Of a stretch of 64,000 bases of DNA, positions 1-64,000 are shown one piece after another. Source of the DNA: Chthonomonas calidirosea T49. Its GTDB lineage: Bacteria > Armatimonadota > Chthonomonadetes > Chthonomonadales > Chthonomonadaceae. The translations under genes and the position numbers were made by a program. Numbering within the stretch: position 1 is the stretch's first letter; every line of letters begins with the position of its first letter. The DNA lies in contig NC_021487.1 of the NCBI RefSeq assembly GCF_000427095.1, positions 2,315,325 to 2,379,324 on the forward strand, written 5' to 3'. The notes under the pieces were generated by a model. That model saw only the letters and a list, made by a program, of their open reading frames with translations. It was not told the DNA's origin and ran no database searches.

Positions 1-893
1 GGCATCGGCTTTCCTCGCGTTGTGATGCCCGTGTTTGTGGTAGGATTGCTGGTAAGTATTGTGGCCTTTACATGGAACGAGACCGTTGTGCCGCCGGCCA
101 CACGTGCGATGTACGACCTCAAACAGGAGGCGCTGCAACATATCGCAAAGTCGGACGAGCCGATCTCCTACGATATTAAACGTCAGGATGGTCGAGGCCT
201 TCAGGAAAGCGTCTACGTGCAAGGAGGCTACGATGCCCGCACGCAAACACTGCGCAACGTCCGCATTGTGCGTTACAGCGACGATCCGGCAATGCACGGG
301 GCCGTGGAGCTCATCGTCAACTGCGCTCGCGCTCAAAGCACCGATCGGCGTGGCCTTGACCAAAGCGGTCTGAACTGGACGTATTACGATGGCTCTTGGG
401 TGCTGCTGGTGCCCGACAAGGCCACAGGGTTGGTAAAGGACACGCTGGTGACCAACTTCAAAACGCTAAAAGTGCTTCCCGATAATGCAAGTATAGGCAA
501 ATCGTTCAACGAGGTGATGAACGCCCAGGTGAACGATGCCAACCGGCTTAGCTTCAACCAACTCCGTCTAGAGATCGAGCGCGATAGGGCGGAGGGACGC
601 ATTGAGGAGGCACGTGGGGAAGAGGTGGACCTCTACGGTAAGATTGCTCTGCCCTTGGCAAGCGTTATTTTTGGGGTGGTGGGCGCGGCGCTGGGGCTTA
701 ATACGCAACGAGGGGAAGCCGCACGGTGGGATTTGGTATGGCGATATTCATCGTATTTCTCTATTGGGTATTCTATCACGCCATGTTTGTTATTGGCAAA
801 AGTGGCGGGTTGCCTCCGATGCTGGCAAGCTTCTCCGCCGACATGGTCGGTGCCGTAGTGGGAATCTGGCTAACCCTAAGGGCTTCGACCTAG
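1..893 (+). pseudogene. LptF/LptG-family LPS-export permease, 3' part, frameshifted
   Basis: The gene enters from before the window (frame open from base 1). The family forms the inner-membrane permease of the LptB2FG lipopolysaccharide exporter. Visible are a membrane helix near the start (PVFVVGLLVSIVAFTWNE followed by VVPPA), a periplasmic beta-rich domain, then the membrane segment with ALPLASVIFGVVGAALGL. After base ~709 this frame loses all family resemblance, whereas the frame whose codons start at position 711 continues as RGS...VGFGMAIFIVFLYWVF...GGLPPMLASFSADMV and stops at 891-893, exactly as the LptF/G C-terminus should. One base is therefore missing (or two are extra) around 709-720, beside a GGGG tract. 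It may be a sequencing error, a real mutation or recoding; no canonical slippery heptamer is seen. The next gene begins 33 bases on and could be co-transcribed. Confidence 0.8.
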
Positions 894-925
894 GCGTCCC
901 TTTAGGAAAGGGGAATGGGAGCACG

Positions 926-2488
926 ATGATCTGGACAACATTAGCACTGCTCTTACTGGTCGTATTGGGCGGTTTCATTGCCTATTACGGCGATCTGCAG
1001 GGGAGACGATGGGGAAAGCGCCGCGTCTCCTGGTTTGGGTTGCGACCAAAGCATACAGCGATTCTCATTACCAGCTTAACCGGGGCCTTCATCTCCATGA
1101 TTAGCATAGCGGCTCTCCTGCTCATTTCTCCTCCTATTCGGCAGGTGGTCCTCGAAGGCGAGCAGGCCATAGCCGAAAAGGCGCGTCTCGACCGCCAGGT
1201 GCGCATTGCCCGCCAACAGGCCGCCGAAGCCATGGCCCAAGCGAAGCGCGATCAGGAGCTGGCCCAAGAGGCCCATCAGCAGCTGCTCCTCTCGCAAAAA
1301 GCGCTGCAACGGGCCAAACAGCATGTGGTTGTGCTGCGCGCACAAAGCGAACATCTGCGAGCACAGGTGGCGCGTAAGCGCGATGAGCTGGCCCAAAAAA
1401 CGCGGGAGGTAGCGCGGTTGGAGCAGCAGCGAGCTCGCCTGGAGGCGCTGAATCGGCATTTTGTCGCTCAAAATCGTGAGCTGGCCAAGCAGAACCTAGC
1501 TTTGGTACACGAAAACACCAAACTTACCCAAGAGAATAAAACCCTCATAGCCTCCAACAGTGACCTGCAGCGACAGAACGCCGATTTGGGCCGTGCCAAC
1601 GAGGTGTTGGAGCGAACCAACCAACTGCAGTTGGAGGCCAATCAAAGCGAGGAGCAGAAGGCTGCGGAGATACGTAAGCAGCTGCAGGAGGTGCAAGACC
1701 AGCTGGCGGCGGCGCAAAGCCGTTATACCATGGTGAGCCAGCGTTTAGACGAGGTCTATCGCTTCCTCGCCGGTTCCACCAACGATTATCTGGTGTTGCG
1801 GCAAAGCCCCATCGCCGTACGCTACGGCGCCGAGTTGGCGCGTACCGTGATCGCAGCACATTTAGATCGTCAGACCATTCTTACCCAGCTGAAGCAGCTG
1901 CTGCAGCAAGCGAGCGCCACCGCGCTGGGCTATGGCGCTGCTATAGGAGATAACGGCAGCGCTGTGCACCTGCTGTCGCCCATGACATTAACCCTAACCG
2001 GCGGGGCTACCGGTTCGAATACAGAGGCCGCGCTGAACGATTTGGCCGCCAGGCTCGAGGGCAGCGATACGCCAACGCTGCTTATTGTGCGCAGTCTAAG
2101 CAACACCCTTAACGGAGAACAGGTGCCCGTGGAGGTGGTTAGCCGCACCGTGCAAACGGTGTTTCACTCGGGCGACGAGCTGGCCGAAGAGAAAATTGAG
2201 GGGGTGCTTTCGGTGAGAGACCTGCAACAGAAGCTCGCTCAGTTTTTACAGACGGACGTGCGTTCGGCCGCGATCAAGGCTGGCATTATTCCCGCTGTTG
2301 ACCCGGTTACCGGTGCGAGCCAAGTGGGGCTTTTCGACCCGCTCACGTTGGCTCATCTCGTGCAACAGGCCCAACGAATGCGCGGCCCGCTGCTAATAAA
2401 AGCGGTGGCGGCCAGCTCAATTACATCGGCGGACCTTCTCGACCCAGAGCACTTACGCATCGAATTTCTGCGCGCTGCGGGGGGCTAG
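926..2488 (+). CDS. DUF3084 membrane-anchored coiled-coil protein
   Basis: Protein of about 520 residues. The N-terminus has two membrane helices (about 1-16 and 45-68) flanking the DUF3084 signature GRRWGKRRVSWFGLRPKHT. It is followed by a very long coiled coil (about 80-275, rich in A/Q/E/R heptads and QN-rich EN-TKLTQENK-type repeats) and a globular C-terminal half. The family is common in cyanobacteria and other diderms; its function is unknown, probably structural or envelope-related. I chose ATG 926, which has a GGGGAATGGGA purine-rich stretch upstream; the open frame runs back to about 602 but that part only overlaps the preceding permease. It sits between the LPS permease and a YqgF-like gene on the same strand. 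Confidence 0.8.
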   Translation: MIWTTLALLLLVVLGGFIAYYGDLQGRRWGKRRVSWFGLRPKHTAILITSLTGAFISMISIAALLLISPPIRQVVLEGEQAIAEKARLDRQVRIARQQAAEAMAQAKRDQELAQEAHQQLLLSQKALQRAKQHVVVLRAQSEHLRAQVARKRDELAQKTREVARLEQQRARLEALNRHFVAQNRELAKQNLALVHENTKLTQENKTLIASNSDLQRQNADLGRANEVLERTNQLQLEANQSEEQKAAEIRKQLQEVQDQLAAAQSRYTMVSQRLDEVYRFLAGSTNDYLVLRQSPIAVRYGAELARTVIAAHLDRQTILTQLKQLLQQASATALGYGAAIGDNGSAVHLLSPMTLTLTGGATGSNTEAALNDLAARLEGSDTPTLLIVRSLSNTLNGEQVPVEVVSRTVQTVFHSGDELAEEKIEGVLSVRDLQQKLAQFLQTDVRSAAIKAGIIPAVDPVTGASQVGLFDPLTLAHLVQQAQRMRGPLLIKAVAASSITSADLLDPEHLRIEFLRAAGG

Positions 2489-2550
2489 GGCGCTTCGATG
2501 GCTTTTTATAAAGCGTCCATGGTGCCCTGCAGCCTAAGGAGATCGGAACC

Positions 2551-2961
2551 ATAGGCAAAGGTGTGGTACTGGCGGTAGACCCAGGTCGGGTTCGCTGTGG
2601 GATCGCGGTGGTGACCGACGAGGGGAAGGCGCTCTACCAGGCGATTGTCGCGCCGGATGGGCTTGTGGAGGAGGTTCGTCGGCTAAAGACGCAGTTTTCA
2701 CCGCAGGTGATCCTTGTGGGCAAGGGGACGGGCAGTGCCCCTCTTATAGAAGCGTTGGAGAAAGCGGTGGAAGAGACCCCCCTTGTGATAATGGAAGAGG
2801 CCTATACGTCGGAGGCGGCACGCCGCCTTTTTGTCCAAGAGAACCCCGCACGAGGTTGGCAAAAGCTGTTGCCACGCGCCCTCCGTACTCCAGATAGGCC
2901 CTATGACGACTACGCTGCCCGCATTTTGGCCGATCGCTGGTGGCAGCTACAGCGACGTTAA
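2551..2961 (+). CDS. YqgF/RuvC-fold Holliday-junction-resolvase-like protein
   Basis: About 136 residues. The start of the fold, [15 protein letters not shown], carries the first acidic residue of the RNase H/RuvC fold (D in AVDPG). [15 protein letters not shown] holds the central Glu region, and [17 protein letters not shown] supplies the C-terminal Asp pair. This matches the YqgF family (pre-16S rRNA nuclease or resolvase-like). The start is unusual: a good AAGGAG (2535-2541) lies 9 bases before an in-frame ATA at 2551. The first conventional codon, GTG 2563, is about 21 bases from that SD and would leave only one or two residues before the first beta-strand. I therefore prefer ATA 2551 but cannot prove it. 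The stop overlaps the converging gene by 4 bases. Confidence 0.72.
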
Positions 2962-5501
2962 TCTTGCAGAAGCAGCTCAATCTTTTTGGCGTACTTGCAG
3001 AGCAGCTCGTGGGCGTGTTCGTGGGAGCTCGATTCGGCATAGATGTGGAAGTAGGGCTCCGAGGCGTCCGGCAAGACCAACACCCAGCCATCCCTTTCAA
3101 AGAACTTGATGCCGTCTACCATCTCCACATGCTGTTTATTCGCGGTCATCAGCGAATCGGCCTCACGGGTGAGCACGCGCATAATGCGCCCTTTGGCATC
3201 CCAGGGGCAGCGTATCATGGTTCGAGTGAGGTGGGCTGGCGGTAGCTCGCGCACCAGTTCGGAGAGGCGCAGGCCAGTGGTGGCCAGCATCTCCATAAGT
3301 TTTCCAAAGGCGTACATGGCATCGAAGGTGGGTTGAAACTCGCTGAAGATGAATCCGCCTCGATCGTCGCCGGCAAAGTCCACACGGCCCTCTTTGTTGG
3401 GGCGGGCCACACAGAACTCCATGAGGTCTCTGGAGTTTGTACGCGATCGCACGATAGTACCATCGTGCAGGGCCACAATGGGTTCAAGGATGCTAGGGGC
3501 GGTGATGGGCACGGCAATGCGCGCATGGGGGTGGGTGCGCGCCACGAGGGCGATCATCAGCGCTAAAAGCTCATTGCCGCCGATAACCTGCCCCTCTTCG
3601 CTTACCAACGTCATGCGTTCCCCATCGGCTTCAAACAGCACTCCCATATCGGCCTGCAGCGTCTGCACAATTCTGGCCAGCCCAGGCAGCAGGGCCGCAC
3701 GCGCTTCGGGTGTCTTGGGTGTTTTTTGGACATCGGGATAGGCGTTAAGTGCGATGAGGTCTACGCCCATGCGCCCAAGCATGGAGGGGTAGATGCTGGC
3801 GAGGCGACTGAAGGCGAAGTCGGCCACCACTTTTAGGTGAAGGTCTCGTATGGCCTCTGTGTTAAGGCGATGATAGAAGGCCTCGGCGTACTGTTCGATG
3901 CCGCGCCCGGCAAACTCCAGAATGCCCACCTGTTCCGCATCCACGCGCCGAAAGTCCTCACGATAGAAGATGGTCTCTATTTTGCGCTCGGCGCTTTGGG
4001 CGACGTAGATGCCCTGTTCGTCGAAGAACTCGAAGAGGATCATTTTGGGGTCGTCGGGGGCGATGCGCACATGGACGCCGCCACCGGCCTGCGAGCCGAG
4101 GATGCTGTGCCGTGCGATGGGCAGCGGCATGGAGCGCATATCGAGCACGTTAACCCCCACCGAGAGCAGGCCGGAGATGAGGGCGCGTTTCATCATGCGG
4201 GCAACCGGCCCCGAATCGCGGCTTGTTACCACGGTGGCGCCACGTTTAAGGTAGCCCCCAAACGAGGCGCCCAATTTGCAGGCGAAATCTGGGGTTAGCT
4301 CGATGTTCGCGATGCCCATAACGCCCTGCTTTCGAAAGAGGGAGCCAGCCCATTTCTGGCCCCAAATAAGGCTCATTGTAACGATGCTGCCAGCCTCGAT
4401 GATCTTGTCCGGCCACAGCTTGATCTGGGTACGGATGGTGGTGCCGTTTTCAATGCGGCAGCGTGCACCGATCACCGCACCCTCTTGAATATTACAGTCC
4501 GACTCGATGGTGGTGTGAGAGCAGACGGTGCTGGCGTTGATCTGAGAGCCCACCCCCACATAGACGTTATCCCACAGAATGCTCCGGTGGACTTTCGCCT
4601 GCTCTTCAATAATGCAGTTGTCTCCGATGACCGAGTAGGGGCCTACGATGGCCTCCCCTTTGATTTTGCAGTTGCGCCCTATAACCACCGGAGGTAAGAT
4701 CTGCGCGGAGGGATCGATCTCGCATCCGTCGCCCACCCAAACCCCGTTGGTGTGGCTCAAGACGCTGCGGGTGCCGATACGCACACGCGTATTGCCGTCT
4801 AGCACCGTATACTGGGCCTCCCGATATTGCTGAAGGTTGCCCACATCACACCAGTAGTCGTTCTCCATGATGTAGCCATAGAGCGGCTTTTTCTCCTTCA
4901 GCAGTTTGGGAAAGATGTCATGGCTCCAATCGTAGTTTTGGCCTGGTTCCATGTAGGAGAAGATGCTCGGCTCCAAAATGTACATGCCGGTGTTCACCGT
5001 GTCCGAGAACACCTCACCCCAGGAAGGCTTTTCAAGAAAGCGGCGAATACGGCCTTCGTCATCCGTAATCACCACGCCGAACTCAAGGGGGTTGGGAACG
5101 TGGGAAAGGACAAGGGTGGCGAGACTTTTCCTTTTACGATGGTACTCGATCACACGGTCAAGATTAATATCGGTGAGGGCGTCTCCACTAATGATGAGGA
5201 AAGTATCGTCTTTAAGGTAGGATTCCGCCTGTTTTACGCTTCCGGCTGTGCCTAAGGGCGTCTCTTCCACGGAGTAGATGAGGTTCACGCCCCACTCCGA
5301 GCCATCCCCAAAATAGCCCTCTATTTCATCCGCCAAATAGTGGAGGGTCACCACAATGTCTGTGATACCGTGCTCTTTCAGCAGCAGCACAATATGCTCC
5401 ATAATGGGCATATTCAGTACCGGAACTAACGGCTTCGGACGTTGAGAGGTAAGAGGACGTAAACGAGTTCCCTCGCCCCCGGCCATGATCACCGCTTTCA
5501 T
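2958..5501 (-). CDS. Mannose-1-phosphate guanylyltransferase / phosphomannomutase-like fusion
   Basis: 847 residues in three blocks. Residues 1-235 are a nucleotidyltransferase with the signature [20 protein letters not shown]. Residues 250-375 are left-handed beta-helix hexapeptide repeats ([15 protein letters not shown] type). Residues 380-847 are a phosphohexomutase-like domain. In true mutases the second block contains a phosphorylated Ser in a TASHNP-type loop and a DGDGDR metal loop; here those positions read [13 protein letters not shown] and FEADGERM, so mutase activity is doubtful. This degenerate arrangement is known for the fused family found in cyanobacteria and actinobacteria. 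The likely product is GDP-mannose or a related NDP-sugar for the cell envelope. ATG 5501 has an AGAGGTGG SD. Confidence 0.85.
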
Positions 5502-5969
5502 AGGTAGGCCACCTCTGTAAAAAAATAGAACGATTTAACTTTGATTGGTCTTCTATAGGTCGAGCTGCCACCTAGAGCGGGGCGCTTTAAACAACGCTCA
5601 TTGTAGGTTAAAACCTTGCCCTCGCCAAGAAACGTTTCGTCTGCCACCTATCTCTCTAACAACTCCAACGAATGTGCGAATCGGGTTGCCCTTACCGAAA
5701 AACTCGTAGCGTCCTCTGCAGTAAGGTGGGCACGGCAGCTTTTGACCACACGCTTTAGTTCTACAATACGTGCCTAGAATCCTTCTTAGGGGTCGAACGG
5801 AAAAGATTTTTTCCGAAACCGCCCAAAAACCACTTGCGTTTCTGTGAAGACTGTGCTATTATACCCGCAACTCTACGAGGTACAGCGAGGAAGCTTTCGG
5901 GCTTCCCTATGCTTAGGCCTTGTGAAGAGGGTTCGACTTTAACACTCTCACTTTAAAAGGAGGCTTGCC
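5502..5969. other. Intergenic region with divergent control sequences
   Basis: 468 bases between divergent genes. It contains one convincing plus-strand promoter (5834-5862) and a 5' leader of about 100 bases with two hairpins: GGAAGC/GGCTTCC at 5889-5906, and a bulged GTGAAGAG...CTCTCAC pair just ahead of the AAAGGAGG SD. No gene, tRNA or terminator with a U tract was found. The promoter for the minus-strand gene was not identified. Confidence 0.5.
5834..5862 (+). promoter_or_regulatory. Sigma-70-type promoter for the two small genes at 5970-6409
   Basis: TTGCGT (5834-5839), 17-base spacer, TATTAT (5857-5862). It predicts a transcription start near 5869 and a leader of about 100 bases. Confidence 0.65.
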
Positions 5970-6167
5970 ATGCCCTACTCCGTGAAAAGCAAAAAGACAG
6001 GCGAGACGTACTACCTGCATTGTAAAGAAACCCAGTCTCGCGGGGGGAAGCGAACGCTCTACTTCTTCGCAAAGGAGATCAAGCCGGGCGCTCTTGATGC
6101 CGTGCCGACCGGCTATGTGGTCACCGAGGCTCCGACGGGGCTGCCGCTACTGAAGAAAGCAAAATGA
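5970..6167 (+). CDS. Small conserved protein of unknown function
   Basis: 65 residues, basic, beginning MPYSVKSKKTGETYYLHCKE and ending LPLLKKAK. The pattern VKSKKTGETYYLH...GGKRTLYFFAKE...GA-DAVP-GYVV...G-PLLKK resembles a short conserved family I associate with Chloroflexota and Armatimonadota, without known function. The Cys and the beta-strand-like layout recall small RNA-binding or ribosome-associated proteins, but no assignment is possible. A strong AAAAGGAGG SD precedes ATG 5970. The stop codon overlaps the next ATG (ATGA at 6164-6167), so the two are translationally coupled. Confidence 0.8.
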   Translation: MPYSVKSKKTGETYYLHCKETQSRGGKRTLYFFAKEIKPGALDAVPTGYVVTEAPTGLPLLKKAK

Positions 6168-6409
6168 GCGACACGCAAGGCGATGGACCTCTTTCCAACC
6201 AAACCGCCACGGTGGAGACGGAGCCGGTGGTGATCGGCTACTGTGTGCACTGTCGAACCAAGCGCCAAATGCAAAACGCCATTCAGGTGTGCAATCGCCG
6301 TGGGCGATATGACCTTAAAGGGTACTGTGCCGTTTGTGGCAAGGCCATGTATCGCCTGGGCGGTTGGGAGGCCGTAGCCGCTGCTGCTCGAAGAAACACA
6401 GAACGGTAG
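6164..6409 (+). CDS. DUF5679-type small zinc-ribbon protein
   Basis: 81 residues. Two Cys pairs, YCVHC (about 26-30) and YCAVC (about 57-61), with GKAMYRLGG following, match the treble-clef/zinc-ribbon pattern of DUF5679. The N-terminal 20 residues are Ser/Thr/Gln-rich and look disordered. The start ATG overlaps the stop of the upstream gene. Zinc binding is inferred from the four Cys; the role is unknown. Confidence 0.75.
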   Translation: MSDTQGDGPLSNQTATVETEPVVIGYCVHCRTKRQMQNAIQVCNRRGRYDLKGYCAVCGKAMYRLGGWEAVAAAARRNTER

Positions 6410-6509
6410 GGGCTAGTAGAAAGGGCTTGCGTGGCAGAGCTTTGCGGCTCTGAGGCCCTCGCCAACAAACGTTACGCAGCCGCCGTATACAGAACTAGTA
6501 TCATATCTC

Positions 6510-6790
6510 ATTGTGAAAGACGAAGAAGAGGAGGAGTAGACGTGGGCGCATCTACAGAGAGGGGAGTGGATGCTGAGAGCTCCCTGATGGGCCGCGTCGA
6601 ACGTCGCCTCGGAGTCGCGTCGCCCAAAGAACTCGCTTAAGGGTTTAAGTAGGCGCGACGGGTGCGCCCGTTATCGCGCCCAAAGCGCCCGAGCTGTCCA
6701 ACAGCAGCTTGGGAAGGAAGGTGGTACCGCGTGGGTACACCAGGCCCGCGTCCTTCCTCTTCGAGAGGAAACGACGCGGGCCTATTTCAA
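6510..6790 (+). ncRNA. T-box leader (tRNA-Val sensing) of valS
   Basis: A GAAGAGGAGGAGTAG stretch opens stem I. Next come AGAGGGGAGTGGATG (6557-6571) and a GAAC-GTC-GCC-TCGGAGT segment in which GTC (6603-6605) occupies the specifier position, a Val codon matching the downstream gene. The T-box proper, GGAAGGAAGGTGGTACCGCG (6712-6731), contains TGGT to pair with the ACCA end of uncharged tRNA-Val. The antiterminator overlaps a terminator stem at 6743-6782. High uncharged tRNA-Val should favour valS expression. Confidence 0.88.
6743..6786 (+). terminator. T-box-controlled terminator hairpin before valS
   Basis: GGCCCGCGTC (6743-6752) pairs perfectly with GACGCGGGCC (6773-6782); an inner CCTCT/GAGAGG pair extends it. 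The following TATTTC is a weak U tract, so termination may be modest. Confidence 0.7.
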
Positions 6791-6821
6791 TGCTCTTGAA
6801 AGTGTGGAGGAGTTGAGGACG

Positions 6822-9587
6822 ATGACAACCCAAAATTCCGCTTTGCCTGCGGAGCTGCCGAAAAGCTACGACCCTTCTCAGGTGGAGGAGAGATGGTACG
6901 CTCGATGGAAAGAGATGGGCTTCTTCCATGAAGAGCCCGATCCGTCGCGTCCACCCTACTGCATCACCATCCCCCCTCCCAATATCACAGGTAGTTTGCA
7001 CATCGGCCATGCACTCAATAACACCATCCTCGATGTGTTTACCCGCTGGCACCGAATGCGCGGCTTTTGTACCCTCTGCCTGCCGGGAACCGACCATGCG
7101 GGCATCGCCACGCAGACCGTGGTGGAGCGGGAGCTGGAAAAAGAGGGCCTCACGCGCCAACAGCTGGGCCGAGAGCGGTTCATTGAACGATGCTGGCAAT
7201 GGCGCGAGCAGTACGGCAACCGAATCTACTATCAGTTTGAGAAACTGGGCTGCTCCTACGACTGGCAGCGTGTGCGCTTTACCATGGATCCCTCCTACGT
7301 AGAGGCCATCATGGAGGTGTTTGGCTCGTGGTATGAGCGTGGCCTGATCTACCGCGGCACGCGCGTGGTGAACTGGGATGTGAAGTTGCAAACCGCCGTG
7401 TCCGACATTGAGGTTAACGTGGAGGAACGCCCTGGAAAGCTCTATCATTTTCGCTACCCGTTTGCCGATGGTAACGGCTTCATTACCATCGCCACCACGC
7501 GTCCGGAGACGATGCTCGGCGATACCGCCGTGGCCGCCCATCCCGATGACCCGCGCTATAAGCCTCACTTCGGACGCCTGTTGCGGCTGCCCCTTACCAA
7601 TCGGCTTATCCCACTTATTCCCGATGACTATGCCAAACCGGAGTTCGGCTCGGGGGCGGTAAAGGTGACCCCAGCCCACGACCTAAACGACTTCGAATGC
7701 GGGCTGCGCCACAACCTTCCTCAAATCGTGGTGATTGACAAAGAGGGGCGCATGACGGAGGCCGCCGGCCCCGACTTCGCCGGCCTGGACCGCTATGAGG
7801 CTCGTGAGAAAGTGGTGGAGGCTATGAAAGCTCTGGGTCTCCTTGAAAAAATAGAGGACTACACCATTCAAACCCCCATCTCCGACCGCAGTGGAGAGGT
7901 CATCGAGCCGCTGCTTTCCGAACAGTGGTTTGTGCGGATGAAACCGCTCGCCCAACCTGCCATCGAGGTGGTGAAACAGGGCAAAATCCGCTTCATTCCC
8001 GAGCGCTACACCGAAATCTATTTGCGATGGATGGAGAACATCCGCGACTGGTGTATCAGTCGGCAGCTGTGGTGGGGGCATCGCATTCCCGTATGGTGGA
8101 CCGACGAGGGAGGGGAGCGACAGCATACTTTCGCACGCAGTCGCGAAGAGGCGGTGACCAAGCTGGGCACCCAGAACGTTTGGCAAGATGAAGATGTGCT
8201 CGACACCTGGTTCTCGTCCGCTCTGTGGCCTCACGCTACCCTGGGTTGGCCGCGCGAAACGCCAGAGCTTGCCTATTTCTATCCCACCAATCTGCTTTCC
8301 ACGGCACAAGAGATCCTCTATCTTTGGGTCGCCCGCATGATCATGACGGGGCTTGACTTTATTAAAAGGCCGGCCGACCGCACGCTGGAGGCCGACGGTC
8401 TGCTGGAAGAGAACGGCAAGCAGCGCGCCATTATCCCCTTCCGCGATGTCTACATTCACGCCACCGTGCTGGATGAAAAAGGGGAGCGCATGAGCAAGAG
8501 CAAGGGTAACGGCGTAGACCCTATTGAGCTCATTGACCGCTTCGGAGCCGACGCCACTCGGTTCTCCCTTATGCAGCAGGCCGGGAAAAATCAGGATATT
8601 CGCTACAGCGCCGCACGCACAGAGATCGCCGCCGCCTTCTGTAACAAGCTGTGGAACGCCTCTCGATTTGTGCTAACGGTGTTGGCCTCTCCCAACGGAC
8701 AAGAGCTACCCGCAGATGGCAACCTGGGCCCTGTAGAGCCGACACAGCTGCCAGACCGTTGGATACTCTCGCGGCTGCATGAAACCATTGGAAAGGTGAA
8801 TGCGGCCCTCGCCAACTACGATATGGACGACGCCTCCCACGCCCTCTATCACTTCTTTTGGGACGACTTTTGTGACTGGTACATCGAGATCGCCAAGTTG
8901 CGGCTTCGCAGCGAGCCGCCGGAAGAGGGACGTACCGTGCGCACCCTCCTAGCGCAGGTTTTGGAAACCACTCTTCGCCTGCTGCACCCCATTATTCCCT
9001 TCATTACCGAGGAGATATGGCAGCGGTTGCCCCATACGGGCGATACCATCTGCTTGGCGCCCTACCCGCAAGCCGATCCGACTCGGCTCGATGCGGAGGC
9101 GTGTGCCGGTATGGAGCGAATTCAAGAGGTGACGCGCGCCTTGCGCAACCTTCGCGCCCAATTTTCCGTGCCGCCCACCGCACGCGTGGCAGGGGCGATA
9201 GTGACCGCCGACCAGAGGATTCACGCGCTTCTAGAGCCGGCTGTGCCGTTCATCCAAGAGTTGGCGCGGCTGAGTGAGCTATCTCTCGGTGCGGAACACC
9301 CAAGCCAGCAGCACTGTGAGGGAAAATGGGTTGCCGAAGCGCTTGCCGGTTTAGAGGTGCTTCTCTGCCTGGGAGATGCGGTGGATAGCGCCAAGGAGCT
9401 GGAGCGGATTGAAAAAGAGCTCGATGCCGTGGCGAAGCAGATAGCCCGCTCGGAGGGGCTTCTCAACAACCCGCAGTTTGTGGAGCGCGCTAAACCGGAG
9501 ATCGTTGAGAAAGAGCGTGCAACTCTGGCCGAATGGCAGGCCAAACGCGAGATCCTAGAGCGCCGCAAGCAGATGCTGCTTTCTTAA
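6822..9587 (+). CDS. valS: Valyl-tRNA synthetase
   Basis: 921 residues. Charges tRNA-Val in the cytoplasm. The class I HIGH motif is in PPPNITGSLHIGHALNN (about 52-67). The CP1 editing region includes GTDHAGIATQ and TTRPETMLGDTAVA. KMSKS appears as RMSKSKG (about 556-562), followed by an anticodon-binding domain with the DDFCDWYIE motif. The C-terminal arm is the valine-type coiled coil (LERIEKELDAVAKQIARSEG...). I chose ATG 6822 because GGAGGA (6806-6811) lies 10 bases upstream. An in-frame GTG at 6804 would overlap that SD. Expression is controlled by the T-box leader. A hairpin after the stop likely terminates the transcript. Confidence 0.97.
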   Translation: MTTQNSALPAELPKSYDPSQVEERWYARWKEMGFFHEEPDPSRPPYCITIPPPNITGSLHIGHALNNTILDVFTRWHRMRGFCTLCLPGTDHAGIATQTVVERELEKEGLTRQQLGRERFIERCWQWREQYGNRIYYQFEKLGCSYDWQRVRFTMDPSYVEAIMEVFGSWYERGLIYRGTRVVNWDVKLQTAVSDIEVNVEERPGKLYHFRYPFADGNGFITIATTRPETMLGDTAVAAHPDDPRYKPHFGRLLRLPLTNRLIPLIPDDYAKPEFGSGAVKVTPAHDLNDFECGLRHNLPQIVVIDKEGRMTEAAGPDFAGLDRYEAREKVVEAMKALGLLEKIEDYTIQTPISDRSGEVIEPLLSEQWFVRMKPLAQPAIEVVKQGKIRFIPERYTEIYLRWMENIRDWCISRQLWWGHRIPVWWTDEGGERQHTFARSREEAVTKLGTQNVWQDEDVLDTWFSSALWPHATLGWPRETPELAYFYPTNLLSTAQEILYLWVARMIMTGLDFIKRPADRTLEADGLLEENGKQRAIIPFRDVYIHATVLDEKGERMSKSKGNGVDPIELIDRFGADATRFSLMQQAGKNQDIRYSAARTEIAAAFCNKLWNASRFVLTVLASPNGQELPADGNLGPVEPTQLPDRWILSRLHETIGKVNAALANYDMDDASHALYHFFWDDFCDWYIEIAKLRLRSEPPEEGRTVRTLLAQVLETTLRLLHPIIPFITEEIWQRLPHTGDTICLAPYPQADPTRLDAEACAGMERIQEVTRALRNLRAQFSVPPTARVAGAIVTADQRIHALLEPAVPFIQELARLSELSLGAEHPSQQHCEGKWVAEALAGLEVLLCLGDAVDSAKELERIEKELDAVAKQIARSEGLLNNPQFVERAKPEIVEKERATLAEWQAKREILERRKQMLLS

Positions 9588-9588
9588 A

Positions 9589-9615
9589 GGGGGGCGTTGT
9601 CTCTAACGCTCCCCC
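9589..9615 (+). terminator. Terminator after valS
   Basis: GGGGGGCGTT, GTCTCT loop, AACGCTCCCCC, then TTGTC. Stem has one bulge; the U tract is short. Confidence 0.55.
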
Positions 9616-9677
9616 TTGTCTCCATTCCATCCAATGGCCTTTTGTAGCGACGACATCGCGCATGAAAGGTAAAAAGA

Positions 9678-10961
9678 CTAGGCGCTGTGCGCCTCTTCCT
9701 TTGTTCGTATCGGCCCCTGCTGTAGGCGCTGAAAGAGATCGGCCCACTCCTTCGAGCCGTCGTCGGCGAACGTCTCCATGCGAACGCCGCGCTCCTGAAC
9801 CGGTTGGTTTCCTGCCAAGAAATCGTCCCAACACTGCTGCATATCCCGATACCACACCGCGAACCCCTGAGGCCACACCACCTGCAAAAGCAGCCGTGGA
9901 CGTGGAATGGCGTAGGGTGGGCGCATCCGATAGCGCATCAAGGCCTCCTCATCCAGCTCAACTCCTAGCCCCGACCCCTCCGGTACACGCGCATAACCCC
10001 CTACAATCTCAATGGCACGCTTTAGCAGGTCGTCCGCATAGTTGTTAAGGCAGTTCACTGCCGGCCATACCGCCCGCTTTAACACGGCACCTAGATGCAG
10101 CGAAAGAGCCGTTGTTAGCCCTGTGCCCACCATCTGCAGCCAAAACGGCATCTCGAAGGCATCGGCTAGGGCGGCCTGGCGGAGAATAGAGGCGATGCCT
10201 CCGCTGACCACAAAACCATCGCACACGCCACGGCGTGCGACGGTGGGGAAAGGCGGCTCGCCGAAATGGAGGGCGATAGGTCGTGTGGTAAGCGAGCGCA
10301 AATGCCGGTTGCCCTCCACATCGCGTTGGAAAATGGGCGATTCGTAGATGGCCACACGCCCATAGCGGTCGAGCTGCGAAAGCACCGGCCCCGCGTTGCC
10401 GGCGGTTAACAGCATCTGATTCCAATCCAAATCCAGCTTGAAATTGGGAGGAGTGACGCGACTGATGGCCTCGACTTGGGCGTAGATATCCCACCAAGGC
10501 CTTGCCTTGATTTTGTAGGAGGTATAGCCATATGCCACGGCCTCTTTCGCCTCCTCGGCAAAGGCCTCCGGCGACATGTCAATATTCCACCAGCTGATAG
10601 GGCACCAATCCCGAACCTTCGGTAGGTTGAGGAGCCTATAGACGGGAACCTCTAACGCCTTTCCAACCACATCGTAAAGAGCCATCTGCAGCCCAGCCCC
10701 AAGCCTATCGTCGCCCAAAAACTCCACCGGGTTGCCACCGATAACGCGCTGAACGGCCTCCTCAGATACACGTCCCCACGTGTAGTGCAGCAGGGTCTCC
10801 CCGAAACCCACCAACCCGCGCACGTTGGTGGTTACTCGAATGATCTCGCTAATGCCCCACTGCCAAACCTCCCGCTGGTTCCAAACCTGGCAGCGTGGAG
10901 TGAAAGGCACATGAACCACAATCCGCTCAACCGTCTTGACCTTTAAACCGGATAGTCGCAT
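9678..10961 (-). CDS. Enolase-superfamily (mandelate racemase/muconate lactonizing type) protein
   Basis: 427 residues from ATG 10961. The N-terminal capping domain (VKTVERIVVHVPF...) is followed by a TIM barrel with SYKIKARPWW (the KxK base), LDLDWNQ (first metal Asp), YESP (second metal Glu) and CDGFVVSGGIASILRQAALA, which resembles the barrel-end GG-lacing region. This supports an acid-sugar dehydratase, racemase or epimerase, but the third metal ligand and the His/Asp dyad are not clear, so no substrate is assigned. A G9 tract on the coding strand (10968-10976) lies immediately upstream of the start and may serve as a purine-rich ribosome site. It faces a TIM-barrel epimerase gene, suggesting a shared sugar pathway. 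Confidence 0.78.
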   Translation of the reverse strand: MRLSGLKVKTVERIVVHVPFTPRCQVWNQREVWQWGISEIIRVTTNVRGLVGFGETLLHYTWGRVSEEAVQRVIGGNPVEFLGDDRLGAGLQMALYDVVGKALEVPVYRLLNLPKVRDWCPISWWNIDMSPEAFAEEAKEAVAYGYTSYKIKARPWWDIYAQVEAISRVTPPNFKLDLDWNQMLLTAGNAGPVLSQLDRYGRVAIYESPIFQRDVEGNRHLRSLTTRPIALHFGEPPFPTVARRGVCDGFVVSGGIASILRQAALADAFEMPFWLQMVGTGLTTALSLHLGAVLKRAVWPAVNCLNNYADDLLKRAIEIVGGYARVPEGSGLGVELDEEALMRYRMRPPYAIPRPRLLLQVVWPQGFAVWYRDMQQCWDDFLAGNQPVQERGVRMETFADDGSKEWADLFQRLQQGPIRTKEEAHSA

Positions 10962-11107
10962 GAGCGTCCCCCCCCCGCAAAATCTATCAACCCTCTGTTT
11001 ATGGTTTCCCACATAGTACGACAGAACCTGGCCGAAAACCTTTGGGCAAAGGCAGGAACCGGTGTTTGGGGTGTCCAAATATGTCGAGGAACTTTTTAGG
11101 AGGAGCT

Positions 11108-12107
11108 ATGGGCGATCATCAGAACGTTGTTGTAGACATCGGCATTAACGGAGCGTTTTTAACCCGGCGCTGGGAGGAACCAGAGAACTGGATGCGGCTT
11201 ACCCGCGAATGCGGCTTCGCGGCTCACTCCTTCTGTGCCGATGTCATACGACCCCTTTTTTTCTGGCGACCGGCCGTTTCAGCTGGAGCAGGCCAGGGCG
11301 ACACGAGAGGCGGCCGCGCGTTACGGCATCACCATCTGCGACCTCTATACCGGCGTGGCGACCCACCGTTTTCACGGCCTCTCGCACAGCGATCCTCGTC
11401 CACGCCAGCGCATGAAGGAGTGGATAGAGGCCGCCGCCGAGATCGCCGTAACGTTGGGAACCGATCTGCTAGGAGGCCATTGGGACGCTTTCTCCTGTGA
11501 GGTGCTGGCCGACCCGCAGCGTACGCGAGAGGCCACAAACCGACTGCATCAGACGTTTCGCGAGCTCGCCCAAAAGCTGCGCGCTAGCGGCCTGCGCGCG
11601 CTTATGCAGGAGCAGATGTACATTCCTAGCGAGAAGCCCTGGACGCTTGAGGAAGGCGAACGTTTTCTTCTCGAAGTCAATCGCGATAGGGGCGACGCTT
11701 TGCCGGTGCTGCTCACCCTGGATGTAGGCCATCAGGCCGGCATGCACTACGGCCTTGCTGGGCCCGACCTCGATTATACCGAATGGATACGTCGGTTCGG
11801 CGCGACCTGTGCCGTCATTCATCTGCAGCAAACGACCCCCGATGCCTCGCACCACTGGCCCTTTACGGAAGAATACAATCGGCGTGGCCATATTCGCATG
11901 GAAAAGGTGCTGGAGGCCTTACAACGGAGCCATGCGGAGTACGAACAAAGTCCCCTTGCTCAAGTGCTTCCTCGAGCGACCAAGCAGTGGCTTGTGGCCG
12001 AGATCATCCCCGGCTCGACGAAAACGGAGGCGCAACTGCTGAAGGAGCTGGAGGAGACAGCCCGGTTTCTGCGTGGCTATGTTCCCGAAGGAGGCCTTGT
12101 GATGTGA
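11108..12107 (+). pseudogene. Xylose-isomerase-like TIM-barrel epimerase/isomerase, frameshifted
   Basis: The start ATG 11108 follows AGGAGGAG. The first frame gives MGDHQNVVVDIGINGAFL...GFAAHSFCADVI; the protein then continues in another frame as FSGDRPFQLEQARATREAAARYG...LTLDVGHQAGMHYG...AVIHLQQT...LVAEIIPGS. The switch falls at a T7 tract (11256-11262): removing one T restores a single open frame of 333 codons. Conserved Glu/His/Asp positions (MQEQMY, DVGHQ, VIHLQQ) support a sugar-phosphate isomerase/epimerase fold. It is divergent from an enolase-superfamily gene across 146 bases. Whether the insertion is real cannot be told from sequence alone. Confidence 0.75.
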
Positions 12108-12233
12108 AGTTTTTCATAGTCTGAAACAATTTTCGAGCGCTTTCGTCTATGCTGTTAAGAAACGAGCAAAATGTGGAACAACCAAGGGTGAATCGGCTGT
12201 TGTGGTTAGTACGGAAGTATGCTGAGGTAAGGA

Positions 12234-12449
12234 ATGGAACAGGACGAGAAAGCGCTCTATTTAACCGAAGAAGAGGCCTTGGGACTGCTGGAGTTGGCGC
12301 TAACTAGCGCAACTGAGATGAATGCGGAGCAGCGCAGCGCCCTCATGAAGCTTACGGCTTTTTGTAGGGAGGTATGGAGCCGTAACACGACCCGCGACGG
12401 CCAGCAGAAGTTGGAGAAGGAGCCGTGTTCACCCTACAGCTCCTCCTGA
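12234..12449 (+). CDS. Small acidic protein of unknown function
   Basis: 71 residues, MEQDEKALYLTEEEALGLLE..., predicted mostly helical, no Cys pairs or membrane segment. GAGGTAAGG precedes ATG 12234 at a sensible distance. The last 21 bases overlap the 3' end of the converging membrane-protein gene. I do not recognise a family; the SD and start make it a plausible gene. Confidence 0.5.
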   Translation: MEQDEKALYLTEEEALGLLELALTSATEMNAEQRSALMKLTAFCREVWSRNTTRDGQQKLEKEPCSPYSSS

Positions 12450-13007
12450 TGCCTCTTCTTTGGCAGGCGCTGGTTCCGCGGTTGCCAGCCGTTGGGCGTA
12501 GCGACTTTTAGCCCGATGGCGCCTAATCCACTCCGCAATCTGTTTCGCTCGCTCCTCCTCTCCCAAATGCCGATAGGCCAACAATAAGCGATAGTGTATC
12601 TCTCCATCCCTATCAAAACCCATGTTGCCAAAACGATGAAAGTACTCCAGCACGGCGGCCGCGTCGGCGTAGCGCTTCTGCGCTAAACGACGGAACCCAA
12701 GTTCCCTAAGCTCCACAAACAGCTTCTCAAGCCAGTAGCGCGAAATAAACGAAAGCGCAAACACAATGGCAAAGTAGAAATAGATAAGGTTGTAGTTACG
12801 ATAATGTGGTACCGCTAACGAGAAAGCGATGGAAAGAAGCAGCAGCACAAGCAACAGAGCACCTAAACGCTTCCAATAGCCCTTAAACAGCTTGTCGGCC
12901 TCTTTTAACGTCTCTGCCGTGGGCGTTTTTACACCAGGCCGATTGTCCTGCGCTGAGGGTGACGTCGTATGTTTCTGCTTGCGCCCTTTGGAACGTAGTC
13001 TTGCCAT
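12429..13007 (-). CDS. Two-helix membrane protein with TPR-like tail
   Basis: 192 residues. A basic, disordered N-terminus (MARLRSKGRKQKH...) precedes two membrane helices (LGALLLVLLLLSIAFSLAVP at about 47-67; LIYFYFAIVFALSFISRYWL at about 73-93). A soluble helical region (RRLAQKRYADAAAVLEYFHR...YRLLLAYRHLGEEERA) then looks like one or two TPR repeats. GGAGGAGAGG precedes the ATG. It lies 9 bases after the ABC permease stop, so it is probably the last gene of that transcript. Function unknown. Confidence 0.75.
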   Translation of the reverse strand: MARLRSKGRKQKHTTSPSAQDNRPGVKTPTAETLKEADKLFKGYWKRLGALLLVLLLLSIAFSLAVPHYRNYNLIYFYFAIVFALSFISRYWLEKLFVELRELGFRRLAQKRYADAAAVLEYFHRFGNMGFDRDGEIHYRLLLAYRHLGEEERAKQIAEWIRRHRAKSRYAQRLATAEPAPAKEEASGGAVG

Positions 13008-13016
13008 CCTCTCCTC

Positions 13017-14132
13017 CTAAAAGGGTTCCCGTAACTGCTTACGTAGCAAAACAAAGAAGAGTGGCACGCCGAAGAGAGAGGTGACCACTCCCACCTGAAT
13101 GTCGAACAGATAGACGCGCGCCATCCAATCGGAGAGCACCAGCAGCAGCGCGCCTAGTAACATGGCCGCTGGCAACAGGTGCCGATGGCGCGGCCCCACC
13201 ACCTGCCGCGCAGCATGAGGAGTTACGAACCCAATGAAGGCGATAATGCCGGCTGTCGCCACGGCCGCCGCGGTGACGAGCGCGCCCGCCACGATGATCG
13301 TACGTTTTAATCGTTCGGTGTGTACCCCCAAGTGCGCTGCTGTCTCCTCTCCAAATGTGAGGAGGTCCAGCTGCGGTGCCAGTCTCCATAAGAGCAGCGT
13401 TCCGAGAAGGCCAAAAGGCAGCAGCAGGCCAAGTTTTTGCCAATCCACGCTCTCCAAACTGCCGAAGAGGGTTGCCATAATGCGCGCTTCTCTATCCGCA
13501 CCAGCCTGCATTCCTAAGGTAACAATAAGGGGTATCAACGACCAGCAGAAGGTACCAACGATCACCCCCGCCAGCAACAGCGTTTGCGGGGAGATGCGCC
13601 CGCCTACGCGCGCGATGAATAACACGAACCCAACAGCAAGCACGCCGCTTGCAAAGGCTGCCACCATTTGAGCATAGCCCCCAAGCCAAGCCGTTCCCCC
13701 TAGAATGACAATGAGCAAAGACCCCAAGGCCGATCCAGAGGCGATCCCCACCGTGTAGGGATCGGCCAAGGGGTTCATGAGGAGGCTCTGAAACGCCACG
13801 CCGACGGCGGCTAGCAGCATGCCCACCAAGGCACCAGCCAGCGCGCGCGGAACGCGCTCCTGCCAGACGATGACATCGGCATAGGGCACGGTAGCGACCT
13901 TAGGCGCCAAGGGGTGGAGGAAGGGCATATGGCGCAAGAGCGTCTGCGCCACGACCGACGGGGTCACCACACGCGCCACGTCGGAGGGCCCCATCCAGAT
14001 GTCGAGCAACAGCGCCCCAAACAGTAACAGCGTAATCACCAGAAGAAACAGCAGGGTGCGCCTCAGATGTCTATCTCCAATAAACGGCTTTCCTTCTCTG
14101 AGATGCTCCCGAGTTTCCGACACTTCTGCCAT
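13017..14132 (-). CDS. FecCD-family ABC transporter permease (cobalamin/siderophore type)
   Basis: 371 residues, about ten membrane helices. Family marks are WQERVPRALAGALVGMLLAAVGVAFQSLLMNPLADPYTVGIASGSALG and, near the end, GFVTPHAARQVVGPRHRHLLPAAML. (Segments quoted are known BtuC/FhuB landmarks; longest run broken here: MNPLAD-PYTVGIASGSALG.) It imports a metal-organic cofactor such as B12, heme or a siderophore with a binding protein and an ATPase. The binding protein is encoded immediately upstream (its TAG directly abuts this ATG). No ATPase gene is present in the window. Start ATG 14132 has AAGGACGG upstream within the preceding gene. Confidence 0.9.
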   Translation of the reverse strand: MAEVSETREHLREGKPFIGDRHLRRTLLFLLVITLLLFGALLLDIWMGPSDVARVVTPSVVAQTLLRHMPFLHPLAPKVATVPYADVIVWQERVPRALAGALVGMLLAAVGVAFQSLLMNPLADPYTVGIASGSALGSLLIVILGGTAWLGGYAQMVAAFASGVLAVGFVLFIARVGGRISPQTLLLAGVIVGTFCWSLIPLIVTLGMQAGADREARIMATLFGSLESVDWQKLGLLLPFGLLGTLLLWRLAPQLDLLTFGEETAAHLGVHTERLKRTIIVAGALVTAAAVATAGIIAFIGFVTPHAARQVVGPRHRHLLPAAMLLGALLLVLSDWMARVYLFDIQVGVVTSLFGVPLFFVLLRKQLREPF

Positions 14133-15089
14133 CTAGGGTGCCGTCCTTACAAGAGCAGAACGGTTGAAGTGAGCCATCTCATGAGGGTGCAGGTAACGGG
14201 CCAGAGCCACGACGGCGTCCGCCATGCGGGGGCCGGGACGTTCGAGGGTGTCTATCGCGGTGAAAAAGCGATTGTTGCGTACCGCTGGCACCGCCTGCGC
14301 CCATCCGGGCATCTGGCGTATTGCAGGCACAAGCTCAGGGGCACACAAAATTACCTCCGGCTGAAGCGCAACGGCCTCCTCCGGAGAAATGACGTTGCCC
14401 GGAGGAGGTTTAGCCACCACGTTGACCCCGCCTGCGATGGTGATGAGGTCGTTAATAAACGAGTTGGGGCCCGTGGTGTAGAGCGGATTGGTTCCGTAGA
14501 GGATGAGGACGCGCGGCCTATGCGGCGCTTTTGCTACCGCTGTGCGAACCGCATTGAGCTTGGCCTGAAGTGATTGCACAAGGGCTTGAGCCTGTTGTGA
14601 GGTGCCTGTGGCCTCGCCGAGGAGCAGAATAGAGCTTAGAACGGCTTTGACACTGCTTACATCTATGGTGAGCTGTGGGACGCCCGCCTTTTGTAGAGGA
14701 GCTAGGAGGTTATGATTCAGGTCTTTAATGTCAATCACCAGATCGGGGTTTTGAGCTAAGATCGGCTCGATGTCGTTGCTGAGGGCGTTGAAGTGGGGTT
14801 TTTGTTTTGCTTCCGGTGGGTAGTCACAGGCCGTAGTATCGAGTACAAGGCGGTTTTGCAAGCCGAGCTTGTAAAGAATTTCGGTGATGCTGGGCGCACA
14901 AGAGACAATACGCTGCGGATACCGTTTCAGTATCAGATGGTGCCCAACAGTGTCCACCAAGCTCGTTATCGTGCCCGAAGGCGATTGCGGGAGGGCGGTA
15001 GCTCGTTTTGCGGAGGGCGTGTTGCTGCACCCCGCTCCAATTCCCCAAATAAGCCCTGCTGTCAGGATAACCAGTGCAAATCTTTTCAT
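14133..15089 (-). CDS. BtuF/FepB-type ABC substrate-binding lipoprotein
   Basis: 318 residues from ATG 15089. A signal peptide MKRFALVILTAGLIWGIGAG ends in Cys (lipobox GAGC), so it should be a lipoprotein. The mature part has the two-lobe helical-backbone fold: RIVSCAPSITEILYKLGL, DYPPEAKQKPHF, LAQNPDLVIDIKDLN, and a C-lobe with YTTGPNSFINDLITIAGG and SPEEAVALQPEVILC. It captures cobalamin or an iron chelate for the permease encoded next. An upstream ATG at 15125 has GGAGGAG 15 bases ahead and would add 12 residues to the signal peptide. I see no cobalamin riboswitch in the upstream 180 bases. Confidence 0.85.
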   Translation of the reverse strand: MKRFALVILTAGLIWGIGAGCSNTPSAKRATALPQSPSGTITSLVDTVGHHLILKRYPQRIVSCAPSITEILYKLGLQNRLVLDTTACDYPPEAKQKPHFNALSNDIEPILAQNPDLVIDIKDLNHNLLAPLQKAGVPQLTIDVSSVKAVLSSILLLGEATGTSQQAQALVQSLQAKLNAVRTAVAKAPHRPRVLILYGTNPLYTTGPNSFINDLITIAGGVNVVAKPPPGNVISPEEAVALQPEVILCAPELVPAIRQMPGWAQAVPAVRNNRFFTAIDTLERPGPRMADAVVALARYLHPHEMAHFNRSALVRTAP

Positions 15090-15247
15090 GGGCGTATCCA
15101 CGCAAAAACCGCCGGCTTTAACCATGTGGGGCTGTGCCGCTCCTCCTTTCTTCGTTCCGTCGTTCCTAAATATGGTACCTTTTCGGATGGGAGAGATGGA
15201 CGTTGAATGGAGTGTGGTGGTCTACGAGAGCCTCTGCACGCCAGAAG

Positions 15248-15299
15248 GGAACGCAGGCGTCCCGCCTGCAAAAGGAACGTAGATGTCCCACCTGCAAAT
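15248..15299. repeat. Two tandem 26-bp degenerate repeats
   Basis: Unit GGAACGCAGGCGTCCCGCCT+GCAAAA occurs at 15248-15273 and, with four changes, at 15274-15299. Each unit contains an internal inverted repeat (GCAGGCG/CGCCTGC). Similar GGAACGC-AGGCGTCC-CGCCTGC intergenic repeats are dispersed in many bacterial genomes. Confidence 0.75.
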
Positions 15300-15312
15300 C
15301 GTTTACAGTCGT

Positions 15313-16095
15313 TTACAGCGGCCGCTGCTTGTGGGTAAGTAGAAGCTTTTGCTGTTGCTCAATGAGTGTGCGGAGGGCAGCAAGCTCATCCGGGCGAAGT
15401 TTGCGCCAAGTGCCTGGGGCCAGACCTTTAAGGCGAAGGTTGCCAAAGCCGATTCGAGTGAGTTGACGAACTGGGTGCCCTACGGCCTCCATCATGCGCC
15501 GCACCTGACGGTTGCGACCCTCCCGAATAGTGATATCCAAAATGGTAGACTGTGTGCCCTTATCGTAATCCACAAAGCGGACCTCTGCCGGTGCCGTTAG
15601 CCCGTCCTCTAGCACTACCCCCTCTGCGAGGCTACGAGCGGCCTGCGGTCCCACAAAGCCTTTGGCCACAACACGATAGGTTTTAGGGATTTCGAAGCGC
15701 GGATGGGTGAGTTTGTAGGCCAAATCGCCGTCATTTGTCAACAACAGCAGGCCGGAGCTGTTGATGTCGAGCCGACCCACCGGGTAGACGCGGGCAGGCA
15801 GCGGGCCCACCACATCGAGCACCGTTGGACGACCCCTGGGGTCTTGCACGGTGCTCACCACCCCAACGGGCTTATTTAGCATGAGATAGAGAAAAGGTTG
15901 TGCGTTTTCCAGAGCGATGCGCTCTCCGTCCACGGTAACCACATCGTGGGTAGGGTCAATGAGCTGCCCTGGTTCCGTTACCACTTGGTGGTTGACGGCC
16001 ACACGCCCCTGTTTTATCAGCTCAGCACAGGCTCTACGAGAGGCGACTCCAGCGGCGGCGAGCGCCTTTTGCAAACGCACCGATTCCTGCGACAT
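15313..16095 (-). CDS. RsuA/RluB-family rRNA pseudouridine synthase
   Basis: 260 residues from ATG 16095. An N-terminal S4 RNA-binding domain (RLQKALAAAGVASRRACAEL, about 6-65) is followed by the catalytic domain with VYPVGRLDINSSGLLLLTND, whose GRLD Asp is the catalytic residue, and by REGRNRQVRRMMEAVGH. It isomerises a uridine in 16S or 23S rRNA. The gene starts inside the end of the upstream DD-carboxypeptidase gene (62-base overlap). A further in-frame ATG at 16134 would lengthen it by a hydrophobic, family-unlike stretch. No clear SD precedes either start, so translation is probably coupled. Confidence 0.9.
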   Translation of the reverse strand: MSQESVRLQKALAAAGVASRRACAELIKQGRVAVNHQVVTEPGQLIDPTHDVVTVDGERIALENAQPFLYLMLNKPVGVVSTVQDPRGRPTVLDVVGPLPARVYPVGRLDINSSGLLLLTNDGDLAYKLTHPRFEIPKTYRVVAKGFVGPQAARSLAEGVVLEDGLTAPAEVRFVDYDKGTQSTILDITIREGRNRQVRRMMEAVGHPVRQLTRIGFGNLRLKGLAPGTWRKLRPDELAALRTLIEQQQKLLLTHKQRPL

Positions 16096-17440
16096 AACGA
16101 AAGGATACCAGACAAAGAGCCAAAATAGCGGCATCCCGAAGCAGAGGCGGCCAGAATGAGGAGGGCGCCTTGGTGAGCTCCTTCACGGCCACGCCATCGC
16201 CGAACGCGGCTACAAGGGGCACCTGCACCACGGGAACGCCGTTAACCAGTCCTATGGCCTCTCCTACCTTTTCGCCAGGCTGCACCGGAGCCGAAATCGG
16301 GTTAAGCCGCATCTGCAGCCCCAACGAGGCGTGGGCCTTCTTAGGTAGCACCACCTCCAACCTATCTGCCGTACGCACAGGGATGCGGGGCATCACACCA
16401 TGCACCACCGAGCAGACCCCCACCGGTTGGCCGGCCGCTTCGAGCACATGAGGTTCAAAGTTGTGAAACCCGTAGTTCATGAGCGCCTCAGTATCTTTAA
16501 CGAAATGAGGGCAGTTTAATACTACGGAGATCAACTCCCAACCGTTTCGCGTGTCGGAGCCGACAAAACAGTGTCCGGCGGGCACTGTCCAGCCGGTTTT
16601 GATGCCGTCTGCTCCTGGAAAGTGGCCTACGAAGTGGGTATGGTTTTGCATCACCACATCGTGCTTATCTATGGAGCGTTGGATAACGGCTTTGGTCAGC
16701 CCGACCACCTCGCGAATGCGTGGCACCTTCATGGCAGCGCGTGCAATGGTGGCGAGGTCACGAGCGGTGGTATAGTGCCCTTTTTGGGTAAGGCCGTGGG
16801 GGTTCATAAAGTGGGTGTGTGTGCAGCCGAGCTCTGCTGCCTTCTGGTTCATCAGGGCAACGAAAGCCTCTACGCTGCCGGCCGCCTTTTCTGCTGCGGC
16901 TACAGCGCCGTCATTCGCCGAGCGCAGAAGAAGGGCCCGCAGCAGGTCATGCGCAGTAAGGCGTTCCCCTACCTTCAGGTGCATAGAGGATTGTGGTGTA
17001 GAGGCAGCTCGCTTGCTGGCCACAATGATGGCGTTATCGGGCACACGTTCGCAAAAGACAAGGGCTGTCATAATTTTGGTGCAGCTGGCCATGGGAAGCT
17101 CAAGATCGGGATTGTGGGCATAGAGCACCTGTCCATCGGCAGCGTCTACAAGGATGGCGGCGCGCGCGTGGATGGGCGGCGGTTTGGGGAAATCGGGTAA
17201 CGGTTTGGGGTCTACTGGCTGAGACGGCACAAAAGTTTGCGTTACAGGCGCAGCCACCGGAATAAGCTTGGAAGCTGTGGCGAAGACCCTCGGCCTCGAT
17301 GGCAGATGGGGCGAGGTTTTATGCCACAACTTCCAAGCTAAAAACCCACCTAGAATCGCCACAAAGCCGATAAGCCACCAAGGATAACGCAGCTGCGGCG
17401 GTGACGGCAACGGATGACCGGGACGATAGAGCGTTCTGAT
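16034..17440 (-). CDS. D-alanyl-D-alanine carboxypeptidase (DacA/PBP5 type)
   Basis: About 468 residues. An N-terminal membrane helix (YPWWLIGFVAILGGFLAWKL) precedes a peptidase S11 domain with SCTKIM (SxxK with nucleophile Ser), RSANDG (SxN) and DGIKTGW (KTG). A PBP5 C-domain and a C-terminal hydrophobic helix with an Arg-rich end follow. It trims the terminal D-Ala of peptidoglycan stem peptides. Start: AGGAGGAG (17445-17452) lies 6-7 bases before an in-frame ATC at 17438-17440, with no ATG or GTG. The first conventional codon is TTG 17410, about 35 bases from the SD. I prefer the ATC. The 3' end overlaps the pseudouridine synthase. Confidence 0.85.
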   Translation of the reverse strand: MRTLYRPGHPLPSPPQLRYPWWLIGFVAILGGFLAWKLWHKTSPHLPSRPRVFATASKLIPVAAPVTQTFVPSQPVDPKPLPDFPKPPPIHARAAILVDAADGQVLYAHNPDLELPMASCTKIMTALVFCERVPDNAIIVASKRAASTPQSSMHLKVGERLTAHDLLRALLLRSANDGAVAAAEKAAGSVEAFVALMNQKAAELGCTHTHFMNPHGLTQKGHYTTARDLATIARAAMKVPRIREVVGLTKAVIQRSIDKHDVVMQNHTHFVGHFPGADGIKTGWTVPAGHCFVGSDTRNGWELISVVLNCPHFVKDTEALMNYGFHNFEPHVLEAAGQPVGVCSVVHGVMPRIPVRTADRLEVVLPKKAHASLGLQMRLNPISAPVQPGEKVGEAIGLVNGVPVVQVPLVAAFGDGVAVKELTKAPSSFWPPLLRDAAILALCLVSFRYVAGIGAFAKGARRRWSRLS

Positions 17441-17589
17441 GTTTCTCCTCCTACGATGCCTAAAATCGGCAGATAGGGCGTCAGAGGTAGAGCTATTTTA
17501 GCAGGTTTTTGGAGAGAGTGCAAGCTGACATCCGGTTCGTGTGAGTGGAATGGAAGCCACTTAGATAAGGAGAAGGATTTTGCCAAGTG

Positions 17590-17598
17590 TGGTATAAT
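17590..17598 (+). promoter_or_regulatory. Extended -10 promoter of pseudopilin gene
   Basis: TGGTATAAT, a perfect TGnTATAAT. No good -35 is visible, as expected for extended -10 promoters. Transcription should start near 17605. Confidence 0.6.
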
Positions 17599-17645
17599 AA
17601 TAGAAGAGGGTGCGCATTTTCGCGAGCCCATCTTTTTAAAAATCG

Positions 17646-17667
17646 GTTGCTAAACATGTTTAGCAAC
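17646..17667. promoter_or_regulatory. Perfect 22-bp palindrome in the leader
   Basis: GTTGCTAAAC-AT-GTTTAGCAAC reads identically on both strands. It lies downstream of the promoter and 28 bases before the start codon. It could be an operator for a dimeric repressor or an RNA hairpin close to the SD (AAGGAG, 17680-17685). Confidence 0.6.
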
Positions 17668-17695
17668 GTCGAATTCCACTAAGGAGCTAAAAGTT

Positions 17696-18442
17696 ATGAA
17701 CAACTCTTTTCTCTCAAAGCAAAGGGCCTTTACGCTCATCGAGTTGCTCGTGGTTATCGCTATAATAGCGATACTTGCAGCCATTCTCTTCCCCGTTTTC
17801 GCCCAAGCACGAGAAAAGGCTCGAGCCGTCTCTTGTCTTTCTAACGAGAAGCAGATCATGCTTGGGGAGCTGATGTACACGCAGGACTACGACGGCGTGC
17901 ACAGTTGGACGTGGGGTTGGTATCCCTCCTGGGTACCCTGGCACCAGCAGATAGACCCCTATATCAAAAATAAGCAGATATGGCACTGCCCAGACGACGC
18001 TTGGAGTCGTGGACAGGATGCGGCCAACCCCAAACAGCCTGCCATTCCGGTAACTTACAGTCAAAACTTTATGTGGCCTCTGGGCAACTGGGGCTGGGGG
18101 CCCAACTCTCCTAGCTACGAGATGTCTCCTGCCAGTGCGCCCGATTCAAGCATCACCAACCCTGCTACCACCATCTTTGTAGCAGAGCGTCCCAACTGGT
18201 ATCACCAGTGGAGTGAAGGGTGGGCTACCGAAGTGTTCTGGAACTACGGCGAGTTCAATATGCAGGGGGGTGGGGCCACCATTCACAGCCAGGGTAGCAA
18301 CTACGCCATGTGTGATGGCCATGTAAAATGGATGCGCGAAGATGCTACCCGCCAACCTATCGGCATTCAGGTTACGAACCCTGACCCCGTGCTGGTGCAG
18401 TCGGGCGTTTGGCCTAACGGCATGTGGGATAAGCGCCAATAG
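17696..18442 (+). CDS. Type IV pseudopilin-like protein with H-X9-DG motif
   Basis: 248 residues. It has a class III signal peptide (basic start, then [20 protein letters not shown] with Glu at +5) that is cut before Phe by a prepilin peptidase. A helical stalk [20 protein letters not shown] follows. The globular part is Trp/Pro-rich and ends with H197...D207-G208 in [17 protein letters not shown], fitting the H-X9-DG processing-associated motif of the DUF1559-related family, common in Planctomycetes and Armatimonadota. ATG 17696 follows CTAAGGAG. The first 30 residues after the basic start are almost identical to the pseudopilin at 46476-47384. It is followed by a small membrane protein gene and a terminator. 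Confidence 0.9.
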
Positions 18443-18460
18443 TTTGAGAGAGGAACTACC

Positions 18461-18730
18461 ATGCAAAAAGAGGTTAATCCCGTTGTTGTGATCGCCGTAG
18501 TAGTAGTGCTTGTTGTGGGCATTGTGGGTGCGCTGGTCTACTTCACCAGTCCTCATACCCCACCCGGAGTGAAATATACCCCAGGTGTGCCTCCTTGGAA
18601 GAACGGGCAACCCTACCAGCCATGGCAGGGCATCAAGCAACAAGGGCAACCTAACGGTTCCATGGGCGCCCTAGCGGCTCCGGCAGGCTCTCCTGCGGCT
18701 CCAGGAGCGGTGCCGCCTACAGGTCACTAA
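18461..18730 (+). CDS. Small single-pass membrane protein, Pro/Gly-rich
   Basis: 89 residues: a membrane helix (about 7-27, VVVIAVVVVLVVGIVGALVY) and a Pro/Gly/Gln/Ala-rich extracytoplasmic tail (PPGVKYTPGVPPWKNGQPYQ...). GAGAGGAA precedes ATG 18461. It follows the pseudopilin gene by 18 bases and precedes a strong terminator, so the two form an operon. No family recognised; it may be an accessory or anchoring partner of the pseudopilin. Confidence 0.75.
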   Translation: MQKEVNPVVVIAVVVVLVVGIVGALVYFTSPHTPPGVKYTPGVPPWKNGQPYQPWQGIKQQGQPNGSMGALAAPAGSPAAPGAVPPTGH

Positions 18731-18754
18731 GCTCGGCGCGACTTTTGGGGAGAA

Positions 18755-18786
18755 ACTCCTAGCCCAAAACTGGGCTAGGAGTTTTT
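18755..18786 (+). terminator. Strong intrinsic terminator
   Basis: ACTCCTAGCCCA (18755-18766), AAAC loop, TGGGCTAGGAGT (18771-18782), then TTTTT. Ends the pseudopilin operon. Confidence 0.9.
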
Positions 18787-18804
18787 ATCCTGTTTTGGTA
18801 AATT

Positions 18805-19295
18805 GTGAAATTCGATGGGCAGGATGGGCAGGCACAGGGGCAAACGGGCAGGCACAGGGGCCTGCCCCTACAATGGATGTATGGTTGGTTTGTAGGGGCG
18901 ACCCCCCGTGGTCACCCGATGGTATTCACCACAATCGTCGTGGTTTTGGGAAATTATGGGATGAAACGGGCAAACATGAATTTCCAAACGGGCAGGCACG
19001 GGGGCCTGCCCCTACAATGGGTGTGTTGATGTGTTTGTAGGGGCGACCCCCCATGGTCGCCCAATGGGATTTCCCATGGCCGTCCGATTGTGGTAAATTG
19101 CAGAATTCAATGGGCAGGTGTGGCGGACGTGTGGTTGGTTTGTAGGGGCGACCCCCCGTGGTCGCCCAATGGGATTTCCCATGATCGTCGTGGTTTTGGG
19201 CACATTGTGGAATTCAATGGGCAGGCACAGGGGCCTGCCCCTACCCAACATCCACCTATTCCCTCGCCCTGTGGGAGAGGGTTAGGGTGAGTAGG
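18805..19295. repeat. Mosaic of palindromic intergenic repeats
   Basis: Two hairpin elements alternate. Type A, GGGCAGGCACAGGGGCCTGC-CCCTAC, occurs near 18846, 18990 and 19219. Type B, TAGGGGCGACCCCCCGTGGT-CGCCC, occurs near 18892, 19037 and 19142. Between them run related spacers (TGGTAAATTG...GAATTCAATGGGCAGG; GGGATTTCCCATG.TCGTCGTGGTTTTGGG). A third element, CCCTCGCCCTGTGGGAGAGG-GTTAGGGTGAG, closes the array at 19261-19291. All three resemble REP-like sequences that are widely dispersed in unrelated bacteria. Open frames across this stretch are repeat artefacts. Confidence 0.85.
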
Positions 19296-19415
19296 AAAGA
19301 TCAAAGCCTTCATAACCCTATTCTGTCACAACGAAAACGCTTTATCGTTTTTCATCTCAGCAGGGCAGCATCTCCCCTCGAAGGGTATGCTGTTCTGTGA
19401 AGATAGCTACTGTGG

Positions 19416-19445
19416 TTGACAGACAGGTAAAATGTGTGCTACACT
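19416..19445 (+). promoter_or_regulatory. Sigma-70 promoter of the SLH porin gene
   Basis: TTGACA (19416-19421), 18-base spacer, TACACT (19440-19445). It predicts a leader of about 350 bases. Confidence 0.7.
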
Positions 19446-19451
19446 GTGGCT

Positions 19452-19805
19452 GTCTCGAACAAATGCGTGTTGATTCGGGAACATCAACACGCGATGAAGC
19501 GTTAGATATAAGTGAAAATCGAACGCTTCCGTACGTTTACCGAAGTCCTCACTTCCGGTCGAAAGGTAGCGTAAGCCATAGGAAAAGGCCATCCGCGCTG
19601 AGGCGGTCTTGGGAAAGAAGCAGGATACAAAGGATACTCTTCTAGAACAGGTCGCCTAGCAAAAGGGTGTACCGTTTCGGGCTGGCGTTGCTGCCTTCGT
19701 TCGGTGGAGGAGTTCGGGAACCAACGGAGCGCGTTCTCTCGCATGGGAGGCGCGCTCTTCGTGTGCCAAAAACCAAACTCAAAACTTCCACTAAGGAGGC
19801 AAAAG
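19452..19805 (+). promoter_or_regulatory. Long structured 5' leader of the SLH porin gene
   Basis: Begins with a strong hairpin (GCGTGTTGAT...ATCAACACGC, about 19464-19491). A GC-rich segment (about 19515-19625) can form several local stems, including CCGAAGT/ACTTCCGG and CCGC/GCGG. Ends with an AAGGAGG SD at 19793-19799. No known riboswitch consensus was recognised. Confidence 0.45.
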
Positions 19806-21719
19806 ATGCGAAAGGTATTGCCCTACCTAGGCACCTCTCTCGCGCTGCTTGCCGCCGCCTGGGCGATGCCCGCAAAGGCTCAGGACCAGAATCCGTTTAA
19901 AGATGTGCCGACGGACCACTGGGCCTATCAGGCGGTGACCGACCTGCAGCAGAAGGGGATCATCGTGGGCTACCCGGATGGCTACTTCCGGGGTCAACGT
20001 ACACTCACCCGCTACGAGTTCGCGGTCGCTCTTGAGCGCGCACTCCAGAAAATTCAGGCCATGCCTGGCCCTCCCGGCCCACAAGGCCCTCCCGGCCCGC
20101 AAGGAGAGCAAGGCCCTCCTGGCCCTCCAGGCATGACGCCGGAAGAGGTTACCGAGCTTCGTAACCTCACCCATGAGTTCCAAACCGACTTGGCCAATCT
20201 TGGCGCCGACGTTAAGCAGATCAATCAGCGCCTTGATGAGCTGGCCGACCAGGTAAAGGCCATCAATCAGCGCCTAGATAAGATGCCCAAGGTGGGTGGG
20301 GACGTCTTCTTTGGTGTTCGCAGCAACCTCTCTCGCTTGCCGTTTATAGACGAGAACGGCACCTTCCAGCCCGCCAATAAGTCGCTGGCTGAGAAGGTCT
20401 ACTCCACCCATGACGTCCACCTCACCGTCGGCGCGAATTTGCCCGACAACGTGAAGCTCAACCTCGACCTGGTAAGCTCCAACTACCTTTCTAGCTATAC
20501 CAGCGGCGGATTGGGCACAACGCCAGGGGCCTCTGTAAATGGCTATCCGCAGGACACCACCCTGTATAAGGCCAACTTGGATATCCCGATCTCCTTCCTC
20601 GGTAAGAATACCACCCTTACCATTGGACGATTTGGGAACCAAGTGACCCCACTTACCTACTACCGGCCCAACACCGACTACTACTTCGACCTGCCTTGGT
20701 ATCAGAACGGGGACTGGATTCAGGATGGTTTCCGCCTGCAGTCTAAGTTCGGCAGCGCCGAGACCCAGCTGTTCGCAGGTAGCTTCAGCTCGCTCACCGG
20801 TACCGGTGCGACGCCGAACATCAATACGCCGGTCATCGGAAACGTCTACGGCATCCGCGGCTTCAACCCCATTACCCCGTTCTACGGCTTGAATATGCTG
20901 GGCAATACCGTGGCGACCCAGGTGGCCGGTTTGCACATCGGTGTGCCGCTCTTCAAGCTCGGTGAGATCGGCGTGTCGCTCATAGATACCAGCGGTCCCG
21001 TTGCCACCGGCCCGCTGGCCTTCAACAACGTGTTGGTCTATGGCGTTAACCTGAAGCTAAAAGAGATAGGTAAGTTCAACGTGAACGCCGAGGCCGCCAA
21101 GAGCGTGCGCGGCAAGAACATCACCGATACGGTGGGTTACAACGGTGACGACAACGCCTACAAGCTCGATGTGAGCTACAACACGGGCCCGTTGAACGCC
21201 GACGTGAACTACCTGTATGTTGACCCAGCCTTCGGGGCTCCGGGCTACTGGCTGCGCATTGGGAATTTCTACAACCCAACCAACCTCCAAGGCCCAAGCG
21301 CTCGCGTTGGCTATACCTTCTCGGATAAACTCTCCGCCTATATCGGCGGTAGCTACTTCGCCGGGGCGCGAAACCGTGTGGTTCCCGGTGGCGCTGGGTT
21401 CACAACGGGTAGCTTCGTCGTCGTGGGTAAGGCGGGGGTGAAGTACTCCCTCAACAAGTATCTCGATCTTAGCGCCGACTATGAGGGCGACTTCTACAAC
21501 CTGTCCGGCTCCGTGACACCACTTCATAAACCGGGCTATCCGACCGAGCAGTACGTCACCTTTGGCGTGGGGGTTCATCCCACCACCAACACCACCCTGC
21601 AGTTGGCTTACCAGCTGTTGACCTACCGTGATACCGGCGGTGGTCTGGGTGGCGCCCTTCCTGGTGGCAAAACCTCTAACGCCAACGTGCTCACCATTCA
21701 GGGCAACGTCAAGTTCTAA
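19806..21719 (+). CDS. SLH-domain outer-membrane porin with collagen-like linker
   Basis: 637 residues. The signal peptide ends at AKA (residue 25). An SLH domain (about 28-85: FKDVPTDHWAYQAVTDLQQK, GYPDGYFRGQRTLTRYEFA) should bind peptidoglycan-linked polymer. Seven Gly-X-Y triplets (88-108; GPP/GPQ/GEQ) form a short collagen-like rod. A coiled coil with two near-identical INQRLDELADQVK heptads (about 139-160) follows. The C-terminal 470 residues are a beta-barrel of alternating strands ending in QGNVKF, with terminal Phe typical of BamA-inserted porins. The layout is that of OmpM/SlpA/cyanobacterial SLH porins that tether the outer membrane to the cell wall. ATG 19806 has AAGGAGG upstream. 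A long leader and perfect terminator suggest high, regulated expression. Confidence 0.92.
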   Translation: MRKVLPYLGTSLALLAAAWAMPAKAQDQNPFKDVPTDHWAYQAVTDLQQKGIIVGYPDGYFRGQRTLTRYEFAVALERALQKIQAMPGPPGPQGPPGPQGEQGPPGPPGMTPEEVTELRNLTHEFQTDLANLGADVKQINQRLDELADQVKAINQRLDKMPKVGGDVFFGVRSNLSRLPFIDENGTFQPANKSLAEKVYSTHDVHLTVGANLPDNVKLNLDLVSSNYLSSYTSGGLGTTPGASVNGYPQDTTLYKANLDIPISFLGKNTTLTIGRFGNQVTPLTYYRPNTDYYFDLPWYQNGDWIQDGFRLQSKFGSAETQLFAGSFSSLTGTGATPNINTPVIGNVYGIRGFNPITPFYGLNMLGNTVATQVAGLHIGVPLFKLGEIGVSLIDTSGPVATGPLAFNNVLVYGVNLKLKEIGKFNVNAEAAKSVRGKNITDTVGYNGDDNAYKLDVSYNTGPLNADVNYLYVDPAFGAPGYWLRIGNFYNPTNLQGPSARVGYTFSDKLSAYIGGSYFAGARNRVVPGGAGFTTGSFVVVGKAGVKYSLNKYLDLSADYEGDFYNLSGSVTPLHKPGYPTEQYVTFGVGVHPTTNTTLQLAYQLLTYRDTGGGLGGALPGGKTSNANVLTIQGNVKF

Positions 21720-21740
21720 GCGGTTTATAGAACGGACTTG

Positions 21741-21776
21741 AAGAACCGTCGAGCTGCAGCTCGACGGTTCTTTTTT
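21741..21776 (+). terminator. Strong intrinsic terminator after SLH porin
   Basis: Perfect palindromic stem GAACCGTCGAGCT/AGCTCGACGGTTC (21743-21770), followed by T6. Confidence 0.93.
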
Positions 21777-21933
21777 GCCTCCTTGGTTTTGGGCGGCACG
21801 GCGGGCGTGCAGTAGTTTGCTGCATATGTGAGTACCAAAGAAAACATCGAAACGAAAGAGTCAGCTTTAATGTCATAATAAACGAGAGCCTCTCAGCCAT
21901 TCGAGAGGCCGCCTAAAAGGAGGAATACAGAAC

Positions 21934-22197
21934 ATGAAACCCACACGTCTGTTCGCAATCGCTGCCGCTGGGCTTGCCCTTACTCTTCCCCTCTTCTCCG
22001 TGAGGCCCGCCTGCGCGCAAAACATGAACGATTCGTTCCAAACCGACTTGCAGAAAGCGCTGGATACCCTTAATCGTCTACAACAGCTTCTCGATCAGAT
22101 AGCTAACCGACAAAGCAGCCAAAGTAGCGATCAGGGGAATATGAACAACTCGGGTAGCTCGGATAACTCTGATTCTGGCAACAGCGACTCGAACTAA
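21934..22197 (+). CDS. Small secreted Ser/Asn-rich protein
   Basis: 87 residues. The signal peptide MKPTRLFAIAAAGLALTLPL...ACA is cut before QNMND. A short amphipathic helix (FQTDLQKALDTLNRLQQLLDQIA) and a disordered Ser/Asn/Asp/Gly tail follow. AAAAGGAGG precedes ATG 21934; a GCCTCTC/GAGAGGC hairpin (21887-21908) sits just upstream. No family recognised; the helix suggests oligomerisation or binding to an envelope partner such as the neighbouring SLH porin (inference). Confidence 0.75.
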   Translation: MKPTRLFAIAAAGLALTLPLFSVRPACAQNMNDSFQTDLQKALDTLNRLQQLLDQIANRQSSQSSDQGNMNNSGSSDNSDSGNSDSN

Positions 22198-22215
22198 CTC
22201 CCCTAAGCCGAATCG

Positions 22216-22295
22216 CCTCCTGCCATTTTCGCGTACGACCGACAATAGAACGGTTCTTTTACGTATAGAGAATGGCAGGAGGTTTTGTCTGTATG
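22216..22295 (+). promoter_or_regulatory. Hairpin that can mask the SD of the metallophosphoesterase gene
   Basis: CCTCCTGCCATT (22216-22227) is perfectly complementary to AATGGCAGGAGG (22271-22282), whose AGGAGG is the SD for ATG 22293. Inner TACG/CGTA and ACCG/CGGT pairs extend the fold. It could also act as a terminator for the upstream gene (TTTT follows). Confidence 0.6.
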
Positions 22296-23141
22296 CCCGA
22301 CCGTCGTCTGTTGCGTCTCAACAAAACCCATAAGCCCGCACGGCTAACGCGTCGCCAACTCCTTCTTGCCGGTGCTCTGCTTGGCTTTGGAGGGTTGGTA
22401 TGGGAGACCGAGCACCTGGTGGTGACACGCCATCGGTTGGAGGTGCAAGGGCTGCACGCGCCCTGCCGGGTAGTGCAGCTTAGCGATCTACATCGCTCTT
22501 GGTGTGTGCCGGAAAACTTCATTGCACGTGTGGTAAGCTGTACCCAACGCCTCAATCCAGACGTAGTGCTCTTAAGTGGCGATTTTGTGACCTCGCACTC
22601 CAGCTATATCGCCTCGTGTGCTCGTCAACTTTCACGCCTCCATCCACCTCAGGGAATGTATGCGGTGCTCGGTAACCACGATTATCGCTGCGACCAATGG
22701 CAAGGAGCACCGGCCGTACAAGAAGGGCTGCAGGCTGTTGGAATCCAGATGCTGACGAACCGGAGCCAAAAGCTGGATTGTGGCCTTCGTCTTGTGGGCC
22801 TGGACGACTGTGAGACAGGTGCCCCCGATCCCGATGCCGCCTTTGGTCGCCTCACTCCAGGCGAGCCACTCCTGGCCTTTACCCACAACCCCTTGCTCTT
22901 CGATGTGCTTTGCGGCTTCCCTTGCGTCACTTTGGCCGGCCATACACACGGCGGACAGATCTACATTCCTGGCGTAACCCCACTTTTTATGGACGAACGC
23001 GCCCGCTACCTGCGCGGCTGGTTCCAGAAACCTCAATGGCCAGGACGGATGTATGTCTCCTGTGGCCTTGGCACGATCGCTATCCCAGCCCGCTTTAACG
23101 CCCCGGCCGAGATCGCTCTCTTTGAGCTTGTTCCGGCTTAG
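22293..23141 (+). CDS. YkuE-type metallophosphoesterase
   Basis: 282 residues from ATG 22293. The N-terminus has a twin-arginine-like segment LTRRQLLLAGALLGFGG, consistent with Tat export or membrane anchoring. The calcineurin-like domain shows VQLSDLHRS (D-x-H), LLSGDF (GD), VLGNHDY (GNHD), FTHNP and AGHTHGGQ, a complete dinuclear metal site. Relatives are membrane-associated phosphodiesterases, some linked to lipid or envelope metabolism; the substrate here is unknown. I prefer 22293 over ATG 22272 because AGGAGG lies 10 bases ahead of it and overlaps the earlier codon. Its 3' end overlaps the converging glycosyltransferase gene by 4 bases. Confidence 0.88.
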   Translation: MPDRRLLRLNKTHKPARLTRRQLLLAGALLGFGGLVWETEHLVVTRHRLEVQGLHAPCRVVQLSDLHRSWCVPENFIARVVSCTQRLNPDVVLLSGDFVTSHSSYIASCARQLSRLHPPQGMYAVLGNHDYRCDQWQGAPAVQEGLQAVGIQMLTNRSQKLDCGLRLVGLDDCETGAPDPDAAFGRLTPGEPLLAFTHNPLLFDVLCGFPCVTLAGHTHGGQIYIPGVTPLFMDERARYLRGWFQKPQWPGRMYVSCGLGTIAIPARFNAPAEIALFELVPA

Positions 23142-26100
23142 GCAGCTGTCTGCTCGGTCAGCATGGCCTCTGCGAGCGCCAAATTGTGCTGCGCCTCAGC
23201 ATGATCGGGATGGAGGGCAAGCTCCTGACGGTAGGCGAGTATGGCGGCCTCATAGGCGCGTAACTGGAAGTAGCAGTTCCCCAGCACGAAAAAGCCGGAA
23301 CGCCGTTGCGGCTCTACCTGAAGGCCTGCTGCGTAAACGTCGGCGGCTCGATCGTAGCAACCCAGCTTATAGAGCAAATCCCCAGCATTAAAGTAGGCGT
23401 TGCCGTAGGCAGGGCCTACCCGGATCGCCTCGGCATAGCAGTCAACTGCTTCCGCGATCCGATTGAGAGCGGTAAGCACACGTCCTAAGTTAACATAGAC
23501 CTCCGGTGTTTCACAACCTTGTGCGTTCAGACGTAAGTAAAGTTCTAATGCCTCCTCCCATCTCTGCAGATGTTCGCAGCAGGAAGCGAATTTGGCAAGC
23601 ACGTCTGTCGCATCCGGTTGACGTAGAGCGGCTCGTTGCCAATAGATGTAGGCCTCCTCGTAGTCCTCTAATTCCATTAGGAGCTCCGCCAGCTCTCGCA
23701 CCAACATTTCGTTGGTCGGCAGATGCTCCAGCAACATTTCCAGTACGTTGCGCGCCTCTTCTTTTCTGCCGAGCTTCTGAAGCATCTGGGCCATAAGATG
23801 GCGCGCTTCGTGCATGCCCGGCCGCAACTCCAAAGCTTTCTTGCAGCAATCGAGGGCTTCCTCGTAGCGCTCTTGCCCTCGAAGCGCGAGGGCTAGGGCG
23901 TAGTAGGCTTTGTAACTGCCAAGCCCCAGATCTCCCGCCTCTGCATAGAGATTTTTGCGTTGCGTGCCCAGTTTAATCGCTTCACTGAATGCGGCCTCGG
24001 CCTCCTGATAGCGCTCTAGGGCTAAGAAGCACTGCCCTTTTGCGAAGGAGAGACCCGAATGTTCGATCTTGAGGCTCTCCGCGTGTCGGCAAACCTCTAG
24101 TGCTTGTTGAAAATGGCCGAGGGCGTGAAGCGCCAGCGCCCATTCGTAAAAAAGGATGTAGCTGTATTCATGTTGCGGGCTGGCCTCTGCGGCAGCCTGC
24201 TCGAAGTAGCGCACGGCGTTAGCCATGTCGTTTTGGGTGAAGTAGGCGTTGCCCAAGTTGAAAAGTTGAAATGGCCTTAAGGTGGCATCTTGGCACTCGG
24301 CAACCTCGTGCTCAAGCATACGGATAAATCGCTCATGCTTGTTGCGCTCTTGCATGATCTCGTGCGCGTAGCCGTAGTGATCGAAAACAAGTCCTTCATA
24401 GGAGGCCGTTTTATAGCCTAGTCGGGTGAGCGATAGCATGTTCTGTTCGTGCACCCGGCCTTCGAAACGAACTCCGGGCACAAGCCGAAACAGACGAACC
24501 CCGTGATGCACCACCACCTCGCCCTGCTCGTTACGTTGGGGGGAGGAGAGCCAGTTGCGTATTTTGACCATGTAGCCTCCCACGTCTGCAGGGGCCTTTT
24601 CAATGGCGTTACGAAAATGAATCCCTGCATTCGGCGCGATCTCCTCGTCCGCATCAAGCCAGAGCGCCCAATTTCCCGTGGCATGCTGAATGGAGACATT
24701 GCGTGCCTCCGAAAAATCGTCTTTCCAGACATGTTCGATGACTTTGGCGCCAAAAGAACGGGCGATTTGAGGCGTCTCGTCGGTGGATCCGGTGTCTACC
24801 ACGATGATCTCGTCTACCACATCCTTTGCGCTTTGCAGACAGTTTGCCAAAAATCGTGCCTCGTTTTTCACGATCATGCAGAGCGAAAGGCGCGGTCTTC
24901 CCACGTCCCCTTTGCCATCAAGCGCTTTTTGAGCCTCTTGGTAGGCGCGCATCAGTTGGCGATACTCCTCCGAACTCTTCACCGTATGACGTCGGGAAGA
25001 GGGAACCGCCCGGAGGCGTTTGCGCGCCTCCTGCAGCACCCATCGTGCGCAGCGTTCCAAGGTTTTCCGCACCTGCAGTTCCCCTGGAGTCAAGCGAAAG
25101 GCTGCCAATGCATGTGGTAGGGCCTCCTTGCCTCGACCCTGCATCAATAGGAAGTAGGCCAGGTTGTGGTGCAAGTCACGTGAGTTGGGATGCTTTGTCA
25201 CCGCCAGCTCAAGCACCTCAACAGCCTTTTGGTGGTTTCCAGTGTAGAAGTAACATAGGGCAAGCGCGTTACAAAGGTCGGCATCTTCCGGTTGCTCTTG
25301 TAAACAGGCCTCGATCTCAGGGAGCAGCGATTCCCACTGCCCTTCGCGCGCCCTTTGAAGCACACTTTTTCGGCGCGATTCCCAATCCAAGGTGGACTGT
25401 AGAACATCAGGTTCTGCATCTAGGGGCAGCGCCTCAAGCCCAAAGGGCAGAATCTCCGCTTGGCTCGGTTGCTCGCAGACCGCCTTTAAGCGCGACAGAG
25501 CGATGCGGGCCGCGTGCGCCCAAGTGTGGTTTTGCGCCATATGCTGGGCTGCACAGAGCCCGCGCTCTCTGGCCTCTTCACGATTTGAGGCTACCCGTCG
25601 CAAAAGCTCCACAAGTGCCTCCCCATCCGGCTTTGCCCAAAACGGCAGCCCAAAGGTTGGTATGTCGCCAATGCGCGCTTCCGGAAAATACTCTATGGTG
25701 GCCGGAATAAGGTAGGCGTTGTCGTTAGAGGCGAAGTCGAGCGCGGCGCCCTCACCGGTCACGATCACGGGTTTGCCGCAAGCCATGGCTTCGGCCACAG
25801 GCAACGCATAGCCCTCTCCACGATAGGGATGCACCAAACAGTGACAGCTAGCATAGAGCGCGGCTATCTGTTCATCGCTCAAGTCCTCATCGAGATAGAA
25901 AATGGGCGCACAAGCGCCGCTGGCCTGAAGTCGTGCTATCTGCTCTTGCAGCGTTTGGCCTCGATAAAAGCTTTTTACACCGAAATCTTTGATGATAAGC
26001 GCTACATCGTCCTTTGGGGTGAAAGCGCGTTGCCATGCCTCTAAAAGAATGTCTATCCCCTTGCGCGGAATCGTGCCGCCGACGAAGAGGAAAACAAACG

Positions 26101-26638
26101 TGTCGGGCTGAATGGCCGAGAAACGCGGATCGGCGACGAGATCGAGCGGAGGACGGTTCGGGTAAAAGCGGTTTGGATTAATGCCGCAAGGCACCACAAA
26201 AACCTTTTCAGAGGGTATGCCGGCCCGTAGATAGCAGTCCCGTACATAGGTGGAGTAAGCCCAAATTTCATCAGGCTGTTGTGCGGCGGTGACCCAATCG
26301 GCTGGAATCGCCCCGTACTCCCACGGCTGAATGACGATAAGTTTTCCATGACGGGGGCGGCACCAGTCAGGTGGCCACCTATGCCGTAGTGTAAGGGTCG
26401 GCTCCTCCGGTAGCAGCCGATTCTGTATCTCAAGAAGCTTGGTGCCGTGGTCCCCTTCCGGTGTAAAGGTGGCAGGTTCGTAGTGGTCAATGAAGGGTAA
26501 AAACGATGCATTGAAATCGGGGTCGTCTAAAAGCGCCAGCAGTAGCTCGCGATTGACGTGCGCAAGGCTGTGATGCACGAAAAACGAGCCATTCCAAACC
26601 AACGACTTTTGGCCTTGCGAGGCGATCTTTAAAGGCAT
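23138..26638 (-). CDS. Bifunctional glycosyltransferase (GT4 + GT2) with TPR repeats
   Basis: 1166 residues. Residues about 1-390 are a GT-B/GT4 enzyme (VFLFVGGTIPRKGIDILLEA; YRGEGYALPVAEAMACGKPVIVTGEGAALDF). TPR repeats follow at about 430-530. Residues about 575-800 are a GT-A/GT2 enzyme (RLSLCMIVKNEARFLANCLQ; VVDTGSTDETPQIARSFGAK; ALWLDADEE with the DxD). A further run of about nine TPRs fills 800-1166. TPR-linked GT2 enzymes of the SLCMIVKNE group often modify proteins or build surface glycans. It is the last gene of a three-gene operon, overlapping the upstream gene by 10 bases. Protein or S-layer glycosylation is an inference. Confidence 0.87.
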   Translation of the reverse strand: MPLKIASQGQKSLVWNGSFFVHHSLAHVNRELLLALLDDPDFNASFLPFIDHYEPATFTPEGDHGTKLLEIQNRLLPEEPTLTLRHRWPPDWCRPRHGKLIVIQPWEYGAIPADWVTAAQQPDEIWAYSTYVRDCYLRAGIPSEKVFVVPCGINPNRFYPNRPPLDLVADPRFSAIQPDTFVFLFVGGTIPRKGIDILLEAWQRAFTPKDDVALIIKDFGVKSFYRGQTLQEQIARLQASGACAPIFYLDEDLSDEQIAALYASCHCLVHPYRGEGYALPVAEAMACGKPVIVTGEGAALDFASNDNAYLIPATIEYFPEARIGDIPTFGLPFWAKPDGEALVELLRRVASNREEARERGLCAAQHMAQNHTWAHAARIALSRLKAVCEQPSQAEILPFGLEALPLDAEPDVLQSTLDWESRRKSVLQRAREGQWESLLPEIEACLQEQPEDADLCNALALCYFYTGNHQKAVEVLELAVTKHPNSRDLHHNLAYFLLMQGRGKEALPHALAAFRLTPGELQVRKTLERCARWVLQEARKRLRAVPSSRRHTVKSSEEYRQLMRAYQEAQKALDGKGDVGRPRLSLCMIVKNEARFLANCLQSAKDVVDEIIVVDTGSTDETPQIARSFGAKVIEHVWKDDFSEARNVSIQHATGNWALWLDADEEIAPNAGIHFRNAIEKAPADVGGYMVKIRNWLSSPQRNEQGEVVVHHGVRLFRLVPGVRFEGRVHEQNMLSLTRLGYKTASYEGLVFDHYGYAHEIMQERNKHERFIRMLEHEVAECQDATLRPFQLFNLGNAYFTQNDMANAVRYFEQAAAEASPQHEYSYILFYEWALALHALGHFQQALEVCRHAESLKIEHSGLSFAKGQCFLALERYQEAEAAFSEAIKLGTQRKNLYAEAGDLGLGSYKAYYALALALRGQERYEEALDCCKKALELRPGMHEARHLMAQMLQKLGRKEEARNVLEMLLEHLPTNEMLVRELAELLMELEDYEEAYIYWQRAALRQPDATDVLAKFASCCEHLQRWEEALELYLRLNAQGCETPEVYVNLGRVLTALNRIAEAVDCYAEAIRVGPAYGNAYFNAGDLLYKLGCYDRAADVYAAGLQVEPQRRSGFFVLGNCYFQLRAYEAAILAYRQELALHPDHAEAQHNLALAEAMLTEQTAA

Positions 26639-28854
26639 GTACGTTTCTCCATAGAGATGTTTGTGGCGAATCGGGCCTCTCGTAAGTCCTCTAGACTATA
26701 TATCGGCAGATTCACAGCGTTAGCCAACTCTTCCCAAAAGGGCGCCGCGTCCCCGCCCCTGAGCAGTGCCTTCACGCTGCGCACTAGCTTCCAGCGCTCC
26801 TCTAGCGCAAGGGGTTGAGCGATCAGGAAGACCTTCGAGCTGGCCTCTGGAGCAAGCTGTTGCAGATACTGGCGCAAAGCCGTAACCACGGTCTTATCCC
26901 CATCTCCCTGTGGGTTGAACCAGAGGAGAAGGCGTGCCTGTGCCTGGCGGCTTGCATGCTGCCAGAAGGCATTCACAAGGCATTTCCAATCCGACTCCTG
27001 AGACCATGAGGGGATGGCAAGAAAGTAAAAGAGTTCGGAAGGTGCGGAGGGAGGGGGCATCTGCTGAGCTTTTTGCAGAAGGCTCCGCAGCGTATCGCAG
27101 AGCGTTTCCGTTCCAGAGGCAGCTTCGAAGAGAGGAAGCCGCTCATTAAGCAGGGTGATCGCCTCCTCCTTACGCCCTATATCCATCAGCAACTTGGCGG
27201 CCTCCTCCACCGCCTCGAAAAGGAAAGGATGGTACTCAAGCGCTTTGCGGTAGGCAGGTAGAGATCTCTGCCAGTTGCCGAGCGCACGCTGGGCGCGAGC
27301 GAAAAGGGTGTGCATCCATCCGTCTTCGGGGAGATAGGCTATGGCCTCCTGGGCATAGTTGGCGGCAAGCGAAAACTCCCCGCGCTCAAAATGGTACGTC
27401 GAGAGCTGTGCAGCCGTGTGACCTAGTAGCGTTTTGCGAGCTCCCTCTAAACCCTCTGGTGATTCAGGCGAATACTGAAGCCATAACGACTCTAACCGTA
27501 TGTCGAGCACCTCATAGTGGTGCGGAAAAAGGGGCCAGGCCAACGGGCGTTCGCCGGCCTGCAGCCGTGCATGCAACACGTGAAGGCGATGCCATGCGCT
27601 CTCCTCTTGCCCTAGAGCCCGCTCGACTCTACTTAAACTGTAGAGCGCTGCTAGGTCCTGTGGGTTCTGCACAAGCTGTCGCTCTAACAGCTGCTTCGCC
27701 TCCAAAAGATGCACGGTGCTTGCGGGGGAGTCTGGGGTTTGGAGAGCTAACTCGGCTGCAGCGAATCCTCTCAAGAAGAGGCTGGAGGGGTGAGACCCCT
27801 CTTTTGCGAGGCTCTGCTGCACACAAGAGAGCCCATCTAGGGTGGGCATGCGCAACCAGTGAATAAGCAGACGATGCTGCCGCTGAGAGGTGGGCCGATG
27901 GCGAAAGAGACGTGATTTCCGATCGGTAAGGCGCCATTGCTGGTAGAGGAACTCTAGTTTGTCCAGCAGCTTGGCAAGATGGTGGGCGTCGGTGTGTTGT
28001 TGCACGCGGGCATGGGCTGCAGCTGCGATGCGGAGCCTCTCTTCCGTGTTCTCCGGTGCCAAGTAAAAGGCGATGCGCTCCTCCAAGTTGTCTTCCGTGT
28101 AGAGCACGCACTCCTCTCCATCACGAAACACAAGACCGATTTCGAGGTTATCGGCCTCATTGAAAAGGAGGGCGCCACAGGCCGCCGCTTCATACGCGCG
28201 CATATTGCACTCCCCACGCACGCTGTGGTTGAACACAATTTTGGCGCGGTTCATCAGTTGGGTATAGGCCTGCCCATAGATTCCTGAAGCCAGCAGGACG
28301 CGATACTTCGTAGAAAGACGCGCCACACGTGCTAACATCTGCGTGCGACGCGAGTGAATGTACGGATGAAAGCTGCCGATGAACAACACCTCGATGTCGC
28401 GGTGCGCATCGTTTTCATAACCGGGCAGGAGGCGATGTTGTTGTGGGTTGTAGCCCCAGAGCAACGCATGTTCTACGTTCGAAAAGCCCATATCGCGCAG
28501 AATTTGGCAGCCGCCAAGGTCAGCAACCAGCCAGTCGAACACCTCAGCAACAGAGCGAATGGCGTATCCCCCCAAATTCCAATCGCCGAAAACACCCACA
28601 GTAAAGCAGTTTGCATGCTCCAGACCGGCGGGAAGAGGGTGGTATTCCGGCGAGCGATGAACGTAGATGTCGGGGTGCCACCCTTTTGGGCAGGCGTCGA
28701 GCACCTGCTGCCAGGTCATCCCTGGCGTGTAGCAAATATCTCCACCCTCCTTTTGGAGGCATAGAATCTCATCCCCAGCCCTCTCACGTCCAGGCAAGGG
28801 GCGTTTCTGAGCGAGTTCGGGAATCGCATTGCTAAATCCTATAAGAACGCGCAT
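26629..28854 (-). CDS. CgeB-like glycosyltransferase with TPR repeats
   Basis: 741 residues. The N-terminal 330 residues resemble the spore-maturation CgeB/Glyco_trans_1_2 group: VGVFGDWNLGGYAIRSVAEV, VEVLFIGSFHPYIHSRR-type strand, and IVFNHSVRGECNMRAYEAAA-CGALLFNEADN, the conserved C-terminal GT-B signature. The middle (about 340-600) is helical with TPR-like repeats (LYSLSRVERALGQEESAWHR; YAQEAIAYLPEDGWMHTLFA). The final 140 residues contain an alpha/beta segment (LLLWFNPQGDGDKTV...) that may be a partial second Rossmann domain. It lies 5 bases after the upstream glycosyltransferase stop. The substrate is unknown. Confidence 0.8.
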   Translation of the reverse strand: MRVLIGFSNAIPELAQKRPLPGRERAGDEILCLQKEGGDICYTPGMTWQQVLDACPKGWHPDIYVHRSPEYHPLPAGLEHANCFTVGVFGDWNLGGYAIRSVAEVFDWLVADLGGCQILRDMGFSNVEHALLWGYNPQQHRLLPGYENDAHRDIEVLFIGSFHPYIHSRRTQMLARVARLSTKYRVLLASGIYGQAYTQLMNRAKIVFNHSVRGECNMRAYEAAACGALLFNEADNLEIGLVFRDGEECVLYTEDNLEERIAFYLAPENTEERLRIAAAAHARVQQHTDAHHLAKLLDKLEFLYQQWRLTDRKSRLFRHRPTSQRQHRLLIHWLRMPTLDGLSCVQQSLAKEGSHPSSLFLRGFAAAELALQTPDSPASTVHLLEAKQLLERQLVQNPQDLAALYSLSRVERALGQEESAWHRLHVLHARLQAGERPLAWPLFPHHYEVLDIRLESLWLQYSPESPEGLEGARKTLLGHTAAQLSTYHFERGEFSLAANYAQEAIAYLPEDGWMHTLFARAQRALGNWQRSLPAYRKALEYHPFLFEAVEEAAKLLMDIGRKEEAITLLNERLPLFEAASGTETLCDTLRSLLQKAQQMPPPSAPSELFYFLAIPSWSQESDWKCLVNAFWQHASRQAQARLLLWFNPQGDGDKTVVTALRQYLQQLAPEASSKVFLIAQPLALEERWKLVRSVKALLRGGDAAPFWEELANAVNLPIYSLEDLREARFATNISMEKRTCL

Positions 28855-28859
28855 CTTGT

Positions 28860-30023
28860 TTAGCCTTCGACAAAGGGAAGCAGCTCGCGGTGGAGAATCT
28901 CCACAACGGCGGCCGGTGAGAAATAAGTTTCCAAATAGGCGCGTGCCTTCGCTCCAAGCTCCTTGCCGAACTGTCTGTCCTCAAAAACGCGTCGCATAAG
29001 CTGGCGCAGATGCGCACACGATGGTTCGGCCCAACGATGCCCTCGAAAGGTGGGGATCTCTGCCGCTGCTTTTTCCGAGACCTCCTGAAGCGTGTAGTCA
29101 ATGAGGAGGCTGTTTTCAGCGTTCATAAAAGCCGTCATGCCGCTCCAGCCGGTGGCGATCGTGGGACGCTCCATCGCCATCGCCTCCATGAAAGGGCGTC
29201 CCCAACCCTCACCCCGTGTCGGTAGCACATAGCAGTCGGCAGCGCGATAGAGGGCCAGCAGTTCCGAGGCGGAAAGGGATTTATCCAATAGCAGGATATC
29301 GGGAATGCGTGCTGGGTCGCGTCCTAACTCCTTCACGAGAAAGTTCTCGATCTGCGCGTAGATTTGAGGCACCGTGTAGCCCAAAGAGGAGTGGACCCGC
29401 AGCAGCAGCGCTACGTCTTCGTCCGGGCGGAACTCCTCCACGAAGGCCGCGATCAAGACGTCCCATCCCTTGCGCAAGCTCCAGTCGAAGACGGCAAGGA
29501 AATGAAACCCGTGGTCGCTTGGCAAAGCCAAGGGAGAGCCTTGCGGGTTATACTGGTCGAGGTCAATAAGGCCGGGCACCACGCGCAGCTTCTCCGGCTT
29601 TACACCGGCAAAGGCGAAGGTCTCCCGGTTAAACGCGCTGGGCACCCAAACGGCATCCATACGATTGCAGGCCTCCGCCCAGCCTGGAGGCAGGCGGTCG
29701 GTCTCAAACATGGTGCGCCCGATGCTGGCGCGGGCGTCCGGAGCCGGCCTCAGGTGGCTACCGAGAATATGCAGCACATACACGCTACGCGGATGCGGTG
29801 GCTTGAGGAGAAGTTGTTGAAGCAGCTGTTCTTGGTGGGGTGGCACTCCCGCTACACGGTCGTTCCAACGAATCTCCCTTGCAGCGATAGGGGCACCATA
29901 AGCATGCAGAGCGAAGAGAAAGTGGCGTGCCTCCTCGGCATAGCCGGTGGGGTCGCGCAGAGGTGCATGCCAGAGAATAGGAGGAAAACGGAGAGCTGTG
30001 ACCGATGGGGCTTGTAAGCTCAT
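28860..30023 (-). CDS. GT4-family glycosyltransferase
   Basis: 387 residues from ATG 30023. GT-B fold: N-terminal acceptor half (PILWHAPLRDPTGYAEEARH), then HFLAVFDWSLRKGWDVLIAA and CYVLPTRGEGWGRPFMEAMA-MERPTIATGWSGMTAF, with the E-x7-E donor-binding Glu residues. First gene of the glycosyltransferase operon. Start choice: no SD directly precedes ATG 30023, but a 16-codon ORF with a strong SD ends in TGA overlapping this ATG (ATGA), so coupling is likely. A GTG at 30116 in the same frame is possible but lacks an SD. Confidence 0.85.
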   Translation of the reverse strand: MSLQAPSVTALRFPPILWHAPLRDPTGYAEEARHFLFALHAYGAPIAAREIRWNDRVAGVPPHQEQLLQQLLLKPPHPRSVYVLHILGSHLRPAPDARASIGRTMFETDRLPPGWAEACNRMDAVWVPSAFNRETFAFAGVKPEKLRVVPGLIDLDQYNPQGSPLALPSDHGFHFLAVFDWSLRKGWDVLIAAFVEEFRPDEDVALLLRVHSSLGYTVPQIYAQIENFLVKELGRDPARIPDILLLDKSLSASELLALYRAADCYVLPTRGEGWGRPFMEAMAMERPTIATGWSGMTAFMNAENSLLIDYTLQEVSEKAAAEIPTFRGHRWAEPSCAHLRQLMRRVFEDRQFGKELGAKARAYLETYFSPAAVVEILHRELLPFVEG

Positions 30024-30070
30024 GGCAGCAGGCTCGAATGTGATCGAAATAGTGGAAAGCTCTTTTCCAT
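30020..30070 (-). CDS. Putative 16-residue leader peptide coupled to GT4 gene
   Basis: ATG 30070 lies 7 bases after AGGGAGG and encodes MEKSFPLFRSHSSLLP, then TGA overlapping the ATG of the glycosyltransferase. The strong SD and the ATGA junction argue for real translation, perhaps only to deliver ribosomes. No homologue recognised. Confidence 0.45.
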   Translation of the reverse strand: MEKSFPLFRSHSSLLP

Positions 30071-30507
30071 CGTGGTTCCTCCCTAAAATGCATCGCTCTC
30101 TTTCTTCTATCGGCACATGCGCACCAGAACCTCAGCTTTTGGCTGGAGTTCTTGCAAATCAAAAAGTTTGCTTTCAGCCCCTACCAGTTACACGTATATT
30201 TGGACGGATGTATTCCAAAGGGAACTTATACGATCTTCAAGGCTCTTGCGAGGTAAAAATATGCGGCAATTGGAGTAGGGTGACCATGAACAGAACCTCT
30301 CGGACCGCACGGCCGCTCTCGAAAATCTATAGCGAAAGGCGTATTGCTAACTTGCTCTTGTGGCTTCCTGCGAGGGCATTTCAGTCGCACACTCCCTGAC
30401 GCCTGTGCACAACAGCTAGGGACGGATGTCTATCCGAGCGCAGAGGGCGCTTACAGGGGTGTAGGGCAATTCCACAAGGGTACCCGGAACGGGAGAGCGT
30501 CCTACGT
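30071..30507. other. Intergenic region without recognised genes
   Basis: About 440 bases between the glycosyltransferase operon (leftward) and the end of a leftward isomerase gene. Short frames have no SD or protein-like composition. It should contain the operon promoter, which I could not pick out. Confidence 0.4.
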
Positions 30508-31296
30508 CTACGGGCTGCCTTTATAGGCCGCTGCATAAGCGGTTTTTAGGCGAGATAGGGCTGGGGCGGCCAACGTCGCCAACTTGCCTTGAAAGTCGCA
30601 CTCTATGGAGAGGCGCTTGTCGTAGCCGCATTGGTGGAGAGTGCGGAATAGGGCCTCATAGTCATAGGAACCTGTTCCCGGCGCGTACCGGTGCGTATCT
30701 GCGGTATGCACGTGCAGCAGAATGTCGGCGGCCGCGAGAATGGCATCAAGTGGCTCCGCCTCGCACTCCATATGGAACGTGTCGGCAAGAACGCCCACTC
30801 CAGGCCGTGCTACCTCCCGAGCATACGCCGCGCCTTCGGAAACGAGGTTAAGAACGTTACACTCTCGCCGGTTCAGCGGCTCAATGGCCACCTTCACGCC
30901 GGTACGCTCCGAAGCGTCTGCACAGAGATGAAGGAAGTCCAATAGCTGCTGTCGCGCGACCTCGCGGTCGAACCCATTGGGGATATGGCGGGCACCTCCG
31001 CTTCCAAACACGATGATCTCTGCCCCTAGGAGGGCGGCTCGTTCCAGAGCGGTGTTCACATAGCGGCGCAACCGCGCAAAGTCCGCCTCCGGCCCCACAA
31101 TTTTGCCCGAACGCACGAACGAGTTGAACGCTTCAACCGGTAGAGGCATCTGCTCTATGCGATGCCGATGGGGTGACCATGCGCTGTCGTCCGTTTCCGG
31201 CGCAAGGTCTCCAGCAACGGAGAGCTCAATATAGTCGTAGCCTGCCTCCGCCAGAAGCGGGGCCGCATCCACACCAGCACACACACCAAACCGCAT
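30508..31296 (-). CDS. Sugar phosphate isomerase/epimerase (xylose isomerase-like TIM barrel)
   Basis: 262 residues. AP-endonuclease-2-type barrel with VKVAIEPLNRRECNV (metal Glu), GVLADTFHMECE (Asp/His), LLHVHTADTHR (His and substrate-side residues) and LSIECDF (final Glu). These residues bind the divalent metal used for ketose/aldose epimerisation. GGAAGGAG precedes ATG 31296. It stands alone, so the substrate (hexulose, inosose or similar) is open. Confidence 0.85.
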   Translation of the reverse strand: MRFGVCAGVDAAPLLAEAGYDYIELSVAGDLAPETDDSAWSPHRHRIEQMPLPVEAFNSFVRSGKIVGPEADFARLRRYVNTALERAALLGAEIIVFGSGGARHIPNGFDREVARQQLLDFLHLCADASERTGVKVAIEPLNRRECNVLNLVSEGAAYAREVARPGVGVLADTFHMECEAEPLDAILAAADILLHVHTADTHRYAPGTGSYDYEALFRTLHQCGYDKRLSIECDFQGKLATLAAPALSRLKTAYAAAYKGSP

Positions 31297-31473
31297 AGCT
31301 ATCGTTCTCCTTCCTAACGATCCTCGATCACATTGTCGCCCTTGCTTCTCTATCTAGCCATCGTTTGCGCTTAGCGAGCTGAAAGCGACTTCTCTAAAAG
31401 GCGCGCGGCGACTCGATTCCCTTGAATAGGCCGATTCAGAAAGCTTCTCCTGTTGAAATTGTCTTTGTGCGCC

Positions 31474-32471
31474 CTATTTGTGGAGAAAGTAGATGGCGAG
31501 CCCTAAAAACACCACGAGGGCCAAACCGGCGTAGAGCAGGGCGAAACGCTCACTTCGGCTATAGCGAAAGGCGCGCCAGTTGACGGCGATGACGACCACC
31601 GCGATGGGAACCAGCGCCGGAAGATCGGTCGAAAACAAAAAACGAAGGCCAAATAGCCTGTAAGCACGACGAGTAAGGCGATGATGGTGGCACGATAGGC
31701 GCGAAGGCTCATGCCAAGACGCTGAAAACAGGCGAAAAAGAACGCCACAAAAAGGAAGTCGGCAAACCCGACGGCAAGTTGCATGGGGGCGGCACCCCGC
31801 GCCGAGGTTGGAAGTTTGGCTGTGAGCGTGGCCATGGCCGCCTTTTGGAGAACCGCTTGCCCTTTCGGCGCATGGGTGGCTTGAGTTACCACACCACCCC
31901 CAAATACGGTGAAAATATCCACGAGTGCGAGTGCAACGGAGATAGGTAACAGCATTTTGCGTTCGCGCACGAGGCGCGATAGCCAGTGACCGATGCAGCA
32001 GGCGCACCAAATAAGCAGCAGCGTATCCGCTCCTGGAATGAAATGGGAAAGTAGGAAGTACGGCAAGGTCACCATAAACACCCATTTGGGAAGCGGAAGA
32101 ACGGTCTGAAGGACACCGAGCAGAGGTCTTGGAAGAAAGAGCGCAAAAGAGAGCACCGTGTTAAGGAGGAGGGCTTTGGGCGAGGACAAAGCGCTGACAA
32201 GGCCGATGGCGAATAGGAGGGTCAACGGCAGGGCTAGAAGGGTAGAGAGCAGAATGTAGAACTCCGTGTCTGGCAGGTAGGCGGCAAGCAGATAGAGGCC
32301 TACAAGCCCTAGGGCGCCTAAAAGAGCAAGCCGCGTCCCCTGTTGGGGAGGGAGTGGCTGTGGCTGTTCTACCTCTTGGGACGGCGGTGCTACCGCTTCG
32401 GGTTGAAGGGCACCGTCGTCAGAAGGAAATTTGGATGTATCACCTGCCTTAGACAAGGAAAGCTCCAACAA
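31474..32471 (-). pseudogene. Multi-pass membrane protein, frameshifted near its C-terminus
   Basis: An acidic Pro/Gln-rich N-terminus is followed by about eight hydrophobic helices (LALLGALGLVGLYLLAAYLP, FYILLSTLLALPLTLLFAIG, ... GFADFLFVAFFFACFQRLGM). Near 31640 the frame shifts: the first frame ends in a non-hydrophobic tail, while the other continues FLFSTDLPALVPIAVVVIAV...YAGLALVVFLGLAIYFLHK. Adding one T to a T6 run (A6 on the plus strand, 31637-31642) restores 333 codons. The start is uncertain: TTG 32471, or TTG 32456 with GGAG six bases ahead. Family not recognised; the layout suggests an integral-membrane sensor or transporter. Confidence 0.7.
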
Positions 32472-32882
32472 GGGATTTCTTGCTCATTGCTTTGGGAGCG
32501 CATAAGCGATTCACACCATCGTCTCTGGTCTATTGGATGTGGCAACTTTTAGAAGCGTAGAGCTCGATAGCTTTTTTATTATAGAATGCTCCGTCAGATA
32601 CGTCAAGTCTCTTTTGGCGGTGAACTCGACCTCTTTTCCCACGTATCCCTAGAATAGAAGTCTATTTGAGGTATAATAGATCCAGAGGCCGATATTTTGA
32701 GGAGCGCTCTGTTCGCATAGACCGACTCCTTTGATTTGGATGGTTCGTGCCGTTGCCGACAGTTTAGATTCCTCAGTGCAGAGGCATCTAGAAACGAAGA
32801 TCTTTTTACCCGCCTACACCCCTCCTTTTCCTTTGTGTGCCCCGCCCTTATAGATCTCTATGATAAACAAAGGAGTGCCTTT
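32472..32882. other. Intergenic region with one likely promoter
   Basis: About 410 bases. It contains TATAAT at 32672-32677 without a good -35, and AT-rich runs (TTTTTTATTATAG at 32572-32584). No gene or terminator is seen apart from the small leader ORF that follows. Confidence 0.4.
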
Positions 32883-32981
32883 ATGAGAGGAGGGCTATGG
32901 GCATCTACCGTTCTCTTCATTCACTCTCAATCCCGTTTGGGCCTAAGGCCTCATCAATCTTGTAGAAGGAGCCTACTATGA
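32883..32981 (+). CDS. Putative 32-residue leader ORF coupled to the response regulator
   Basis: ATG 32883 lies about 7 bases after AAAGGAG and encodes MRGGLWASTVLFIHSQSRLG...; its TGA (32979-32981) overlaps ATG 32978 of the response regulator. The regulator also has its own AAGGAG. Composition is not family-like; likely a leader peptide if translated. Confidence 0.4.
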   Translation: MRGGLWASTVLFIHSQSRLGLRPHQSCRRSLL

Positions 32982-33559
32982 GCGAAAGCAGACTGCGAAT
33001 CGTAATAGCCGACGATGAGCCGATCATCCGGCTCGACCTTAAAAAAATGCTAGAAGATAGCGGTTATGAGGTGGTAGGCGAGGCGGGCGACGGTATACGC
33101 GCCCTGGAACTCGTTCGCAACCTCAAGCCGGATGTGGTAATCCTCGACATCAAGATGCCGGAAATGGACGGCATAGATGCTGCGCGGGTGATCACGGAGG
33201 AGAAAATAGCGCCGGTGCTGCTACTGACGGCCTATAGCCAAATTGATCTCGTAAATCGCGCAAAAGATGCCGGAGTCTACTCCTACCTCGTCAAGCCATT
33301 TAAACAGGCCGATCTCATGCCACAGATCGAGGTGGCCGTAGCCCGCTGGGAGGCCTACCAAAAGATCGAGGAACAGGCTGCAAGCCTAGAGGAGAAGCTA
33401 GAGACGCGCAAGGTGGTAGACCGCGCCAAAGGCATTCTCATGGATCAGTACGGTCTGAAGGAGCAAGAGGCCTTTCGACGTATACAGGTGCAGAGCATGA
33501 ACACACGCAAATCCATGCGCGAGATCGCGGAGGCCATTATCATTGCCCATAACATCTAG
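32978..33559 (+). CDS. ANTAR-domain response regulator (PdtaR/NasT type)
   Basis: 193 residues. Receiver domain: acidic pocket IADDEP (about 12-14), phospho-acceptor D57 in VVILDIKMPEMDG, T in LLTAYS, K in YLVKPF. A short coiled-coil linker (IEEQAASLEEKLETRKVVDR) leads to an ANTAR RNA-binding domain (RAKGILMDQYGLKEQEAFRR-IQVQSMNTRKSMREIAEAI). ANTAR regulators bind paired hairpins in nascent RNA and prevent termination. The kinase gene follows 57 bases downstream, as in PdtaS/PdtaR and EutW/EutV pairs. I see no obvious tandem ANTAR hairpins in the window that I can call with confidence. Confidence 0.93.
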   Translation: MSESRLRIVIADDEPIIRLDLKKMLEDSGYEVVGEAGDGIRALELVRNLKPDVVILDIKMPEMDGIDAARVITEEKIAPVLLLTAYSQIDLVNRAKDAGVYSYLVKPFKQADLMPQIEVAVARWEAYQKIEEQAASLEEKLETRKVVDRAKGILMDQYGLKEQEAFRRIQVQSMNTRKSMREIAEAIIIAHNI

Positions 33560-33616
33560 CGCAATGAACCTCTGCCCCCATCGCTGCGTATCGGAAATGT
33601 AGGAAAGGAGGCCTTT

Positions 33617-35392
33617 ATGCGCGAGAGAGCCTATCGGTTGCGCACGCCCCGCTCGCGCCGGCTCTTTGCCGCGCTACGGCGCAGTGACGACCCGGATGTA
33701 ACCCTCTTACAGGAGGAGCTAGACCGTAGGGACCGTCAATTGCGCGAAGCGCATCTGCTTATCGAACAGCTACGTGCGGAGCTAGAAGAGAAAAAAGAGG
33801 AGGCCGACGCCCTACGACGCGTGGGTGAGGCCACGGGTTCCGCTTTCGACCTTGAGGAGATGCTGAAGGTCACGGCGGATATCGCTACCCGCATCACAGG
33901 AACCGATTCGTGCCAGGTCTACCTGTTCGATCCCGACCGGCAGGAGCTGGTGTTGCGGGCAGCCGACGAAAGCCTGCGCGATCTGGTGGGGAAGATACGC
34001 CTCAAAATGGGAGAGGGCATTACCGGTTGGGTTGCCCGTGAGCGCAAGCCCGTGCTCGTTAGCAAGGACGCCTACAAAGACCATCGCTTCAAGTTGTTTC
34101 CGGAAATGCACGAGGGCGAGTTTCAGTCCATGCTTTCCGTGCCCCTTGTCACTCGAGGCGAGATATTGGGCGTCATCAACGTGCGCACCCGCCGCCCACG
34201 AGAGTATACCCGCAACCAGGTACGACTTCTTTCTGGCATCGCAAACCAGGTGGCCGGGGCTATCGAGAGGTCACGCCGCTTTCGGCAGCTCGAACGCCAT
34301 GCCGTTCAGCTGCATTCGCTTTCCGAAGTCAGCCAGGCGATCACCTCTAACGTCTATCTAGAAGAGCTGCTTCATCTCTTTGTGAATATGGTGGCCCGCA
34401 CCATGGGCTACAAAATCTGTACCGTCATGATCTTAGATACCGCTCGTAACGAGCTGGTGATCAAGGCGACGCAGGCGGAGAACCAGGAGTATATTGGCAA
34501 ACCGAACCTGAAGGTGGGCGAGAGCATTGCTGGGAAGGCCGTTGCCGAAAAACGCATTCTAACCGTGCTCAATGTACAGCAAAGCCCCGACTATGCCTCG
34601 CCGGAGATCGCACAAAAGGCAGGCGTTGTCTCATTGGCCAGCGTGCCGATGATGTTGCAGGGCAACGTCATCGGCGTGCTCAACTGCTATACGGCTAAAG
34701 AGCACGTTTTTACCAAAGAGGAGTTGGCCATTCTTCAGGCGCTGGCCACGCAGGCAGCCCTCGCGGTGGAACATGCCAAGCTTCTTGTGCGTTCCGCTGT
34801 TATCCAGGAGATGCACCATCGTGTGAAAAACAATCTGCAGCAGATCGCTAGCCTTGTTCGCCTCGAAATGCGCTACTCCAAATATACCACCGTGGAGGAC
34901 GCTCTTAACGATACGCTCTCCCGCATCCTTGCCATCTCCAGTGTGCACGAACTGCTCTCTCGTGATCTCGATACGGTAAGCATCAAAAAGGTAGCCGAGT
35001 CCATCCTTAATGCTACCAAACAGAGCGTGGTGCCGCCTGGCAAGATCATCCACTCTCAAGTAGAAGGCGACGATTTCTTGCTGCCGTTAAATAAGGCCAC
35101 CTCCATGGCGCTCGTGCTCAATGAGCTGGTTCAAAATGCGGTGGAGCACGGCTTTAAAAACATTCATGAGGGGCGCATCGAGATTTTGCTGCAGGAGCAG
35201 CCCGACTGTCTGTGGCTACGTGTCACGAACGACGGCGAGCCGCTTCCACCGGGGTTCAGTATTCGAGCGGAAGACAGCCTTGGGCTCTCTATTGTGGAGA
35301 CATTGGTGCGAGGTGACCTCAACGGCACCTTTAGTCTTGAGAACGCTCCTGATGGTCAGGGAATTGTTGCTACCGTACGTGTGCCCCGCTAG
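33617..35392 (+). CDS. GAF-GAF sensor histidine kinase (HisKA_2, PdtaS type)
   Basis: 591 residues, soluble (no membrane helix). An N-terminal coiled coil (about 25-70) leads to GAF domain 1 (about 75-215: SCQVYLFDPDRQELVLRAAD, GEGITGWVARERKPVLV) and GAF domain 2 (about 235-385). Next is HisKA_2 with QEMHHRVKNNLQQIASLVRL (phospho-His 400/401). The HATPase has ALVLNELVQNAVEHGF (N box) and SLGLSIVETLVRGDLNGTF (G region). It should phosphorylate the ANTAR regulator encoded just upstream. The signal is unknown; GAF pockets may bind cyclic nucleotides, redox ligands or small molecules. GAAAGGAGG precedes ATG 33617. Confidence 0.93.
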   Translation: MRERAYRLRTPRSRRLFAALRRSDDPDVTLLQEELDRRDRQLREAHLLIEQLRAELEEKKEEADALRRVGEATGSAFDLEEMLKVTADIATRITGTDSCQVYLFDPDRQELVLRAADESLRDLVGKIRLKMGEGITGWVARERKPVLVSKDAYKDHRFKLFPEMHEGEFQSMLSVPLVTRGEILGVINVRTRRPREYTRNQVRLLSGIANQVAGAIERSRRFRQLERHAVQLHSLSEVSQAITSNVYLEELLHLFVNMVARTMGYKICTVMILDTARNELVIKATQAENQEYIGKPNLKVGESIAGKAVAEKRILTVLNVQQSPDYASPEIAQKAGVVSLASVPMMLQGNVIGVLNCYTAKEHVFTKEELAILQALATQAALAVEHAKLLVRSAVIQEMHHRVKNNLQQIASLVRLEMRYSKYTTVEDALNDTLSRILAISSVHELLSRDLDTVSIKKVAESILNATKQSVVPPGKIIHSQVEGDDFLLPLNKATSMALVLNELVQNAVEHGFKNIHEGRIEILLQEQPDCLWLRVTNDGEPLPPGFSIRAEDSLGLSIVETLVRGDLNGTFSLENAPDGQGIVATVRVPR

Positions 35393-35459
35393 TTGGGTTT
35401 GACGAGAAAAGATACAAGGGAGGCAGCCAAGTTTCCGACAATGAATAACATGAGTCGTG

Positions 35460-35478
35460 TTTACGTATGATACGTAAA
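35460..35478. promoter_or_regulatory. 19-bp palindrome upstream of spoVR
   Basis: TTTACGTAT-G-ATACGTAAA, perfect 9-bp arms with a one-base centre, 51 bases before the start codon. Likely an operator for a dimeric regulator. Confidence 0.6.
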
Positions 35479-35529
35479 GATATACGCCGCTTATTGGCTT
35501 TGCTCTTTTGAGGAGAGAGGGAGACGTCT

Positions 35530-36981
35530 ATGGATCGTGCAGAGCGTGCCGAACTGGAAAGATGGATAGATATCATTACTCAGAAAGCTGCGGAGCTTGG
35601 ACTAGATTTCTATCCGGTGCACTTTGAGGTAGTGCCCGACCATGTTATCTATGAGTTAGGAAGCTATGGACTTCCTGCTCGTTTCTCGCACTGGACATTT
35701 GGCCGCGACTACCATATTCAAAAAACCATGTATGAGTACGGCATGGCCAAAATCTACGAGATCGTCTTCAATACCGATCCCTGCCAGGCCTTTTTATTAG
35801 AGAGCAACTCCATGCTCGCACACAAGTTTGTTGTGGCTCATGTACTAGGCCATAACGACTTTTTTAAGAACAACGTCTATTTTGAACAGACCGATCGGAA
35901 GATGATCGAGAAGGTGCGCTTGCACTCCAACCGTATTCGTCGCTATGAAGAGGAGTACGGCCCGTTGGTGGTAGAGGAGTTTCTCGATGCGGTGCTCTCC
36001 ATTGAGTATCACTTCGACATCCATGCAACGGCGCCTTTCCACCGAAAGACCCCAGAAGAGTACGAGCAGGAGCGACGGCACCCTACGCGGCATGCTACCG
36101 AGTTCGACGATCTCTGGAATATTAGTGAGGAGCGAGCACTTCAGCCCGAGCCCGCCCCTACCCGACGTATTCCCCCCGAACCCGATTACGATCTGCTTGG
36201 CTTCCTGCGCGACTATGCGCCAGAACTCGAACGATGGCAGCGCGACATTTTAAGCATGATCCGTGAGGAGATGCTCTACTTTGTTCCCCAAATGCGCACC
36301 AAGATCATGAACGAGGGATGGGCTTCCTATTGGCATGAGCGCATCCTTTCCGAGATTGACCTTACCCCAGAGGAGCATTTTGAGTTCCGTCGAATGCACT
36401 CGGCGGTGCTATCACCAAGTTCCCGCATGTCGCTGAATCCATACTATGTAGGCTATACTATTTTTAAAGATATCGAGCGCCGTTGGAACGGTGAACCAGA
36501 CCCCGACTATCCGGAAACGGATTGGAGAGAGGCTCCCCTAACACGTCCTCAAGGCGAAGGGCTTCAGAAGATATTCGAGGTGCGACAACTTGAGTGCGAT
36601 ACCTCGTTCCTTCGGAAATACCTCACCGAGGGGTTGGTCAAGCGTCTAGACCTGTATACCTATAAACAAGAGGAAGTCAACGGCGAACTTGTGTGGGTTG
36701 TTCAGGAGACGGATTGGCGCAAAGTGCGTGATACTCTTCTGGACAGTATGACCAATTTTGGTATCCCTGTTATCACCGTGGAGGATGGGGACTATCAGCG
36801 ACGTGGTGAACTCCTTCTCAGACACCACTACGATGGCAAACCCCTAGATAAAGACTATGCCCGCCGAACGCTCCGCTACATCTACCAGATTTGGAAGCGT
36901 CCCGTGCATATTCAGACCGGACCGGGGGGCGAGGAGATGATCAGTTGGGATGGGAAGGAGCTTATCGAAGAGCCAGCTTAG
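35530..36981 (+). CDS. SpoVR family protein
   Basis: 483 residues, full length for the family. Conserved blocks: FPVHFEVVPDHVIYE-like start, KIYEIVFNTDPCQAFLLESN, HVLGHNDFFKNNVYFEQTDR, MNEGWASYWHERILSEIDLT, SLNPYYVGYTIFKDIERRW and VVQETDWRKVRDTLLDSMTN. Family members act in spore cortex formation in Bacillus and with the PrkA/YeaH stress genes in enterobacteria; biochemical role unknown. No PrkA or YeaH gene is present here. GAGGAGAGAGGGAG precedes ATG 35530. The stop is only 3 bases before the STAND ATPase ATG, so they are co-translated; this pairing is unusual. Confidence 0.93.
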   Translation: MDRAERAELERWIDIITQKAAELGLDFYPVHFEVVPDHVIYELGSYGLPARFSHWTFGRDYHIQKTMYEYGMAKIYEIVFNTDPCQAFLLESNSMLAHKFVVAHVLGHNDFFKNNVYFEQTDRKMIEKVRLHSNRIRRYEEEYGPLVVEEFLDAVLSIEYHFDIHATAPFHRKTPEEYEQERRHPTRHATEFDDLWNISEERALQPEPAPTRRIPPEPDYDLLGFLRDYAPELERWQRDILSMIREEMLYFVPQMRTKIMNEGWASYWHERILSEIDLTPEEHFEFRRMHSAVLSPSSRMSLNPYYVGYTIFKDIERRWNGEPDPDYPETDWREAPLTRPQGEGLQKIFEVRQLECDTSFLRKYLTEGLVKRLDLYTYKQEEVNGELVWVVQETDWRKVRDTLLDSMTNFGIPVITVEDGDYQRRGELLLRHHYDGKPLDKDYARRTLRYIYQIWKRPVHIQTGPGGEEMISWDGKELIEEPA

Positions 36982-36984
36982 GGC

Positions 36985-39690
36985 ATGGAGAACGACGGTT
37001 ACCGCTATTTGGCTTTCCTCTTTACCGATATTGAGAAAAGCAGTGCACTGTGGGAGCAGCATCCCGATGCGATGGAGCGTAGCCTTGCCTGGCACGATGC
37101 TCTTTTAAGTGAGATCATCGAGCGACACCAAGGCTGCGTGTTGTCTCGTGAGGGTGATTCCTTTCGGGCTGCCTTTGAACATCCACTTCAGGCCATAAGC
37201 GCCGCGTTAGAAGCCCAGATCGCCTTTGTAGAAAATGCGAAGCGCTCTACCGAATCGAATAGTACATCCCCATTTTTACCGCTGCGCGTGCGCATGGCTT
37301 TGCATTGCGGCGAGGTGTATTGTCAAGATGAGCTATTTATTGGCGCATGCCTTCAGCGGGGAGCGCTGCTTGTGTCGCTGGCTTTCGGCGAGCAGATTCT
37401 CCTTACGCGCGCGATACAAGAGCATTTGCAAGGGGCTCTCCTGCCAGACGAAGTAAGCTTGCTGGATTTAGGGCTGCATCGTCTGAAAGACCTAAGCCAG
37501 CCGGAGCCGCTCTTTCAACTCTGCCATCCGAGTTTGCCCGTGAAGTTTCCCCCTCTTGTCTCATTGGAGGCGCAGAAGACGAATCTACCCGCCCAAATCA
37601 CCCACTTCGTAGGACGTGAGCGCGAATTAGAGGAGCTTAAACAACAGCTGCGGCCCCTTCCTCAGCCCTCACATCGCTTGCTTACGTTGACAGGGCCGGG
37701 CGGTGTGGGCAAAACGCGCCTCTCCCTACAGGTTGGGGCAGATTTGCTCGACGATTTTTCGGATGGTGTGTGGGTTGTGGAGCTGGCAACGCTTAAAACG
37801 CCACAACTTGTGCTCAATACCATTGCAAGCGTATTCGGCATTCGGGAAGAGGCAGGCCAGCGACTCCAGGATGCGTTGTGCGACTACCTCCGCCCCTTAC
37901 GCTTGCTTGTTATTTTAGATAACTGCGAGCATCTTCTCGTCCCTGGAGCTGATGGAGAAGGTGCCGCGCGGAGCACTATGGGGCTTGAATGGGTCGAGTG
38001 GATTCTCGCTCGTTGTCCTCAAGTCGTTTTTTTAGCCACCAGCCGTCAGCCTCTTGGGCTTGCTGAAGAGCATATTTATCCTCTCTCTCCGCTCTCTTTT
38101 CCGGAGGACGCGGAAGTGTCGTTAGAGCAGCTTCTGCAGTACGATGCGGTACGTCTCTTTGTGGAGCTGGCCGCCCATGTTCAGCCCAGTTTTCGGCTTC
38201 AGCGCTCAAACGCTCCTCATGTCGTCTCTATTTGTCAACAGGTGGATGGCATTCCTCTTGCGCTTGAGCTGGCCGCGGCACGCCTCAATATCCTCTCTGT
38301 GGTGCACCTCGCCGAACGTCTTCAGCAGCGTTTGCATCTCCTCAGGCATGGCAACCGTGTAGCTTTACCACGGCAACAGACGCTTCGTGCCCTCATTGAT
38401 TGGAGCTACGAACTTCTCGACGAACGAGAGAAGTTGCTTTTTTGTCGGTTAGCCGTTTTTGAGGGAGGGGCGACGTTTGAGGCCATCACACAAATCTTGG
38501 ACGATGAGCCTCAAATTACCGAGCTTTTGAGTGCTTTGGTAGCCAAATCGTTACTGATATGCAGCGTCTCAGAACATGCCACGCGCTTCCATATGCTGGA
38601 GATCATCCGCGAATACGCTTGGGAGAAGTTTATCGCCTTGCCCGAAATGGAACGTGTGCGCGAGCGACATAAGGAGTGGTATCTAAATTTTGCACAGTCA
38701 AAATTAGATGGGCTTTACGATGAGCGCACGGCGGAAACTCTGTTGCTGTTTGATGCCGAACATGCCAACTTTCGCGCTGCGCTTGCGTGGTGCGTTCATC
38801 AGAAGAATGTTATAGATGAACTGCGCTTGGTTAACGCGTTGCAACGGTTCTGGCTCGTGCGTGGGCACCTCAGTGAGGGTTTCATGCGCCTTAGGGAGGC
38901 CCTAGATCGTGCGAAGGATACGCAACCTTCCGAAAGACGCTATAAAGCCTATGTAAATGCCGGAATACAGTGCTGGGCTTCTGGCAACTTTTCAGAGATG
39001 TCGTTCTACTTTGAGCACGCTATCGCGGAAGCGCGTGTGCTTCAACATGCCACCTATACAGCGACCGCTCTGGCCAACTATGCCGCCGCACTGATCTATT
39101 GCGATCAGATGGAAAAGGCGCGAGCGCTCCTCGAAGAGGCCTATGAAATAAGTTCCCAGGGGGACGATCAGGAGCTAAAGGCGGCATACTTAGGCTATCT
39201 AGCCGTCGTAGCCAAAGAGGAAGGCAACTACGCGAAGGCCGAGTTGCTCTCTTTGGAAGTAAGGAAGGAATGGGAGCGTTTGGCAAATCCGCTTGCGCTT
39301 GCCTCGACTATCAACAATTTAGGAATCTGTGCCCGGGCACAGGGCGACTTAGCCAGGGCGCGCGCCTTTGCTCAGGAGGGTCTTTCGCTGCGTCGGCAGA
39401 TAGGAGATAAACACGGATTTGGATGGTCTCTACTTGCTTTTGCTGAATTAGAGGCAGCCTGCTGCCGCTACGACAGGGCGGCGCGTCTTTTTGCTGCGGC
39501 TGAAAGGGCATTGGTGCATGGCTCGCCTCTAACCCCCTCCGAAAAGCGTGATTATGAGGCGCACCTTAAGCAGACCAAGGAGGCTTTAGGAGCCGATCTC
39601 TTTGCTCGCTATTATCGAGAGGGAGAGGCGATGCCGCTTGGGGAGGCCATTGCCTATGCCCTGGAGGAGAATGAGACTCCATGTCCCTAG
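36985..39690 (+). CDS. STAND/NB-ARC ATPase with degenerate class III cyclase domain and TPRs
   Basis: 901 residues. Residues about 5-170 resemble a class III nucleotide cyclase (FLFTDIEKSSALWEQHP; REGDSFRAAF; RMALHCGEV), keeping both metal Asp. The catalytic VN-x-AAR motif reads CLQRGAL, so cyclase activity is doubtful. An NB-ARC ATPase (about 205-480) has Walker A GPGGVGKT (237-244), Walker B LVILDN (D312) and ATSRQPL, then a winged-helix-like region. TPR repeats fill about 590-880. There is no C-terminal DNA-binding domain. STAND proteins switch on by ligand-induced oligomerisation. The gene sits 3 bases after spoVR and overlaps the next gene by 10 bases. Confidence 0.9.
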   Translation: MENDGYRYLAFLFTDIEKSSALWEQHPDAMERSLAWHDALLSEIIERHQGCVLSREGDSFRAAFEHPLQAISAALEAQIAFVENAKRSTESNSTSPFLPLRVRMALHCGEVYCQDELFIGACLQRGALLVSLAFGEQILLTRAIQEHLQGALLPDEVSLLDLGLHRLKDLSQPEPLFQLCHPSLPVKFPPLVSLEAQKTNLPAQITHFVGRERELEELKQQLRPLPQPSHRLLTLTGPGGVGKTRLSLQVGADLLDDFSDGVWVVELATLKTPQLVLNTIASVFGIREEAGQRLQDALCDYLRPLRLLVILDNCEHLLVPGADGEGAARSTMGLEWVEWILARCPQVVFLATSRQPLGLAEEHIYPLSPLSFPEDAEVSLEQLLQYDAVRLFVELAAHVQPSFRLQRSNAPHVVSICQQVDGIPLALELAAARLNILSVVHLAERLQQRLHLLRHGNRVALPRQQTLRALIDWSYELLDEREKLLFCRLAVFEGGATFEAITQILDDEPQITELLSALVAKSLLICSVSEHATRFHMLEIIREYAWEKFIALPEMERVRERHKEWYLNFAQSKLDGLYDERTAETLLLFDAEHANFRAALAWCVHQKNVIDELRLVNALQRFWLVRGHLSEGFMRLREALDRAKDTQPSERRYKAYVNAGIQCWASGNFSEMSFYFEHAIAEARVLQHATYTATALANYAAALIYCDQMEKARALLEEAYEISSQGDDQELKAAYLGYLAVVAKEEGNYAKAELLSLEVRKEWERLANPLALASTINNLGICARAQGDLARARAFAQEGLSLRRQIGDKHGFGWSLLAFAELEAACCRYDRAARLFAAAERALVHGSPLTPSEKRDYEAHLKQTKEALGADLFARYYREGEAMPLGEAIAYALEENETPCP

Positions 39691-40160
39691 ACCACCGCTC
39701 GTTAGCCACACGTTTGAATGGCCTTATTTGGCTCGAGGTGTGCAACGGCTGTACCCAGTGTAGCCTCCGCTGTGCTGCAGGCACGCAGGCTTCACGCGCG
39801 GAGTGGGAGGCTATACGTCGCTATGTGGCGCAACTGAGTGCTTCAGAACGCGAAGCGTTTGAACAGACGCTCAAGCAGTCAAAACAACAGTCACTCGGCG
39901 ATGGCATAGAGGTAACCCTGTGTCGTTTTTTGGATAGGAAGACCAACCTCTGTACCATTTATCCGGTGCGTCCACTGGTATGTCGGCTTATGGGGCATGT
40001 AGAGTGGCTGCCGTGTCCTATCCACAAGATAGAGCACCCGATGCCACGTGCAGCCGCTCTTGAGATTTTGGAGGTCTACGCCCAGACCGAGCGCCATTCT
40101 TTTGAGGAGTGGGAGCAGATCGCGCCGTTGTTGGATGGCGTGGCAGACAGTAGAACCTAG
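39681..40160 (+). CDS. YkgJ-type cysteine-cluster protein
   Basis: 159 residues. Two Cys clusters, EVCNGCTQCSLRCA (about 20-33) and CRFLDRKTNLCTIYPVRPLV-CR (about 80-102), match the YkgJ/CxxCxxCC family, which probably binds zinc or an iron-sulfur cluster. Some members are linked to flagellin methylation or rRNA maturation, but most are uncharacterised. It starts inside the end of the STAND gene (ATG 39681, stop of the upstream gene 39688-39690), so it belongs to the SpoVR-STAND operon. Confidence 0.85.
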   Translation: MSLDHRSLATRLNGLIWLEVCNGCTQCSLRCAAGTQASRAEWEAIRRYVAQLSASEREAFEQTLKQSKQQSLGDGIEVTLCRFLDRKTNLCTIYPVRPLVCRLMGHVEWLPCPIHKIEHPMPRAAALEILEVYAQTERHSFEEWEQIAPLLDGVADSRT

Positions 40161-40310
40161 GCGGCGGTTGCCTCAAAGTATCTTACCCATCCTTCAACGA
40201 GATATCGTTGAGAGAACACATAGTGCCAAGAGAGTTGACTGAGGCCAACGCTCTCCTCCTCGACAGGCGTCTCCAACATGGAGGAGAAACGTTTTTTACA
40301 GGTTCAAGTG

Positions 40311-40316
40311 TATAAT
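40311..40316 (+). promoter_or_regulatory. Probable -10 element of the Cys-rich protein/efflux operon
   Basis: TATAAT, 41 bases before the start codon; no convincing -35. A TCAACGA/TCGTTGA inverted repeat lies upstream at about 40194-40211. Confidence 0.45.
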
Positions 40317-40356
40317 ACTGAGTTGGGTAAGCGGCTTTCGCGTTGAGAGGAACCCC

Positions 40357-40821
40357 ATGCGGGCCAACGCCTTTTTCAACAAACTGTGCCTGTTTTTCAG
40401 CTTGGTGTTCGCTTTAACACCAGGTTTACCAGCGCTCGCCTCCTGGCAATGTACCGATGGAACCCCTTGCGCTCCCCACTGCTTTGCGAAGACCTCGTCC
40501 TCATTAGGAGCACCATGCTGTTGTGGGCACATCATAGCACGTTGTCCGCATTGTAGCCGCCGTCTGATCGAGCCGGCTGCTTCCGCAAAGCCGGCGCCGG
40601 CTTTAGGCGCGCAGCGCTGTGTGCAGGTTGTGCAAAAGCGTTCGTTGGCGGTAATCCTCCTTCGCACTGTGCCGCTACAGGTGGCAAACTACGTTCCTTC
40701 CTATCGTATCCCACATGCGCCTGCGACTATTCGCTACCTCGCGTTTCCTTCAACCTCCGTTTTCTCCCTATGGCGTTTTCTGCGTCCCCCTCCTAATCGT
40801 GCTCCTCCCTCCTCTCTCTAG
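40357..40821 (+). CDS. Secreted cysteine-rich protein next to RND efflux genes
   Basis: 154 residues. A signal peptide (MRANAFFNKLCLFFSLVFAL...ALA) is followed by a Cys-rich segment with nine Cys in about 40 residues (WQCTDGTPCAPHCFAKTSSS, APCCCGHII, CPHCSR), then a Pro/Arg-rich tail. Cys spacing suggests metal or disulfide binding. It precedes the RND adaptor by 109 bases and probably shares the operon, so periplasmic metal capture is a reasonable inference. GAGAGGA precedes ATG 40357. No named family recognised. Confidence 0.7.
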   Translation: MRANAFFNKLCLFFSLVFALTPGLPALASWQCTDGTPCAPHCFAKTSSSLGAPCCCGHIIARCPHCSRRLIEPAASAKPAPALGAQRCVQVVQKRSLAVILLRTVPLQVANYVPSYRIPHAPATIRYLAFPSTSVFSLWRFLRPPPNRAPPSSL

Positions 40822-40930
40822 CCTATCGCTGAAGTTTCTGCCTAGGACAACCCGCTGAGTGTCTTCTCGTTGCTCAAGAGGGTTGAAAGGACAGTAAACA
40901 CTATCTTGATGCTAGAAAGAGGAAGGGAAA

Positions 40931-42898
40931 ATGAAGCTGTTTTGGTGGCTGCTTATCGGGGCTAGCCTCTTTGTGGCCTACACGGCCTACCGAATGCGCC
41001 AGGCTGGTTTACGCCTGCACCTAACGCTGCGCCAGCTTGTTACGGGATTGCTGGGCACACTTTTGCTACTCGGTGCGCTCTTTCTCGCCCATTGGGTCGT
41101 TGCAAAGCATACTGTGCCAGGACATATGAGCGTTATCGAGGCACAAGCCATGGATATGTCGGCCATGCATGCCCCAGAAGGCGCGGTGCCGGTGGCTGTC
41201 TTCACTGCGCGCTATGCACCCTTTGACGCCTCTGTGCGCTATGCGGCCAACGCTGTCGCCTATCAAGAAGATGCGATCAACCCGCGTGTAACTGGCCTAT
41301 TGGAATGGATGCCCTTCTACCCCAATATGCCGGTTCATAAAGGACAGGTGTTAGCGCGACTCGATACAGCCGAGTTACGCACCAAGCTGGCCGCCGAGGA
41401 GGCCGCTTTGGCAGAGGCTGAGCATGCTGTGTTGGAGGCCCAAGCGCAGTATCGTCAGGCCGAGTCGGCTTACCAACAGGCACAAGCTCAGGTGAAACAA
41501 GCTCAAGCACAAGAAAGAGAGGCTCAGGCCGACCTGACGATAGCTCAACAAGACCTGATGGCGCATCACGAAGAGGCCAAGATCGCAGAGGCCAACCTCG
41601 ATAGCGCTCTGGCCCAGCGCGATGAAGCCCAAGGACGCCTTGCGGCCGCCAAGGCGAACCTAGCTTACTGGGCTCGACAAAAGCAACGCGATAACGACCT
41701 ACTTGCGAAGGGATTTCTCTCTCAACAGCAGGCGCAGCAGGATGAGGTGCAGTTTCAGAACGCGACTTCGGAGGTCGCCGCCGCCACAAGCCGCTTACAA
41801 AGCGCCGAAGCTGCCATTCGCTCGGCCAAGGCGCAGCAGGCTCAGGTGCAGATCGGGCTGCAGCAGGACGAAGCGATGATCGCCCAAAAACAGGCGGCAT
41901 TGCAGGCCGCTCAGGTACAAGTGCAGCAGGCACAACAGGGCGTATCCGCTGCGAAATCGGCGCGTGATGCCGCCCAACAGGCGGTTGTTCGCCAAGAGGC
42001 TGCTGTAGCCCAGGCAAAAGCGCAACTTCGAACAGCGCAGGTGATCTTGGGCTACACCACCCTGCGGGCAGATTGCGATGGCGTAGTTACGCAACGCCTT
42101 ATTAGCCCTGGCACGCTTGTGCAGCCTGGGCAGACCATCCTGATGGTAGATCAGATAGACCCTATTCGCGTGCAGGCCCAAGTGGCTCAAGAGGATGCCG
42201 AGCGGCTGCATGTGGGCGATCCTGTGCTCATTCGTACTAGCGGACCACATCCGCTTGTCTACCGGTCCCACCTATCGGCCATCTTTCCAAGCGCCGATCC
42301 GACCGCCCATACCACTATCGTGGAAGCCCTTGTTGCCAATCCGAATGGCCTCCTACACCCTGGCGACTACCTTACACTTCAGGTGATCTATGCCAAAAGC
42401 GCTCGTGCGCTTATTGTGCCCTCTTCGGCCATTGTCTATCAGCCGCAACCTACCAGTCCCATTCTTGCGACGAAGGCTACGCCAGCTGTATGGGTTATGC
42501 GGCGTGGACGTCCTCAGCGCATCGTCTACACCTGCACCATGCATCCGCAAGTACAGCTGGATCATCCAGGAAAATGCCCCATATGAGGCTGGCCACTGGT
42601 CCGTGAGGCCATAGGAGGACAATGGAGAGCACACCTCGTTTCAGTAACGTTGGGCGATGCCAACGAGCGCTACACCCAGATCCTTAGCGGAATTCAGAGC
42701 GGCGAGCAGGTTATCTACGAGGGATATCGGTCGCTTCATGAGGGCGATCCGGTGGTGCCGGTGCCGTGGGGACCTGCAGGCCCAGTTGCTTTGCCAACGG
42801 CAGCTCAAGTGAATCGCGCGCTAAATACACCAATGGGGACATCTGCTCGTACGATGCCGGGGATGTCTATGCCATCGCAGGGAGGGGGGCGGCCTTGA
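40931..42898 (+). CDS. RND efflux adaptor (HlyD/CusB-like) with heavy-metal-binding motif interrupted by in-frame TGA
   Basis: N-terminal membrane helices are followed by a lipoyl/barrel start (ARYAPFDASVRYAANAVAYQ), a long Ala/Gln-rich alpha-hairpin (about 145-370) and the returning barrel (YTTLRADCDGVVTQRLISPG). A heavy-metal-binding domain follows: YTCTMHPQVQLDHPGKCPI (first Cys is residue 535), then TGA at 42584-42586 (codon 552), then GWPLV. The consensus is CPxCGM-LV, so TGA replaces the second Cys. The same frame continues with adaptor-like sequence (VTLGDANERYTQILSGIQSG-EQVIYEGYRSL) to TGA 42896-42898, which overlaps the TTG start of the RND pump. The full frame is 655 residues. Either UGA is recoded (Sec or readthrough) or the gene has a nonsense mutation. 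The short product would end at 42586. Confidence 0.85.
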
Positions 42899-45800
42899 GC
42901 ACCGATCCATCTGTAAACGCGCCGCACATACCACGGCGTAACCCGTTGCATCTTATCCACGCTTGGGCGATAGACCATGCTGCGGTTGTGTTCGCCTTCT
43001 ATACGGCGGTGGTGTTATGTGCTGTTTTCGCCATAGCCTTCGTTATCCCACGGCGTTTTGCACCCTATGTGCCCAGCCCTATGCTCGGCATCGTCACCAT
43101 GATGCCGGGGCTTTCTGCCCAAGAGATGGAGACCTACGTTAGCAAGCCTATCGAAGAACAGATGGTGCAGATAGGCGATCTGCACTACATCCGAAGTATC
43201 TCTCAAGAGGGCTTCTCCATCGTTATTTTGGAGTTCAACTATGGGGTGGACATCCAAAAGGCGCGCACAAAAGTGCAGGAGCTACTAAATGTGACCAACG
43301 CCTTTTTACCGCCTACTACCGCTAATCTTAAACCCTCCTTCGTGATACCTGTAGACCCCTTGAACCTGCCTATCCTCTCTCTGGCTCTAACGGGCGATCC
43401 AAATAGGGGCTGGACACCACAAAAGCTGCGCCAGTTTGCCGACAACGTGGTGATCGCGCGGATAAAACAGGTGCCCGACGTCGACTCCGTGGTGGTCTTT
43501 GGCGGCTATCGGCGCCAGCTGCAGGTCATCGTAGACCGCAACAAGCTTGCCGCGCATGGCCTCTCCATCCTGGACGTACGCGATGCGATTGACCGCTATA
43601 ACCAGAGCCAGCCCGGTGGTGTGCTTACGCAGGGGGATCAAGAGAGCATTGTTCGGGTCAATTCGTTGGCTCGCAGCGCACAAGACGTATTAAACTACCC
43701 AATTACAGGCATGGCTACCGATAAATCGAATAGCCAGGGCCCACCACGCACCATCTTCATTCGCGATGTGGCCCATGTTGTAGACACTTACTGGGAGCGA
43801 CGGTCGGCCTACGAGTATCTCGACCACCCACCGGGAAATTCAGGGCGAGTGATACCTGCTATCGAGGTTTCGGTTATCCAGAACCCAGCAGCCAGTTCCT
43901 ACACCGTTGTGCCGCAGGTGCGGAAAGTGCTCGCGCAGCTAGAACAGGAATACCCTGGAGTTCACTTTCATACGGCCTACGATAACGCTCATTTTGTTGG
44001 TGTTCTGTTCCATAACGTTTGGGAGGAGTTGGCCGTAGCTGTGGTGCTGACGGCGATCGTTATCGTGTTCTTTTTGGGTGAATGGCGTGGCACCCTCATT
44101 GCTCTCATCACCATTCCTACCTCTTTAGCCATTGCGGTGCTGATGCTCATTCCCATGCATATGACCTTCAATAGCGGTACGCTCATTGGGCTGCTTATCG
44201 CCATCGGTCGCCTTGTAGATGACACCATTATTGACATCCACTCGGTGGAGCGCTATCTACGAAGGGGGCTTTCGCCACGTGAGGCCACCATCGAGGGCAT
44301 TGCGGAGGTTCGGCTGGCTGTTTTAGCCTCTACCCTGATGATCCTCATCGCGTTGCTGCCCCTGCTGTTTTGTGGAGGCATTACCCAACTGATGTTTGTA
44401 GAGCTGGTGTGGCCGCTTATCTTTGCCCTGCTTGCCTCCATGATGGTCTCTTTCACACTTACCGCCGTGCTTTGTGCAAAATGGCTTCGTTCGCCTGTTG
44501 GGCAGACAACCGATGGAACCCCACCGCTTCTGCGTCCCCTTTCGTTTCTCATTACCTCTTTTCAAGGAGGTCTCGAACGCCTGGAAGGGGCCTATAGGCG
44601 AGCTTTGAGACGTCAACTTACGAATCGGTTTTGGGCGTTTGTACGAATCGGGCTTGTGGTCATTGTTGGGTTTACCTTCTACAACTTCATCGGTTCAGAG
44701 ATGATGCCTTTAGCCGATACGGGTCAGGCTGTAGGTTTTTTAGAGATGCAGCCCGGAACCTCCTTTCAAGCGACAGAACAGGCGGTTCACCGCTTGGAGC
44801 AGATACTGTTGAAGTATCCAGAGCTGCAGAAGGCCTCTATAGAGATCGGAACCGAAAGTATGTTTGAGAGCTGGAACCCCTATTTCACCGGTTATCAGAT
44901 GCCGCAGGCCAATGGAGCTTCGATGATGCTCACCTTTAGCGATAAGGATATGCGGAAGCGCACTATTTGGCAGATCATGGATGCCGTTCAGAAGGAGGCA
45001 ATGAGCACGATCCCTGGCATTCGACGGCTCCAAATAAAGGAGATGGGATCGGACGTTATGGCCACGGCAGACGCCCCCATTCATATCAATCTCTACGGTC
45101 CGAACCTGCAGGTGCTATATCAACTTGGGAAGCAGGCCCTCGCCATCGCCCAAAAAACACCCGGGCTTGCACAGCCCGCTCTCACCTGGACGATGGGGGT
45201 GCCCGACTACGAGGTAAAGGTGGACCCTGCCAAAGCGGCAGCGCTAGGTCTCTCCCCCCTGAATGTGGCCGAACAGGCCTACTATGCGCTCCACGGTGGG
45301 CTTACCAACAGTTTCTACTACCTACCCGACAACCTACGTCAAGACACCATTTTGGTGCGTTACGATTCGCAGGATCGAGCGACACCGCGCGATCTCGCCG
45401 AACTCTACCTCTCAACACCCGATGGAAAGCAGGTGCCCCTCGAAAGCGTCGCCCAGATTCTCTATCGCGCGGCTCCTACCGCCATAGAGCACGACAATTT
45501 GCGAAGGGTCATCGGCATTACAGGTTTCTATCGTAAAGACGGGCCGCCCTCCATGGACCTCACCATGCAAGTGATGATGCGCGCAATGGAGCAGTTGAAC
45601 TTTCCACCCGGTTACGGCATCGAGGTGAGAGGCGATATGACCCAGATGATGGACAGCTTTCGTCGCCTCCTGTACGGATTGGTTGTCGCGCTTGTCCTCA
45701 TGTATTTCGTGCTGGTGGCGCAGTTCCGTGGCTTTCTACAGCCCTTGCAGATGATCGCCTCAATACCGCTGGAGCTTAGCGGGGTGTTTACGGCGCTATG

Positions 45801-46212
45801 GCTGGCGCATCAGGCGTTCTCCACGGTTTCCATTTTGGGAATTATTGTGCTGAGTGGAATGGACATTACCACGGCTGTTTTGATGATAGACAGCATTATG
45901 CGTTACCGAGATCGGAAGGTTCCACGCGAGCAAGCTGTTGTTGAAGGCGGGATGGAACGTCTTCGGCCTATCCTCATGACAGCGCTCATTGAGCTGGCAG
46001 TGATGTTGCCGGTGGCGCTAGCCCCCAAAACCGGTTTGGATGCCTATCAGCCCTTGGGAACCACCATTGTTGGCGGCCTGCTTGCAGGAACGCTCCTAAG
46101 CCTGTTTGTCATTCCCCTGATGCACACCTTCGTGGACGATCTGATGCGATGGGGCTATCGCATCTATTTTGGGCGGGATTGGACATGGTCTACAGGGGTA
46201 GAAAAGAGATGA
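42895..46212 (+). CDS. RND-family efflux permease
   Basis: 1105 residues from TTG 42895. Twelve-helix AcrB/CusA-type pump: an N-terminal helix, periplasmic porter loops with GLSAQEMETYVSKPIEEQM, a helix bundle with GTLIGLLIAIGRLVDDTIID-IHSVERYL (proton-relay Asp pair), a second loop, and a C-terminal bundle with LQPLQMIASIPLELSGVFTA, GIIVLSGMDITTAVLMIDSI and RLRPILMTALIELAVMLPVA. It uses the proton gradient to expel metals or drugs with the adaptor and an outer-membrane channel (not in this window). AGGGAGGGGGG precedes the start; TTGA overlaps the distal stop of the adaptor frame, tying its translation to that frame. Confidence 0.93.
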   Translation: MSTDPSVNAPHIPRRNPLHLIHAWAIDHAAVVFAFYTAVVLCAVFAIAFVIPRRFAPYVPSPMLGIVTMMPGLSAQEMETYVSKPIEEQMVQIGDLHYIRSISQEGFSIVILEFNYGVDIQKARTKVQELLNVTNAFLPPTTANLKPSFVIPVDPLNLPILSLALTGDPNRGWTPQKLRQFADNVVIARIKQVPDVDSVVVFGGYRRQLQVIVDRNKLAAHGLSILDVRDAIDRYNQSQPGGVLTQGDQESIVRVNSLARSAQDVLNYPITGMATDKSNSQGPPRTIFIRDVAHVVDTYWERRSAYEYLDHPPGNSGRVIPAIEVSVIQNPAASSYTVVPQVRKVLAQLEQEYPGVHFHTAYDNAHFVGVLFHNVWEELAVAVVLTAIVIVFFLGEWRGTLIALITIPTSLAIAVLMLIPMHMTFNSGTLIGLLIAIGRLVDDTIIDIHSVERYLRRGLSPREATIEGIAEVRLAVLASTLMILIALLPLLFCGGITQLMFVELVWPLIFALLASMMVSFTLTAVLCAKWLRSPVGQTTDGTPPLLRPLSFLITSFQGGLERLEGAYRRALRRQLTNRFWAFVRIGLVVIVGFTFYNFIGSEMMPLADTGQAVGFLEMQPGTSFQATEQAVHRLEQILLKYPELQKASIEIGTESMFESWNPYFTGYQMPQANGASMMLTFSDKDMRKRTIWQIMDAVQKEAMSTIPGIRRLQIKEMGSDVMATADAPIHINLYGPNLQVLYQLGKQALAIAQKTPGLAQPALTWTMGVPDYEVKVDPAKAAALGLSPLNVAEQAYYALHGGLTNSFYYLPDNLRQDTILVRYDSQDRATPRDLAELYLSTPDGKQVPLESVAQILYRAAPTAIEHDNLRRVIGITGFYRKDGPPSMDLTMQVMMRAMEQLNFPPGYGIEVRGDMTQMMDSFRRLLYGLVVALVLMYFVLVAQFRGFLQPLQMIASIPLELSGVFTALWLAHQAFSTVSILGIIVLSGMDITTAVLMIDSIMRYRDRKVPREQAVVEGGMERLRPILMTALIELAVMLPVALAPKTGLDAYQPLGTTIVGGLLAGTLLSLFVIPLMHTFVDDLMRWGYRIYFGRDWTWSTGVEKR

Positions 46213-46216
46213 AAAG

Positions 46217-46250
46217 AGAATCGGAGACCTTCAAGTAGGTCTCCGATTCT
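46217..46250. terminator. Bidirectional-type terminator between convergent genes
   Basis: AGAATCGGAGACCT (46217-46230) pairs with AGGTCTCCGATTCT (46237-46250). On the minus strand it is followed by CTTTTC, so it serves at least the leftward lipoprotein transcript. Confidence 0.8.
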
Positions 46251-46271
46251 CGATAGGACACCGCTTTTACG

Positions 46272-46472
46272 CTACTTAGAGGGCTTAATGGGAGAGCTCG
46301 ATGAAGAGGTGGTTGAAGCCCCTCCGGTCAAGCTTGGACGTGTCCGCAGTGCGTTCATCTTGGCGTTTGGGTTGTCTGCCGAGGGCTTAGACTGCCCACT
46401 GCATCCCGTTAGGATAACAAGCAGTAGGCTAACTGCGACTACGCCTTTTCGTTTGTTGTTCATGAAAAACAT
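46272..46472 (-). CDS. Small lipoprotein, Ser/Thr-rich
   Basis: 66 residues (63 from the second Met). Signal MNNKRKGVVAVSLLLVILTG ends with lipobox LTGC; the mature peptide is Ser/Pro/Lys-rich (GQSKPSADNPNAK...SSSSSPIKPSK). The start lies 3 bases after the pseudopilin stop, so they are coupled. The pattern pseudopilin plus small envelope protein repeats that at 17696-18730. Function unknown. Confidence 0.75.
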   Translation of the reverse strand: MFFMNNKRKGVVAVSLLLVILTGCSGQSKPSADNPNAKMNALRTRPSLTGGASTTSSSSSPIKPSK

Positions 46473-46475
46473 AGA

Positions 46476-47384
46476 TTACATTCCCGTTGGCCAAAGGTAT
46501 TTGTACACAAGCTGACCTGAACTCGTTTTCACTTTCGTGAAATAGTTCATAATGGGCATGCTCTTCGAATGTCCATCCACAAAAGTGACGACAATTTGCC
46601 CTCCGCTCAACCGCAAATAGCTGCAGGAGGTTTTGTTCTGCTGGAGGTGTCGCCCTATCGGGCCGAAACGTTGAGTTTGGTAGGCGGGAAACCAAGTAAC
46701 ACAGTAATGGAAGAAGTCCGAATCCCACGGGCCGGGACCGAAAGTTGCTCCCCACCAATCCGCTGCTGAGGCGTCACTAACGAGGGTCATATCCGCTGCG
46801 GAAGAGATGGCGGCGAGTTTTGAGCTAGGTGTGGGGGTAATACTTGAAGGCGACCATCCATTGTCTGGAAAAGCCCCTGCTAGACCTTGCCAAGCTACGT
46901 GGACACTGAAATCAGTTGTGTTACCATAATACGTATCGCCCCAATTGGGATTGCCATCTATTTGGGAGAGAGGTGGAATACCGTAGTTCAGGAAGGGGTC
47001 AACGTAATTCACTGGGTCGGCATGATTTAGAAAGTCTTCGGGACATATAAAAATCCCCCAGTTTTTGATATAAGGCTGAACCAGATTTTGCCATGCCGCT
47101 GTGCTAACCGTAGTTGCCGATCCACTCCAGGCGAAGGTAGAAGGGTCGGAGGTATAAACCGGCGTGAAGATGAGTGGAAACGTCTCATCGTAGTCTTGCA
47201 CATACATAGATAGCGCAAGGCCAAGCTCTTTGGCGTTGGACAGGCACGTAACCTTCCTGGCCTGCGCTCGCGCCTGTGCGAAGACAGGAAAGAGAATTGC
47301 AGCTAAAATCGCAATTATTGCGATGACTACAAGAAGTTCAATGAGCGTAAACGCTCGGCGATGAGTTTTTTGTGTTTGTTGCAT
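46476..47384 (-). CDS. Type IV pseudopilin-like protein (DUF1559-related)
   Basis: 302 residues. Class III signal and helix: [20 protein letters not shown] followed by [20 protein letters not shown], nearly identical to the protein at 17696. The globular part starts [19 protein letters not shown], has ICPEDF, and ends [20 protein letters not shown], the family's VDGH block. The H-X9-DG spacing is not exact here. Likely exported by a type II/IV secretion-like pseudopilus system. The promoter is an extended -10 as for the other locus. The leader of about 150 bases is GC-rich with a hairpin AGCTCC/GGAGC about 45 bases before the ATG. Confidence 0.9.
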
Positions 47385-47540
47385 TTTAGGCTCTTAGCCT
47401 CCTGTTTGAGATGGATATACATGGCTCCTTTTGGGGAGCTGGCGGCGTAGCGCGGTAACCTCAGCATCGTTCGTTCCGAACGCACTTCGGTAAAAAAACC
47501 GGCGTCTTAGGAAGACGTGAGTTAACCGTATCCTATTTGT

Positions 47541-47549
47541 ATTATAACA
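47541..47549 (-). promoter_or_regulatory. Extended -10 promoter of pseudopilin gene
   Basis: TGTTATAAT on the minus strand, a perfect TGnTATAAT, with a leader of about 150 bases. Confidence 0.6.
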
Positions 47550-47605
47550 TAGAATCTACCTTTTTGTGTTCCATTCAGTACCACCATACTGAAAGTGATT
47601 CTTTT

Positions 47606-49000
47606 TTAGAAAAGCTCACCTATCGTGGAGGATTGTGTTGGTCCGATCATCGCTTTAAAAGCGTTGAGAAATCTTTGTCGGCCCTCTTCGTGAGGGACAA
47701 TAGGTTTTTGGGGATATTGAGCGCTGCCAAACTCTGGAACCCACTGCCGTATGTACTCCATTTGTGAGTCATAACGCTCTTGCTGAAGGACGGGATTGAA
47801 GATACGCGTGGCGCGTCGCGGATCGGTGCCCGTGCCAGCAACCCACTGCCATCCCCCATTATTGGCAGGCCAATCGCCATCCACGAGCATCTGCATGAAA
47901 TAACGTTCGCCTTTTTGCCAGTGAATCAGAAGATCTTTGCAGAGGTAGGAGGCCACCACCTGCCGTAACCGATTGTGCATCCAGCCGGTTTGGTTCAGTT
48001 GGCGCATGCCGGCATCTACAAAAGGATATCCGGTCATGCCGGCTTTCCATGCTTGAAAGTGCTCTTCGTTCTCGCTCCAGGGCAGACGATCGTATTCGGG
48101 GTGCATCGGCCCTGTTAGAGCGTGGGGGAAGTAGTAGAGCACCGCATGATAAAACTCGCGCCAGGCCAGTTCATCTATCCATTTCTGTGCCCCTGGTCCG
48201 CCCACTTTTCGAGCCGTTCGGTAGCATTCGCGAATGGAGATGGTTCCCCATTTGATGTGCATGGAGAGGCGGGAGGTGGAATCGGGGTCGGCGGCAAAAT
48301 CGCGTCTTTGATGATAGACGGGAAGTCCGTTGCGAGCAAACGCTTCAAGACGCTGCAGGGCACGTCGCTCTCCCGCGGGTTCGATCTGTTGACGAAGGGA
48401 AAGGCCGTATTCGGCGAGGGAAGGAATCTCCGCACTCCGGACGTGATGTGTCACCCGAAGGCGCCCTAATAGGGGCTCTATGGAATAACGCTCCGGCACG
48501 TTCACGAGGTTTTCCCACCGACGCTTGAAGGGCGTAAATACTTGATAAGGCAGGCCGGTTTCTGTTTTAACGCGTTCCGGCTCGACAAGCAGAATGTCTG
48601 GGTAGGTTTTAAAAGCGATGCCTTCCGCCTCGGCCAGGGCTTTTGCGTGGCGATCGCGTTGGATGGGATAGGGCAGATAGTCTCGATTCAGATAGATGGC
48701 GCGTGCCCCCACCTCTTTTGCCACGGCAACAACCTCTTGCTGCGGAGCCTGTTTGACGCGTCGCACGATCAGCTGCCCGCCGTAGGATTCGATATCGGCT
48801 TGCAGTTTGTGAAGAGCATCGAAGAGGAAAGCGACTCGGGCAGCACCGATATCGGCCCCGCGCAGATAGGTGTCATCGAGCACGTAGAGCGCGTAGACCT
48901 GCTCGTTTTCCTGGAGCGCGGCAAAGAGACAGGTGTTGTCGTGAAGCCGGAGACCCGTACGAAACCACACCAGTCCTGTGCGAAAGGTTTTTGTGTTCAT
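47606..49000 (-). CDS. phr: Deoxyribodipyrimidine photolyase (cryptochrome/photolyase family)
   Basis: 464 residues from ATG 49000. N-terminal alpha/beta antenna domain (GLVWFRTGLRLHDNTCLFAA), linker, and helical FAD domain with TSRLSMHIKWGTISIRECYR, ELAWREFYHAVLYYFP, GMTGYPFVDAGMRQLNQTGW-MHNRLRQVVASYL and WQWVAGTGTDPRRATRIFNP. It repairs cyclobutane pyrimidine dimers using blue light. The usual WFRRDLR reads WFRTGLR. The frame is open further upstream into the IS remnant, but that part is not photolyase-like. The SD is weak (TGGAACGG). It is a single gene, convergent with nothing. Confidence 0.93.
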   Translation of the reverse strand: MNTKTFRTGLVWFRTGLRLHDNTCLFAALQENEQVYALYVLDDTYLRGADIGAARVAFLFDALHKLQADIESYGGQLIVRRVKQAPQQEVVAVAKEVGARAIYLNRDYLPYPIQRDRHAKALAEAEGIAFKTYPDILLVEPERVKTETGLPYQVFTPFKRRWENLVNVPERYSIEPLLGRLRVTHHVRSAEIPSLAEYGLSLRQQIEPAGERRALQRLEAFARNGLPVYHQRRDFAADPDSTSRLSMHIKWGTISIRECYRTARKVGGPGAQKWIDELAWREFYHAVLYYFPHALTGPMHPEYDRLPWSENEEHFQAWKAGMTGYPFVDAGMRQLNQTGWMHNRLRQVVASYLCKDLLIHWQKGERYFMQMLVDGDWPANNGGWQWVAGTGTDPRRATRIFNPVLQQERYDSQMEYIRQWVPEFGSAQYPQKPIVPHEEGRQRFLNAFKAMIGPTQSSTIGELF

Positions 49001-49145
49001 GGCCGTTCCAGACGCATTATTATAAAATAATACGTTCAAATTCCACTCTTGACATCCTCCCCGGCCTGAAGGCCGGAGATTCCTACGGCGCTCAGGTATG
49101 GTATTCCCCTGAGTCGCTTCCTTGGGTTCCTGCTTCCGACCCCCA

Positions 49146-49970
49146 TTAGGGTTCAAACCACAGGACAGCCGGGCTGACACCCCAGGAACCCTGCGGCCTC
49201 CCGGGCGAAGCGTCGCCCGTGTCCTGACCTGCGTCTCGCAACAGTCGCATCCCACAAGAAAGGATGTTGACCGCGCCGACCACATCGGCGTTTCCCTCGA
49301 AACCACACTCCACACAAGCGAACTTGGCTTGTGTCTGCCGGTTGTCCGCAGAGACATGGCCGACAGGTGCGGCTGGTGTTCTGCGGCGGAACGCGAACCA
49401 GCCTTGGTCGAGGAGGGACTTGTTCAGGCCCGACTTGGCCCGAACGTTGCTTCCCGGCACATCGGCTGTGCCTGCCGCCAACTTGGACTTTTTTCGTCCC
49501 TGCAAGTCCTCGATACACACCATTGCGTGGTTTTTGCGGATCGCGGTCGAGGGCTTCTGCAGCAAGTCGCGGCGCCCATTGGCGATGCGGGAATGAGTCT
49601 TTGAGACCCTGGCTTTCGCCTTCTTCCCATTGTTGCTGAACTTTACCTTGCGGCTCATGGTCTGCTGCGCTGTGCGCAAGGCCACCTCGGGCCGCTTCAA
49701 GCGGCCCAGCGGCGCATAGGCGGTCTGGATCGACATGAACCACTTGCGCAAGAGTGGCTCACGGTGAGGTTCTTCACGGTACCCAGCACTTCCCGACGGT
49801 TGCGGGAGCGCAGCCAGCCCAGCTTGGGCAGGAAGAGGCGGCTATTGGCCGGGTCGAGTTTGATCGGTTTCGGACCGGGGTAGCGGAAGCTGTCGTGCTG
49901 GCCCCTCTTCTTGAAGCGCGGGAAGCCGCCCTGCTTTGAAGGCTTGAGGCGCTGCCTGTCCGGAATTGTC
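49146..49970 (-). pseudogene. tnpB: tnpB remnant (IS605 OrfB, RuvC-like RNA-guided nuclease family)
   Basis: Pieces in more than one frame reconstruct part of TnpB. One frame reads KPSKQGGFPRFKKRGQHDSF...LDPANSRLFLPKLGWLRSRN-RREVLGTVKNL. The other reads KWFMSIQT...QQTMSRKVKFSNNGKKAKAR...AMVCIEDLQGRKKSK (first RuvC Asp)...SGLNKSLLDQGWFAFRRR...GHVSADNRQTQAKFACVECG-FEGNADVVGAVNIL (last RuvC Asp). The N-terminal ~100 residues are missing. An internal deletion removes the segment with the middle catalytic Glu and the first zinc-finger Cys pair. Non-functional. Confidence 0.85.
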
Positions 49971-50440
49971 CTCTTGGTCTAGGAGCGATGACAACGCGAT
50001 TGGGCACGGAGGGCACGGCGTTTTCACGATGCACGTCCCTTTGGTCTTAGTGAGGAAATACCGCCGCAGAGTGTTCGATGGCGACGCCATCCCGCGGCTG
50101 GGCGCCCTCCTCGCCAAGGTCTGCGCCGACTTCGAGGCGCAAGTAATCGAGATGGATGGGGAGGATGATCACGTTCACCTGTTGGTGGAAGATCCTTCCG
50201 AAGTGGCCGTCTCCAACCTCGTGAACAGCCTTACAGGCGTCTCCATCCGCCTGCTGCGCAAGGAGCGGCCCGCCATTCAGAAACGCTCTTGGAGGGGCGT
50301 GTTGTGGTCGCCGTCTCTCATCCTCCTGTGGCGGCGCTCCGATCTGCATCGTGCGCCACTCCATCGAGCCGCAGCAAACACCCCACGGAAAACCCAAGGA
50401 CGGCTACGCCGTCCGCGCTATCCTTCCCCGCCCTGAACCG
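49966..50440 (+). pseudogene. tnpA: tnpA remnant (IS200/IS605 Y1 transposase)
   Basis: The first 110 residues are good TnpA: NAIGHGGHGVFTMHVPLVLV-RKYRRRVFDGDAIPRL...IEMDGEDDHVHLLVEDP, with the HUH pair HVH. After GVLWSPS (about 50312) a small deletion shifts the frame. The matching continuation CGGAPICIVRHSIEPQQTPH-GKPKDGYAV is in another frame. In it the expected catalytic Tyr of the QYIEQQ motif appears as Ser. Inactive. Confidence 0.83.
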
Positions 50441-50580
50441 CAGGGCTTGTCGCGCACCGGGTCAACGCTCCTTTCCTTTAGATTTGGCCTTGTTGGGGGG
50501 ACGATTCGGTGGGTCCCCTCTTTGTCACCTTACTGTGAGCGTAAGGTAGAGTGCCCAATTTGCTTGTCGCTAGAGGTAAA

Positions 50581-51522
50581 ATGAGCCTTGCAGCGTTGAA
50601 ATCTACTTGGGAAACGAGGGGCGTATTGCTTGGCGAGGCCGTTTTTCAGTGCGTGCCCAACTTCAGTGAGGGACGAAGAAGAGAGGTTGTTGAGGCGATT
50701 GCGAACGCCGCACAACGTGCCGGTGCGGTAGTGGCCGACTGGAGCCTTGACCCCGATCATAATCGCAGCGTGGTGTCTCTTTTGGGCGACGCCCAACAGA
50801 TTGAGGCCGGCGCATTAGCTGCGGCTGCCGAGGCGGTGAAGCATATTGATATGCGTCGGCATCAGGGGCTGCACCCTCGAACGGGCGCTGTGGATGTGTT
50901 GCCCGTGGTGCCGGTGCGCAAGGTAGGGCGTGAAGAAGCCGTTGCCCTCGCGCATACGATAGGAAAGCAACTGGCGGAACAGCTTAAGATCCCCGTGCTG
51001 TTTTATGAATGGGCTGCACGCCCAGGGCGCGAAACCGCACTGCCAAAGCTACGACAGGGCGGTTGGGAGCACATAGCCCAAAGCGTTTTAGACCCGGACT
51101 TCGGCCCTTCTCACCCGCATCCAACGGCGGGTGTGGCTATTGTAGGGGCACGAGGTCCCCTCATTGCCTACAATATCCTGCTCAACACAGCCAATGCGGC
51201 CATAGCGCGCGAGTTGGCACGGACGATTCGACAGCAGCGTGAACACGTCCCTGAACTCGAAGGCGTGCGAGCCATGGGGCTGTTTCTACCTAGCCGGGGC
51301 CTAGCCCAGCTTTCCATGAACCTCACCTGTCCAGAAAAAACTCCCTTACCCGTCGTATTTGAGTGGGTAAAACAGTCCGCTAGAAAGCTGGGAGCAGCAC
51401 CGCTTGAAAGCGAGATCATCGGCCTTATTCCCCAAAAGGCTCTTGGCGATGCGAAACCTGAGGATATTCTGTGGCACGGTTATCGGCCACAGAAACTGTT
51501 AGAGTGGTGGCTGGCACGATAA
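50581..51522 (+). CDS. Glutamate formimidoyltransferase (FtcD N-domain type)
   Basis: 313 residues from ATG 50581. Family blocks: FQCVPNFSEGRRREVVEAIA, DPDHNRSVVSLLGD (active-site His), HQGLHPRTGAVDVLPVVPV, LFYEWAARPGRETALPKLRQ-GGWEHIA, GPSHPHPTAGVAIVGARGPL-IAYNILLNT and a C-domain with LSMNLTCPEKTPLPVVFEWV. It transfers formimino from formiminoglutamate to tetrahydrofolate in His degradation, or acts in the reverse formyl transfer. There is no cyclodeaminase domain. A further ATG at 50551 and TTG 50626 are alternatives; AGAGG favours 50581. Confidence 0.9.
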   Translation: MSLAALKSTWETRGVLLGEAVFQCVPNFSEGRRREVVEAIANAAQRAGAVVADWSLDPDHNRSVVSLLGDAQQIEAGALAAAAEAVKHIDMRRHQGLHPRTGAVDVLPVVPVRKVGREEAVALAHTIGKQLAEQLKIPVLFYEWAARPGRETALPKLRQGGWEHIAQSVLDPDFGPSHPHPTAGVAIVGARGPLIAYNILLNTANAAIARELARTIRQQREHVPELEGVRAMGLFLPSRGLAQLSMNLTCPEKTPLPVVFEWVKQSARKLGAAPLESEIIGLIPQKALGDAKPEDILWHGYRPQKLLEWWLAR

Positions 51523-51540
51523 ATTCGGTAATTTTGCGAT

Positions 51541-51569
51541 TTCAACGTGGCGGCCTACCGTGTTAAAAT
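51541..51569 (+). promoter_or_regulatory. Promoter of the PEP-CTERM-like gene
   Basis: TTCAAC (51541-51546), 17-base spacer, TAAAAT (51564-51569). Confidence 0.45.
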
Positions 51570-51608
51570 TTAAAAGAAGCTGTTCGATGACAAGAGGGAG
51601 AAGCGTGG

Positions 51609-52208
51609 ATGAACAGATATCTGAGAATAGGTATTCTTTGCCTTACGATGGGACTTGTCGGTCTGTCTGGTGTGCGGGCTCAAAACTACGTGCAGAACGG
51701 AGGTTTTGAGACCGGAGATTTCACCGATTGGACGTTATCTGGAGATACCACCGTAGCAACAGTGAGTAGTGCTGATCCTCACACAGGCAACTATAGTGCG
51801 GCGCTTGGAACAACCTACGGTACCGGCTATCTTTCTCAAACGTTGAGTGTTACCCCCAATCAAAGCTACTTTCTTAGTTTCTGGGTTACAACCGATGGAA
51901 GCCTACCGAATAGCCTCGATGTTAGTTTTGACGGCAACAGTGTGGCTTCCTTTCAAAATTTAGGGCCGGGTTACCAAATCTACGAATATCAGGTAACACC
52001 CACAGTCGCGAACCCGGTGCTACAGTTTGCCTTCCAAGACACCAGTGGCTACATCTACCTTGACGACGTGCGATTAGGTACCTCTTCCGCCACTCCGGAG
52101 GTAAACAGTCTTGTTGGCTTGGGTTTTCTGCTGGCGCTAGGAGGCGTATGGGGAGTACGCAGGGCAAGAACACGGACAAAGGCTACGACTATAAGCAACA
52201 GCTACTAG
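51609..52208 (+). CDS. PEP-CTERM-like secreted protein with beta-sandwich domain
   Basis: 199 residues. The signal peptide (MNRYLRIGILCLTMGLVGLS-GVRAQ) is followed by a carbohydrate-binding-like jelly roll (NYVQNGGFETGDFTDWTLSG, GNYSAALGTTYGTGYLSQTL-SV, YIYLDDVRLG). The C-terminus has TPEV, a hydrophobic helix (GLGFLLALGGVWGV) and RRAR, the tripartite layout of exosortase substrates, although Pro-Glu-Val is a variant of the usual VPEP. It is probably anchored and then processed at the envelope. AGAGGGAG precedes ATG 51609. Confidence 0.8.
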   Translation: MNRYLRIGILCLTMGLVGLSGVRAQNYVQNGGFETGDFTDWTLSGDTTVATVSSADPHTGNYSAALGTTYGTGYLSQTLSVTPNQSYFLSFWVTTDGSLPNSLDVSFDGNSVASFQNLGPGYQIYEYQVTPTVANPVLQFAFQDTSGYIYLDDVRLGTSSATPEVNSLVGLGFLLALGGVWGVRRARTRTKATTISNSY

Positions 52209-52257
52209 ACTGCTAATGCAAACGACGACTCCGCACGAGAGAGGTTCTCCATGATCC

Positions 52258-52839
52258 CTATCTCTCTTGAAGCAGTTCACTTACCGCCTGATCCACACCT
52301 TGAAGTTTATTTACTGGGTCAAAGCCGTTTTCCATATAGGCCGCTCGTCCGTGCTTATCAAGCACAAAGAGCGCTGGAATGGCGGTGTGGGGAAATAGGG
52401 CTTCAAGTTGAGGGTTATCTACGGCGAGTGCAAGAGGATAGGTAACCCCTATCTGCTTGGCAACACCTTGGACCGCCTGAACAAGCTCGGAATGAGAGCG
52501 TCCGAGAGAGGTGTCTTCCGAAACACCAATCACCTCAACGCCTTTGTTGGCGTATTTGGTGTAGAGCTTCTGCAGTTCCGGCATGCTCATGCGGCAGGGT
52601 CCGCACCAGGTTGCCCAAAAATCTAGAATCACCACCTTCCCCTTCAGGTCGGCGAGGCGCACCGGCTTATTCGGGGGCAGTAGCGGCAGTTTAGCGTTCG
52701 TGAGGGCGAAACGTTTGGCAATGGGCGCCGGTCCGTCGCTAGGCCCTATGGCTAGAGGCGTATGCACGCCCATTAAGTAGGCGAAAAGAGTGATTATCAG
52801 CACCACGAAAAGCGCTATGGTAAGATTTCGGCGTAGCAT
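52258..52839 (-). CDS. TlpA-family thiol:disulfide oxidoreductase
   Basis: 193 residues from ATG 52839. An N-terminal membrane anchor (LTIALFVVLIITLFAYLMGV) precedes a thioredoxin fold with DFWATWCGPCRMSMPELQ (C79, C82) and a cis-Pro in HTAIPALFVLDKHGRAA. It faces the periplasm and reduces or isomerises disulfides, for example in cytochrome c maturation. GAGGAGC precedes the ATG; the frame is open to 52929 but without SD or family match. Confidence 0.92.
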   Translation of the reverse strand: MLRRNLTIALFVVLIITLFAYLMGVHTPLAIGPSDGPAPIAKRFALTNAKLPLLPPNKPVRLADLKGKVVILDFWATWCGPCRMSMPELQKLYTKYANKGVEVIGVSEDTSLGRSHSELVQAVQGVAKQIGVTYPLALAVDNPQLEALFPHTAIPALFVLDKHGRAAYMENGFDPVNKLQGVDQAVSELLQER

Positions 52840-52981
52840 TATGCTCCTCAAAATTGCGTTTCCATCCCTCCTATAATACTTCCGCTTGTAAGCTATGTGT
52901 TCCTCTACGAGGAGTTGCCGCAGGGACAAAGAGCTGTCGGTAGCGACAAAGGCGAAGCGATTGTCTTAAGCGCATGGTGGT

Positions 52982-53476
52982 TCAGGGAGGGCTTTGTGCC
53001 GCCTGCTGAAAGGCGTACTGACAGACGGCTTCCACAAGCGGATCCCAAAAGTAGTAGTGGGTGGGAAACGCCTCCAAAGGAAACAGGCGTGCCTCCTGCG
53101 ATTCGCTGCCTTCTGGAATGGCCTCTTGGGATAAAAGCGATGTGTAGTAGACGGCAGCAAGATAGGGGGAAGCGTGGGGCGGGGTGAGCAGATAGTGGCC
53201 TAGTAGGTGCAGATGGCCTACGCTGGCGCCAACCTCCTCGCGGATTTCGCGTCGGATTGCGTTTTCAGGCGTCTCCCCAGCTTCAACATGGCCGCTTGGC
53301 ACACACCAACCTCTGCCGCGGATGCGGGCAAGGAGCGCTTGCCCTCCCGAAAAAACAAAGGCGAGCACGGCACGCACAGGCAGCGGAGGGGGTGACTGCG
53401 TGCGCGGGATAAAGGTAACCTGGATTCCCTGCCAGGAGACGGTGGGGAACCCACCAATAGGCTCGCTGAATGAGAT
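52982..53476 (-). CDS. Nudix hydrolase
   Basis: About 164 residues. The Nudix box GHVEAGETPENAIRREIREE+VG is complete (G-x5-E-x7-REUxEExGU), with the catalytic Glu residues that bind Mg2+. Conventional GTG 53377 would start directly at the first strand (RAVLAFVFSGG). The open frame continues upstream with protein-like sequence (GGFPTVSWQGIQVTFIPRTQ) to an in-frame stop, with no ATG/GTG/TTG. GAGGGG inside the end of the M1 peptidase gene lies 9 bases before ATC 53474-53476, just after that gene's TAG (53481-53483). I therefore prefer the ATC start. Substrate unknown; it likely belongs to the pyrG-M1 peptidase transcript. Confidence 0.82.
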   Translation of the reverse strand: MSFSEPIGGFPTVSWQGIQVTFIPRTQSPPPLPVRAVLAFVFSGGQALLARIRGRGWCVPSGHVEAGETPENAIRREIREEVGASVGHLHLLGHYLLTPPHASPYLAAVYYTSLLSQEAIPEGSESQEARLFPLEAFPTHYYFWDPLVEAVCQYAFQQAAQSPP

Positions 53477-53480
53477 AGAT

Positions 53481-56012
53481 CTAATCCCCTCGTTTTAGAT
53501 TGGCTATGGCGTCTTCTGCAGCCTGTTTTAGCTTTGGATCGGACGTTTGGGTTTCAAACGCCTGGAGTACGGGGGTGACGCTTTTATCGCCGCGCTCTTG
53601 CAAGGCCTCGATAACGCTCTGTTGAATCTGTGGGTTAGAGTCGGAAAGCAGGTTCGCTAATCCTTTGCTAACGGACGAATCACTGCGGTCGAGATGGCCG
53701 AGCGCGCGGATAGCTGCAAGTCGCGTGAAGTAGAAGTGGCTAGGACCGGCCGCTTCCAACAGCAGAGGGCCTGCTGCATCCACGTGAGCCTCAGCGAGCG
53801 CATTGACCGCTATATAGGCCAGCTGATCGCGGGGCGTTTTGGCCTCGATCTGATGCCGAAAAACGTCAAGGTTTTGAGCGGGAGCGAGCTTAGCGAGCGC
53901 ATTTAAGGCCCCTCCAACGGCAACATAGGGAGCTGTATCGCTAATGGCTTCACGATGAAGAAGGTTTAAAGTGGCAGCGTCGGCGGGCAACTGACTCAGG
54001 GCTTCAAAAGCGGCAGCCACGCGTTCGGGCTGCTTGCTTTCGGTTTGTTGAAGGAAGAGGGAACGCAGGGCGGGGTCTTTGAGGTTGCCTAGTTGCCGCA
54101 GTAAAAAGCTCGCAACACGCCAGGCCGGTTCCGATTTCAAAGCTTGAATGAACAGTTGCTCTCTTTCTGCCGTAAGCCCTCCTGGCTGCGCAACGATCTG
54201 CCTCGCAGCCTCTAAACGATCGACATAGTCGGGGGCATAGAGCAGAATAGCTTTGGCTTCGGCCTCCGACCATTTCGGCGTCTCCATCTGTTTGATCAGC
54301 TCGTGATCGGGATCGAGCAGCACGGCCGCAGGCGCCGCCGTTTCGGGAATGGAGAACTCCTGTTCGGCCTGGTCGCAGTTTTCTGTGACCCGCTGCAGGC
54401 GATCGCTAGAGGATCGATCAGGGTAGATAAGCCCAAAAGTGATCGGCATATGAAAAATGGGCACTCCACGTGAGGTATCTTGCAGCTGCTTCACCGTTAT
54501 TTGCACGGTTGCGCTTTGCGGGTCGTAGTGCCAACTCATCTGCAGAACAGGGTGTCCTGGCTTGTAGACCCACTGGTCGAAAAAGGGCTCTACATTGATA
54601 CCGGTCTCGTCGGTAATGGCCTCCATAAGGTCATGGCTATCTACGGGGCGAAACTTGTAGACTTCGAGGTAGTGGTGCAATCCGCGGAAGAGGTTATCTT
54701 GGCCGAGCTGGTCACGTAACATCTCTAGAACAAGAGCACCCTTGGAGTAGGTCGTGGAGTCAAAGAGCACGTCCGGGTTAGAGTAGAGCTTTGTAGAGAG
54801 AGGGCGTAGATAGCGGTTTGCTTCCCGCAGATAACTTTGCAGGGCACCCTCTTTATCGGCCTGCCACTCTTCCTCGCCAAAGCGATGGCGGGTATAGAGC
54901 ATCTGCATAAAGGTGGCAAATCCTTCGTTTAACCAGATGTTGCCCCAGTCCTTGCAGGTGACGGTGTCTCCGAACCATTGATGAGCAAGCTCGTGGGCGG
55001 TGAGGCTGTCGGTACGAACCAGCCCAGCTCTAGGGTCGGTGAGAGCGATGTTGCCTAAGGTGGTTGCGCTCACGTTCTCCATACCGCCAGGGAAGTCGTA
55101 GACAGCGTCCTCGGCGTATTTGGGCCAAGGATATTTGAAGTCCAGCAGTTGGCTATAGAAGGAGAGCATATCGGGTGTGTCGGAGAAGCTGTAGGGGGCG
55201 AGTGCGCCTTGACCTTTCGGCGTTACGTAGAGCAGGGGTGTTTTTCCCCAGTGGGTGCGATACACATCTAATTCGCCCCCAACAAGCGATAGGAGATAGG
55301 TGGAATGAGGCTGATTCATGATCCAGCGGAAGGTTTTAGTGTGATGTGCTTTGTCTTCCGTTACGGGACCTTCCTGGCCATTCCCAATAACCGTCCAAGT
55401 ATCCGGCACGGTGACGATGGTTTCACTAGTACACTTGTCATTAGGATAGTCATAACAGGGTACCCAGTTCCTGTTGGTATCTGTTTCTCCCTGCGTCCAA
55501 AACCCCGGTGCGCGATGCGGGTCGGAAGGGGTCGGATCGATCCATTTGAACCCACCGACTCCATTTGCACCACCCCCCACTGTGCCGCTAGGCATGATGT
55601 AGTGTACGCTTACCTTCACGTACTTCCCGCGCTGCAGAGGCGAAGGGGCATGCAGGATCAGTTTATCGCCGTTATGTTCAAACGTAACGGGGGCACCATC
55701 TAGGGTGCAATCCTTGATCTGGAGATTTGCCCCGGCATCAAGCACGATGGTGGATAGCCCATCTCGCAAAGGAGCGAGAGTGTGGGTAACGGTACCTTCG
55801 GCGGAGTGGGTATCAGGATGGACAATGAAGACAAGTTGGAGATGCTCCACATGATAGTCACGGTTGCGGGCGTAGTGGAGGGTGGCTGCGGGCGGCTCGA
55901 ATGGGTTACCGCCAACACGTTGAAATTGGGCATAGGCAGTAATCCGTGACAATCCGACGAGAAACAGGCCAGATAGAAGGCAGATGAAGGACCTTGTACG
56001 ATGCGGCAGCAT
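53481..56012 (-). CDS. M1-family aminopeptidase with HEAT-like C-terminal repeats
   Basis: 843 residues. A signal-peptide-like N-terminus (FICLLSGLFLVGLSRITAYA) indicates export. The catalytic domain has PGGMENVSAT (exopeptidase GAMEN-type motif) and HELAHQWFGD (H340, E341, H344) with NEGFAT (E363) as the third zinc ligand. Beyond the peptidase core, about residues 590-840 form a helical repeat region (LIQALKSEPAWRVASFLLRQ; IRALGHLDRSDSSVSKGLAN) resembling HEAT repeats. It cleaves N-terminal residues from peptides in the periplasm. GAGGAG precedes the ATG at 9 bases. The gene lies 30 bases after a small membrane protein gene. Confidence 0.92.
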   Translation of the reverse strand: MLPHRTRSFICLLSGLFLVGLSRITAYAQFQRVGGNPFEPPAATLHYARNRDYHVEHLQLVFIVHPDTHSAEGTVTHTLAPLRDGLSTIVLDAGANLQIKDCTLDGAPVTFEHNGDKLILHAPSPLQRGKYVKVSVHYIMPSGTVGGGANGVGGFKWIDPTPSDPHRAPGFWTQGETDTNRNWVPCYDYPNDKCTSETIVTVPDTWTVIGNGQEGPVTEDKAHHTKTFRWIMNQPHSTYLLSLVGGELDVYRTHWGKTPLLYVTPKGQGALAPYSFSDTPDMLSFYSQLLDFKYPWPKYAEDAVYDFPGGMENVSATTLGNIALTDPRAGLVRTDSLTAHELAHQWFGDTVTCKDWGNIWLNEGFATFMQMLYTRHRFGEEEWQADKEGALQSYLREANRYLRPLSTKLYSNPDVLFDSTTYSKGALVLEMLRDQLGQDNLFRGLHHYLEVYKFRPVDSHDLMEAITDETGINVEPFFDQWVYKPGHPVLQMSWHYDPQSATVQITVKQLQDTSRGVPIFHMPITFGLIYPDRSSSDRLQRVTENCDQAEQEFSIPETAAPAAVLLDPDHELIKQMETPKWSEAEAKAILLYAPDYVDRLEAARQIVAQPGGLTAEREQLFIQALKSEPAWRVASFLLRQLGNLKDPALRSLFLQQTESKQPERVAAAFEALSQLPADAATLNLLHREAISDTAPYVAVGGALNALAKLAPAQNLDVFRHQIEAKTPRDQLAYIAVNALAEAHVDAAGPLLLEAAGPSHFYFTRLAAIRALGHLDRSDSSVSKGLANLLSDSNPQIQQSVIEALQERGDKSVTPVLQAFETQTSDPKLKQAAEDAIANLKRGD

Positions 56013-56042
56013 AAGTAGATTCTCCTCAAAAGAGATAGTGTA

Positions 56043-56336
56043 TCACGTTTGTTGTTGGGAAGAAGAGGAGGGTGCAGAGCGCGTTTTCCGTAGAACACGC
56101 AGATAGTAGAACGCTAGCCCCAGACGCCAAAGGCCGAACAGGAGCATCCCTATACCGATGGCGAGGGTAAATAGGTCTTCTTTCGAGCGCGCGTGAGGTG
56201 GAATAACGAGTGAAAGAAGGTAACTCCCAATCAGTAGACAGAGCACCCCAAAGAGGATGCTGGCAAAGCACATGGCATACAGCGTCTTTCGTCGGGCAGC
56301 GACGATGGTAGGCGTCGCCGGTTTTTTAGCAGCCAT
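56043..56336 (-). CDS. Small two-helix membrane protein
   Basis: 97 residues: basic N-terminus, helix YAMCFASILFGVLCLLIGSY (about 20-40), second helix LFTLAIGIGMLLFGLWRLGL (about 55-75), basic Ser/Gln-rich tail. It sits 5 bases after the CTP synthase stop, so it is co-transcribed with pyrG and the M1 peptidase. No family recognised. Confidence 0.7.
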   Translation of the reverse strand: MAAKKPATPTIVAARRKTLYAMCFASILFGVLCLLIGSYLLSLVIPPHARSKEDLFTLAIGIGMLLFGLWRLGLAFYYLRVLRKTRSAPSSSSQQQT

Positions 56337-56341
56337 TAGCG

Positions 56342-58132
<1,791 letters not shown>

Positions 58133-58170
58133 TCAGGGACAGAGGCCTCTTCATTCCTAAGTCCTTCGGG

Positions 58171-58374
58171 CTATTTATCGGCTATGACCTCGTAAGGAAT
58201 CTGGTTCTCCTTCAGTATCTGAATCTGGCTTTCGTCAAGCACGTAAACATCGTTGGGCAGCACCTGCATTCTTCCACCGGTGCGCTGCATGAGAAGTAAG
58301 TAGGCTCTCAACGAGTCTTTGGCGGGTACGCGCACGCGCGTCATCCCTTTTTTGAGCTGTTCAAACTGTGGCAT
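58171..58374 (-). CDS. Small protein of unknown function
   Basis: 67 residues, MPQFEQLKKGMTRVRVPAKD..., mixed alpha/beta, soluble; the end (DESQIQILKENQIPYEVIAD) looks like a folded strand-helix-strand unit. GAGGGCG precedes the ATG. It lies between the PHP phosphatase terminator and pyrG, 80 bases before the latter. Not recognised. Confidence 0.65.
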   Translation of the reverse strand: MPQFEQLKKGMTRVRVPAKDSLRAYLLLMQRTGGRMQVLPNDVYVLDESQIQILKENQIPYEVIADK

Positions 58375-58401
58375 CGTCGCGCCCTCACTTTTATAAGCAA
58401 A

Positions 58402-58426
58402 GGCGCAACGGGGTCTCCGTTGCGCC
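58402..58426 (-). terminator. Terminator after the PHP phosphatase gene
   Basis: GGCGCAACGG (58402-58411) pairs with CCGTTGCGCC (58417-58426). On the minus strand it is followed by TTTGCTTATAAAAG. Confidence 0.7.
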
Positions 58427-58473
58427 CGCTATCATTATACGCACGAAGCGGAAAAAACTGCAAGAGGAGGCGC

Positions 58474-59289
58474 TTATGAGGAGAACGGTTTAGCAAGGCG
58501 GCGTCGCCCCTCCCACGTGCAGACTTCGGTGAAGCCCTGTCGCAACGCCATCTCCACAGCGTGCGGATAGGCATGAGCAAGTTGATCGGGGTGGTGGGCA
58601 TCGGAGCCTATAGAGATATATCGCCCACCTTTATGCGCATAGAGAGCCACCGTTGCCTCGACCGGATAGGTTGTCCCTAGGCCATGATGTAGACCTGCGG
58701 TATTGATCTCCAATGCTACACCACGGGCGATCATCTCCTCAAAAAGGACCTCAAGAAGATCACGGTAAGCCCCTGGATCGTAAGGCCCCCAAGCAGCCAG
58801 GCCACGCCGATTTGCGTACTCTAGATGGGCAACTACATCGAATAGGCCGCTGCGCACCGAGTCGATCACTGCGGCAAAGTAGTCGGAGTAGGCCTGCTGC
58901 TGCGTTCGATCGCGGTTGTACTCTGGGGTCATGATCAGAACACCATCCACATAATGGACGCTGCCTAACACAAAGTCGAAGGCATAGGTTTCAAGAAAGG
59001 CTGCGATCTCCTCCTCAAAGCGTTTTTGATAGTCTATCTCTACGCCCGCACGAATACGAAGCCGATCGCCCCATACTTGGCGTGCAGCCTCTATCTCTCT
59101 AAGATAGGCGTCGTAATGAAAGTAGTCCACCACGGGGTCGCAGGGGTCGAAATCCTTATGTTCTGAAAAACCTATCTCGTCTAGGCCAATGGCTACGGCA
59201 CGCTCGCAATGCTCGGCTATGGAGGCGCTGCCATCGTGAGAGCGGAACGAATGCACCTGATAGTCTACAGCATAATAGCCAGTAATCAT
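58474..59289 (-). CDS. PHP-domain histidinol-phosphatase-like hydrolase
   Basis: 271 residues. Metal residues: DYQVHSFRSHDGSASI (H-x-H replaced by H-x-F; second His in RSHD), IGFSEHKDFDP (E-H), AGVEIDY, GSVHYVDG, AHLEYANR and IGSDAHHPDQLA (D-x-H). This matches HisJ-type phosphatases that remove phosphate from histidinol phosphate. GAGGAGGAAAC precedes the ATG. With no his genes nearby, histidine synthesis is the family expectation rather than proved. Confidence 0.85.
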   Translation of the reverse strand: MITGYYAVDYQVHSFRSHDGSASIAEHCERAVAIGLDEIGFSEHKDFDPCDPVVDYFHYDAYLREIEAARQVWGDRLRIRAGVEIDYQKRFEEEIAAFLETYAFDFVLGSVHYVDGVLIMTPEYNRDRTQQQAYSDYFAAVIDSVRSGLFDVVAHLEYANRRGLAAWGPYDPGAYRDLLEVLFEEMIARGVALEINTAGLHHGLGTTYPVEATVALYAHKGGRYISIGSDAHHPDQLAHAYPHAVEMALRQGFTEVCTWEGRRRLAKPFSS

Positions 59290-59354
59290 AAATAGTTTCC
59301 TCCTCTTGTCATTAGCAAGTAAAACATGCTAGAATGTCAAATCCTGTTCGGTGG

Positions 59355-59861
59355 TTAAGGCCTTATGGAGGTATAGGGTGGCGGAGGACTGTTGACCACC
59401 ACTCCAAGCACATCTTTTTCGGGAACAGGGCCGAAAACACGACTGTCTTCAGAGACGGCAAGATTGTCGCCGAGCACCACGATATAGCCTTTAGGCACCG
59501 TTAGCTCTACCTGAGGCCCGTGCGACGTCTGGACGATGTGCTGTTCGTAGTAATCGGCAAGACCATTGCGAAAAGCAAGAGCTTGAAGGTCCGGAAAGGA
59601 GTGTCCTAAGGGCTCGCCGGGCAGACGAGCGATGCGTTTGATGATAACCTCGCGCGCCTGGCGCACGAGCACCACCTCGTTACGGCGCAAGGGCGGGCAA
59701 AACGGGCCACGACGCCAAACCAGCACGATCTGCCCACTGTGATAAGTGGGTAACATCGAATCGCCGTCTACGATGCTTAGGCGGAAAGTCAGCATGAAAA
59801 AAAGTACAATAACAAGAAATACGGCAACAAAAACGACTTGTCTGCGTGTGGAAGGCGACAT
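59355..59861 (-). CDS. lepB: Signal peptidase I
   Basis: 168 residues. One N-terminal membrane helix (VVFVAVFLVIVLFFMLTFRL), nucleophile Ser in VDGDSMLPT (S35), general-base Lys in VIIKRIARLPGE (K75), and the C-terminal GDN...SEDSRVFGPV box. It removes signal peptides on the outer face of the inner membrane. GAGGAA precedes the ATG. It lies downstream of, and divergent from, the DUF4446 gene. Confidence 0.95.
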   Translation of the reverse strand: MSPSTRRQVVFVAVFLVIVLFFMLTFRLSIVDGDSMLPTYHSGQIVLVWRRGPFCPPLRRNEVVLVRQAREVIIKRIARLPGEPLGHSFPDLQALAFRNGLADYYEQHIVQTSHGPQVELTVPKGYIVVLGDNLAVSEDSRVFGPVPEKDVLGVVVNSPPPPYTSIRP

Positions 59862-59971
59862 GGAAGTTCCTCGAAAGCTCTTGTAGAGTATACCCTTGCT
59901 TGGCCTCGATGGAGGTTTGAGTTGTCCCCCCCAACGCTAATACTTTTAATAGGAGGAGTGAAAGGAGACAC

Positions 59972-60466
59972 GTGTTTCACGCACTGCTGCAACCTAACGT
60001 GGTGTCATGGCTGATGCCCACCCTTCTCATCGGTTTTCCGCTGCTTGCTGTGGGCTTTGTGGTTACGTTTCTCGCTGTGCGACGTATGGATAAGAGGTTA
60101 AAGGCGTTTCTGCGAGGGCCCGATGGAGCCAGTTTGGAGCAGATGCTGGCCCACCAAGTCTGCGAGATCGAGCGCTTGGAACAGCGTATCGAGGCGGTGG
60201 AGCAGGCAGTGGGGGTGCTGCAGGCTCAGATACCGGCATGTTTTCAAAAGCACGGCCTTGTCCGCTATAATGCCTTTGAAAACGTCGGCGGTGAGCAAAG
60301 CTTTTCGCTGGCTATGCTTGATGGGCACAACAACGGCTATGTGCTAACAAGCGTTTATAGCCGGGCCGAGGTGCGCGTCTACGCCAAACGTGTGCAGAAC
60401 GGACGTGCGAGTCATCCTCTATCGGACGAGGAGACACGCGCTCTGCAAGAAGCCCTAACCTATTGA
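59972..60466 (+). CDS. DUF4446 membrane protein
   Basis: 164 residues. One membrane helix (SWLMPTLLIGFPLLAVGFVV), a coiled coil (about 50-85: EIERLEQRIEAVEQAVGVLQ) and the conserved domain LVRYNAFENVGGEQSFSLAM-LDGHNNGYVLTSVYSRAEVR-VYAKRV. The family is widespread and uncharacterised. GTG 59972 follows AAAGGAG. The sigma factor gene begins 22 bases after its stop, so they likely share a transcript. Confidence 0.9.
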   Translation: MFHALLQPNVVSWLMPTLLIGFPLLAVGFVVTFLAVRRMDKRLKAFLRGPDGASLEQMLAHQVCEIERLEQRIEAVEQAVGVLQAQIPACFQKHGLVRYNAFENVGGEQSFSLAMLDGHNNGYVLTSVYSRAEVRVYAKRVQNGRASHPLSDEETRALQEALTY

Positions 60467-60488
60467 GACCCTTGCGCCGGAGAAGAGG

Positions 60489-61070
60489 ATGACCGACGCG
60501 GATGAACAACGACTGATTGAGCGCAGCAAAGAAGGCGATCGTCGCGCCTTCGATGCTTTGGTGCGGATGCATGAAAAGCGCGTCTATAACTTGGCCTATC
60601 GTTTATGTGGCAATTACGATGAGGCCGGCGATATCACGGTAGAGGCTTTTCTACGCGTCTATCAGGCGATCAATAGTTTTCGAGGCGACGCCAACTTTTC
60701 GACTTGGCTCTATCGCATCGTCACCAACGTCTATCTAGATCGCCGAAAGCGCCAAAAGAATCGAAAAACCCTGTCGCTGGAAGAGTATGTGGAGTTAGAA
60801 GAGAGCCAAGTAACCCGTCAGATCGAAGATCCCTCCCCAGGACCGGAGGAGCTAGCAGAGGCACAACAGCGTCAGGAGCTTTTACAGAAAGCGATTGAAA
60901 GTTTGCCTGAATACCAGCGGGCCATGATTGTGCTTTATCATGTAGATGGGCTTTCCTATGAGGAGATCGCGGAGGTGCTCTCACTGCCCATTGGCACAGT
61001 AAAATCGCGCCTTAACCGAGCACGTCTTGCCCTGCGGGAGAAGCTAGAGCCGATTCGTGAGGCGTTCTAG
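60489..61070 (+). CDS. ECF RNA polymerase sigma factor (RpoE/SigW-like)
   Basis: 193 residues. Region 2 (NLAYRLCGNYDEAGDITVEA-FLRVYQAINSFRGDANFSTW-LYRIVTNVYLDRRKRQ) and region 4 (SYEEIAEVLSLPIGTVKSRL-NRARLALREKL) are complete; there is no region 1 or 3. The linker is acidic. An anti-sigma gene with a zinc-binding HxxxCxxC motif follows 93 bases downstream, the usual pair. AGAAGAGG precedes ATG 60489. Target promoters are unknown. Confidence 0.95.
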   Translation: MTDADEQRLIERSKEGDRRAFDALVRMHEKRVYNLAYRLCGNYDEAGDITVEAFLRVYQAINSFRGDANFSTWLYRIVTNVYLDRRKRQKNRKTLSLEEYVELEESQVTRQIEDPSPGPEELAEAQQRQELLQKAIESLPEYQRAMIVLYHVDGLSYEEIAEVLSLPIGTVKSRLNRARLALREKLEPIREAF

Positions 61071-61163
61071 CCATGCGGAACATAACTTGCTGAGGCGTCG
61101 TCCAAAAAGTGGATCAAACTAAATAGATGTGGCTTCATTAGCTCGTCGTGGTGGGTAAAACAG

Positions 61164-61907
61164 ATGCAATGTCAAGATGCTTTAGAACTATTTTCGGACT
61201 ATGTTTCGGGAGATATGGATAAGGCCTTGCAGGCGGCTTTCGAGGCACACCTACAGCAGTGCCCCTCCTGTCGTGAGGGCATGCAGGGGTTTCGACAGGT
61301 GTGGGCCGACCTTGACCGTCTGCCCAGTGTAGAACCTCCTCCATCCCTTCACGAGCGCATTCTTGCAAAACTCGATGAAAAGCCTCTGCAACGCCAACAA
61401 CCCAAGCTTTTTGGCAGCTGGCAGCTGCTTTGGCGCCCACAGGTGCTTGCAGCCGCCGCTCTTGTGCTTATTGTGCTCCTGGCGGGGCTACAGTTCACAC
61501 CCGTACGCCATGCCGCTTTGGGGCTGCCGGATAGGCTCTTCGGTTGGCTTCATCCCGTTCGGAAACCGATGCTTCCGCAACCTACTGTGGTTTGGCAGGC
61601 CAACGAGAACGGACAGGGTGGCTATTTGGAGGTGCAGTTTCAGGTGCCTGCAACCGAATCGAAGGATGCAGTCTTGCACTTCACGATTGCGTTGGTGCGT
61701 CTGCAGCCTGGGTTGCCTGCATCGCAGGGCGATAGAGTGGTGGTACAGCAAGGTGTCGCCCAGGCTGGTACCCTCTACACGGCTCGTATTCAATTGGCAC
61801 AACAACCCGACCCCTCTCAGTTCTCTCTGCTTTTCTCGGCGGGTTGGGCCAACGATAAAACCGAGAAAACTCAACAGCTCGCCTTACCACCTCTTTCTAA
61901 TTCCTAA
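61164..61907 (+). CDS. Anti-sigma factor with zinc-finger (ZAS) domain
   Basis: 247 residues. The cytoplasmic ZAS domain has CQDALELFSDYVSGD...HLQQCPSC (C-x...-H-x3-C-x2-C). It is followed by one membrane helix (LAAAALVLIVLLAGLQ, about 95-112) and a periplasmic beta-rich domain (GGYLEVQFQV, AVLHFTIALVRLQPG). It should hold the preceding sigma factor inactive until an envelope signal arrives. No SD is strong upstream of ATG 61164. Confidence 0.9.
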   Translation: MQCQDALELFSDYVSGDMDKALQAAFEAHLQQCPSCREGMQGFRQVWADLDRLPSVEPPPSLHERILAKLDEKPLQRQQPKLFGSWQLLWRPQVLAAAALVLIVLLAGLQFTPVRHAALGLPDRLFGWLHPVRKPMLPQPTVVWQANENGQGGYLEVQFQVPATESKDAVLHFTIALVRLQPGLPASQGDRVVVQQGVAQAGTLYTARIQLAQQPDPSQFSLLFSAGWANDKTEKTQQLALPPLSNS

Positions 61908-62247
61908 TAACCTGGTAGAGTTACCGTGTTGAGAAATCCTCGTGGGTTTGGAATAAACAAAGATGAAGAGGTTGCAAACACGTGCAGGACGTGCATGGCG
62001 CAGATAACGAAGAGCCGCAGCCTCTTCCCTGCTACCATGTAATCGCTCTTCGGCAACGAAGAGTGTTGACATAGATTTGCAAATGTCCTAAAGAATGCGC
62101 TCCACAAAGGCGTGGCGGTGCAAGGAAACGAGAAAGACGAGGCTCATTTGCCTCGTCTTTCTTAATTTATGCTCCGGCTCACGGGCAGGAACTCCTCCCC
62201 ACGATGACGAAACAAGATGCCATAGACTTTCTATACGAGTTTGGAAG
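61908..62247 (+). other. Intergenic region with short-transcript signals
   Basis: 340 bases. Contains hairpins (GAAGAG/CTCTTC near 62010-62026; CTCTTC/GAAGAG at 62045-62063). Also contains a possible promoter TTGACA (62066-62071) with TAAAGA 17 bases on. A strong terminator GAAAGACGAGGC/GCCTCGTCTTTC follows (62132-62161, then TTAATTT). No protein gene. Confidence 0.5.
62132..62166 (+). terminator. Strong intrinsic terminator upstream of M14 gene
   Basis: GAAAGACGAGGC, TCATTT loop, GCCTCGTCTTTC, then TTAATTT. Confidence 0.85.
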
Positions 62248-63975
62248 ATGAAGCTTAGCGATATTCGATTCGACACCTACTATCCCTATGCTGCGCTCAC
62301 AGAGCGCCTACAGGCGCTTGTGGAGGCCTTCCCCCATCTGCTGCGACTGGAATCGATAGGGAAGAGCTATGAGGGGCGTGATGTATGGCTTGTAACAGCA
62401 ACCCGCTTCGAAACCGGCCCCGATATCGAAAAGCCCGCCTATTGGTGCGACGGAAATATCCATGCCACAGAGGTGTCCGCCTCCTCGGCCTGTCTCTATA
62501 TTCTGCACTACCTCGCCACTCATTATGGGACTGATCCCGACGTCACACGCGCTCTGGATAGTCGTGCCTTCTATGTCGTACCCCGCGTTAACCCAGATGG
62601 AGCTGAACTCTATTTTTCCGATAAACCCCGCTTTCTCCGCTCCAGCGTTCGGCCTTATCCCTACGATGAAGAGCCTATAGAGGGCCTACGTATTGAAGAC
62701 GTAGATGGAGATGGGCGCATACTGAATATGCGCATCCCCGATCCAAACGGCCCATGGAAGATCCATCCCGAGCATCCACGCCTGATGGTGCGTCGTGAGC
62801 CCACGGAGACCGGAGGAACCTACTACCGCATCTTGCCGGAAGGGATTTTGGAAAATTGGGATGGTTTCACCTTAACGGTGCAGCGTAATAAGGAGGGGCT
62901 TGACCTCAATCGGAACTTTCCTGCCCATTGGCGCCAGGAGCATCAACAGCGCGGCGCCGGTCCCTTCCCCGGCAGCGAACCCGAAGTGCACAATCTTCTG
63001 CAGTTTATCTCCAACCATCCAAACATCACCGGTGGCCTTACCTTTCATACCTATGGAGGCGTGCTGCTACGCCCTTACGGCACACAAGCCGACGATACCA
63101 TGCCCGCAGAAGACCTTTGGGTCTTTCAGACCATAGGCAAAAAGGGGGCAGAACTCACCGGCTACCCTCACGTCAGCGTCTATCATGACTTTCGCTATCA
63201 TCCCAACGAGGTGATCACCGGAGTGTGGGACGACTGGATGTACGACCATCTTGGTCTCTTTGCCTGGACGGTGGAGATATGGTCACCACAGCGTCAAGCC
63301 GGGATTACAGAGGGTTTTAGCCCCGATACCAAGCCAGGGCAGTATCGGTTTATTGAGTGGTATCGAGACCATCCGCTGGAGGAAGACATCAAGATGTTGG
63401 AGTGGTCCGATGCCAATCTGGGTGGCAAAGGCTACGTGGCTTGGCGTCCCTTCCAACACCCACAATTGGGAGCTGTAGAGATAGGTGGCTGGGATGTGCA
63501 GTATGCCTTTCGTAATCCGCCGCCCCAATTCCTGGAAAAAGAGATCGCGCCGTTTGCCCACTGGGTCGTATGGAACGCCCTCCTATCGCCCTTGCTACAG
63601 GTGCACAGCGCAACTGCCGAGCCGTTGGGGGAGGGGGCTTACCGCGTTCAACTGGTAGTAGATAACGTGGGTTGGCTGCCGACCTATATTAGCAAAAAGG
63701 CACTCGAGAAGCAGGTGTGTCGTCCGTTGGTAGCCGAGATCGAGCTGCCTGAAGGCGTCGTGCTAGAGGTGGGTAAACCCCGCACAGAAGTGGAGCAGTT
63801 GGAGGGCAAGGCCTATAAAGCCTCTGCTCCTTATGGATGGACGGCCGATGCCACCCGCGAGCGTACCAAGGTGGAGTGGGTAGTGCGAGGCCCAGCGGGC
63901 GTGAACGTAAAACTTACGGCTCGTCACGATAGGGCTGGTGTAGTACGTGCCCAGGTAACGTTACCAGCGTTTTAA
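62248..63975 (+). CDS. M14-family zinc carboxypeptidase
   Basis: 575 residues from ATG 62248. Zinc ligands H72 and E75 in GNIHATEVSA and H267 in LTFHTYGG; general-base E343 in WTVEIWSP. Also AFYVVPRVNPDGAELYF (Arg/Asn substrate binding) and LDLNRNFPAHW. A beta-sandwich C-terminal domain (about 470-575) follows. It trims C-terminal residues from peptides. No signal peptide is seen. The SD (TTGGAAG) is weak; the preceding intergenic terminator suggests a separate promoter close to the start. Confidence 0.93.
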   Translation: MKLSDIRFDTYYPYAALTERLQALVEAFPHLLRLESIGKSYEGRDVWLVTATRFETGPDIEKPAYWCDGNIHATEVSASSACLYILHYLATHYGTDPDVTRALDSRAFYVVPRVNPDGAELYFSDKPRFLRSSVRPYPYDEEPIEGLRIEDVDGDGRILNMRIPDPNGPWKIHPEHPRLMVRREPTETGGTYYRILPEGILENWDGFTLTVQRNKEGLDLNRNFPAHWRQEHQQRGAGPFPGSEPEVHNLLQFISNHPNITGGLTFHTYGGVLLRPYGTQADDTMPAEDLWVFQTIGKKGAELTGYPHVSVYHDFRYHPNEVITGVWDDWMYDHLGLFAWTVEIWSPQRQAGITEGFSPDTKPGQYRFIEWYRDHPLEEDIKMLEWSDANLGGKGYVAWRPFQHPQLGAVEIGGWDVQYAFRNPPPQFLEKEIAPFAHWVVWNALLSPLLQVHSATAEPLGEGAYRVQLVVDNVGWLPTYISKKALEKQVCRPLVAEIELPEGVVLEVGKPRTEVEQLEGKAYKASAPYGWTADATRERTKVEWVVRGPAGVNVKLTARHDRAGVVRAQVTLPAF

Positions 63976-64000
63976 GGGTAGAGAGGATGTGTTAAGGCCC

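Follow-up and report, generated by a model that had tools for sequence, protein, structure and literature searches.

A predicted selenocysteine in the metal-binding knuckle of an RND efflux adaptor of Chthonomonas calidirosea T49

The 64,000-nucleotide stretch of the C. calidirosea T49 genome analyzed in the present study (hereafter, the window) contains a gene for an RND periplasmic adaptor that is interrupted by an in-frame TGA at the second Cys of a CPxC metal-binding motif. Does this codon end the protein, or is it read through, and as what? A preliminary description of the window had proposed selenocysteine (Sec) insertion, programmed readthrough, and a recent Cys-to-stop mutation as options. 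We consider it very likely that the UGA is recoded as Sec, which would yield a full-length RND adaptor of 655 residues with Sec in its metal knuckle. The features discussed are summarized in Table 1.

Table 1. Features of the adaptor locus (positions within the window)
Feature	Position	Strand	Remarks
Small Cys-rich, probably exported protein (WQCTDGTPC...PCCCG...CPHC)	40357..40821	+	Similar proteins precede the adaptors of G054 and G045
Putative Sec-containing RND periplasmic adaptor gene	40931..42898	+	655 codons, counting the UGA as Sec
HMBD (PF19335), residues 532-553, around YTCTMHPQVQLDHPGKCPIUG	42524..42589	+	Profile match
In-frame UGA, candidate Sec codon, in place of the second Cys of CPxC (residue 552)	42584..42586	+	
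Candidate SECIS A, GGUC in loop	42590..42611	+	-6.4 to -7.3 kcal/mol; loop starts 8-10 nt after UGA
Candidate SECIS B, UCC-GUG-[AGGC]-CAU-(A)-GGA	42600..42616	+	Loop 19 nt after UGA; weak, -2.2 kcal/mol; inferred
RND pump gene (ACR_tran); TTG is the probable start and overlaps the adaptor stop (TTGA)	42895..46212	+	Pfam/NCBIfam matches

When the adaptor frame was translated, the TGA was its single internal stop, in the context YTCTMHPQVQLDHPGKCPI*GWPLV, and 103 open codons followed up to the adaptor stop TGA at 42896-42898. With the internal TGA read as Cys, the product matched the HMBD profile (36.9 bits; Pfam cut-off, 23.6), HlyD_D23 (PF16576) and HlyD_3 (PF13437) in Pfam, and RND_mfp (TIGR01730; 202.7 bits; cut-off, 94.9) in NCBIfam. 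The translation and the HMBD match bear out both the placement of the TGA at the second Cys of CPxC and the continuation of the frame to 42898, as previously described. The protein is an RND periplasmic adaptor, with HlyD/MFP domains above the curated cut-off and an adjoining RND pump gene; it does not belong to the CusB/CusA heavy-metal efflux subfamily as judged by the CusB profile (NF007303; 31.5 versus 390 bits). Standard annotation would shorten it by 104 residues and thereby hide the metal-binding motif. The solved structures nearest to its HMBD are Legionella-type copper ATPases (8ovl and 3rfu). Another HMBD (YVCPMHSNVGATHPGFCPLCGMPL) is encoded elsewhere in the T49 genome, within a long membrane protein (L067, genome positions 232628-232699, minus strand), and keeps the normal Cys.

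The product of the pump gene is an AcrB/ACR_tran protein (PF00873; 639.6 bits) that scored below the CusA/CzcA cut-off (TIGR00914; 361 versus 701 bits). The overlap between the final TGA of the adaptor and the probable TTG start of the pump was found as described, and this arrangement (NTGA) is common to the window (TTGA), G054, and G045 (GTGA and ATGA), two Armatimonadota genomes considered below. The pump gene itself ends in a TGA beyond which approximately 100 codons are open. We rejected recoding here and regard this codon as a normal terminator; it lies beyond the end of the ACR_tran match, and the extension has no obvious family resemblance. Upstream of the adaptor, the small Cys-rich protein had no match in Pfam or NCBIfam. 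Its resemblance to the counterparts upstream of the other adaptors was clear for G045 (E 4e-9) and weak for G054 (E 0.002), and it may be a part of the adaptor/pump efflux system without a described family. Further downstream, ORFs at 49146-50436 look by eye like what is left of an IS200/IS605-type element, with a TnpA-like ORF on the plus strand and a TnpB-like zinc-ribbon fragment on the minus strand.

The preliminary description had suggested searching the genome for the Sec genes, and all four are present. The genome is a single contig of 3,437,861 bases; profile searches identified selA (529 bits; cut-off, 268), selB (376 bits; cut-off, 242), and selD (364 bits; cut-off, 125), and ARAGORN detected a tRNA-Sec with the anticodon TCA (selC). 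Furthermore, the known Sec position of selD (CAG-U-ASK) is an in-frame TGA, and the strong GG-loop hairpin downstream of it (-12.3 kcal/mol) fits the bacterial SECIS model well. Because of this machinery and the selD codon with its hairpin, it is very probable that C. calidirosea translates UGA as Sec at other sites. The selD gene (L070:1531; approximately 126253 in the genome) is thus likewise a selenoprotein gene that may be cut short by standard annotation. SelD and the adaptor were the only selenoproteins seen among the genes inspected in this genome. Despite the full Sec pathway, no formate dehydrogenase was found above the cut-off; a formate-dehydrogenase-like match (L138) scored below it, lacked an in-frame stop, and had an N terminus that looks like a NuoG-type subunit.

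We compared the adaptor with those of 291 Armatimonadota genomes. The top-scoring relative outside the T49 genome was encoded by G054, a member of another genus of the same family, at 38-40% identity. The G054 gene contains one in-frame TGA, and this TGA occupies the same codon (WTCSMHPQIRENHPGKCPI-U-GWKLIPQAVGG in G054 versus YTCTMHPQVQLDHPGKCPI-U-GWPLVREAIGG in the window), within HPGKCPI-U-GW. The G054 genome also encodes selB (353 bits) and tRNA-Sec. In contrast, the orthologue in G045, which is likewise Sec-competent, has Cys at this position (CPICGWKLVP), as did every other Armatimonadota adaptor copy inspected in which the motif was found. The UGA thus aligns with Cys in homologues and is kept in an independent Sec-encoding lineage, which is the outcome of the homologue alignment that the preliminary description had proposed. 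The unusual GW after Cys/Sec is common to the adaptors of the window, G054, and G045, and these three proteins form one clade (support 100/99), in which their end branches measure 0.96, 1.53, and 1.31 changes per column, respectively. Scans of the 291 genomes for CPIUGW and for a looser in-frame CxMHP...CPxU pattern identified the window and G054 genomes only; therefore, the UGA-bearing adaptor is rare within Armatimonadota (2/291 genomes). Other matches of the loose CPxU pattern were not HMBD domains, and an apparent TGA in the G225 adaptor was a true C-terminal stop, the HMBD of that protein being CPKC.

The coding sequence is conserved on both sides of the UGA. Between the window and G054 adaptors, which are approximately 2.5 changes per column apart, identity rose from 38% upstream of the UGA to 51% downstream of it. 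Identity by codon position after the UGA was 0.54/0.75/0.33, with third positions saturated. A dead 3' end would not keep such a pattern, and we therefore regard this region as translated. As judged from these alignments, the pattern is the mark of a translated, selected sequence and indicates strong purifying selection beyond the UGA.

The cis-acting element is less clear. The published bacterial SECIS model has a loop of 3-9 nt with G in the first two positions, lies 16-37 nt from the UGA, and folds with an MFE of at most -7.5 kcal/mol (PMC13188914). Such an element was clearly found in the selD gene of T49 and in G054, the adaptor gene of which has a SECIS of the textbook bacterial type (UCCCAC-AGGCU-GUGGGA; approximately -9 kcal/mol; loop 19 nt after UGA), whereas the window contains only weak or ambiguous hairpins. 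The preliminary description had pointed to a stem with GGUC in its loop as a possible SECIS (candidate A). The stem exists (5 bp, 42590-42594 with 42607-42611). However, we rejected it as the likely SECIS because its loop is too near the UGA (8-10 nt versus the required 16-37), its stability was not above chance (17/200 shuffles were equally stable), and it has no counterpart in G054, in which the clear SECIS lies further downstream of the UGA. Candidate B has the same offset and AGGC loop letters as the canonical G054 hairpin. Neither candidate in the window was significant against shuffles, and a search of 42500-42750 against Rfam gave no match. A loose bSECIS scan was non-discriminating; the SECIS score alone proves little because the loose model also accepts many Cys homologues. 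The lack of a strong SECIS in the window counts against the Sec reading, as does the number of UGA-bearing adaptor genes known (two). A thermophile is expected to need a stable SECIS, which weighs in the same direction.

The SECIS is thus the weak point of the Sec reading. A recent nonsense mutation, converting a Cys codon to TGA in one step from TGC or TGT, would give a truncated adaptor of 551 residues that retains the HlyD/barrel domains, and the window has no strong SECIS that would speak for recoding. Nevertheless, the identical TGA codon is found in a different genus approximately 2.5 changes per column away, both genomes encode the Sec machinery, and the 103 open codons after the UGA are better conserved than the rest of the gene. 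We conclude that the Cys-to-stop option is effectively ruled out by the UGA common to G054 and the purifying selection beyond it. A sequencing error at the TGA has a negligible probability; 454 reads typically err by homopolymer indels and not by substitutions, and the same TGA is present in the independently sequenced G054 genome. What may be said for an error is that the T49 genome was assembled from 454 and Sanger reads at 20x (PMC4959169). On the comparative evidence, which Sec insertion can explain, neither a nonsense mutation nor a sequencing error would be a sufficient explanation.

Readthrough of the UGA by a near-cognate tRNA, inserting Trp or Cys instead of Sec, would likewise explain the conservation after the UGA, and the unclear SECIS of the window is compatible with it. 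However, we consider it very improbable because Cys at the UGA position in orthologues is the classic Sec/Cys exchange, the genome has a Sec pathway, and the SECIS of G054 is canonical. Moreover, TGA ends both the adaptor and pump genes and, therefore, is not reassigned. Sec insertion, in contrast, is strongly supported by the Sec machinery, the same UGA in the G054 genus, and the Cys orthologue in G045.

Based on these comparisons, SelB and tRNA-Sec (UCA) very probably recode the adaptor UGA in the cell, and a SECIS hairpin within the reading frame shortly after the UGA would direct them. The 655-residue product would carry a C-terminal heavy-metal-binding knuckle of CxMH...CPxU in place of CPxC. 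Selenolate is softer and more acidic than thiolate; given this general chemistry and the known Cys form of HMBD, it may act on a soft metal or metalloid ion destined for the pump, either as its ligand or as its redox partner. Ribosomes passing the UGA probably also feed pump translation, given the overlap between the adaptor stop and the pump start. An extension of this model, which we regard as unlikely, is selenium-gated efflux, in which Sec insertion sets both the chemistry of the adaptor metal site and, through translational coupling, the amount of the pump. If so, full pump production would occur only with selenium available, a possible reason being that the cargo is a selenium or soft-metal species.

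A review published in 2026 catalogues 119 families or subfamilies of prokaryotic selenoproteins, several of which are in metal transport (PMC13188914). An RND adaptor, HlyD, or HMBD has no entry in its selenoprotein table and no mention in its text (PMC13188914), and we found no report in the open-access literature of Sec in Chthonomonas or in such adaptors. Accordingly, the HMBD-bearing RND adaptor is, as predicted from sequence, a new selenoprotein family, in which the mechanism is known and the host protein is new. An RND efflux adaptor with an HMBD metal knuckle would thus join the selenoproteome, in a phylum for which we found little selenoprotein work. The clean Sec/Cys orthologue pair also raises the question of why selenium is paid for at a metal-binding site, not an enzyme active site.

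Several known systems resemble this adaptor in part. The SO_0444 family Cu/Zn efflux transporter (NF033936, UxC; PMC13188914) is likewise a predicted bacterial selenoprotein in metal efflux; however, it comes from a different family of transporters and is not an HMBD-bearing RND adaptor. In the putative mercuric transport protein (PF02411, C/SxxU; PMC13188914) and the cation-transporting ATPase (TIGR01525, UxxC; PMC13188914), Sec replaces one Cys of a pair in a metal transport protein, as in the adaptor, but these are other families (the latter being P-type ATPases), and their catalogue rows do not have the HMBD CPxU knuckle. The SelD of T49 similarly has an in-frame UGA at a known Sec position and then a hairpin with a GG-type loop; it differs in being an enzyme of selenium metabolism and in having a strong SECIS, which the adaptor does not. 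The other HMBD-bearing RND adaptors of Armatimonadota (PF16576/PF13437 with PF19335) have the same domain order, the same CxMHP...GKCPxCG motif, and an adjoining RND pump, but carry Cys at the UGA position in the inspected copies with the motif.
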